From: Nitrospirota bacterium
GTDB taxonomy: Bacteria > JACPQY01
Length of the DNA stretch: 33,631 bases
Direction of reading: 5' to 3'
Assembly: GCA_016180645.1 (NCBI GenBank)
Contig: JACPAV010000037.1
Location: 1-33,631 of the forward strand
Shown here piece after piece: positions 1 to 33,631 of this stretch; position 1 is the stretch's first letter; every line of letters begins with the position of its first letter. Made by a program: the position numbers and the translations under genes. A model generated the notes under the pieces. The model worked only from the letters and a program-made list of their open reading frames with translations. It did no database searches and was not told where the DNA came from.

Positions 1-1185
1 GGAGGCCGTCGGTTCTTCCTTCTTGTCTACGCCTCCGATCCCGAGCGATTGGGCGGCGGTGCCGAGAACGCCGTTGCACGTGGCTCCATTGAACGAGACG
101 CCTTTGCCGCAGACCCGGTACCCCGCTTTCGATTGCCCGCAGAGGTCCGCGACCCGACCCCGCACGCAGCCGCGAGTTCTGATCGGCTGGTCCAGGTTCC
201 ACCAGCTAAAGTGCCGAGCCAGAAACTCGTTATAGAGCCCGTCGGGACCTTCCACAATGGTCCCCAGAACTTGATTTCCCGATTCATCGATTTCCGGAAC
301 CCACGTGCCCAGTTGCTCGTCTATGTAGTAGGTCGGTATGGTGTCGCCCACCAGGAACGGCGCATTGGTTGATGGATTCATGGTCCCGGGTGGGATTTTC
401 ATCCGGACTTTGGCCGGTTGCGCGAGTGAGGAAACAACATTTCCGTCGGTATCTCTAAGCGTAATGTTCCCGAACATCACGCTTGCAAGTTCCACAATCT
501 CGCTCCCCGATCCGTCGGCCTGCCGTCGGAGGATCCGCTTGGGAGATCCCCGGACTCCGCCTCTGATCCCATCGTCGACCGCCATGAAACCGCCGGGGAA
601 CGCATCCTGATTTTGCCGTGGATCGCCCACCGTGATTTCGGCCCTCAGCACGCCGCGGATGCCCAGGGATTCGGAAGGATTGGGGATCACGACGCTCAAA
701 CTGTTGTCCGGCGCCTTGACCTCAAGAGATCCCATCTCGGGACTGACCTCGAGGTCCTGAACGAACGTGACGGGCCGCAGCTTGAGCTGAATTGAATCGG
801 ACGTCGCTCCGATTTCGAGAATCTGCGACTGAGGCGAGTAGCCCTCTTTCTCGGCCCAAATCGAAGCAGGCCCCTTTTCTTCCACGGCCAGAGTAAACAG
901 GCCCAGCCCGTCGGTCATGCCTTCCACTATCCGGGATTCCTGACCGATGGAGTTGATCCTGACGCGGACATTGAAGAGCGGGTCGCCTGACTCCAAGTCA
1001 AGAACCTGCCCCACAACCTGGAACACGGACGATGACGGGGACTCCGAAACCGGCACAGACGGCCGAGATTGTCCGAAAGTCTTGCCCTTGCAACCTGTGG
1101 ATGGGATTGAGATCAGGCCTGAGATCAGCAGACAGAAGAGCGCGGAAATCCCCAAACTACCCACACGCCCCGAGCCTCTGGACAT
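1..1185 (-). CDS. Secreted lipoprotein with carboxypeptidase-regulatory-like and FAM171-like regions (3' end outside window)
   Basis: The minus-strand frame is open from an ATG at 1185 to the window edge (395 codons, no stop), so the C-terminus is missing. The N-terminus is a lipoprotein signal: basic start, hydrophobic core, then Ser-Thr-Gly-Cys with Cys32 as the likely lipidated residue, so the mature protein is expected on the envelope or cell surface. Residues about 58-122 resemble a carboxypeptidase-regulatory-like beta sandwich (VVGQVLDLESGDPL, then a TDGLGLF turn). Residues about 300-345 resemble the FAM171/CILP-type region, with a strand giving GTWVPE and a HFSWWN block. A second cysteine-rich repeat starts near residue 353 (GCVRGRV). 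A stop codon 27 nt upstream in frame limits longer starts. No ribosome-binding site precedes the ATG, which fits the leaderless promoter noted here. The role is unknown; adhesion or surface structure is only a guess. Confidence 0.8.
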   Translation of the reverse strand, partial: MSRGSGRVGSLGISALFCLLISGLISIPSTGCKGKTFGQSRPSVPVSESPSSSVFQVVGQVLDLESGDPLFNVRVRINSIGQESRIVEGMTDGLGLFTLAVEEKGPASIWAEKEGYSPQSQILEIGATSDSIQLKLRPVTFVQDLEVSPEMGSLEVKAPDNSLSVVIPNPSESLGIRGVLRAEITVGDPRQNQDAFPGGFMAVDDGIRGGVRGSPKRILRRQADGSGSEIVELASVMFGNITLRDTDGNVVSSLAQPAKVRMKIPPGTMNPSTNAPFLVGDTIPTYYIDEQLGTWVPEIDESGNQVLGTIVEGPDGLYNEFLARHFSWWNLDQPIRTRGCVRGRVADLCGQSKAGYRVCGKGVSFNGATCNGVLGTAAQSLGIGGVDKKEEPTAS

Positions 1186-1191
1186 AGGCCA

Positions 1192-1220
1192 AGTCTGGCC
1201 GAGGGCATCTTAATTGTCAA
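1192..1220 (-). promoter_or_regulatory. Candidate leaderless promoter of the lipoprotein gene
   Basis: On the minus strand a perfect -35 hexamer TTGACA (1220-1215) is followed after 17 nt by CAGACT (1197-1192), a weak -10 with three consensus bases. Six bases later is the ATG at 1185, so the predicted transcript starts at or next to the start codon. The same geometry occurs before livK and several other genes in the window. Confidence 0.45.
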
Positions 1221-1247
1221 TGGGTGCTTCACACCTACCGCCACCAG

Positions 1248-1263
1248 TGTGATCCACATCACA
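1248..1263. promoter_or_regulatory. Crp/Fnr-family operator, perfect TGTGA-N6-TCACA
   Basis: TGTGATCCACATCACA is an exact match to the core binding site of Crp-type regulators. It lies between the divergent lipoprotein and receiver genes. Its centre (1255.5) is about 70 bp upstream of the predicted lipoprotein transcription start and about 167 bp upstream of the receiver gene, so activation of the lipoprotein gene is the better reading. A second site of the same form precedes flagellin at 15432-15447. Which regulator binds cannot be told from the site alone. Confidence 0.6.
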
Positions 1264-1294
1264 ATTCGATTTTCGGGGAGAGGCACTTGGCCGG

Positions 1295-1322
1295 AAAACC
1301 CCGCTTGGGGCGGGTTTTTTTT
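1295..1322 (+). terminator. Orphan intrinsic terminator in a divergent intergenic region
   Basis: The arms AAAACCC(C)GC and GCGGGTTTT pair with one bulged C and a five-base loop, and a run of eight T follows on the plus strand (1315-1322). This is a standard rho-independent terminator, but no plus-strand gene lies before it in the window. It may end a short unannotated RNA or insulate the receiver-valS unit from upstream transcription. Confidence 0.6.
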
Positions 1323-1409
1323 CTGAGAACCACAACGAAGCAGGAGGGTATTTGAGTTACTACGCAGAAAAAGGGCAGACCGTCACTCGGATTTGGCGTC
1401 GGTTGTGAG

Positions 1410-1415
1410 TATAAT
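1410..1415 (+). promoter_or_regulatory. -10 box immediately upstream of the receiver gene
   Basis: A perfect TATAAT stands seven bases before the ATG at 1423, and no Shine-Dalgarno sequence lies between them, so the mRNA is predicted to begin at the start codon. No convincing -35 hexamer is visible at 16-18 nt spacing. Confidence 0.45.
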
Positions 1416-1422
1416 CCCTCCC

Positions 1423-2250
1423 ATGGCGAAGATCATGGTGGCGGAATTCAATCACCTCATTCCGGGGATGATCAAGAAATGTCTCCAGCCGATCGGGCAT
1501 GAGGTGTATACCGCGTCGCACGGCGAAGCGGCCATCGAGGTGTGGAAACAGTCGCAGCCGGATCTCTTGATGACGGGCATCATGCTTCCGGGCATCGACG
1601 GGTACGAACTCATTCGCCAGTGGAAATCCGAAGGAAGTTCCCCCAAGCCGGCCATCATCATCGCAGGCAAGGGAGGCCAGCCCGTGGACACTCAACTCGC
1701 CTCCCAGATCGGTGTGGACGCCGTGCTGAACTATCCTTTCAAGTCGACCGACGTGGTGGAGATTGTCGATCGGGTGCTCGAGGAAGCGGCGACGGGATCG
1801 CTCACGCCGAATCCGTCGATCACCCCAAGGCCTGCAGCCGTGTCACGTCCCGCCGGCGAACGCGTTCCCACCGGACCCCACCCCGGTGCGCCTCCGAAGG
1901 CGCCGGCGCCGGCCACTCCAGCAAGGAGCTTGAAGGAGGAGCTTGTCGGCGAGGGCCTGCTCGATGTCCGCGGCACTCGACCGACTCCATTCCCGATGGG
2001 TGGGAGACCTGCGCCGGTGACCCCACGCCCCGCCGCCGCCGCTCCTCTTCGCGGTGGCCGCGCCGCTCCCGCGGCAAGCGCAATTCTGAAATCCGTGCCC
2101 GCATCGGTTCCGGCATCTCGCGTCGGAGACCCATCCGCCCAGCTCCGTGACATGCTGAACGCAAAGTTTCAGGAAGTCACCGATGCCATCATCCGGAGCC
2201 TTCCGGCCATCGTGGAGAAGATCGTGGACGAGAAGTTGGGCAAGCGGTGA
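1423..2250 (+). CDS. Degenerate receiver-domain protein with Ala/Pro-rich linker
   Basis: Residues 1-121 follow the CheY-like receiver fold, with PDLLMTGIMLPGIDG where active receivers have the phospho-acceptor block. The key residues are replaced: the acceptor Asp by Gly52, the N-terminal acidic pair by Glu8-Phe9, the Thr/Ser switch by Ile/Ala (80-81) and the conserved Lys before Pro-Phe by Tyr104. It should therefore not be phosphorylated in the usual way (inference). A long Ala/Pro/Arg-rich linker (about 122-232) leads to a predicted amphipathic C-terminal helix ending IVEKIVDEKLGKR, a tail type seen in some deltaproteobacterial regulators. I chose ATG 1423 because the upstream TTG at 1393 would add residues outside the fold. 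The stop overlaps the valS GTG by four bases, so translation of the two is coupled. The function is unknown; a phosphorylation-independent adaptor is plausible. Confidence 0.8.
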   Translation: MAKIMVAEFNHLIPGMIKKCLQPIGHEVYTASHGEAAIEVWKQSQPDLLMTGIMLPGIDGYELIRQWKSEGSSPKPAIIIAGKGGQPVDTQLASQIGVDAVLNYPFKSTDVVEIVDRVLEEAATGSLTPNPSITPRPAAVSRPAGERVPTGPHPGAPPKAPAPATPARSLKEELVGEGLLDVRGTRPTPFPMGGRPAPVTPRPAAAAPLRGGRAAPAASAILKSVPASVPASRVGDPSAQLRDMLNAKFQEVTDAIIRSLPAIVEKIVDEKLGKR

Positions 2251-4976
2251 GCACTCAACCCCGCACCCCAAATCGGCTGCCCTCTCCAGCGGTGGGCGGA
2301 ATCGATCTCCCCAAAGCCTACGAGCCGAAAGATGTGGAGATCCGATGGAGCGAGGTTTGGCTCAGGGAGAATCTGTTCGCTCCAGAGGCGGGATCCCGGG
2401 ATGGGCAACAACGGCATCCGTTCTGCATGGTGATTCCTCCGCCGAACGTTACGGGGTCCCTGCACATGGGTCACGCTCTCAACAATACGCTTCAAGACAT
2501 TCTCGCGCGCTGGCATCGGATGAAAGGCGAGGCGGTTTTGTGGCTACCAGGCACGGATCATGCGGGCATCGCCACACAGAACGTGGTCGAGCGCGAACTG
2601 GGGAAAGAAGGGAAGAAACGTCACCACCTCGGACGGGAGAAGTTCATCGAGCGAGTGTGGGAATGGAAGGGGAAGTACGGCGACGTCATCGTCAACCAGC
2701 TCAAGCGCCTGGGGGCGTCCTGCGATTGGTCGCGCCTCCGATTCACGATGGATGATGGACTTTCGAAAGCGGTCCGCGAGGTGTTTGTGCGCCTCTACAA
2801 TGGGGGATTGATTTACCGCGGGCTGTACATGATCAACTGGTGCCCCCGGTGCCAGACCGCCCTCAGCGATTTGGAAGTCGAACAAGTGCCTACGAAAGGG
2901 CACCTCTGGGAGATTGCGTATCCCTTTTCGGACGGGAGTGGAAGTTTGGTGGTGGCGACGACGCGGCCGGAGACGCTTCTCGGCGACACAGCGGTGGCGG
3001 TGCACCCCGAGGATTCGCGCTTCGCAGGTGTCATCGGGAAATCCGTCCGGATTCCGTTCGTGGAGAGGGATGTTCCCGTCATTGCCGAAGAGACTGTCGA
3101 GCGGGAATTCGGAACGGGCGCCGTGAAAATCACACCGGCACACGACTTCAAGGATTTTGAGTTGGGCCGCAAGCACAAGCTCGCCGAGATTTCCATCATG
3201 GACCCATTTGGAAAGATGTCCTCCGATGCCGGGGAAAACTACAAAGGGCTGGACCGCTTCGAATGCCGAAAGAAGATTCTTGCCGATCTTGGGGAACGGG
3301 GGCTGCTCGTATCTGAAAAACCGTACGACTTGATTCTCGGTCACTGCTACCGTTGCCGGACGGTCGTCGAACCGCGCGTTTCGCTTCAGTGGTTTGTGAA
3401 AACGAAACCCCTGGCCGACGAGGCGGCGAAGGCGGTGCGCGACGGCCGAATGAAACTCGTTCCCGCCCACTGGGAAAACACCTACTTCGACTGGCTCGAC
3501 AACATCCGCGACTGGTGCATTTCGCGGCAGATCTGGTGGGGACACCGGGTGCCGGTGTGGTATTGCTTGGATGGGCGAAAGGCGGAAGGCGAAGGGCGAA
3601 AAGAGTGTGCGCCCGTTGTGTCGGTTGAAGTTCCAAAGACGTGTCCCTCGTGTGGTGGAACCAATCTGGAGCAGGACACGGATGTGCTGGACACGTGGTT
3701 CTCCTCCGCATTGTGGCCGTTCTCCACGCTTGGGTGGCCGAGTGAGACGAAGGACCTCAAGACGTTTTACCCCACCAGCGTGCTGGTTACCGGGTTCGAC
3801 ATTCTTTTCTTCTGGGTGGCTCGCATGATGATGATGGGGCTGAAGTTCATGGGAGACGTCCCGTTCCGCACGGTCTACATCCACGCCCTCGTGCGGGACG
3901 CGGAAGGGAAGAAGATGAGCAAGTCGAAGGGCAACGTGATCGATCCGCTGGAGATCATGGACGAGTACGGCACGGACGCCCTTCGCTTTACGCTGGCTTC
4001 GATGGTGATGCTGGGGCGCGATGTGAAACTGAACTGGGAGCGGATCGAGGGCTACAAGCACTTCATCAATAAGCTCTGGAACAGCGCGAGATTTGTGCTG
4101 CGCAACGCCGGAGGCACGTCGGTGATCCCTCCGAAGACGCAAGAGCTCGGTCCGTACGATCGATGGATTCTGTCGCGTCTTCAGGACGCGATCGGTCGGA
4201 CGTCGGCGGCCCTCAACGACTATCGATTCAGTGACGCGGCGGACACGATGTACCACTTCGTTTGGAACGACTTCTGCGACTGGTATCTGGAGATGGCCAA
4301 ACCAGGGCTTCAATCCGAGGGTGGGGCGAGTGACGGTTCTCGCCGGACCATGGTGTGGGTTCTGTCGAACATCCTGAAGCTTCTGCATCCGTTCGTGCCG
4401 TTCGTCACCGAAGAAATCTGGAGCCTGGGCAAGTTCTCCGAGGGGAGGCTGTGTTGGGAGGAGTTCCCCCTCGCCCAGCCCTCTTGGATTGACCCAGGAC
4501 TTGAATCCGAGATTGAAACAGTTCGGCGGGCGATCACGGAGGGGCGGCATCAGCGTTCGACCCTGGGCGTTCCCCAGGACAAGTCTGTGAAAGTGGTTCT
4601 GGCGAGCGGTGAGGCGGAGTCGCGAAACGTGTTGGGTCGGCATCGGGACCTTGCCGTTCGATTCATCAAGGCCGATCCACTCGAGATCTCAGCTGAACTT
4701 CCTGCCATGGGCAAGGGAGGCGTGGCGATACCGCTGGGTGGTGGAACGACACTCTGCATGGAATGGGAGGGGGGACACGAGAAAGAATTGGCCGAGTTGG
4801 AGAAAAAACGCGCCTCCGTGGACGGAGAACTTCGCCGCGTGTCGGACCGTCTGGGTAAGGACGATTTTGTCCGCCGCGCGCCGGCGGAGGTGGTGGATCG
4901 TGCCCGTAAGCAGAAAGACGAGCTGGCTCGGCTGGCGGAGGATATCGACAAGCGGCTCGCCGAACTCCGGGCGTGA
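2247..4976 (+). CDS. valS: Valine--tRNA ligase
   Basis: Class I aminoacyl-tRNA synthetase that charges tRNA-Val in the cytoplasm. The 909-residue length is normal for bacterial ValS. Visible marks: the HIGH-like motif HMGH near residue 73 after PPNVTGSL, the CP1 editing domain with TTRPETLLGDTAVAVHP, DVLDTWFSSALWPFSTLGWP before the second half of the active site, KMSKS near residue 556, the anticodon-binding helical region, and a C-terminal coiled coil of about 65 charged residues typical of ValS. The start is GTG, overlapping the stop of the receiver gene. An odd lysine/glutamate/glycine-rich insertion near residues 443-453 (DGRKAEGEGRKE) is encoded by a purine-rich GGCGAA-type repeat at 3573-3603, between WYC and the CPSCGG zinc-ribbon-like segment. 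Confidence 0.97.
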   Translation: MSTQPRTPNRLPSPAVGGIDLPKAYEPKDVEIRWSEVWLRENLFAPEAGSRDGQQRHPFCMVIPPPNVTGSLHMGHALNNTLQDILARWHRMKGEAVLWLPGTDHAGIATQNVVERELGKEGKKRHHLGREKFIERVWEWKGKYGDVIVNQLKRLGASCDWSRLRFTMDDGLSKAVREVFVRLYNGGLIYRGLYMINWCPRCQTALSDLEVEQVPTKGHLWEIAYPFSDGSGSLVVATTRPETLLGDTAVAVHPEDSRFAGVIGKSVRIPFVERDVPVIAEETVEREFGTGAVKITPAHDFKDFELGRKHKLAEISIMDPFGKMSSDAGENYKGLDRFECRKKILADLGERGLLVSEKPYDLILGHCYRCRTVVEPRVSLQWFVKTKPLADEAAKAVRDGRMKLVPAHWENTYFDWLDNIRDWCISRQIWWGHRVPVWYCLDGRKAEGEGRKECAPVVSVEVPKTCPSCGGTNLEQDTDVLDTWFSSALWPFSTLGWPSETKDLKTFYPTSVLVTGFDILFFWVARMMMMGLKFMGDVPFRTVYIHALVRDAEGKKMSKSKGNVIDPLEIMDEYGTDALRFTLASMVMLGRDVKLNWERIEGYKHFINKLWNSARFVLRNAGGTSVIPPKTQELGPYDRWILSRLQDAIGRTSAALNDYRFSDAADTMYHFVWNDFCDWYLEMAKPGLQSEGGASDGSRRTMVWVLSNILKLLHPFVPFVTEEIWSLGKFSEGRLCWEEFPLAQPSWIDPGLESEIETVRRAITEGRHQRSTLGVPQDKSVKVVLASGEAESRNVLGRHRDLAVRFIKADPLEISAELPAMGKGGVAIPLGGGTTLCMEWEGGHEKELAELEKKRASVDGELRRVSDRLGKDDFVRRAPAEVVDRARKQKDELARLAEDIDKRLAELRA
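3573..3603 (+). repeat. GGCGAA-type purine-rich simple repeat inside valS
   Basis: Imperfect copies of GGCGAA/GGCGGAA lie head to tail and encode a short hydrophilic insertion in ValS, in frame, between the tryptophan-rich catalytic segment and a CxxC motif. It looks like a tolerated microsatellite expansion in a surface loop. Confidence 0.5.
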
Positions 4977-4994
4977 GCCCGCCACCCCCCTCCG

Positions 4995-5030
4995 AATTTG
5001 AGATTTCAAATTTGAAATTTGAGATTTTGA
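4995..5030. repeat. AT-rich palindrome between valS and nadC
   Basis: The 67-bp gap between valS and nadC holds a perfect 16-bp palindrome ATTTCAAATTTGAAAT (5003-5018) flanked by further copies of the word TTTGAGATTT. Outside it are C-rich CCACCCCCC (4983-4990) and G-rich GGTGGTGGTGGGG (5032-5044), which could extend the stem. The AT-rich block contrasts with the GC-rich genes on either side. A hairpin in the message or a small interspersed repeat are both possible. Confidence 0.5.
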
Positions 5031-5043
5031 AGGTGGTGGTGGG

Positions 5044-5967
5044 GTGAGTTTCGTTCTGCCGCCTGCTGAAATTCGCCGACTCGTTCGCGAGGCGCTTCGC
5101 GAGGACCTCGGCCGCAAAGGCGACATAACATCGAAGGTCGTCGTTCCGGCATCAGTCCGCGCGGTCGCGCAGATCATCTCCAGGCAATCGAGCGTCTGTG
5201 CAGGACTTCCGTTCGTGCAGGAAGTCTACCGGCAATTGGATCGGGGCACGCGTGTACGCTTGCGGGTTCGGGACGGCCGGAGAGTTCGGAAAGGCCAAGT
5301 TCTAGCCGAAGTCCGCGGTCCCGCACGAGCCTTGCTCGCGGGCGAACGGGTGAGTCTCAATTTTCTGGGTCGGCTGGGCGGCATCGCGACGCTGACGCGC
5401 CGGTTTGTCGATGCGGTTGGTGGGTCACGCGCCGCCCCCTTTGCACGGCTCAGGGGACGGCGAAAAGAATCGCTATGGGGTCCCCGCGCCGTGATTCTGG
5501 ATACGAGGAAAACGACGCCGCTGCTGAGGCAGGCGGAAAAATATGCGGTTCGAATAGGCGGTGGACGCAATCATCGAATGGGCCTCTACGACGGGTGTTT
5601 GATCAAGGACAATCATATCAAGGCGGCGGGTGGAATAGCGCCGGCGGTTCGGCGGGCAGTGTCGGTGAACGGCGGGTCCGTTATCACCGAAACCGAAAAC
5701 CTGCGCCAGGTGAAGGAAGCCTGTGAGGCGGGAACATCGATCATCCTGCTGGACAACTTCCACGGCTCGTCGTTGGGCCAAGCCGTTCGATGGGTGAAGG
5801 CGCACCACCCGCGAGTCAAGATCGAGTTGTCCGGAGGGGTGAACTTGCGAAATGTGGGACGACTGGCCGGGCTGGGCGTCGACCGGATTTCCGTGGGAGC
5901 GCTCACTCACTCCGCGCCGTCCGTGGATTTGCATATGTCGATGAGGTTGCTGCCGCGCCGATCCTGA
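5044..5967 (+). CDS. nadC: Nicotinate-nucleotide pyrophosphorylase (carboxylating), quinolinate phosphoribosyltransferase
   Basis: Converts quinolinate and PRPP to nicotinate mononucleotide, CO2 and diphosphate in de novo NAD synthesis. The 307-residue protein has the N-terminal open-faced domain (REDLGRKGDITS) and the alpha/beta-barrel motifs LDTRKTTP, the RIGGGRNHRMGLYDG loop and IKDNHI near residue 188, plus a glycine-rich end (LSGGVN, SVGALTHS). The start is GTG at 5044. Unusually, about 18 residues are inserted before LDTRKTTP (about 128-147). The matching DNA (5430-5462) is an 11-bp inverted repeat, so a palindromic element seems to have entered the gene in frame. The stop TGA shares its last A with the ATG of birA, indicating translational coupling. 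Confidence 0.95.
   Translation: MSFVLPPAEIRRLVREALREDLGRKGDITSKVVVPASVRAVAQIISRQSSVCAGLPFVQEVYRQLDRGTRVRLRVRDGRRVRKGQVLAEVRGPARALLAGERVSLNFLGRLGGIATLTRRFVDAVGGSRAAPFARLRGRRKESLWGPRAVILDTRKTTPLLRQAEKYAVRIGGGRNHRMGLYDGCLIKDNHIKAAGGIAPAVRRAVSVNGGSVITETENLRQVKEACEAGTSIILLDNFHGSSLGQAVRWVKAHHPRVKIELSGGVNLRNVGRLAGLGVDRISVGALTHSAPSVDLHMSMRLLPRRS
5430..5462. repeat. Palindromic in-frame insertion within nadC
   Basis: CGCCGCCCCCT (5430-5440) and AGGGGACGGCG (5452-5462) form an 11-bp stem with a single C/A mismatch around an 11-base loop. The segment lies in the part of nadC that encodes residues absent from ordinary NadC proteins. The resemblance to in-frame palindromic elements of other bacteria is by form only. 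Confidence 0.5.
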
Positions 5968-6764
5968 TGGCGGAACTCCCTTCCGATCTCCGGAATCTGG
6001 AATCCCGACTGGAGGGCTGTTCCGTTCTCAGAAGGGTGGTCTGCTTTTCGGAGATCGAGTCGACCAGCGAACACCTGAAAGCCCTCGCGCGAGCGGGCGA
6101 AGAAGAGGGAATGGTCGTGATCGCCGATCACCAGACGGCGGGGCATGGACGCCACGGGCGTTCCTGGTACTCGCCGCCAGGTGTGAATCTCTACTTGTCC
6201 GTCCTGCTGCGCCCCTCAATCGAGCCGTCCAAGGCCCCCTTGCTTTCCCTTTTCGCCGCCGTCTGCGTGGCGGAGAGCGTGCGCGCCGTGTGCGGTATCC
6301 GGGCGGGCATCAAGTGGCCCAACGATATTCTCCTTCGGGGTAAGAAGTGTTCCGGAATTCTGGTTGACATGGAGGGAGGGTCGCGGGGAGTGGACTGGGT
6401 AGTGGTGGGGATCGGGCTGAACGTCAACGGGCGCGACTGGCCGGAGGAGATCCGTCCCACCGCCACCTCGTTGGCCGAGCAATCGGGCAGAAGGTTCGAC
6501 CGGGGAGTCGTGGGCTCCACGTTGATCGGCAGGATGGACTCAGAGTATGTGAAGGCTCTCGGCGATGGATTTGCGTCCGTGCGTGAAAAATGGTTGGCGT
6601 ATGATATGCTCTCCGGCGAAAGGATCCGCTTGACGGAACGGGGAACCGTGACCGAAGGTGTGGTTATCGGATACGACGATCTCGGAGCCATCATTCTCGG
6701 AGATGAGGATGGATCGCGGCGAAAAGTGTTCTCCGGCGAGGCGGAAAGGGTGGCGAGGGTCTGA
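5967..6764 (+). CDS. birA: Biotin--[acetyl-CoA-carboxylase] ligase, ligase-only form
   Basis: Activates biotin to biotinyl-5'-AMP and attaches it to the biotin carrier of carboxylases. The 265-residue protein has the adenylate-binding loop GHGRHGRSW at 59-67, KWPNDI at 116-121 and KKCSGILVD with the expected lysine near 127, followed by GIGLNVN and a small C-terminal SH3-like domain (about 220-265). The N-terminal winged-helix DNA-binding domain of repressor-type BirA is absent, so this copy should not regulate biotin genes. I chose ATG 5967, which overlaps the nadC stop by one base; a longer upstream reading would run over nadC with unrelated residues. The stop overlaps the coaX start in the same manner. 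Confidence 0.95.
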   Translation: MAELPSDLRNLESRLEGCSVLRRVVCFSEIESTSEHLKALARAGEEEGMVVIADHQTAGHGRHGRSWYSPPGVNLYLSVLLRPSIEPSKAPLLSLFAAVCVAESVRAVCGIRAGIKWPNDILLRGKKCSGILVDMEGGSRGVDWVVVGIGLNVNGRDWPEEIRPTATSLAEQSGRRFDRGVVGSTLIGRMDSEYVKALGDGFASVREKWLAYDMLSGERIRLTERGTVTEGVVIGYDDLGAIILGDEDGSRRKVFSGEAERVARV

Positions 6765-7537
6765 TGCTGCTGGCCGTGGATGTCGGAAATACAAACACCG
6801 TGCTGGGCGTGTTCGATGGTCCGAAATTGTTGCACGATTGGCGGATTGCAACCGAGAAGGGCCGCACCGCCGATGAGTACGGGATCTTCATCATGAGCCT
6901 GCTCGAGAGGAAAGGACTTGATCCTGCCGTCGTCGAGCACCTGATTGTGTCCTGCGTGGTCCCACCCGTGCTCTTTCCCATGGAACAGATGGGAGAGAAA
7001 TATTTTCACGCCCGGCCGCTTATCGTCGGGCCGGGGATCAAGACCGGCATGCCGGTCCTGTACGACAACCCTCGGGAAGTGGGCGCGGATCGGGTGGTGA
7101 ATGCGGTTGCGGCTTTCGAGTCGTGCCACCGGGAGTGCCTGGTCGTGGATTTCGGAACAGCGACGACGTTCGATTGTATATCCAGGAAAGGTGAGTACAT
7201 CGGGGGAGTCATCACGCCGGGCATCGGGATCTCTCTGGAAGCGCTGGTCTCGCGCACCTCGAAGCTTCCGGGCGTCGAAATTGTCCGGCCGGAGCGGGTT
7301 ATCGGCAAGAACACCATCCAAAGCATTCAGTCCGGCATGTACTACGGGTATCTCGGTCTCGTGGAGGAGATGGTCCGGCGTTTGAAGCGCGAAGTGGGCG
7401 CCGAGGCGCGGGTGTTCGGGACCGGCGGACTCGGGGGCCTGATCGAGCGCGATGCCACGTGCATTGATGAATGGGACGAGATGCTGACGCTCCGCGGACT
7501 AAAGATCATCTTCGACCGGAACGTGGGGGAACGATGA
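6764..7537 (+). CDS. coaX: Type III pantothenate kinase
   Basis: Catalyses the first step of CoA synthesis, ATP-dependent phosphorylation of pantothenate. The 257-residue protein belongs to the ASKHA fold: phosphate-binding DVGNTNT at 6-12, GADRVVNA near 107-114, DFGTATTFD near 129-137 and GGVITPG after it. Type III enzymes need a monovalent cation and are not feedback-inhibited by CoA (family knowledge). Its ATG overlaps the birA stop by one base and its own stop overlaps the next ATG by four, so nadC, birA, coaX and the methyltransferase form one translationally coupled chain. BirA and CoaX are common neighbours in many bacteria. Confidence 0.96.
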   Translation: MLLAVDVGNTNTVLGVFDGPKLLHDWRIATEKGRTADEYGIFIMSLLERKGLDPAVVEHLIVSCVVPPVLFPMEQMGEKYFHARPLIVGPGIKTGMPVLYDNPREVGADRVVNAVAAFESCHRECLVVDFGTATTFDCISRKGEYIGGVITPGIGISLEALVSRTSKLPGVEIVRPERVIGKNTIQSIQSGMYYGYLGLVEEMVRRLKREVGAEARVFGTGGLGGLIERDATCIDEWDEMLTLRGLKIIFDRNVGER

Positions 7538-8202
7538 AGAAAGCCGTCCTGGGGCTAGTCCTGACGGGTCCCTGCTGGCTCCTTATGCTTCTGGGATGGG
7601 GGTGGGGGGATCTTGCCTCGTTTTTTTCCTCCTGGGAAAGGGCGGTCGCGCTCGCTTCTCTCTGGCCAATGTTTTGGGCGGGCCTGGCCGCAGGCATCAG
7701 GCTTTCGGGCCCCGCCCAATCGGAATCGAGACTCCAGGCGATCATCCCGCCTTTCGTAACGGGAGGCTTTGCCCTCGGTATGTTTGCGCTTCCGAGAATG
7801 GATCACCTCGGATCGCCTGTATGGATGATCCTCGCCTACCCGGAAATCTACCGACCTCTGGGACTGGCTCTGATGCTGGCTGGTCTCGGCGTTGCGTCCT
7901 GGGCGCTTCTGACGCTGAGACGCTTCTTCAGCCCAAGAATCATGGTTCAGAAGGATCATCAGCTCATTCGCCGGGGGCCCTATCAGTGGATTCGCCATCC
8001 CTTCTATCTGGGGCTGATCTTGTTGTCGATCGGTTTCCCTTTGGTGTTCAGATCATGGCTGGGAATGCCCGTGACGATACTTTTCTTCCCGGCTGTAGCG
8101 TGGCGCATGACCATCGAGGAGAAACTTCTTGGCGACGCTTTCGGTGCAGCCTATGAAGAATACAAGAAAACATCTTGGCGGCTGTTGCCGCATGTCTATT
8201 GA
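7534..8202 (+). CDS. Isoprenylcysteine carboxyl methyltransferase (ICMT/PEMT)-family membrane protein
   Basis: The 222-residue integral membrane protein has about five hydrophobic segments: residues 4-24, 35-52, 65-85, a pair near 100-130, and 155-185. The C-terminal half carries the ICMT/PEMT signature: LIRRGPYQWIRHPFYLGLIL, then a helix, then EEKLLGDAFGAAYEEYKK. This family binds S-adenosylmethionine at the inner-membrane face and methylates lipid or isoprenoid-linked substrates; the bacterial substrate cannot be told here. The ATG at 7534 overlaps the coaX stop by four bases. Confidence 0.85.
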   Translation: MKKAVLGLVLTGPCWLLMLLGWGWGDLASFFSSWERAVALASLWPMFWAGLAAGIRLSGPAQSESRLQAIIPPFVTGGFALGMFALPRMDHLGSPVWMILAYPEIYRPLGLALMLAGLGVASWALLTLRRFFSPRIMVQKDHQLIRRGPYQWIRHPFYLGLILLSIGFPLVFRSWLGMPVTILFFPAVAWRMTIEEKLLGDAFGAAYEEYKKTSWRLLPHVY

Positions 8203-8215
8203 GAGGAGGAAGCCG

Positions 8216-8647
8216 ATGAGAAGCGGGGTGCAAATCGTATCCGTTCTCGGGGCGTTGATCCTGCTCGCGGGGTCCGCTTGGGCGGGGAAAACAGACCACA
8301 AGCCCGACCGGGAAGCCTGGATTGAGGAGCTGGGACTGAGCAAAGACCAGCAGGCAAGAATCGAGGGCATCCGGAAGGAGCATCGCGAGCTGGTGAAGAA
8401 GATCAAATCTGAACGCGAATCGCTGATGAAAGACCTCACGAAGTTGGTGAAAGAAAAAGCCGCGGATGCCGATCTTCAGGGGAAAGTGGATGCCCTGCAC
8501 CATCTCAAGAAGCAGGTGGGCGAGGCAATGGACAGGCACATGGAGAACCTCCGGGGCGTCCTGACGCCGATCCAGCAGGCCAAGTTCGTCCTCTGGATGG
8601 ACAAGCACCGCGGCTCCAACGGGAAGCCCGGCACAGGCGAAGACTGA
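8216..8647 (+). CDS. Spy/CpxP-like periplasmic protein (LTxxQ family)
   Basis: A 143-residue exported protein. Residues 1-22 are a signal peptide ending Gly-Ser-Ala-Trp-Ala before Gly-Lys. The mature part is almost all charged helix with two LTxxQ-like motifs, LSKDQQARI near residue 42 and LTPIQQAKF near 121, the hallmark of Spy/CpxP/ZraP proteins. These act in the periplasm as ATP-independent chaperones or metal-responsive stress proteins (family knowledge). A strong ribosome-binding site, GAGGAGGA, precedes the ATG at 8216. The gene follows the methyltransferase by 13 bp and probably ends this operon; it converges on livF with only 18 bp between. Confidence 0.85.
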   Translation: MRSGVQIVSVLGALILLAGSAWAGKTDHKPDREAWIEELGLSKDQQARIEGIRKEHRELVKKIKSERESLMKDLTKLVKEKAADADLQGKVDALHHLKKQVGEAMDRHMENLRGVLTPIQQAKFVLWMDKHRGSNGKPGTGED

Positions 8648-8665
8648 AGCGTTGCTGGCGCCGAC

Positions 8666-9370
8666 TTAGGCGCCCAGGTAGGCTTCCTGGACGCGGGGAT
8701 TGTCGAGGAGGTCCTTGCTCGGGCCATGGAGGGTGATTGATCCCGTCTCGATGACGTAGGTGTAGTCCGAATCTTGAAGGGCCAGTTTCGCATTCTGCTC
8801 AACCAGGAGCAGGGTAACTCCTTCCTGATGGATTTTCAGAAGCGCGTCGAAGACCAGCGTGACCATCTTGGGCGCAAGCCCGAGTGAAGGCTCGTCAATC
8901 ATCAGGAGTTTTGGAGAGGCCATGAGGGCGCGGCCCAGGGCCAGCATTTGTTGCTCCCCGCCGGAGAGGGTTCCGCCCAATTGACGGGCCCGCTCTTTGA
9001 GCCGCGGGAAGAGCTGAAATACATGCTCCAAGCCGCCATTTTGCTGTGTGGCCAACGGCCTTGCGAAAGTAGCCATCTTGAGGTTTTCCTCGACCGACAA
9101 GTTGGGGAAGATTCTCCGACCCTCGGGAATCAGGACGAGACCGGAGCGGGCGATCGCGTACGCGGGCCGTCCCAGAATCGGCACGTCCTCGAATCTGATT
9201 TCCCCCCGCTTGGAGGGCACGAGACCGGCAATGGCCCTGAGGAGCGTCGATTTCCCTGCACCGTTCGCACCGATCAACGTGACGATCTTCCCCTTGGGCA
9301 CTTCGAGTGTGGCGCCATGGAGCGCCTGGATCCCGCCGTAGAACACCTCGAGATGGTGGACGCTAAGCAT
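8666..9370 (-). CDS. livF: Branched-chain amino acid ABC transporter, ATP-binding protein LivF
   Basis: One of the two cytoplasmic ATPases of a Liv/HAAT transporter. The 234-residue protein has Walker A GANGAGKS at 34-41, the Q-loop region with LVLIPEGRRIFPNLSVEENL, which is diagnostic of LivF, the signature LSGGEQQML, Walker B LLMIDEPSLGLAP, and the switch histidine replaced by Gln in LLLVEQNA, as is normal for LivF. The start ATG 9370 gives the typical MLSVHHLEV opening and overlaps the end of livG by eight bases. It is the last gene of the operon. Confidence 0.96.
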   Translation of the reverse strand: MLSVHHLEVFYGGIQALHGATLEVPKGKIVTLIGANGAGKSTLLRAIAGLVPSKRGEIRFEDVPILGRPAYAIARSGLVLIPEGRRIFPNLSVEENLKMATFARPLATQQNGGLEHVFQLFPRLKERARQLGGTLSGGEQQMLALGRALMASPKLLMIDEPSLGLAPKMVTLVFDALLKIHQEGVTLLLVEQNAKLALQDSDYTYVIETGSITLHGPSKDLLDNPRVQEAYLGA

Positions 9371-10133
9371 GAGCTTCCTGCCCTGTGTACGCTTCGATGA
9401 CGGACGGATCGCGGCGCACCTCGTCGGGATTCCCTTCCGCAATCTTCACGCCGTGGTCCATCACGGTAATCCGCTCACACAGACCCATCACCAGTTTGAC
9501 GTCGTGCTCGATGATTAGAATAGTCAGTCCAAATTGAGTCCGAACGGAGCCGATAAAGGATTTCAACTCGTCCTTTTCCCGCGTATTCATCCCGGCCGCG
9601 GGCTCATCCAGAAGGAAGACCTTCGGCTTCAGGGCGAGTGCCCTGAGAATTTCGAGACGCCGTTGGTGCCCGTAGGGCAGGGACTGTGCGCGCAATGAAG
9701 CGTGCGGCCCGAGATGGACCGCATCGAGCAGCTTCCTCGCCGAGGCTTCCAATTGCCGCTCCTCGCGGCCCTTCCGCGGGAGTCTGAAAACGGCTCCGAG
9801 GAGGTCCTGTCTTACCTGCGTGTGAAACCCGATAAGGAGATTTTCCAGAACCGTGAGATCCGGAAAGAGCCGAATATTCTGGAACGTGCGGCCAACGCCG
9901 AGCGCCGCGATCCGGTGGGGCTGCCAGCCGGTCACTTTGCGGCCGGAGATCTCAACGCCTCCCGCGACGGGTCGGACGAAACCGGAGATGGCATTGAACA
10001 CGGTGGTCTTACCGGCGCCGTTGGGGCCGATAAGGCCATGGATGGAGCCGGTTGGCACCTCCAGGTCGAGGGAGGACACGGCCTCGAGTCCTCCGAAACG
10101 GATGGTGAGCCCGGACAGATGGATCGAACGCAT
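9363..10133 (-). CDS. livG: Branched-chain amino acid ABC transporter, ATP-binding protein LivG
   Basis: Second ATPase of the transporter, 256 residues. Walker A is GPNGAGKT at 36-43; VGRTFQNIRLFPDLTVLENL is the typical LivG Q-loop region. The signature motif is LPYGHQRRLEI in place of LSGGQ, a normal LivG variant. Walker B is VFLLDEPAAGMN with the switch histidine in IIEHDV. The ATG at 10133 overlaps the TGA of livM, which places it better than a TTG three bases upstream. LivG and LivF form the heterodimer that drives LivHM. Confidence 0.96.
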   Translation of the reverse strand: MRSIHLSGLTIRFGGLEAVSSLDLEVPTGSIHGLIGPNGAGKTTVFNAISGFVRPVAGGVEISGRKVTGWQPHRIAALGVGRTFQNIRLFPDLTVLENLLIGFHTQVRQDLLGAVFRLPRKGREERQLEASARKLLDAVHLGPHASLRAQSLPYGHQRRLEILRALALKPKVFLLDEPAAGMNTREKDELKSFIGSVRTQFGLTILIIEHDVKLVMGLCERITVMDHGVKIAEGNPDEVRRDPSVIEAYTGQEAHA

Positions 10134-11158
10134 CAAACCGCCTTGGTCTTGCGCGCGAACATCCGCCAGGAGAATTCGACCGGCCCGAAGAGCCCGCGGC
10201 GGAAGAACAGCATGATGAGGATCAGCAGGAGCGAAAAAATAACCATGCGGAGGCCGGGTATGCCGGGGAGTTCGTGTCCGGCGAGGAGGTGGGGTTCTTC
10301 CACGAAACGAAGGAACTCGGAGCCGAACGCGAAAAGAAACGAAGCGACCGTGGCCCCCGTCATGCTGCCCAGTCCGCCGATCACGATGATGATGAGCAGA
10401 TTGAACGTGAAGAAAAATGTAAACAGTTTCGGGTCCACGGTCGTGAGCAAATGGGCCAGCAGCCCCCCCCCAATGGCTTGGAAAAACGCACTGATGACAA
10501 AAGCGAGCATCTTGAACCGGAAGACGTTCACTCCAACGGCCCGGGCCGCCGATTCATCTTCACGGATCGCGCGCCACGCCCGGCCCGTCGATGAACGGAT
10601 CAGACCCGTGAGGATGAAGAGCGTCACGGCGAGCCAGACAAACGTAGTGGTCAGTGTGGTCTTGGCCGGCAGCCCTTTCAGCCCCAAAGGTCCGTTGGTG
10701 ATGCTGATCCAATTTGTTGCGAAGATGCGGATGATCTCACCGAACCCGAGGGTGACGATGGCCAGATAGTCGCCTCGCACGCGGAAGACGGGAAAGCTGA
10801 GCAGGAAGGCGACGCCCGCTGAGAGCAGACCGGCGAGGAGGAGAGCCGGGAGAAAGGGGATCGAGAGATGGGCGAGAGGGCTGACGATGGGTTCGATGGC
10901 GTAGGACATCGCCTTCTCTTCCGGCGAAAGGGTGAGGATGGCCGTCGCGTAGGCTCCGATGGCGGCGAAAGCATTCGGTTGGAGGGAAAATTGCCCCGTG
11001 ACACCGTTCACCAAGTTGTAGCTGGTGGCCATGATGGCGTAGATGGCCGAGACGGTGAGGATCTGGATAAGGTAGGAGGAGTCCGTCGATTCAATCCAAC
11101 GAACGGCCACGAACAGGGCGGCCACCGCCGCGAGGGTCAGCCATCGAGTGCTTTTCAT
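10133..11158 (-). CDS. livM: Branched-chain amino acid ABC transporter permease LivM
   Basis: Inner-membrane permease of 341 residues with about nine or ten hydrophobic segments. The family block FRVRGDYLAIVTLGFGEIIR is near residues 125-144 and GGLGSMTGATVASFLFA, the loop that docks on the ATPases, near 261-277. LivM pairs with LivH to form the channel. The ATG at 11158 overlaps the livH stop as ATGA, and its own stop overlaps livG, so the three genes are translationally coupled. Confidence 0.95.
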   Translation of the reverse strand: MKSTRWLTLAAVAALFVAVRWIESTDSSYLIQILTVSAIYAIMATSYNLVNGVTGQFSLQPNAFAAIGAYATAILTLSPEEKAMSYAIEPIVSPLAHLSIPFLPALLLAGLLSAGVAFLLSFPVFRVRGDYLAIVTLGFGEIIRIFATNWISITNGPLGLKGLPAKTTLTTTFVWLAVTLFILTGLIRSSTGRAWRAIREDESAARAVGVNVFRFKMLAFVISAFFQAIGGGLLAHLLTTVDPKLFTFFFTFNLLIIIVIGGLGSMTGATVASFLFAFGSEFLRFVEEPHLLAGHELPGIPGLRMVIFSLLLILIMLFFRRGLFGPVEFSWRMFARKTKAV

Positions 11159-12030
11159 TCAGGCAGATCTTCTCCCATGATTCCTCTCGGTCTGATCAGC
11201 AGAATTCCGATCAGAATGAAGAAGGCGAGGGCATCGCGATAGCCTGAGAGTTCGGGGAGGAAGGCGACGAACAGCACTTCCAGTCCCCCCAGGACGAGGC
11301 CCCCGAGCGCGGCGCCCGGAACGCTGCCGATCCCTCCAAGAACGGCGGCCACAAACGCCTTGATCCCCGGCATGACGCCCATCAGGGGGGTGATCGAAGT
11401 GAACTTGATCGACCACATGATGCCTCCGACGGCGGCGAGCGCCGACCCGAGCGCAAAGGTCAGCGTGATCACGCGGTTCACGTTCACGCCCATGAGCTGG
11501 GCCGTTTCGCGGTCGCGCGAGATCGCCCTCATGGCCATGCCGGTTCGGGTGCGGTAGATGATCCAAAACGTCACCGCGAGGACCACCGCCGTTCCGGCCG
11601 GGATCCACACGCTGAGGAGCGGGAGGGATATGCCCCCGATGTGCAAGACTCGATCAAACAGCCCGATGGCTGGGAAGGCGAGGGGGCGTCCTCCAAAGAC
11701 GACGATCCCGATGTTTTCCAGGAACAGCGAGGCCCCGATGGCCGTGATCAGGAGTGAGAGCCGCGGGGCGGTCCGAAGGGGCCGGTAGGCCGCTCGCTCG
11801 ATGGCAACGCCCAGGAGCGCGGTGCCGCAAACGGCCACCCCGAAAGCGGCGGGCCAAGGGAGCCGGGTCAGGGCGAAGGTGGCGATGTACGCGCCCACCA
11901 TCATGACATCGCCGTGCGCGAAGTTGATCAATCGGAGCACGCCATAGACCAGTGTGTACCCAATGGCGATGAGGGCGTAGAGGCTTCCGAGGGAAAGCAG
12001 GTTGACGAGCTGTTGGAGAAGAAGTTCCAC
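11155..12030 (-). CDS. livH: Branched-chain amino acid ABC transporter permease LivH
   Basis: The 291-residue permease opens with the classic LivH block: SLGSLYALIAIGYTLVYGV, then LINFAHGDVMMVGAY. The coupling loop has MRAISRDRETAQLMGVNVN, and GIGSVPGAALGGLVLGGLE near the end is also typical. There are about eight hydrophobic segments. The start is GTG at 12030. An 86-bp gap holding a palindromic repeat separates it from livK, the only sizeable gap in this operon; such a gap often lets the binding protein be made in excess. Confidence 0.95.
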   Translation of the reverse strand: MELLLQQLVNLLSLGSLYALIAIGYTLVYGVLRLINFAHGDVMMVGAYIATFALTRLPWPAAFGVAVCGTALLGVAIERAAYRPLRTAPRLSLLITAIGASLFLENIGIVVFGGRPLAFPAIGLFDRVLHIGGISLPLLSVWIPAGTAVVLAVTFWIIYRTRTGMAMRAISRDRETAQLMGVNVNRVITLTFALGSALAAVGGIMWSIKFTSITPLMGVMPGIKAFVAAVLGGIGSVPGAALGGLVLGGLEVLFVAFLPELSGYRDALAFFILIGILLIRPRGIMGEDLPE

Positions 12031-12049
12031 TATCAGTCGTGAAGCCGAA

Positions 12050-12119
12050 AATCGTGATCCCGTGAACCGGTTGGATCGATCGGGATCACGGTCTTACGGG
12101 ATCACGGGTTCACGATTCA
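12050..12119. repeat. REP-like palindromic element A between livK and livH
   Basis: CGTGATCCCG (12053-12062) is complementary to CGGGATCACG (12081-12090), and the word CGGGATCACGG recurs at 12098-12108. The outer words AATCGTG (12050-12056) and CACGATT (12111-12117) also pair. A related element occurs after secA (17742-17832), sharing the left word AATCGT(G/A)ATCCCGTGA and the right word CGGGATCACGGG(T/C)TCAC. The stem lies in the livK-livH message and its last bases overlap the livK stop, so it could affect mRNA stability. No T-run follows, so it is not a standard terminator. Confidence 0.7.
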
Positions 12120-13226
12120 GGGATTGACCGTTGTGACGTAGACGAACTCGCCCTTTTCGACTTTCTTCACCACCGCGGATTTCACCGCGTTATGCTTCTC
12201 ATCCATCGAGATGATGCCGGAGACGGCTTCGAAGCCCTTCATTTTCTCCAATTCGTCGCGGATCTTTTCCGGTTCGAAGCTCTTGGCCTTCTCGATGGCT
12301 TCCGCCAGCATGAAATAGGCGTCCGCCCCGAGCGCCCCGAGGGCGTCCGGCGCCTTGTTGAATTTCGCGCGGTAGGCTTCGACGTATTTCCTGCCAATGG
12401 CCGTAGTCGCGGATTTCTCGTCGAAATGGGTGGAGAAGTAGAACCCTTCCACCGCCTCACCCCCCAGCTTGAGCAGCTCCGGCGCTTCCGCGCCATCGCC
12501 GCCGAGAATCGTCGACTTCAGCCCGAGACCACGGGCCTGCTTCGAAACCAGTGCCGCCTCCTGGTAGTAACCGGTAATCACCAGAACGTCCGGAGGCGTA
12601 CCCTTCAGCACGGTCAGTTGCGGAGAGAAATCCTGATCGTTGGTCTGATAGCGCAGCTCTTTGATCACCTTGCCGCCGCCTTTTTCAAAGGTGGTCTTGA
12701 AATAGTTGGACAGCCCCACGGAGTAGTCCTGCGCGATGTCCGTCAGCAATGCCGCGGTCTTGGCCTTGAGATTCTGTAGGGCGAAATTGGCGATGACCTG
12801 ACCCTGGAAGGGATCGATGAAACACGCCCGAAAGACATATCTCTTGCCCTGTGTCACGAGCGGGTTGGTGGACGAGGGGGAAATTTGTGGAATCTTTTTC
12901 GACTCCGCCACGGAACTGATGGCCATGGACCGGGAGGAAGCCACCTCGCCAAGGATGGCGATGACTTTGTCGCGCTGAACAACGCGCTGGGCGGCATTGG
13001 CGGCCTCGATCTTGTCGCTCTTGTTGTCCACGAGCACGAGCTCCAAATCCGCGCCGAGCACTTTCGGCTTCATCTCCTTGGCGATCTGAATGCCCGTCCA
13101 CGTCATGTCCCCGAAGGCCGCCGTGTCGCCCGTCATGGAGAGAACGACACCGACCTTGGCTTTCTCCGGAAGGGCGGGATCGGCCGTAACGAGGAACGAA
13201 GAGAGAGCGAGGAGTAGGTTGATCAT
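12117..13226 (-). CDS. livK: Branched-chain amino acid ABC transporter substrate-binding protein
   Basis: A 369-residue periplasmic binding protein of the type I (Leu/Ile/Val) fold. A short signal peptide (about 1-18) is followed by KVGVVLSMTGDTAAFGD, the usual first strand and ligand loop. Further family marks are VQRDKVIAILGEVASSRSMA near residue 85, a hinge, and DALGALGADAYFMLAEAIEKA in the second lobe. The ligand is probably a branched-chain or other hydrophobic amino acid; the exact substrate cannot be read from sequence. It is the first gene of livKHMGF. The ATG has no Shine-Dalgarno sequence and a -10-like box ends six bases upstream, pointing to a leaderless transcript. Confidence 0.93.
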   Translation of the reverse strand: MINLLLALSSFLVTADPALPEKAKVGVVLSMTGDTAAFGDMTWTGIQIAKEMKPKVLGADLELVLVDNKSDKIEAANAAQRVVQRDKVIAILGEVASSRSMAISSVAESKKIPQISPSSTNPLVTQGKRYVFRACFIDPFQGQVIANFALQNLKAKTAALLTDIAQDYSVGLSNYFKTTFEKGGGKVIKELRYQTNDQDFSPQLTVLKGTPPDVLVITGYYQEAALVSKQARGLGLKSTILGGDGAEAPELLKLGGEAVEGFYFSTHFDEKSATTAIGRKYVEAYRAKFNKAPDALGALGADAYFMLAEAIEKAKSFEPEKIRDELEKMKGFEAVSGIISMDEKHNAVKSAVVKKVEKGEFVYVTTVNP

Positions 13227-13232
13227 GTTCAG

Positions 13233-13261
13233 GGATTACCAATTCACCGGATTGGCGTCAA
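13233..13261 (-). promoter_or_regulatory. Candidate leaderless promoter of the liv operon
   Basis: On the minus strand TTGACG (13261-13256), 17 nt, TAATCC (13238-13233), six bases, then the livK ATG at 13226. Five of six -35 bases match consensus. The transcript should start at or beside the A of the start codon. Confidence 0.55.
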
Positions 13262-13302
13262 GCCGCGGGCATGGTAGATATGAGCCGGCATGGACTCATT
13301 TC

Positions 13303-13331
13303 GAGATTGCTTCGCTTTGCTCGCAATGACG
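13303..13331. repeat. Interspersed repeat of the GAGATTGCTTCGCT...GCAATGACG type
   Basis: A 29-bp segment begins GAGATTGCTTCGC and ends CTCGCAATGACG; ATTGC and GCAAT can pair. This word is familiar as a small dispersed repeat in the intergenic DNA of many unrelated bacteria. It lies between livK and the helicase gene. The rest of this 198-bp gap shows only the liv promoter. Confidence 0.5.
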
Positions 13332-13424
13332 TTGGGCTGTCCTGGCGAGGCTGTTTCGCCGGATGGCGGACGCCGTGGCCATCTCACCCTGGTTCTTCAG
13401 GCCACTTAGGGCTGGAGATCGGCG

Positions 13425-15386
13425 ATGATCGACTACGAGAAGGAACTCAACCCACAGCAATGGGAGGCCGTCCGCCATGTGGAAGGGCCTCTCCTGATTC
13501 TGGCGGGGGCGGGGAGTGGAAAAACCCGAGTGCTGATCTATCGGATCGCCCATCTCGTCGAAAAGCACGGCGCACTTCCCTCGCAAATCCTGGCGTTGAC
13601 CTTCACCAACAAGGCGGCCGACGAAATGCGTTCGCGGATCGAGAGTATTCTGACGCGCGAAGGCATCCGGCCGGATGGGCTGACGATGGGCACGTTTCAT
13701 TCGGTCTGCCTGCGCCTCCTCCGCCGCTACGGCAGTCTGATTGGAACACCTCCTAACTTCGTGGTGTACGACGAGGACGACCAGGAGAAACTGTTGACCC
13801 ACGCCCTGGAGGTGCTCGATCTCAGCACGGAGACAAATCCCGTGAGATACATCCACGGTAGGATTCAAAGACTGAAGGATCGGGGGGCCGGTCCCGAGAA
13901 GGTGAATACGGACGACTTCTTCGGTGAGCGGCTCCGGAAAATCTACGAGGCTTACGAGAAATTGTTGAAAGAATCCGCCGCGCTCGATTTCGGCGATCTA
14001 TTGGTCTACGCCGTTCGGCTCCTGGACGAGCGTCCGGAAGTCCTGGAGGCGTGTCGGCGGCGATGGTCGTTCCTGGAGGTCGATGAGTACCAGGATACCA
14101 ATGCCGTCCAGTTCGACCTGCTCCGAAGGCTCGCCGGGCCGACGGGGAATCTGTGTGTCGTGGGGGATGACGATCAGTCGATTTACCGATGGAGGGGGGC
14201 GGAGCTGAAGAACATTCTCGACTTCGAGCGCCACTTCAAGGAATGCCGGGTCATCAAATTGGAGCAGAACTACCGGTCCACCCAGTCCATTCTCACGGCG
14301 GCTTCGAACGTGGTCCGGCGGAACGTGGGGCGCAAAGGGAAGGAACTGTGGACGGAGAATCGGAAAGGCGATCCGCTCACGCTCCTCGTGGCGGAGAATG
14401 AGTCCGACGAGGCCGAGCAGGTGTGCGCGGAAATCCAATCGCTGACCAAGCGGGGACGATTCCGTCCCAGCGACATGGCCGTGTTCTACCGCACGAATGC
14501 CCAATCCCGTGTGTTCGAGGAGCAACTGGCCGAGTGGGGGATCGATTACCAGGTGATCGGCAGCCTGCGGTTCTACGAGAGGAAAGAAATCAAAGATGTG
14601 CTGGCTTTTCTGCGCCTCCTCTCCAATCCCGTGGATCGGATGAGTTTTATTCGAATTGTGGGAGCGGTTTCCTGGGGAATCGGAGACGCCACCGTCGGGA
14701 AGCTGGATGTCTTGCGCGGCCAGAAAGGGATCGACTTTGTCGGCGCGGTGGAAACGGCTTCGCAAGACCCGGCCTTCAAGGGACGCTCGCGAACGGGACT
14801 CGAACGGCTCCGCGCCTTTCTGGAGCGACTTAAGAAGGAGCGCGAGCGGCTCCCCACGGACGCCTATCCCGATCTGGCTACATTTGTAGTGAAGGAGTCA
14901 GGCTATCTCGATGCACTCGCGGTTCAGCATCCGGAGGATTTCGACAACCGGCGCGACAACCTCCGGCAACTGGTCACCGGCATGAAGGACTATGCATCGC
15001 GGAACCCCGAGAGCACGTTGGACGACTATCTGTCCTACGTCACCCTTCTCACGCGGGCGGACGACTTTTCCGAAGGGCCCGAGCGCGTGGCTCTCATGAC
15101 GTTGCACTGCGCCAAGGGACTCGAATTTCCCGTGGTGTTTTTGGTGGGCATGGAGGAGGAGCTTTTCCCCTTGCGGAGGCGGGACTCGGACGATTTCGAT
15201 CTGGAAGAGGAGCGTCGCCTCTTCTACGTGGGGATGACTCGGGCCAAAGACCGGCTGTACCTCTCGTTCGCCAAGGTCCGCCAACTTTTCGGAAGTGTTC
15301 GGTACAAGCGTCCTTCGAGATTCCTCGGCGAGCTTCCTTCGAACCTCATCGAGGTCCGCGGCGCCAATCCCACTATCGAGGTTTGA
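13425..15386 (+). CDS. pcrA: UvrD/PcrA-family superfamily 1A DNA helicase
   Basis: ATP-driven 3'-5' helicase for nucleotide excision repair, mismatch repair or removal of stalled replication complexes. The 653 residues carry the full SF1A motif set: Q-motif LNPQQWEAV, motif I AGAGSGKT (27-34), Ia ALTFTNKAADEM, II VDEYQDTN (about 220-227), III GDDDQSIYRWRGA, IV LEQNYRST, V TLHCAKGLEFPVVFL, VI RRLFYVGMTRAK. It is about 70-100 residues shorter than typical UvrD/PcrA because it ends soon after motif VI, so the C-terminal extension that contacts RNA polymerase in PcrA/UvrD is missing. The start ATG 13425 has GGAGA eight bases upstream. Rep or PcrA-like subfamily assignment is not certain. Confidence 0.92.
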   Translation: MIDYEKELNPQQWEAVRHVEGPLLILAGAGSGKTRVLIYRIAHLVEKHGALPSQILALTFTNKAADEMRSRIESILTREGIRPDGLTMGTFHSVCLRLLRRYGSLIGTPPNFVVYDEDDQEKLLTHALEVLDLSTETNPVRYIHGRIQRLKDRGAGPEKVNTDDFFGERLRKIYEAYEKLLKESAALDFGDLLVYAVRLLDERPEVLEACRRRWSFLEVDEYQDTNAVQFDLLRRLAGPTGNLCVVGDDDQSIYRWRGAELKNILDFERHFKECRVIKLEQNYRSTQSILTAASNVVRRNVGRKGKELWTENRKGDPLTLLVAENESDEAEQVCAEIQSLTKRGRFRPSDMAVFYRTNAQSRVFEEQLAEWGIDYQVIGSLRFYERKEIKDVLAFLRLLSNPVDRMSFIRIVGAVSWGIGDATVGKLDVLRGQKGIDFVGAVETASQDPAFKGRSRTGLERLRAFLERLKKERERLPTDAYPDLATFVVKESGYLDALAVQHPEDFDNRRDNLRQLVTGMKDYASRNPESTLDDYLSYVTLLTRADDFSEGPERVALMTLHCAKGLEFPVVFLVGMEEELFPLRRRDSDDFDLEEERRLFYVGMTRAKDRLYLSFAKVRQLFGSVRYKRPSRFLGELPSNLIEVRGANPTIEV

Positions 15387-15431
15387 CCTCCATGGGAATA
15401 TGTATTGATAGTATTAGTATATAGAGACAAG

Positions 15432-15447
15432 TGTGATTTACGTCACA
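15432..15447. promoter_or_regulatory. Crp/Fnr-family operator upstream of flagellin
   Basis: TGTGATTTACGTCACA is a second perfect TGTGA-N6-TCACA palindrome. Its centre is about 57 bp upstream of the start predicted from the sigma28 promoter, close to the class I activator position. It could link flagellin expression to a nutrient, redox or cyclic-nucleotide signal. Confidence 0.6.
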
Positions 15448-15464
15448 AGAACTTAAAGTCAAGC

Positions 15465-15491
15465 TAAAGTTCTTTCTCCGATTGCCGATAG
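15465..15491 (+). promoter_or_regulatory. Sigma28 (FliA) promoter of flagellin
   Basis: TAAAGTTC (15465-15472), 11 bases, GCCGATAG (15484-15491) matches the enterobacterial sigma28 consensus TAAAGTTT-N11-GCCGATAA at 14 of 16 positions. The predicted start near 15497 leaves a leader of about 60 nt with GGGAGG before the flagellin ATG. Confidence 0.85.
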
Positions 15492-15558
15492 TGGTTCATA
15501 TGACGCTTGAACCTATATTCAATAAGGGGCATAATTTCGTTTCGATAGGGAGGCAGCC

Positions 15559-16419
15559 ATGGCAATGCGAATAAACGACGATTCACCGGCGATCGGGGCA
15601 CGGAACAACATCAATCGGAACTTCGGAGCGGCCAATCTCAACATAGGCCGGCTGTCCTCCGGCAACAGAATCCAGCGGGCAGGTGACGATCCCGCGAATC
15701 TCGTCATCTCGCAGCGATTGAAGGCGGACATCGTTTCGCAGGACACCGCGATCCAAAACATCAACCAGGCCGCCCCCCAGCTTCAAACGGCGGACAGTGC
15801 TTTGTCCTCACAGCAGGATATCCTGGTCCGTCAGCGCGAGTTGGCCATGCAGGCCGCCAACGGCACGACCGACGATGCCGCTCGGTCCGCGCTGAATAAT
15901 GAATTCCAGCAACTTGGCCAGGAGTTCGATCGGGTCGCCAATACGACGGAAGTGGGCGGCAACACTCTGGCGAACGGGGGAACGGTCAGCGTCCAAGCCG
16001 GCACCACTGCCGGAGCTGAAAGCCAAGTGAATGCTACTATTCCTCAATCGACGACGGCAACGCGCGGCGCCGACCCGGCGGCGGCTCCCCCGATCACCGC
16101 ACTCAGCACACAAGATCTTTCAAGTCAGGCCAATGCTCAGGAAGCTCTACGATCCATCGACACTGCGATGAACCAGATTTCGATCGACCGGGGCAATCTC
16201 GGAGCATCGATCAACAGGTTGGAAGTCGGCCAGCGCAATCTGGAGAACCAGAACGTCAACACGAGGGCGGCCAACAGCCAGATTGCCGACACGGACTTTG
16301 CGAACGAGGTGGCCGCGCTCACCCGAAACAAGATCGTGGGCCGCGCGGGCATCGCCGCCGCGGCGCAGTTCAACAACCTCCGCGGCAGCGCCCTCCGCCT
16401 CATGGGCGGCGGCGGGTAG
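15559..16419 (+). CDS. fliC: Flagellin
   Basis: Subunit of the flagellar filament, exported by the flagellar type III system. The 286 residues keep the two conserved ends: the N-terminal D0/D1 helices (INRNFGAANLNIGRLSSGNR, then AGDDPANLVISQRLKADI, then LVRQRELAMQAANGT) and the C-terminal D1/D0 helices (AIDT-like helix SIDTAMNQIS, then NRLEVGQRNLENQNVNTRAA, then DTDFANEVAALTRNKI). Only about 45 variable residues (140-185, rich in Ala, Thr, Ser) lie between, so the surface domains D2/D3 are essentially absent. A good ribosome-binding site (GGGAGG) precedes the ATG. No other filament or chaperone gene is nearby. The end of the protein is a Gly-rich MGGGG rather than the usual Leu-rich tail. Confidence 0.93.
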   Translation: MAMRINDDSPAIGARNNINRNFGAANLNIGRLSSGNRIQRAGDDPANLVISQRLKADIVSQDTAIQNINQAAPQLQTADSALSSQQDILVRQRELAMQAANGTTDDAARSALNNEFQQLGQEFDRVANTTEVGGNTLANGGTVSVQAGTTAGAESQVNATIPQSTTATRGADPAAAPPITALSTQDLSSQANAQEALRSIDTAMNQISIDRGNLGASINRLEVGQRNLENQNVNTRAANSQIADTDFANEVAALTRNKIVGRAGIAAAAQFNNLRGSALRLMGGGG

Positions 16420-16433
16420 ACCCCATAAACCTT

Positions 16434-16477
16434 CCTATCGCCGTCCTTGGAGCGTAGCGGAAAGGGCGGCGGGTAGG
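16434..16477 (+). terminator. Strong hairpin after flagellin, terminator-like but without T-run
   Basis: CCTATCGCCGTCC (16434-16446) pairs with GGGCGGCGGGTAGG (16464-16477) through about 13 pairs with one bulged G and two G-T pairs, closing a 17-base loop. It begins 14 bp after the flagellin stop. The lack of a T-run argues against intrinsic termination; it may protect the 3' end of an abundant message or be part of a REP-like repeat. Confidence 0.4.
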
Positions 16478-16512
16478 CCTTCCGGACTATTCATTTGATT
16501 TCCGCGCCTACC
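16472..16512. repeat. Paired GGTAGGC / GCCTACC repeat between flagellin and holA
   Basis: GGTAGGC (16472-16478) and GCCTACC (16506-16512) are perfect inverted copies 27 bp apart. The same outer word, GGTAG(G/C)C facing GGCTACC, bounds every unit of the array at 33067-33487, where it carries the GTAG tetranucleotide known from REP sequences. The interior differs, so this is a diverged or different family member. Confidence 0.45.
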
Positions 16513-16525
16513 GCTCCATGATGGG

Positions 16526-17449
16526 GTGGTGCACGCCGCTGAATTCCTCGCGTCCCTCGCCCGGGCCTCGACCCTGAAGCGGGTTTACTTTTTCTTCGGC
16601 GAAGAATCGTATTTCTTCCGGATCGGCCTCGGGGAACTGAAGAAACGCTTCTTGCCCGACATCGTTCCCGCCGTCGAGCACGTCAAGTTCGACTTCTCAC
16701 TCACGCGCATGCTCGCGCACCTGACGACCACCGGTCTGTGGTCGGGTAAACGCATGGCGCTCCTGTACGGGGCCGAATCGCTGGCCAAGAAAGACCACAA
16801 GACCCTCGGAGAATATTGCGGCGCCCCGGCGCCCGATTCGCTCCTCATCATTCGGGACGAAGGATGGGAAGTCCCTTCCTGGCTTAAAGCGGGCGCAAAC
16901 GTTGAAGTCGTTCAGTGCAAGCCCGTGCGTGGAGCCGATCTTGGAACGTGGGTGGACCGTCTCCTCACCGAGCACGGCGTCCGTTTGGACCCCGAGGCCA
17001 GGGATTGGCTGATCGATCGGGCGGGAAACTCGCTGACGGAGATCGACCAGTGCGCGAGAAGGATTTCGTGGGTGCAGTCGGAAGCGACCAAGCCGTTGGG
17101 CATTGAAGACATCCGCGATTGCGTGGCCGATACCGCGGAGCGCACCGCGTATCAACTGGGTGAAGCGGTGGTCAGACGCCAGGCCCCCGCCGCCCTCCTC
17201 TCCCTGGAAAAATTGATCGAATGGGCCGATTCGCCACTCATGGTCATCGGCGGCTTGGCCGGCTACGTTCGACGCGAAATAGCGCCGCCGAAAAATGCGT
17301 GGCGAAGTTCCGGTCCCTCGATTTCCGGTGAGGAAGGTCTTCGACTCCTGTCGATTCTGGCGAAACTGGATTCCGAGGTGAAAAGCAGCCGGCTGTCCGA
17401 CGCTATCTTGATGCGGCGGGCGCTGTTTTCTCTGCTAGAAACGCGTTGA
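16526..17449 (+). CDS. holA: DNA polymerase III subunit delta
   Basis: Clamp-loader subunit that opens the beta sliding clamp. The 307-residue protein has the AAA+-like layout of HolA without a Walker A: N-terminal YFFFGEESYFFRIGLGEL, then the clamp-contacting region, LLIIRDEGWEVPSWLK for strand 4 of the core, RAGNSLTEIDQCARRI near 168-183 (family block GNDL..I..EL.KL) and a C-terminal helical collar ending LFSLLE. The start is GTG at 16526, with a second GTG next to it; the nearby ATG codons at 16518 and 16521 are in another frame. The 3' end overlaps the convergent rpsT by 47 bp. Confidence 0.88.
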   Translation: MVHAAEFLASLARASTLKRVYFFFGEESYFFRIGLGELKKRFLPDIVPAVEHVKFDFSLTRMLAHLTTTGLWSGKRMALLYGAESLAKKDHKTLGEYCGAPAPDSLLIIRDEGWEVPSWLKAGANVEVVQCKPVRGADLGTWVDRLLTEHGVRLDPEARDWLIDRAGNSLTEIDQCARRISWVQSEATKPLGIEDIRDCVADTAERTAYQLGEAVVRRQAPAALLSLEKLIEWADSPLMVIGGLAGYVRREIAPPKNAWRSSGPSISGEEGLRLLSILAKLDSEVKSSRLSDAILMRRALFSLLETR

Positions 17450-17696
17450 ATCGGCGGACGAGGCGGGAGACTCGCCGGTTGGCCTCGTTCCGGTGGATCA
17501 CCCCGCGCGAGGCGGTGTGCTGGATCCGGGCGACGGCTTCGCCCAGAAGTGTCTTGGCTTTTTCCGACTCCTTTTCCTCGATGGCCCGGAGAACGGCTTT
17601 CACGGATCGCATCATGTGGGACAGGTGATAGAGATTCCGCGCCCTCCGGTTCTTGATCTTCCGGAGCTCTTTGATCGGCGATGCATGCCTGGCCAT
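17403..17696 (-). CDS. rpsT: 30S ribosomal protein S20
   Basis: Primary 16S rRNA-binding protein of the small subunit. The 97 residues are very basic and helical and match the S20 plan: KELRKIKNRRARNLYHLSHM at the N-terminus, alternating AIEEKESEKAKTLLGEAVARI, then HTASRGVIHRNEANRRVSRL, the strongly conserved block. It is about ten residues longer than E. coli S20. S20 next to holA is a common pairing, though here the two are convergent and their last 47 bp overlap, so each message is antisense to the other's 3' end. It lies 137 bp after secA, beyond a palindromic repeat. Confidence 0.93.
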   Translation of the reverse strand: MARHASPIKELRKIKNRRARNLYHLSHMMRSVKAVLRAIEEKESEKAKTLLGEAVARIQHTASRGVIHRNEANRRVSRLVRRFNAFLAEKTAPAASR

Positions 17697-17741
17697 GACG
17701 CGGTCTTATAGCGGAGTGTGGCGCCAAATGCAAGTGTAGCG

Positions 17742-17832
17742 AATCGTAATCCCGTGAAACCGCGAATCGTGAACGGGAAGGAACTTGGAAGAAGGCTCTT
17801 TCGGGATCACGGGCTCACCGGCTCACGACTTC
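17742..17832. repeat. REP-like palindromic element B between secA and rpsT
   Basis: The left part AATCGTAATCCCGTGAAACC (17742-17761) is nearly the same as the left part of element A beside livH, and the right part CGGGATCACGGGCTCAC (17802-17818) matches its right part. ATCCCGTGA and the later GGGATCACGGG can pair. The spacing between the halves differs from element A, so the family has a variable middle. It ends two bases before the secA stop. Confidence 0.65.
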
Positions 17833-17833
17833 G

Positions 17834-20647
17834 TCACGCCCCGTGGCACTTCTTGTACTTCTTGCCGCTCCCGCAAGGGCAGGAATCGTTTCGCCCCACC
17901 TTGGGAAGCTCGCGCTTGACGGTCGTCACCTTGGGCGGGGGGCCCGGCCTTCGGGCGCCGATGGGAATGGGCCCGGCGGCCGGCCCGGGTTGAGCGGCGA
18001 CTACCGGCACCGGAGCGCTCTCCGAGGCGCCCGGATGGGATTCCATCGTTTGCATCGGTCTCGACATCGCGGCGGGAAGGCGGATCTCCTCCTTCTCGGG
18101 GACTCGCACTTGGACCTTGAAGAGCTTTTCCACCGAATCCATCGCGAATCGCTCCATCATGTCGGAGAACATGTCGAACGCCTCCCTTTGATACTCACGC
18201 AGGGGGTCCTTCTGGCCGTACCCGCGGAGCCCAATGCCGTCCTTCAGGTGGTCCATACTGAGCAGGTGGTCCTTCCATAGCTGATTGATCGTGCTGAGCA
18301 GGATGTACCGTTCCAGTTGGCGCATGATCGGGGTGCCCGTCTCGGTCTCTTTCTGTTCATAGCGCTTGGAGACGAGTTCCGTCAGCACCTCGATGGCCGC
18401 ATCGAGACCCTGGAGTTCATCCGGGTTGATCTGCGAATCCGTGTGGACGTCACATTGTTTGAAGAGCATCTTCCGCAGCCCGTCGACATCCCACTGATCG
18501 CGCCCGCCCTTCTCCGGGATGTACTGCGGCACGATGATATCGAGGGTGTCCTCCGTGAGTTTCACGACTTCATCCTTCAGATTCGGCTCGCCGAGGAGCT
18601 TCCGGCGGTAGGTGTAGACAACTTCCCGCTGCTTGTTCATGACATCGTCATACTCCAAGAGGTGCTTGCGGATATCGAAGTTATGCGCCTCGACTTTCTT
18701 CTGGGCCGTTTCGATGGCGCGGGTGACCCAGGGGTGTTCGATCGGCTCATCGTCCGGCAGTCCGAAGCGCTCCATGATGCTGCGAACGCGGTCCGACGCG
18801 AAGATCCGCATGAGGTCGTCTTCGAGGGAAAGATAAAAACGGGAGGATCCCGGATCGCCCTGCCGGCCGGATCGGCCGCGGAGCTGATTGTCGATGCGCC
18901 GCGCCTCGTGCCGCTCCGTTCCGATGATGTGTAGCCCGCCGGCGGCCACCACCTCCTCGCGTTCCTTCGCGCACTGTTCGCGATACTTGGCGATGATCTC
19001 GTCCCTTTCCTCGGGGGAGGCGCTGGGTTTCATCACCGTGAGCGCCAGCATCTCCGGATTTCCTCCGAGGACGATGTCGGTGCCGCGGCCCGCCATATTG
19101 GTGGATATCGTCACCGCCGCCTTCCGCCCGGCTTGGGCGATGATCTCGGCCTCCCTCTCATGCTGCTTGGCGTTGAGAACGTTGTGCTTGATGCCGTCGC
19201 GTTTCAGCATTCCGGCAAGGTGTTCCGACTTCTCAATCGATATCGTGCCGACCAGCACCGGCTGGCCCTTCGCGTGAACGTCTTTGATCTCGCCGACGAT
19301 CGCGTTGAACTTCCCTTTCTCGTTCTTGTACACGAGATCGGCGTAGTCCTGCCGGACCATCGGCCGGTGCGTCGGGATGGTGATGACCTCCAGGTTGTAA
19401 ATCTGCTCGAATTCGGAGGCTTCGGTCGCGGCTGTGCCGGTCATCCCCGCGAGCTTGTCGTACATGCGGAAATAGTTTTGAAAGGTGATCGTGGCGAGCG
19501 TCTGGTTCTCGCGCTCGATCTTGAGCGACTCTTTCGCCTCGACGGCCTGATGGAGCCCCTCGCTCCAGCGGCGGCCCGGCATGAGCCGCCCGGTGAATTC
19601 ATCCACGATCAGCACCTTGCCGTCCTTCACCACGTAATCCACGTCCAGCTTGAACAATTCGTGAGCCTTGAGGGCCTGATTGACGTGGTGAACGATCTCG
19701 ATGTGGTTCGGATCGTACAGGTTTTCGACGTTCAGCATTTTTTCGACTTTTCCGATGCCCTCCTCGGTGAGCATGACGCTACGGGCTTTTTCATCGACCG
19801 TGTAATCGCCGGTATACGTCTTGGTGCCGTCTTCTTGCTTGGTCTCCTCGCCCTTCGTGAGTCGGGGGATGATCCGATCGACCGTATAGTATTTATCGGT
19901 GCTGTCCTCGGCGGGTCCCGAGATGATGAGCGGTGTGCGCGCTTCATCCACAAGGATCGAGTCCACTTCGTCCACGATCGCGAAGTTCAACTCCCGCTGA
20001 ACGTATTCCTCGATGGAATATTTCATGTTGTCCCGGAGGTAGTCGAACCCGAACTCGTTATTCGTCCCGTAGGTGATGTCCGCCCCGTAGGCCTCCTTGC
20101 GCGAGCAGGGCTGGAGCCTCACGCCGAACTTGCCCTGTTTGGGGTCCCATTTGAGCCGGAAGGAGGCCTCGTGTTGGATGACGCCGACCTCCAAACCCAA
20201 CGCGAGATAGATCGGACCCATCCACTGGGCGTCGCGCCGGGCGAGGTAGTCGTTCACGGTGATGAGATGGGCCCCAAGGCCGGTGAGGGCGTTGAGATAG
20301 ATGGGCAGCGTGGCCACGAGCGTCTTCCCTTCTCCCGTTTTCATTTCCGCGATTTTGCCCCGATGGAGGACGATCCCGCCGATGAGCTGGACATCGAAGT
20401 GCCGCAGCCCGATGAAGCGCCGGGAAACTTCGCGGACCGTGGCGAAGGCCTCCGGCAGAATGGCATCGATCTCCTCGCCCTTTTCGATCCGTCCTTTCAG
20501 CTTGGCCGTCTGGGCGGCCAGGGCTTCATCGTTGAGCTGGGAAAGAGTCGGCTCAAGGGCGTTGACCTCGCGCACCAGCGGCCAAAGGCCGCGGACGTAC
20601 CGCTCGGTCTTCGTCTTGAATATTTTTTCGAGGATCCAACGCATCAT
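17834..20647 (-). CDS. secA: Preprotein translocase ATPase SecA
   Basis: Motor that pushes unfolded preproteins through SecYEG. The 937 residues are typical for a Gram-negative SecA. Visible: [20 protein letters not shown] (Walker A), [34 protein letters not shown] (Walker B and preprotein crosslinking domain), [49 protein letters not shown], the helical scaffold ending [19 protein letters not shown], a Pro/Ala-rich linker and a C-terminal zinc tail [15 protein letters not shown] with the CxCx8CH ligands that bind SecB and lipid. Two ATG codons stand at 20647 and 20644. It follows aroF by 78 bp and is likely transcribed with it. Confidence 0.97.
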
Positions 20648-20725
20648 GGCGCGGTCACCATTCTACGGGAGGGTCTGGCGAAATGCCATGCGCCGAGGGG
20701 ACGGAGAAGGCCCGCGGGACGGGCG

Positions 20726-21745
20726 CTAAATGCGCCGGCCGGCGGCTTCGGCAAACTTTCGCAGCTCCGCCATCAGCAACGCGAATTTCTTCGGCTTGAG
20801 GGATTGTCCGCCGTCGCTCAGTGCCTTGTCGGGCTGATTGTGAACCTCGATAATGAGCCCGTCCGCGCCGCAGGCCACGGCCGCCTTCGCCATGGGGGAG
20901 ACGTACTGCCAGTACCCCGTGCCGTGGCTCGGATCCACAATCACGGGCAGGTGCGTCTTCTCCTGAAGGACGGGGACCGCATTGAGATCCAAGGTGTTGC
21001 GGGTCGACGTCTCGAACGTCCGGATTCCGCGTTCACACAGAATGACGTTTTCATTGCCGCCCGAAAGCACGTACTCGGCGCACAAGAGAAACTCCTGAAT
21101 CGTGGTCGACAGTCCTCTTTTCAACAGGACGGGTTTCTTCGCCTTGCCGAGCACTTTGAGGAGCGCAAAGTTCTGGGCGTTTCGCGCGCCCACTTGAATC
21201 ACATCCGAATACTCTTCGAACAACGAAGCATCCGCAGGATCCACAATTTCGGTCACGATGGGCAGCCCCGTCTTCTCCCTGGCCTTCGCGAGCAACTTGA
21301 GACCTTCTTCCTCCAAACCCTGGAACGCGAACGGAGATGTTCGCGGTTTGAAGGCCCCTCCACGGAGGAACCGGGCCCCGGCTTTCTTGACTTCCTCGGC
21401 GACCCCGATGATCTGCTCCTGACTTTCGACGGAACAGGGGCCTGCGATCACGGCAATCTCGTTCCCGCCCAATTGAACGCCGTTGATACGGATCGGTGTG
21501 CGTTCTTTCTTGTATTCCTTGGAGGCCAGCTTGAAGGGTTCCAGGATAAGGACGACCTTTTCCACGCCGTTGAGCTGTTCCAGCGACTCCTTGGCGGTGG
21601 CCTTTCCCCGCTCATCACCCACGGCGGCAATGACCGTCCGCTCCACCCCCGTGATCAAATGGGGGGTGTAACCCAGTTCGACAACTTTTTGGCGGACGGC
21701 CTCGACCTTTTCGCGCGAGGCGCCCTTTTGCATGACTACGACCAT
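20726..21745 (-). CDS. aroF: 3-deoxy-7-phosphoheptulonate (DAHP) synthase, type I-beta
   Basis: First step of the shikimate pathway: phosphoenolpyruvate plus erythrose 4-phosphate give DAHP. The 339-residue protein has an N-terminal ferredoxin-like domain (about 1-70, with [18 protein letters not shown]) as found in feedback-regulated I-beta enzymes. The barrel follows: [82 protein letters not shown] and the metal-binding [21 protein letters not shown] strong AAGGAGA ribosome-binding site is six bases from the ATG. It is the first gene of the aroF-secA-rpsT group. Confidence 0.95.
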
Positions 21746-21775
21746 GGGTGGATCTCCTTCGACATGGAAGCGTAC

Positions 21776-21804
21776 ATTATAGGTTTGTCTCCCCGCCGAA
21801 TCAA
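21776..21804 (-). promoter_or_regulatory. Sigma70 promoter of aroF-secA-rpsT
   Basis: On the minus strand TTGATT (21804-21799), 17 nt, then a perfect TATAAT (21781-21776). The start near 21769 leaves about 24 nt of leader carrying AAGGAGA before the aroF ATG at 21745. Unlike several other promoters in the window, this one gives a conventional leadered message. Confidence 0.75.
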
Positions 21805-21811
21805 ATCAAGT

Positions 21812-21839
21812 TTGTCATGAGGTCGCCCCGTGCTAAACT
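21812..21839 (+). promoter_or_regulatory. Candidate leaderless promoter of the 92-residue protein gene
   Basis: TTGTCA (21812-21817, five of six consensus bases), 16 nt, TAAACT (21834-21839, four of six), seven bases, then ATG at 21847. It is back to back with the aroF promoter. GGAGG directly abuts the ATG, too close to work as a Shine-Dalgarno sequence for it. Confidence 0.45.
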
Positions 21840-21846
21840 TTGGAGG

Positions 21847-22125
21847 ATGGAGGTTCCCCAGCGCTTGACTCAATTGGAGAAGGACCTCACGCTCCTCCTT
21901 CGGCAGTACGATCAATACCTCAACGGCGGGGAGCAGATGGAACCGCTGACCCTCCTCGGCAAGGTGGAACGCGAGGTCCTGGCGTTGTCGCACCTGCCCA
22001 CCATGAACACGAGCCAGCGTTTCCGATTGAACACGCTCACGTCCCGGTTCTACACCAACCGGAACCGGTGGCGGAAAATTCTCCGAGACCGGGAGGCCAA
22101 AGCCGCCGATGAGCCACAAGCGTGA
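21847..22125 (+). CDS. Small conserved protein, resembling the MXAN_5187 C-terminal-type domain
   Basis: A 92-residue, charged, mostly helical protein with no signal or membrane segment. The pattern of a Leu/Glu helix (LTQLEKDLTLLLRQYDQYL), a Pro-bearing turn, then NTSQRFRLNTLTSRFYTNRN followed by WRKILRDRE resembles a small domain seen in myxobacterial proteins such as MXAN_5187. This is from memory of the pattern and not a search result. I prefer ATG 21847 because the promoter-like boxes and the start of the helix fit it; an in-frame ATG at 21817 would add ten residues. The gene is divergent from aroF and is followed by the RAYT unit. Its function is unknown. Confidence 0.65.
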   Translation: MEVPQRLTQLEKDLTLLLRQYDQYLNGGEQMEPLTLLGKVEREVLALSHLPTMNTSQRFRLNTLTSRFYTNRNRWRKILRDREAKAADEPQA

Positions 22126-22168
22126 AGCGAGTGGCACTTTCGGCCTTTTCGGCGGACAGAGTGTCGTA

Positions 22169-22194
22169 GGGACGTTGTTAGTATTATTTGTTTA
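22169..22194 (+). repeat. Left inverted repeat of the RAYT unit
   Basis: GGGACGTTGTTAGT followed by ATTATTTGTTTA. It lies 19 bp before the transposase ATG, so it probably forms part of its promoter or leader. GTAG overlaps its first bases (22167-22170), the tetranucleotide recognised in REP/RAYT systems. Confidence 0.7.
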
Positions 22195-22212
22195 TGATAG
22201 AGTGGACGAATC

Positions 22213-23226
22213 ATGCCGCGGATGGCGCGACTGGATACCCCGGGCACCCTGCATCACGTGATGGGACGCGGGATTGTCCGGCAAGCCATCTACACGAACG
22301 ACGGGGACCGCGGAGACTTCTTGGATCGCGTGGGCCGACTGGCGGGGGAGAAGGCATGGGCGGTCTACGCGTGGGCCCTGATTCCGAACCACTTCCACCT
22401 ATTGGTTCGAACGGTGGGGATGCCCCTGTCGCGCAGCATGAGGCGACTAATGACGGGATATGCGGTGTCGTTCAATCTGCGGCATTGTCGGGCGGGGCAC
22501 CTGTTCCAGAACCGATTCAAATCGATTGTGGTGGAGGAGGAGGGTTATTTCCTGGAGTTGGTGCGGTACCTGCATTTGAATCCGCTGCGGGCCGGCGTGG
22601 TGAGGGATATGGAGGAGTTGGACGAGTACCCGTATTCGGGGCACAGCGCGTTAATGGGTCGGGTGGATCGGGAGTGGCAGGATACGGAGTCGGTTTTGAG
22701 TCGATTTGGCTCCCAGGCGGGAAGGGCGCGTTCTCGGTATCGCGAATACGTGGAAGCGGGGAGGGATCAAGGCCGTCGCCCGGAACTTATGGGGGGTGGA
22801 TTGATCCGAAGCGCGGGGGGATGGGAATCCGTGAGGGCCATGAGGAGGGGCCGGGAGGCGTTTTTGTCGGACGAGAGAGTTCTCGGGACGGGTGAATTTG
22901 TGGAGAGGCTGGTTCGTGAGGCGGAGACGTTGGGGGAGACCCGGAGCCGGCTTCAGCGGTCTAGGGTATCCCTGCCGGTGCTCCTGGGTCGCGTATGCAG
23001 GGAGATGGGGGTGTCGGCGGAGGCGGTCTTGGGGGGGAGCCGGAGGCGGGATGTCTCGCGCGTCCGGGCTGTGGTGGCGTACGTGTGGACGGAGCACTTG
23101 GGTCGCAGCGGGAGGGCGCTGGCTCAGGCGCTGGGTGTGAGGCCGGTGTCGATTTGGCACGGCGCCCGGCGCGCGGGGGCGGGGCGCGCAGAGTGGGCGG
23201 GTAAGGTGGCTGGATGGTGCAAATAA
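22213..23226 (+). CDS. REP-associated tyrosine transposase (RAYT, Y1_Tnp/TnpA_REP family)
   Basis: Single-strand DNA transposase related to IS200/IS605 TnpA. The 337-residue protein starts with the family opening MPRMARLDTPGTLHHVMGRG. The HUH metal site is H60-F-H62 in IPNHFHLLV. FQNRFKS near 98-104 and a Tyr-bearing helix (Y112, Y119) leading into LHLNPLRAGVV complete the catalytic domain (1-160). RAYTs of this longer class add a C-terminal region; here residues about 240-330 include LLGRVCREMGVSAEAVLGG and AYVWTEHLGRSGRALAQALG, a DnaA-like helix-turn-helix pattern. Family knowledge links such proteins to the spread of REP palindromes carrying GTAG. The gene appears intact. Confidence 0.93.
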   Translation: MPRMARLDTPGTLHHVMGRGIVRQAIYTNDGDRGDFLDRVGRLAGEKAWAVYAWALIPNHFHLLVRTVGMPLSRSMRRLMTGYAVSFNLRHCRAGHLFQNRFKSIVVEEEGYFLELVRYLHLNPLRAGVVRDMEELDEYPYSGHSALMGRVDREWQDTESVLSRFGSQAGRARSRYREYVEAGRDQGRRPELMGGGLIRSAGGWESVRAMRRGREAFLSDERVLGTGEFVERLVREAETLGETRSRLQRSRVSLPVLLGRVCREMGVSAEAVLGGSRRRDVSRVRAVVAYVWTEHLGRSGRALAQALGVRPVSIWHGARRAGAGRAEWAGKVAGWCK

Positions 23227-23249
23227 ATAATACAACTAACAACGTCCCC
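23221..23249 (-). repeat. Right inverted repeat of the RAYT unit
   Basis: The reverse complement of the left end, with three extra bases (TGT) after GACGTTGTTAGT. It overlaps the last six bases of the transposase gene, including the stop codon, so the element is tightly fitted around the gene. Confidence 0.7.
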
Positions 23250-23306
23250 CCGTCCCAGCTCCGGCGTCCGGGATAGTGTGGGGGACTTCGAGGCTCCCCG
23301 TTCCAC

Positions 23307-23349
23307 TTGACACAGTGCGTCAAAACTGTCATGCATTGCGTCATGACGC
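23307..23349 (+). promoter_or_regulatory. Promoter and operator region of the lytic transglycosylase gene
   Basis: A perfect -35 hexamer TTGACA (23307-23312) is followed 17 nt later by a poor -10 (CATGCA, 23330-23335) and seven bases later by ATG 23343. The word TGCGTCA occurs twice, at 23316-23322 and 23337-23343, exactly 21 bp (two helical turns) apart, and the second copy lies in a perfect palindrome GCGTCATGACGC (23338-23349). This looks like a regulator site placed over the core promoter. Confidence 0.45.
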
Positions 23350-24299
23350 TCAAGATGAGCCTCGTTAAGAGGCGGGCTGAGCGCCGGAAAGCTTGGGGGA
23401 TATTGGGGCTGGTTGGGGTGATCTCCCTGTTCTGGAGTGCATCCTCTTCGTCTTTCCCGGTGATAGAGCGGTCGTCCGCTACGATGGCCTGCCCCGTCCT
23501 GCCCATTCCCTCGCATCGGGCCATCGATTTCTATACGCGGCTCCTCTCGAGCGAGGAACGGAAATACACCCTGGAATCGAGCTTGGGGCGGTCCGGGCTC
23601 TATCTGAAATTCATTCAGGATGTGCTCTGCCAGCACCGCGTACCCCGCGCGCTGGCCTACTTGGTCCTCGTGGAAAGCCATTTCGACGCCCAGGCGGAAT
23701 CCACCGCGGGCGCGAAAGGCCTATGGCAGTTGACGCCTGCGACGGCCCGGAGCCTCGGGCTTCGCGTAGACGGCATGGTGGATGAGCGGGGCGATCCGGA
23801 GCTGTCCACTTACGCGGCGGCGGTCCACTTGCGGTATCTGTTCGAGCGTTTTGGTTCCTGGGACATGGCGTTGGCGGCCTACAACGCGGGCCAAGGCCGG
23901 GTGGCGGAAGCGATTCGCGACGGCGGGACGCGGAAATTTTGGGATCTGCGGGCGCAGGAGCTGCTGCCGTATCAAACGCGCAACTACGTCCCAAAGTTCT
24001 ACGCCGTCGTGCAGTTGGCCCGCGATCCCGAGCGATTCGGCCTCGGCCCGATCGAATATCTTGCGCCTCAGCCCCTCACGGGTATCCACGTGGACCCTTG
24101 GATGGACCCGAAGGCACTCGCCGTATTGCTCGGCGTGCCGGTGGGCAATCTTCGTTTCTGGAACCCCCACCTGGGGGAGGCATTCTTCACGCGGCCGGCC
24201 TCATCCTTCGGCGGGGGGGTGCGCTTTGGGAGATCTGATCCCGTGCGAGTCCGAGTGCCCTTTGACCGCGCTGCGATCTGGCAGGACTTGACGTCCTGA
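23343..24299 (+). CDS. Membrane-anchored lytic transglycosylase, SLT (MltD-like) family
   Basis: Cleaves peptidoglycan glycan strands with formation of 1,6-anhydro ends, in the periplasm. From ATG 23343 the protein has 318 residues: basic N-terminus, one hydrophobic segment (about 18-33) acting as signal or anchor, then the SLT domain. Catalytic Glu111 lies in LVLVESHFDAQAES, followed by GAKGLWQLTPATARSLGL (123-140) and AYNAGQGRV (179-187). The C-terminal part (LAVLLGVPVGNLRFWNPHLG) resembles the LysM-like tail of MltD. Alternative starts are ATG 23331 and ATG 23355; none has a good ribosome-binding site. Confidence 0.9.
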   Translation: MTLKMSLVKRRAERRKAWGILGLVGVISLFWSASSSSFPVIERSSATMACPVLPIPSHRAIDFYTRLLSSEERKYTLESSLGRSGLYLKFIQDVLCQHRVPRALAYLVLVESHFDAQAESTAGAKGLWQLTPATARSLGLRVDGMVDERGDPELSTYAAAVHLRYLFERFGSWDMALAAYNAGQGRVAEAIRDGGTRKFWDLRAQELLPYQTRNYVPKFYAVVQLARDPERFGLGPIEYLAPQPLTGIHVDPWMDPKALAVLLGVPVGNLRFWNPHLGEAFFTRPASSFGGGVRFGRSDPVRVRVPFDRAAIWQDLTS

Positions 24300-24329
24300 C
24301 GGCCGCCGGCCCTCACCCGCCTCCTTTCG

Positions 24330-24358
24330 TGGACTTCCCCCGGGGCTTCTGGTAGGTT
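24330..24358 (+). promoter_or_regulatory. Weak candidate leaderless promoter of lgt
   Basis: TGGACT (24330-24335), 17 nt, TAGGTT (24353-24358) with a TGG extension, six bases, then the GTG start at 24365. Both boxes are imperfect, but the spacing is the same as for the other candidate leaderless promoters. Confidence 0.3.
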
Positions 24359-24364
24359 GCCGCG

Positions 24365-25222
24365 GTGCATCCGATACTCCTGAAAATCGGCCCGATCACG
24401 ATCTATACGTTCGGAGTCATGCTCTCGCTGGGCTTCATCATCGGAAGTTCCATCGCGGCGCGGGGCATCCGGGAAGAAAAGGGCGACGTCCAAAAATTCT
24501 GGGACCTCTGCTTCTGGATCTTCGTGGCCGGCATCGTGGGTTCGAGACTCCACTATGTTCTCGTCAACATCGGCGACTTCTTCGACGCCTGTTTCTACCC
24601 GGAGAAGCTCGGGCTGACGGAGAGCTCCTGCGCCGAAGCGATCATGGTCTGGAAGGGCGGCTTGGCCTTCTTCGGCGGCTTCATCCTGGCTTTCCTGGTG
24701 AGCATCGCCTACCTGAAGCGGAAGGGCATCAATCCGTGGCAGTGGTCCGATATCATCGCGCCGTGCGTGTTCCTGGGACTCGGCATCGGGCGCCTCGGCT
24801 GCTTCTCCGCGGCGGACGATTTCGGGAAGCCCACGGACCTTCCGTGGGCCATGAAGTTTCCGAATCTGGTCGGCTATCCGGACCTCGAAAACGTGCCCAT
24901 TCATCCCACGCAGCTCTACATGCTGGCCAAGGACGTGCTTGTTTTCCTGGTCGGTTTCGTCTGGCTCCGAAAACGGAAGCAGTTCCACGGTCAGGTGACC
25001 TTCGTATGCATCGCCCTGTACTCCTTCCTGAGATTCTGGGTGGAGGTGCTGCGAGGCGACTACCGCCGGGGCTTCATTCTTAAAGTGGATGTCCTCTCGC
25101 CGCAAGGACCAGATTTTCTCTCCAACGCTCAACTCATCGCCATTGTCCTGTTCCTGACGTCTCTGTTGATGCTTGTGATCATGAGCCGTCGCTCGAAGCC
25201 CGTTCCATCGAAAGTGAGATAG
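24365..25222 (+). CDS. lgt: Prolipoprotein diacylglyceryl transferase
   Basis: Transfers diacylglycerol from phosphatidylglycerol to the lipobox Cys of prolipoproteins in the inner membrane. The 285-residue protein has about seven membrane segments and the family sequence GLGIGRLGCF, then FGKPTDLPWAM and HPTQLYM, and ALYSFLRFWVEVLRGD. The block VWKGGLAFFGGF has Phe where the E. coli enzyme has an important His; aromatic residues at this place are seen in other lineages, so activity is still expected. The start is GTG at 24365. It precedes the ccm genes by 46 bp and may be co-transcribed. It would modify the two lipoproteins at the window edges. Confidence 0.95.
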   Translation: MHPILLKIGPITIYTFGVMLSLGFIIGSSIAARGIREEKGDVQKFWDLCFWIFVAGIVGSRLHYVLVNIGDFFDACFYPEKLGLTESSCAEAIMVWKGGLAFFGGFILAFLVSIAYLKRKGINPWQWSDIIAPCVFLGLGIGRLGCFSAADDFGKPTDLPWAMKFPNLVGYPDLENVPIHPTQLYMLAKDVLVFLVGFVWLRKRKQFHGQVTFVCIALYSFLRFWVEVLRGDYRRGFILKVDVLSPQGPDFLSNAQLIAIVLFLTSLLMLVIMSRRSKPVPSKVR

Positions 25223-25268
25223 CCGGTTTCGGGTGGTGAGGCGCTGAAGATCCCCGCCTGAATTCTTC

Positions 25269-25940
25269 ATGCCCGGTTCTGCGGTTCACTTCCACGGCGT
25301 CACCAAACGGCTGGGCGGCCGGCCTGTACTCTCCGAGCTCGAAATGGACATCCCCGAAGGGCGCGCGGTGGCGGTCATCGGCCACAACGCCTCCGGAAAA
25401 ACGACGCTGCTGAACGTGATCTCCACGCTGTGGGCAATCGACGGCGGGGAAGGGAGCGTGATGGGGCTCGATCTCCGGAAGAAGAAGGGGGAGATCCGGC
25501 GGCGGGTGGGGTATGCGGCGCATGATTGCCATTTGTATGCCGAGCTCAGCGTCGAGGAAAATCTCAGGTTCTTCGCGCGTCTTTACGGAGTGGACGACTC
25601 CGCGAAGCGAATCGCCGAGATGATCGAATGGTTCCAGGTGGGGACCTACGCGCGTTCCCTGGTGCGCGAGCTCTCGGCCGGCTACCGGAAGCGCATCAGC
25701 ATCATCAAGGCGCTCCTGCATCAGCCGGAAGTCCTCCTCTTGGATGAGCCCTTTGCCAATCTGGATCCCTCCGCGAAAGGCATCGTGGAGGAGGCGGTGC
25801 GGGCCTTCGCCTCGGTGGGCACGGTCGTCATGACGGCCCATTCCCTCGAGGGTGTGCCCCTCTTTGTGAAGGAAAAAGTCTTTCTGCGAAAAGGACGCGT
25901 GGCGCATCAGGATGAGGCTTCGCTCCTGACGTCGATCTGA
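25269..25940 (+). CDS. ccmA: Heme exporter ATP-binding protein CcmA
   Basis: ATPase of the CcmAB(CD) complex that releases holo-CcmE in cytochrome c maturation system I. The 223 residues hold Walker A as GHNASGKT (38-45, with Ala-Ser where most have Gly-Ala), LSAGYRKRISIIKALL as the signature region, Walker B VLLLDEPFANLDP and the switch His in MTAHSLEG. The Arg-rich signature LSAGYRKR rather than LSGGQ is normal for CcmA. It starts the ccm series, 3 bp before ccmB. Confidence 0.9.
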   Translation: MPGSAVHFHGVTKRLGGRPVLSELEMDIPEGRAVAVIGHNASGKTTLLNVISTLWAIDGGEGSVMGLDLRKKKGEIRRRVGYAAHDCHLYAELSVEENLRFFARLYGVDDSAKRIAEMIEWFQVGTYARSLVRELSAGYRKRISIIKALLHQPEVLLLDEPFANLDPSAKGIVEEAVRAFASVGTVVMTAHSLEGVPLFVKEKVFLRKGRVAHQDEASLLTSI

Positions 25941-25943
25941 ACC

Positions 25944-26621
25944 ATGTTGTCCCAGGCTCTCTGGATCGCGATCAAGGATATCCGGTTGGATTGGCGGACC
26001 CGCCGCGAAGTGCTCGGGCTCATCACCCTGGGCGTGGTGTGTCTCTTGATCTTTGGGCTCTCGTTCGCCGGTGGACACGGCGCCCAGAAGCCGACGACGG
26101 CGGTCCTGTTTCTCCCCTACTGGGTGACCGTACTTTTCCTGCTCCTTCTGTCCACGTTGTGGATCTTTGAGCGGGAGAGGCAGAACGGCACCCTCTCCGC
26201 CCTCATTCTGGGATGTCGGGACACATCCAGCATCTTCATCGGGAAGTGCATCGCCTATTTTGTCCGCCATGCCGTGATCCAGGCGGTGCTGATGCTTCTC
26301 TTTCTCACCTTCAACAACAAGATGACGCTCGACACCCTGGGATGGTTTGCCGTCCTCAATCTGCTGGTCACCGTCGCGTTCACGGCGCTCGGCGTGCTCA
26401 CCTCGGCGATGCTGACCCAGTCGGGGGTTACCGGTTCCCTGGGTGGCGTGCTCCTTTTTCCCCTATTGATCCCGGTCATATTGGCGGCGGTGGCAGCTAT
26501 GGAAGACTCTACCTTGATGACAAGCACGGGTTTCAATAACTGGATCGAGCTTCTCGTGGCCGGGGACATCCTGTTCGTTGCCTTTCCGGTCGTGATTTTT
26601 GATAAGATCATTGAGGGGTAA
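25944..26621 (+). CDS. ccmB: Heme exporter membrane protein CcmB
   Basis: Membrane partner of CcmA, 225 residues with six hydrophobic segments. The first cytoplasmic stretch KDIRLDWRTRREVLG is the usual CcmB opening, and FERERQNGTLSALIL after the second segment is the conserved cytoplasmic loop that contacts the ATPase. Spacing of 3 bp from ccmA and 5 bp to ccmC indicates one message. Confidence 0.92.
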   Translation: MLSQALWIAIKDIRLDWRTRREVLGLITLGVVCLLIFGLSFAGGHGAQKPTTAVLFLPYWVTVLFLLLLSTLWIFERERQNGTLSALILGCRDTSSIFIGKCIAYFVRHAVIQAVLMLLFLTFNNKMTLDTLGWFAVLNLLVTVAFTALGVLTSAMLTQSGVTGSLGGVLLFPLLIPVILAAVAAMEDSTLMTSTGFNNWIELLVAGDILFVAFPVVIFDKIIEG

Positions 26622-26626
26622 GACTG

Positions 26627-27280
26627 ATGGGTGTACTTCTCATGTTGCTAGCCTACCTGCTTCTCGGGGCGGGAACCTACTTGGCTTTTGCCGAGGCGCC
26701 GGCGGAGGCGTACCAAGGCCAGCTTTACCGGCTGATCTATCTCCACGTGCCCTGCGCCTGGATGACGTTTCTGGCGTACACGGGCATGGCCCTAACCAGT
26801 GCGCTCTACCTGTGGAAGAAGAATCAACGATGGGATCGGATGGCTTCGTCCTCGGCTGAGGCGGGACTGGTTTTCAACGCCATCACGCTGATGACCGGCG
26901 CCATCTGGGGGAAGCCCGTCTGGGGCGTTTGGTGGACGTGGGACGCACGGCTCACGACCACACTGATCCTGCTGTTCATCTTTCTCGGCTACATGCTCTT
27001 GCGCGCATTCTCCGAGGATCCTGAAAAGCGGGCCCGGTTCTCCGCGGTGTATGCGTTGATCGGGTTTTTCGATATTCCCTTGATACACTTCTCCGTGAAA
27101 TGGTGGAGAACGCTCCATCAGGGGCCCTCGTTCGGACCGGGGACGGAAGGGCTTGTGGGTAAGCCCATCATGATCCTGGTGCTTCTCAACTTTCACGCCT
27201 TCATTTTGTTGTACGCGAGCTGGATGGTCCGGCGTACCGCCTCGCTGAAGAAAGAAGCGGCGCAGGGGGCGGTGTCGTGA
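26627..27280 (+). CDS. ccmC: Heme-handling protein CcmC
   Basis: Loads heme on CcmE at the outer face of the inner membrane. The 217 residues form six membrane segments with the tryptophan-rich WWD motif WGVWWTWDARLTT near 103-115, and external histidines in LHVPCAW (near 42) and in the IHFSVKWWRTLHQG loop that serve as heme ligands in the family. The stop TGA overlaps the GTG of ccmD. Confidence 0.95.
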   Translation: MGVLLMLLAYLLLGAGTYLAFAEAPAEAYQGQLYRLIYLHVPCAWMTFLAYTGMALTSALYLWKKNQRWDRMASSSAEAGLVFNAITLMTGAIWGKPVWGVWWTWDARLTTTLILLFIFLGYMLLRAFSEDPEKRARFSAVYALIGFFDIPLIHFSVKWWRTLHQGPSFGPGTEGLVGKPIMILVLLNFHAFILLYASWMVRRTASLKKEAAQGAVS

Positions 27281-27378
27281 CCGGTGGCTGGTCCTACATC
27301 ATCGGGGGCTACGTGGTGACGTTTACCCTCATCGCCGCCTATGAGATCTTCTTGCTGACCCGAAGGAGAAAATCGTGA
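27277..27378 (+). CDS. ccmD: Heme exporter small subunit CcmD
   Basis: A 33-residue single-pass protein, GTG start at 27277 overlapping the ccmC stop and TGA at 27376-27378 overlapping the ccmE start. It has a Gly-Trp-Ser-Tyr opening, one membrane segment (YVVTFTLIAAYEIFLL) and a basic end (TRRRKS), exactly the CcmD plan. CcmD stabilises CcmC-CcmE and is needed to release holo-CcmE. It is at the short end for the family. Confidence 0.85.
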   Translation: MTGGWSYIIGGYVVTFTLIAAYEIFLLTRRRKS

Positions 27379-27797
27379 CCAAGACCCGATGGATCGCCCT
27401 GGCCGTGGCGGTGCTGGCCGTGGTCTTCCTCGTTTATCGAGGAACGCGCACGGGCATGGTCTATTACTACACGCCGACCGAGATCAAGGCCCTGACTTCC
27501 GATCAAATGCGTGAACGAATCCGCGTGGGCGGATTGGTGGAACATGGCAGTTTGGTGAAGGAGCCCGGAACCCTCCGGATGACCTTCCGAATCACGGACG
27601 GAGCGCAATCGGTGGACGTCGAGTTCAAGGGCGCCCCTCCGGATCTCTTCACAGATGGAAAAGGCGCGGTGGCCGAGGGGACGATCTCTCCCGGCGGGCC
27701 GTTCATGGCGGACAATATCATGGTCAAACATTCCGAAGAGTACAAACCCGTGTACGGCGCGCCCACCGGTCACAAGCCTGACTTTGAGACAAAATAG
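27375..27797 (+). CDS. ccmE: Cytochrome c-type biogenesis heme chaperone CcmE
   Basis: Periplasmic heme carrier anchored by an N-terminal segment (about 7-21). The 140 residues include the beta-barrel domain with RIRVGGLVEHGSL and VDVEFKGAPPDLF and the heme-binding end KHSEEYKP: His119 is the residue that binds heme covalently and Tyr123 is the partner in the HxxxY motif. The GTG start overlaps the ccmD stop. HxxxY means the classical rather than the archaeal-type Cys variant. Confidence 0.95.
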   Translation: MTKTRWIALAVAVLAVVFLVYRGTRTGMVYYYTPTEIKALTSDQMRERIRVGGLVEHGSLVKEPGTLRMTFRITDGAQSVDVEFKGAPPDLFTDGKGAVAEGTISPGGPFMADNIMVKHSEEYKPVYGAPTGHKPDFETK

Positions 27798-27815
27798 GGG
27801 TCTCTGTCTGCCCTC

Positions 27816-29789
27816 ATGACGGATCTCGGGCACTTCGCGCTCCTGTTGACGATTCCGCTGGCCGCATTCGGAATCCTGGCATCCGTATTTGGGCAGATCC
27901 GCCACCGGCCCGAGTTCATCGTGGCCGCCCATCGCGCCCTGTTCGCCACGGCGGGCACTCTCACGCTGGCCATGGTCGCCCTTACCGGGGCGTTCCTGCT
28001 GCGGGATTTCAGCGTGTCGTTCGTGGCGGGCCATTCGAGTGCGCAAATGCCGTGGTACTACACGTTCGCGGCCCTCTGGGGAGGACAGGAAGGTTCGCTC
28101 CTCCTGTGGGTCTGGGTTCAATCGCTCTACGGCACGTTCTCCATCCTCGCCACGCGAAGGAAACTGCCTGAGCTTGCCGGCACGGCAAGCGCCATCTTCT
28201 GCCTCATCATTCTCTTCTTCTCCGTCACGCTCGCGTTCGCGGGCAACCCCTTCGCGCGACTCTTCCCGGTGCCCACGGATGGCGGCGGCCTGAATCCGCT
28301 GCTTCAGCATCCGCTCATGGTCATCCATCCGCCGATGCTCTATGCCGGATTGATCGGGACCTCCGTGCCGTTCGCCTTCGCCATGGCCGCGCTCGTCCAC
28401 CGCCGGATGGATCCGCTGTGGATCCACCTCAGCCGCAAGTGGGCTTTGTTTTGCTGGATCTGTCTGACGACCGGCGTGGTACTCGGAGGATTCTGGGCTT
28501 ATGTGGAATTGGGTTGGGGCGGCTATTGGGCGTGGGACCCGGTGGAGAACGCCTCGTTCATGCCTTGGCTCACGCTCACGGCCTATTTCCATTCGACGAT
28601 GGTGCAAGAGCGCCGGCGCCTGCTGGCCGGTTGGAATATCGTCCTCATCATCCTGACCTATGCCCTCACGCTTTTCGGAACGTTTCTCACGCGGAGCGGC
28701 GTGATCTCGTCTGTCCATTCCTTCGCTCTGTCCAACATCGGTCCGTTTTTCCTCTCCTTCGTGAGCGTTCTCTCGGTGGCCAGTTTCATGTTGCTCATCG
28801 TTCAGCGGCCCAAGATGCGCGGTCCGGTGGAGGAGCAGATCGAACATCCCGTCTCGCGCGAGAGCAGCATGCTCATCAACAACCTGTTTCTCCTAAGCAG
28901 CGCCTTCGTCGTCTTCTGGGGCACGATATTTCCCGTGGTGACGGAGGCGATTCGTGGGACAAAAATCAGCGTCGGCGCCCCCTTCTTCAACACCGCACTG
29001 GGTCCCGTGGGATTGGTCCTGCTGGGACTGATGGGCATAGCGCAGATGATTCCCTGGCGGAAGACCTCCGCGGGCCGTTTCTCGCGCAACGTGGGGATCC
29101 CGCTCCTCGCCGGGGCGGCTGCGGGGGCCGGCGCCTGGATGTTCAAGCCTCTGGTTCCTTTCGCCCTGGGTGTCGGCTTCAGTGGATTCGTGGTCGCAGG
29201 GCTCGTCTGGGAACTGATCGTGAGCACCCGGGCAAGGCGGCGACTCCACGGGGAACCGCCGCTGGATGCGGCCATCGGCGTCGTCACTCGCCAGCGCCGT
29301 AGAGTGGGCGGGTTCGTCTCCCACGTGGGTTCGGCGGTCCTGGCCCTCGGCATCATGGGCTCCTTCTTCAACACGGAAGAGGAGAAGCATCTGAAGCCAG
29401 GAGCGGACATGCAAGTGAAGAACTATTCGATCCGGTTCGAACGGCTCGATCGGGATCACGGTCCCAACTACTTCGCCTACCGGGGCGTCTTGGCCGTTCA
29501 GCGCGACGGAGCCCCCCTCGGTGCAATGTCCCCGGAGCGACGGATCTACCCCAACCAGAATGAACCGACCACCGAGGTGGCGTTGCGCCAGTTTCCATCG
29601 GAGGATTTGTACGTCGTCCTGGCGGACTACGACAAGGCCGGCGAGTGGGTGGTGCTCAAGGTCTTTGTGAAGCCTTTGGTGTCGCTCGTGTGGCTCGGAT
29701 GGTTGATTCTTGTGAGTGGCGCCTTGTGGGCGTTCACGGGACGGAGTCTCGCGGTGTCGGCGCGAGAACCGGGGGCGGGGGCGGCGTGA
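27816..29789 (+). CDS. ccmF: Cytochrome c heme lyase subunit CcmF
   Basis: Large membrane core of the heme lyase, 657 residues with about 14-15 hydrophobic segments. It has WGGQEGSLLLWVW near 88-100, HPPMLYAG near 170, the WWD motif GWGGYWAWDPVENASFMPWL near 235-254, LTRSGVISSVHSF near 292-304 and FFNTEEEKHLKPG in the periplasmic domain. The conserved histidines of these loops are present. The stop overlaps the ccmG start by four bases. Confidence 0.96.
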   Translation: MTDLGHFALLLTIPLAAFGILASVFGQIRHRPEFIVAAHRALFATAGTLTLAMVALTGAFLLRDFSVSFVAGHSSAQMPWYYTFAALWGGQEGSLLLWVWVQSLYGTFSILATRRKLPELAGTASAIFCLIILFFSVTLAFAGNPFARLFPVPTDGGGLNPLLQHPLMVIHPPMLYAGLIGTSVPFAFAMAALVHRRMDPLWIHLSRKWALFCWICLTTGVVLGGFWAYVELGWGGYWAWDPVENASFMPWLTLTAYFHSTMVQERRRLLAGWNIVLIILTYALTLFGTFLTRSGVISSVHSFALSNIGPFFLSFVSVLSVASFMLLIVQRPKMRGPVEEQIEHPVSRESSMLINNLFLLSSAFVVFWGTIFPVVTEAIRGTKISVGAPFFNTALGPVGLVLLGLMGIAQMIPWRKTSAGRFSRNVGIPLLAGAAAGAGAWMFKPLVPFALGVGFSGFVVAGLVWELIVSTRARRRLHGEPPLDAAIGVVTRQRRRVGGFVSHVGSAVLALGIMGSFFNTEEEKHLKPGADMQVKNYSIRFERLDRDHGPNYFAYRGVLAVQRDGAPLGAMSPERRIYPNQNEPTTEVALRQFPSEDLYVVLADYDKAGEWVVLKVFVKPLVSLVWLGWLILVSGALWAFTGRSLAVSAREPGAGAA

Positions 29790-30403
29790 CCTCCACTGCC
29801 GTGAAATCGAGGACGGGGATCGCAGTGGTCGCGCTGGTGATCGTGGCGGGTGCCTTCACATTGATTTTTGCGCACGGGCTGACGCAAGACCCGAGGTCCA
29901 TTCCGACGCCGCTGATCGGCCAACCGGCGCCGGCCTTCACCCTTATGAGTTTGGACGGGAAAGAAATCAGCCTCTCCGACTACGCGGGGAGGGCGGTCGT
30001 CCTCAATTTCTGGTCCTCCTGGTGCGTGCCCTGCCGCGATGAAGCGGATCTTCTCGAATCGATCGCACAGCACTTCAAAGGGCGCGAGGTCAATGTTCTG
30101 GGGGTCAACATCCAGGACGAGCCGGAGGCGGCGAAGAAATTCGTTGCGGAGGAAGGGATGACCTTCCCGAATGTGGTGGATACGGACGGCCGACTGTCGA
30201 TTGCGTATGGCGTCTACGGCGTTCCAGAGACGTTCTTTGTGGATCGATCGGGACGCATTGCGGACAAAATCACGGGTCCGGTGAGCGTTGAGAACTTCCG
30301 AGCAGGTCTTGAGAAGTTGGCGCCCCTCGCATCGCATGGCACGGGAGCGGAGGGATCGAATCCTCATTCTGTTTCTGCGCCGGTGCATGGGAAGATGCCA
30401 TGA
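29786..30403 (+). CDS. ccmG: Thiol:disulfide oxidoreductase CcmG/TlpA-like
   Basis: Membrane-tethered thioredoxin that keeps the apocytochrome CxxCH cysteines reduced. The 205 residues start with GTG at 29786 inside the ccmF stop. One anchor segment (about 11-30) is followed by the fold with FWSSWCVPCRDE, active Cys80 and Cys83, and GVYGVPETFFVDRSGRI containing the cis-Pro. The end has a Ser/Gly/His-rich tail of about 25 residues. An upstream reading would run over ccmF and has no homology. Confidence 0.92.
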   Translation: MTSTAVKSRTGIAVVALVIVAGAFTLIFAHGLTQDPRSIPTPLIGQPAPAFTLMSLDGKEISLSDYAGRAVVLNFWSSWCVPCRDEADLLESIAQHFKGREVNVLGVNIQDEPEAAKKFVAEEGMTFPNVVDTDGRLSIAYGVYGVPETFFVDRSGRIADKITGPVSVENFRAGLEKLAPLASHGTGAEGSNPHSVSAPVHGKMP

Positions 30404-30855
30404 GACCGATCCGCGGGATCTTTCCTTTGGTCTTGGTTTCAGCTTGCATCGTTTCACAGGTCGCCAACGCCGGAGATGCCATGGATGAGCGCGTAAAGGC
30501 ATTGACTCAGGACCTGCGGTGCCCGGTCTGCCAGAATCTCTCCGTGGCCGATTCGCCCTCCTCCATGGCCGGGCAGATGCGTACGTTTGTTCGCGAAGAA
30601 CTGAGCAAGGGAAAGAGCGAGGAGGAAGTGAAATCCTATCTCGAACAGAAGTACGGCGAGTGGATCCTGCTCGATCCACCCAAGCGCGGCCTCAATTGGG
30701 GTTTGTGGATCGGTGGACCTGCGATCCTCGGCTTTGGACTGCTGGCCGTATTGGTGTGGCTGAAGCGACACCGACGCCCCATCGAAATCGTCAGCCGCGA
30801 GGTGTCGCCGGAGGTGTCGGAACGCGTTCGGAAAGCCCTGAAGGTACTGGATTGA
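30400..30855 (+). CDS. ccmH: Cytochrome c-type biogenesis protein CcmH
   Basis: Holds apocytochrome thiols for the lyase. The 151 residues have a signal peptide cleaved near Ala24, the RCPVCQNLSVADS motif with Cys41 and Cys44, a three-helix domain ending EWILLDPP, and a membrane segment near 99-119 with a basic cytoplasmic tail. This is the short CcmH, without the fused TPR part of E. coli CcmH. It overlaps ccmG by four bases and the next gene by one. Confidence 0.94.
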   Translation: MRPIRGIFPLVLVSACIVSQVANAGDAMDERVKALTQDLRCPVCQNLSVADSPSSMAGQMRTFVREELSKGKSEEEVKSYLEQKYGEWILLDPPKRGLNWGLWIGGPAILGFGLLAVLVWLKRHRRPIEIVSREVSPEVSERVRKALKVLD

Positions 30856-31115
30856 TGTTTGTTCTACTTGTTTGCGCCGCCCTTCTTGCAGCCGCGTTCT
30901 TCTGGGTCGCCCGTCCGGTTTTGACCGGGCGTGACGCCCTGGAGAAGGTTGCCCCAATGGAGTCCGAGAACTGGCAACTCAATGCGGTCCTCCAGCAAAT
31001 CAGGGAAATCGAATTGGATTTTCATGCCGGCAGACTTTCGGCCGCGGACTACGAAGGCCTGCGCAAGCATTACGAGTCCCGAGCCGGGGAGTTGTTGGAG
31101 GGGTCATCGAAATGA
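30855..31115 (+). CDS. Short CcmI-like protein
   Basis: An 86-residue protein, ATG 30855 sharing a base with the ccmH stop. The N-terminal membrane segment (about 2-18) is followed by a short linker and a helical region LNAVLQQIREIELDFHAGRL, then SAADYEGLRKHYESRAGELL. This is the pattern seen just after the first membrane segment of CcmI, but the TPR domain that binds the apocytochrome tail is missing. In many deltaproteobacterial ccm operons a short protein of this form fills the place of CcmI. Its stop overlaps the next ATG as ATGA. Confidence 0.75.
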   Translation: MFVLLVCAALLAAAFFWVARPVLTGRDALEKVAPMESENWQLNAVLQQIREIELDFHAGRLSAADYEGLRKHYESRAGELLEGSSK

Positions 31116-31711
31116 GGACGATCGGGTATGGGGTGGCCCTGATCTTCATGGCCGTCTCATCGGCCCGCGCCGAAGAGATGATGCAATACCGCAAGGAAAT
31201 GCTGGTGTTGGACGTGGAAGAGGGTGCGATTTCCGTCACCCAGGTCATCTTTCCGGCGGGGGCCGTGGACTCGCTCAACTTCAGCGTGCCGCGGGGAGCG
31301 AGGAATGTGGAGCTACAGAACGGGTTTTCCGATCCGGCGCCCACGGCGCTGGACGACACGCGGTACTTCGCGAAAGTCGAGCCGGGCGCCATGCCGCTCA
31401 TCGTGCGGTACCAAGTTCGCACCTTGGGCCGCAGTTACCGCTTTGAGAAACCGAGAGATACCGACGCCACCGACCTGAAGATTTTTGCGAGTCACGTGCG
31501 CCCGGCCCCGAAAGTGACGGATGCTCGGTTCGACGGGCTGGAGTCGCTGGGCCAGGGTCTCTACTACTCGTTTGTGGTGGATGCTTCGAAAAGGAACGAG
31601 CCTCTTGTGATCGAGTTCTCCAGACTTCCCCTCAACCCCATCTACCTTCGCCTGCTCACCGTCGCCTTCGGCGTTTCCCTCGCCGCCCTCTTCCTCAAGA
31701 AACGCGTCTGA
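31112..31711 (+). CDS. Unknown exported, C-terminally anchored protein at the end of the ccm operon
   Basis: A 199-residue protein translationally coupled to the ccmI-like gene. Residues 1-20 are a signal peptide ending Ser-Ala-Arg-Ala. The exported part (about 21-170) is predicted beta-rich with no cysteine, and a C-terminal membrane segment (about 175-194) ends in Lys-Lys-Arg. The segment GAVDSLNFSVPRGARNVEL, followed by a stretch on membrane-face sugars or lipids, is not recognised. The four-base overlap says it is made together with the Ccm proteins, so a role in the lyase or apocytochrome delivery is possible, but no family is recognised. Confidence 0.75.
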   Translation: MRTIGYGVALIFMAVSSARAEEMMQYRKEMLVLDVEEGAISVTQVIFPAGAVDSLNFSVPRGARNVELQNGFSDPAPTALDDTRYFAKVEPGAMPLIVRYQVRTLGRSYRFEKPRDTDATDLKIFASHVRPAPKVTDARFDGLESLGQGLYYSFVVDASKRNEPLVIEFSRLPLNPIYLRLLTVAFGVSLAALFLKKRV

Positions 31712-31776
31712 AGGCCTTCCTCGCCCGTTGCCCAAGGCACTTGCATGGGAGGGGGGAGGGCGTGTAGTAAAACCCT

Positions 31777-32889
31777 GTGGATCAGAGATGGTCGCCCGTT
31801 CTGGAAGCCTTCGGGAATATTGGGATCGGGGGCGAGGACTTCCTTGTCATGGTGGTCATCTTCCTGGTGCTGGTTGCACTGGCGGGGGTGGGAATCGGCA
31901 TCGCCTATTTCGTGGGAGCCCGGAAGCGGAACCAGAAGATTCTTGCCGAATACGCCGCCACCTGCAAGGTGAACAAGCTGGACAAGGATGAACGCGCGAT
32001 CTTGGATCAAATCGTAGCAGTCGGCAAGATCCGTCCTGTCACCCGGATATTTACGTCGAAGAACATGTTCGACCGTGCTGTGGCGATGTGGACCAAGACG
32101 GTCGGCGCCGCGAATTCGGAAGAGAAGGCCGAGATCCTTGGAACTCTGCGCAAAAAGCTCAATTTTGCGAAAGCCAAGGAGGGAGTGCAGGTGGCGAGCA
32201 GCCGGAGCATCCTGCCAAAACAAATCCTCGAAGTTGAATTGACCGATCGGAAGCCGCCGATCAAGTTCAAGCCCGTGGTGCTTCAAGTCGACGATTTCGG
32301 GATCACGATCCAGATACCTCCCGAGATCGAGCACAAGGTTTTCTTCCGTCACGGCGAACCGGTGGATGCGGTCTTCACGAGGCCGGGAGAAGGGACGTAC
32401 GGTTTCGCCACGAAGGTTCAGGGCATCCCGCACCCCAAGAAACTGATTCTCGACCATTCGGAGAAATTGAACGTAACGCAGCAGCGGGGACACGTGCGGG
32501 TCGACATCCGTTATCCCGCGAAGTTCAAGAGGATTCCATCCGAAGTAATTCAGGACAGGGACAAGGTCGCCCGAGTGATAGGCGACGACCAGGCGGAAAT
32601 GATTTCAGGCGAGGTGACAAACCTGAGCGGCGACGGGGCGATGCTCCGAGTACCGCAGGAGTTTGCCAAGAACGATCACGCGTGGTTCAAGCTTCAGCTC
32701 GATTCGCAGGAGAAGGACTCCAAAATCACGTTCTATTGCCGCGTGCTAGGGTCATCGCCTCATCCGAATGGAAAAGAATTCTTCCTCCGGACCCAGTTTG
32801 TGGACATGTCCGAACCGATCCGCGAGAGAATCATCCAGTTCCTTTTCAAGTTCCAGACCGAATCCCTCAAAGAACAATCCGGCCGGTAA
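31777..32889 (+). CDS. Membrane-anchored PilZ-domain protein, YcgR-like
   Basis: A 370-residue protein that probably binds cyclic di-GMP. One membrane segment (22-47) is followed by a helical region (50-140), a YcgR-N-like beta domain (about 145-230) and a PilZ domain (about 232-360). The PilZ marks are the arginine motif around QQRGHVRVDIRYPAKFKR (near 237-254) and NLSGDGAML (near 282), which gives the (D/N)xSxxG motif. Such proteins slow flagellar rotation or control matrix export (family knowledge), and a flagellin gene lies in the same window. The start is GTG at 31777; TAGTAA ends six bases before it and no ribosome-binding site is visible. Confidence 0.85.
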   Translation: MDQRWSPVLEAFGNIGIGGEDFLVMVVIFLVLVALAGVGIGIAYFVGARKRNQKILAEYAATCKVNKLDKDERAILDQIVAVGKIRPVTRIFTSKNMFDRAVAMWTKTVGAANSEEKAEILGTLRKKLNFAKAKEGVQVASSRSILPKQILEVELTDRKPPIKFKPVVLQVDDFGITIQIPPEIEHKVFFRHGEPVDAVFTRPGEGTYGFATKVQGIPHPKKLILDHSEKLNVTQQRGHVRVDIRYPAKFKRIPSEVIQDRDKVARVIGDDQAEMISGEVTNLSGDGAMLRVPQEFAKNDHAWFKLQLDSQEKDSKITFYCRVLGSSPHPNGKEFFLRTQFVDMSEPIRERIIQFLFKFQTESLKEQSGR

Positions 32890-32915
32890 TCGATCTAGTC
32901 AGGATTAACAACCAC

Positions 32916-32944
32916 TTGACAAACAGCAACAAGATGGGCTAAAG
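32916..32944 (+). promoter_or_regulatory. Candidate promoter facing the right-edge lipoprotein region
   Basis: A perfect TTGACA (32916-32921), 17 nt, CTAAAG (32939-32944, weak), seven bases, then ATG at 32952. The geometry matches the leaderless promoters elsewhere in the window. Confidence 0.45.
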
Positions 32945-32950
32945 CATTCC

Positions 32951-32966
32951 CATGCGTCAACGCATG
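32951..32966. repeat. Perfect inverted repeat over the candidate start codon
   Basis: CATGCGT (32951-32957), CA, ACGCATG (32960-32966). It contains ATG 32952 and the word TGCGTCA that is also repeated in the control region of the lytic transglycosylase gene. It could be an operator or a hairpin at the 5' end of the message. Confidence 0.45.
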
Positions 32967-32991
32967 TGGAGTGATGCAAGGAGGGTACGGC

Positions 32992-33631
32992 ATGGGGGAG
33001 CATCGGAGAACCCCGGAGAACCCCGGAGAACCCCGGAGAACTGATCCGTCCTCGCCAATAAATCTTGGTAGGCGCAGGCCATGTTACATGCCGCGCCATC
33101 CTGGGCGCGGCGACATCTCATGGTCCCATGCCCTCCGTGGCATGGGGCTTTACGCCTGCGTCCGAAGACGCACCCATAAAGGGTGCGGCTACCCGAGGCC
33201 GGCGCTTCTTGATCTTGGTAGGCGCAGGCTTTACGCCCGCGTCCGAAGACGCACCCGTGAAGGGTGCGGCTACCCGAGGCCGGCTCCTCTTGATCCTGGT
33301 AGCCGCGGGCTTTATGCCCGCGTCCGAAGACGCACCCATGAAGGGTGCGGCTACCCGAGGATGGCTCCTCTTGATCCTGGTAGCCGCGGGCTTTATGCCC
33401 GCGTCCGAAGACGCACCCATAAAGGGTGCGGCTACCCGAGGCCGGCTCCTCTTGATCCTGGTAGCCGCGGGCTTTATGCCCGCGTCCTCGCTCACTCCTC
33501 ATCGCTCCTCGCTTCCTCTCACCGCCTCTTCCCACTCACCACTTGCCTCTTACTACTCACCCTCTTCGCCTCCTGCACCGATGGAGGCGGCTGCCTGCCC
33601 GGAGAGGGGGGCGGCGGCGCCGGTCCCACCG
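32992..33631 (+). CDS. Open frame through the repeat array into a lipoprotein signal sequence (partial, probably disrupted)
   Basis: From ATG 32992, with AAGGAGG eight bases upstream, the frame stays open for 213 codons to the window edge. Codons 5-17 come from the 10-bp repeat and about 26-165 from the 81-bp array, which adds 27 residues per unit in frame. At the end of this frame (codons about 181-195) comes a typical lipoprotein export signal: LFPLTTCLLLLTLFASC, with Cys195 followed by Thr-Asp-Gly and a Gly-rich stretch. No ATG, GTG or TTG lies in frame between the last complete array unit and the lipobox. The likely history is a lipoprotein gene whose signal region was invaded by repeats. 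Whether the long product is made is doubtful. Confidence 0.4.
   Translation, partial: MGEHRRTPENPGEPRRTDPSSPINLGRRRPCYMPRHPGRGDISWSHALRGMGLYACVRRRTHKGCGYPRPALLDLGRRRLYARVRRRTREGCGYPRPAPLDPGSRGLYARVRRRTHEGCGYPRMAPLDPGSRGLYARVRRRTHKGCGYPRPAPLDPGSRGLYARVLAHSSSLLASSHRLFPLTTCLLLLTLFASCTDGGGCLPGEGGGGAGPT
33005..33041 (+). repeat. 10-bp tandem repeat GGAGAACCCC
   Basis: Three full copies and a 7-base partial copy, head to tail, perfect. The unit is not a multiple of three, so gain or loss of one copy changes the frame between upstream starts and the lipobox downstream. Confidence 0.9.
33067..33487. repeat. 81-bp tandem array of BIME-like, cloverleaf-forming units
   Basis: Each full unit is 58 bp plus a 23-bp spacer; units start at 33217, 33298, 33379 and 33460 (the last truncated after 28 bp). 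A longer relative at 33067-33193 has 69 extra bases within its first hairpin. In one unit the outer arms GGTAGCC and GGCTACC pair, and inside are three hairpins: GCGGGC-TTTAT-GCCCGC, GTC-CGAA-GAC and GCACCC-ATGAA-GGGTGC. Both ends carry GTAG read inward, as in two inverted REP sequences (a BIME). The first hairpin closely resembles pseudomonad REPs in form. The 69-bp insertion brings two more stems, CCGCGCC/GGCGCGG and CCCATGCC/GGCATGGG. Confidence 0.9.

Follow-up and report, generated by a model that had tools for sequence, protein, structure and literature searches.

The 3' end of the contig studied here raises the question of which start codon, if any, is joined to the lipoprotein signal sequence encoded there. 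The window is the entire contig C37 (33,631 nucleotides), one of 65 contigs in a genome of 4.72 Mb, and since the feature abuts the contig end, just 19 residues of the mature protein are left, counting the Cys. A hydrophobic core is followed by a lipobox of the form L-x-[SA]-C or a close variant (LTTCLLLLTLFASC-TDGGGC, present in both C37 and C31); TTCGCCTCCTGC begins at 33565, and the Cys codon occupies 33574-33576. However, C37 lacks a standard start in the 45 aa before this Cys, unlike 68 of the lipoprotein candidates sampled, which start with ATG, GTG or TTG within that distance. The first-pass annotation had described two ATGs far upstream, at 32952 and 32992 (here ATG1 and ATG2), and its coordinates and frames were confirmed: ATG1, where ATGCGTCAACGCATG begins, is one base off the lipobox frame and runs into the TGA at 33042-33044, and ATG2, preceded by a Shine-Dalgarno sequence, opens a frame that continues through to the lipobox in the C37 sequence (Table 1).

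Table 1. Coordinates of the leader, its repeats and two other genes in the window
Feature	Position	Strand	Remarks
Start of the four-copy unit, holding promoter, both start codons, 10-bp array and palindromic block	32904..33150	+	Similarity starts at ~32904, just 5' of TTGACA
TTGACA, -35-like hexamer	32916..32921	+	Sequence read
CTAAAG, -10-like	32939-32944	+	Rejected by strict promoter scan
ATG1 frame (MRQRMWSDARRVRHG...), promoter-proximal, leaderless-like	32952..33044	+	Stops at TGA 33042-33044 in C37
Shine-Dalgarno GGAGG and ATG2 (32992), within GGAGGGTACGGCATGG	32980..32994	+	Lipobox frame in C37; GGAGGGTACGGCATGG identical in 4/4 copies
G-run (count includes the G of ATG2)	32994..32998	+	5 in C37, 6 in C26, 5 in C27, 4 in C31
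10-bp array, CGGAGAACCC x 3.8	33004..33041	+	TRF; all three frames without stops
Composite palindromic (REP-type) block, two strong hairpins	33062..33150	+	Missing from C31; related copies at ~40 genome loci
81-bp tandem array (4.2 units), each unit two GTAG-tagged REPs head to head	33145..33487	+	Sister loci have fewer units
Degenerate heptamer stretch, TCCTCGC x 4.7	33485..33518	+	Inside a 42-nt in-frame insertion relative to the other three copies
Putative lipoprotein signal core and lipobox LTTCLLLLTLFASC, mature start CTDGGGCLPGEGGGGAGPT	33520..33631	+	Ends at contig end; same core at C31:1-74
IS200-like Y1 transposase, DnaA-type C-terminal helix-turn-helix, RAYT-like	22213-23226		
PilZ-domain protein, directly upstream of the feature	31777-32889		54% identical in sister genus

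Both arrays in the leader are far above chance. TRF reported the 10-bp unit at 3.8 copies with 100% agreement (units of CGGAGAACCC start at 33004, 33014 and 33024) and the 81-bp unit at 4.2 copies with 93%. The longest self-match was 28 nt at lag 10 and 58 nt at lag 81, compared with maxima of 13 and 11 nt, respectively, in 200 Markov simulations. The C37 feature matched no family in Rfam.

Searching the genome with pieces of the leader and lipobox identified four dispersed copies, at the 3' ends of C26 and C37 and the 5' ends of C27 and C31. The C37 unit matches C26:75892-76139 with 97% identity, C27:107-343 with 91% identity and, in part, C31:82-259. TTGACA, ATG1, ATG2 with its Shine-Dalgarno sequence, the G-run, the 10-bp array and a palindromic block are common to all four copies, and the composite REP-type block of C37 is missing from C31. 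An exact search of the genome with an 18-mer covering two units of the 10-bp array returned only these four loci. The genes flanking the C26, C27 and C37 copies differ: C37 has the PilZ gene, and, on our reading of the translations, the neighbors are suf-like in C26 and flagellar-motor-like in C27.

Comparison of the four copies localizes the changes that affect the reading frame. The distances from TTGACA to ATG1 (36 nt) and from ATG1 to ATG2 (40 nt) are the same in 4/4 copies, and 11 nt separate the array end from the palindromic block in all copies. From the block to the lipobox anchor, which in C26 and C27 falls directly at the contig end and in C31 and C37 is followed by the readable lipobox itself, the distance is 477, 192, 192 and 42 nt in C37, C26, C27 and C31, respectively. 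Each of these is a multiple of 3, as is each downstream insertion (the 150-nt palindromic block, three 81-bp units and the 42-nt heptamer-like stretch). Since the 5' spacings are fixed and the downstream differences are multiples of 3, frame-breaking changes are limited to the G-run and the 10-bp tract. Accordingly, the distance from ATG2 to the array end is 55, 56, 45 and 104 nt in C37, C26, C27 and C31, with GAGAACCCCG counts of 3, 3, 2 and 8. The lipobox frame is free of stops from ATG2 on in 4/4 copies, and the two other frames stop within tens of nucleotides 3' of the array. As assembled, ATG2 leads into the lipobox in C37 and ATG1 does so in C27, and C26 and C31 have neither ATG in its frame. 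The first-pass annotation had predicted that removing one 10-bp unit would place ATG 32952 in the lipobox frame; the arithmetic is correct, and C27, whose array is one unit shorter than that of C37, is a paralogous locus arranged in exactly this way. Its broader claim that the 10-bp copy number sets the frame stands only in part: the number does differ among the four copies, but the G-run sets the frame too.

These data place a non-triplet tandem repeat between the start codons and a conserved frame, with tract lengths that differ, among four paralogues rather than alleles, between flanks that are fixed or change by multiples of 3. The 10-bp repeat and start layout looks like a surface-protein on/off switch, and we consider it quite possible, though somewhat short of probable, that the four loci belong to a family of at least four lipoprotein genes with a translational phase-variation (contingency) switch at the 5' end. 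In such a switch, transcription would start near ATG1; the promoter-proximal ATG1 and the Shine-Dalgarno-bearing ATG2, 40 nt apart, would open different frames; and slippage at the G-run and the (CGGAGAACCC)n tract would select one of three states, in which the lipobox frame is entered from ATG2, from ATG1 or from neither. The REP palindromes would be selfish repeats inserted 3' of the tract and held in frame. From the sequence, we infer that the leader and lipobox frame would be transcribed and translated into an exported lipoprotein and that tract length would change within living populations. The tract itself is short, at three to four 10-bp units.

A less likely account, to which we nonetheless assign an appreciable chance, is that the copies are neutral leaders or decayed genes, with the tract and REP block being untranslated or dead DNA in which length and frame drift without consequence. 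The frames of the four copies appear random, chance alone would put about two of four copies in frame with either start, REP elements invade the region, and, in the alignment of C31 with the other copies, substitutions between ATG1 and ATG2 are not concentrated at synonymous sites. On the other hand, the lipobox frame is open in 4/4 copies and every downstream insertion keeps the frame; the latter involves about three independent indels, with a chance probability of about 1/27. The Shine-Dalgarno-ATG2 segment also shows no differences among the four copies, nor does either start spacing vary, despite a diverged upstream spacer in C31.

The two starts were also considered in the context of transcription. 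The perfect TTGACA that the first-pass annotation had placed upstream of ATG 32952 is present, and a sigma-70 scan of C37 accepted no site because the -10 sequence CTAAAG is poor by consensus. Of 39 genes in the sample where TTGACN precedes an in-frame ATG by 27-41 nt, 20 had a spacing of 35 nt, a sharp peak that suggests frequent use of leaderless transcripts by this organism. The spacing of ATG1 from TTGACA suggests a leaderless transcript here, and a layout of this kind is also seen in giant lipoprotein genes that are intact, on C17 and C36. ATG2, in turn, follows a good Shine-Dalgarno sequence. On sequence grounds, both ATG1 and ATG2 are thus plausible starts, which is what would make three states possible.

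In the lipobox frame of C31, the interval from the array to the lipobox contains no ATG, GTG or TTG, so translation would have to enter 5' of the tract. If an unusual start codon 3' of the array were used instead (e.g., the ATA of PINLGRR...), the array would be 5' UTR and the signal peptide would have a normal length of 28 residues; the C31 peptide INLGRRGLYARVRSLTTCLLLLTLFASC would indeed make a normal lipoprotein signal peptide. We regard this as very improbable: the codon is non-canonical and has no Shine-Dalgarno sequence, the REP block moves it far upstream in C37, C26 and C27, and the 68 candidates described above use standard starts close to the Cys. Entry 5' of the tract has a cost of its own, in that the in-frame leaders would be 194 residues from ATG2 in C37 and ~110 from ATG1 in C27, lengths that are poor for Sec export. 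Leaders of ~65 residues are seen in two paralogous giant lipoproteins, on C36 near 3783 and C60 near 3897 (MSLAGLSLREVSRV.../MSFAGLSLRQVSRV...), where they carry different heptamer arrays, both in frame.

The hairpins suggest a further alternative by analogy with pil1 of Streptococcus gallolyticus, in which the order of promoter, leader start, tandem repeat, strong hairpin and surface gene is the same (PMC3894217). Here, ATG2 or ATG1 would begin a leader peptide, and tract length would determine whether the ribosome reaches the REP hairpins or stops short of them, and would thereby control transcription or translation of the downstream gene. Predicted RNA folds are consistent with this idea (-45.4 kcal/mol, z -3.0, for the C37 block; -22.6 kcal/mol, z -2.5, for the C31 hairpin), as is the termination of out-of-frame readings so soon after the array. 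Unlike pil1, however, the hairpins have no terminator T-tract, the single terminator-like hit in a terminator scan was at shuffle level, and C31 has no separate standard lipoprotein start after the hairpin from which a downstream gene could be read. Attenuation of this kind is therefore improbable in our estimation, though less so than an unusual start.

Because 4/4 copies lie at contig ends, and a comparison of contig ends at k = 99 showed that C26 and C27 terminate on one 99-mer, we also weighed the misjoining of contig-end repeats during assembly. We give this explanation very little credence. The junction between a REP half-site and the start of the signal region (GCGTCCGCTCACTCACCA) recurs in three other contigs, extending to the lipobox in C31, and a k of 99 resolves 10-bp tracts shorter than 99 bp as well as diverged 81-bp units. 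The common 99-mer apparently has the assembly word length, so C26 and C27 both seem to enter one collapsed continuation that is missing from the bin. When contig-end forks were compared at k = 99, no contig carried the continuation of the gene body; a link to the giant-protein contig ends C63/C5 is a guess. Other contigs also break within giant repetitive surface-protein genes (C63 at its 3' end and C5, C43, C50, C56, C60 and C36 at their 5' ends), and several of these ends have an exact 99-base sequence in common. With so many breaks inside such genes, the MAG under-represents repeated surface genes.

The palindromes that split the signal region proved to be genome-wide repeats. GTAG-tagged REP elements have been defined previously (PMC3733652), and the 81-bp units are head-to-head REP dimers with a GTAG tag at both outer ends and 54 local matches genome-wide, i.e., GTAG-tagged palindromes in many genomic copies. 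A related composite palindrome makes up the 150-nt block and recurs in ~40 places in the genome. We dropped the 81-bp palindromes as a switch component, since they occur genome-wide and, elsewhere, at other spacings (39, 42 and 79 nt). In the leader, these dispersed elements are added in multiples of three, and they are best regarded as having invaded it rather than as forming its switch. Seven Y1_Tnp genes in the genome score above the Pfam cut-off, and the RAYT-like protein in the window scores 52.7 bits, under the curated RAYT equivalog cut-off of 80. The 81-bp in-phase tandem array within a putative coding leader differs from known GTAG REP/RAYT systems. GTAG-type REPs also occur in frame deep within giant-protein ORFs (C17:53335, C44:2235 and 5292, C24:97311, C5:110175 and C27:18079), where in most cases they translate as VAAPF(M/T)GASSDAG(I/V)KPA(P/A)T. 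The Rickettsia palindromic elements are likewise embedded in proteins; the REPs described here belong to a different lineage.

The first-pass annotation had suggested that relatives might carry a clean lipoprotein allele without the array. Instead, the orthologous site in the sister genus holds an SDR-like gene and neither array nor lipoprotein, and searching the sister genus with the leader gave only short REP matches and no array. A 28-mer of the 10-bp array and a 29-mer of the lipobox had no match in the viral contigs scanned, and the PilZ gene had none in a genome-contig collection. The best ValS matches in that collection are at ~50-54% identity, mostly to Desulfobacterota and other deltaproteobacteria, so no near named relative is among them.

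The proposed switch resembles several known systems in part. Neisseria Opa proteins have CTCTT repeats located in the signal-peptide region, and Haemophilus lic2A, a glycosyltransferase gene, has four-base repeats. Our family is like Opa in having dispersed paralogues with near-identical 5' ends, but there is no sequence relation, the putative product is a lipoprotein rather than a barrel protein, and the unit is 10 bp; gonococci carry 12 opa alleles (PMC4235727) or about 11 genes (PMC3745409). In lic2A-type genes, several start codons in different frames precede the repeat and yield graded or multiple ON states (PMC4235727). Several starts in different frames likewise lie 5' of the tract here, one promoter-proximal and the other with a Shine-Dalgarno sequence. 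A similar placement of the repeat is seen in the Neisseria autotransporters AutA and AutB, whose signal sequences are encoded by a region containing AAGC repeats; in both cases, a non-triplet repeat lies between the start codon and the signal-peptide core, and copy number sets the frame (PMC5118866). The present family, predicted from sequence, differs in having a 10-bp unit together with a G-run, a lipobox, two candidate starts, REP insertions and copies dispersed over four loci.

We also surveyed non-triplet arrays more widely, in genes of at least 200 aa within 1.59 Mb of the genome, a nonrandom sample for which contig ends and repeat-rich contigs were chosen and in which ORF-based calling detects in-frame arrays only. 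This sample contained 55 short non-triplet tandem arrays in genes, mostly heptamers, of which 23 fell within the first 60 codons (expected, 11.7%; p = 1.6e-8). Arrays were present in 9/76 lipoprotein-like genes and 12/801 others (p = 2e-5), with the caveat that pyrimidine-rich heptamers may themselves appear hydrophobic. In 0.4 Mb of the sister genus, from the same family, the corresponding counts were 2/14 and 0/217 (p = 0.003), and both N-terminal arrays were in lipoprotein-like genes. Counting genic and intergenic arrays of differing units together, there are ~53 short non-triplet arrays per Mb in the 1.59-Mb sample and ~30 per Mb in the sister genus; the window has two at 4995-5027 and 12081-12114. 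Most heptamer arrays have about four copies (36/61), the usual number in published accounts of Xanthomonas and Nostoc heptamers as well (PMC4692102). They could be tolerated in-frame insertions and not switches, and we did not adopt the view that every tandem array is a switch. In one further lipoprotein gene, with fibronectin-like repeats (C2 near 121862, minus strand), a (CTCA)~6 tract lies between a promoter-proximal ATG and the lipobox, which are out of frame as assembled. It is rather unlikely that this deep, uncultured lineage, sampled in two genera, has a genome-wide contingency system in signal-peptide codons, with 4-, 7-, 8- and 10-bp repeats in many lipoprotein export signals; in such a system, the 10-bp family at four loci would be the clearest case of a three-state member.

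Most known examples of repeat-tract phase variation come from pathogens that are host-adapted and have small genomes. If the proposed switch is real, it would extend such variation, via a dispersed lipoprotein family whose signal-peptide codons carry repeat tracts, to an uncultured lineage and a very different bacterium. Because non-triplet repeats are concentrated in lipoprotein export signals, read mapping alone could test the idea across genomes.
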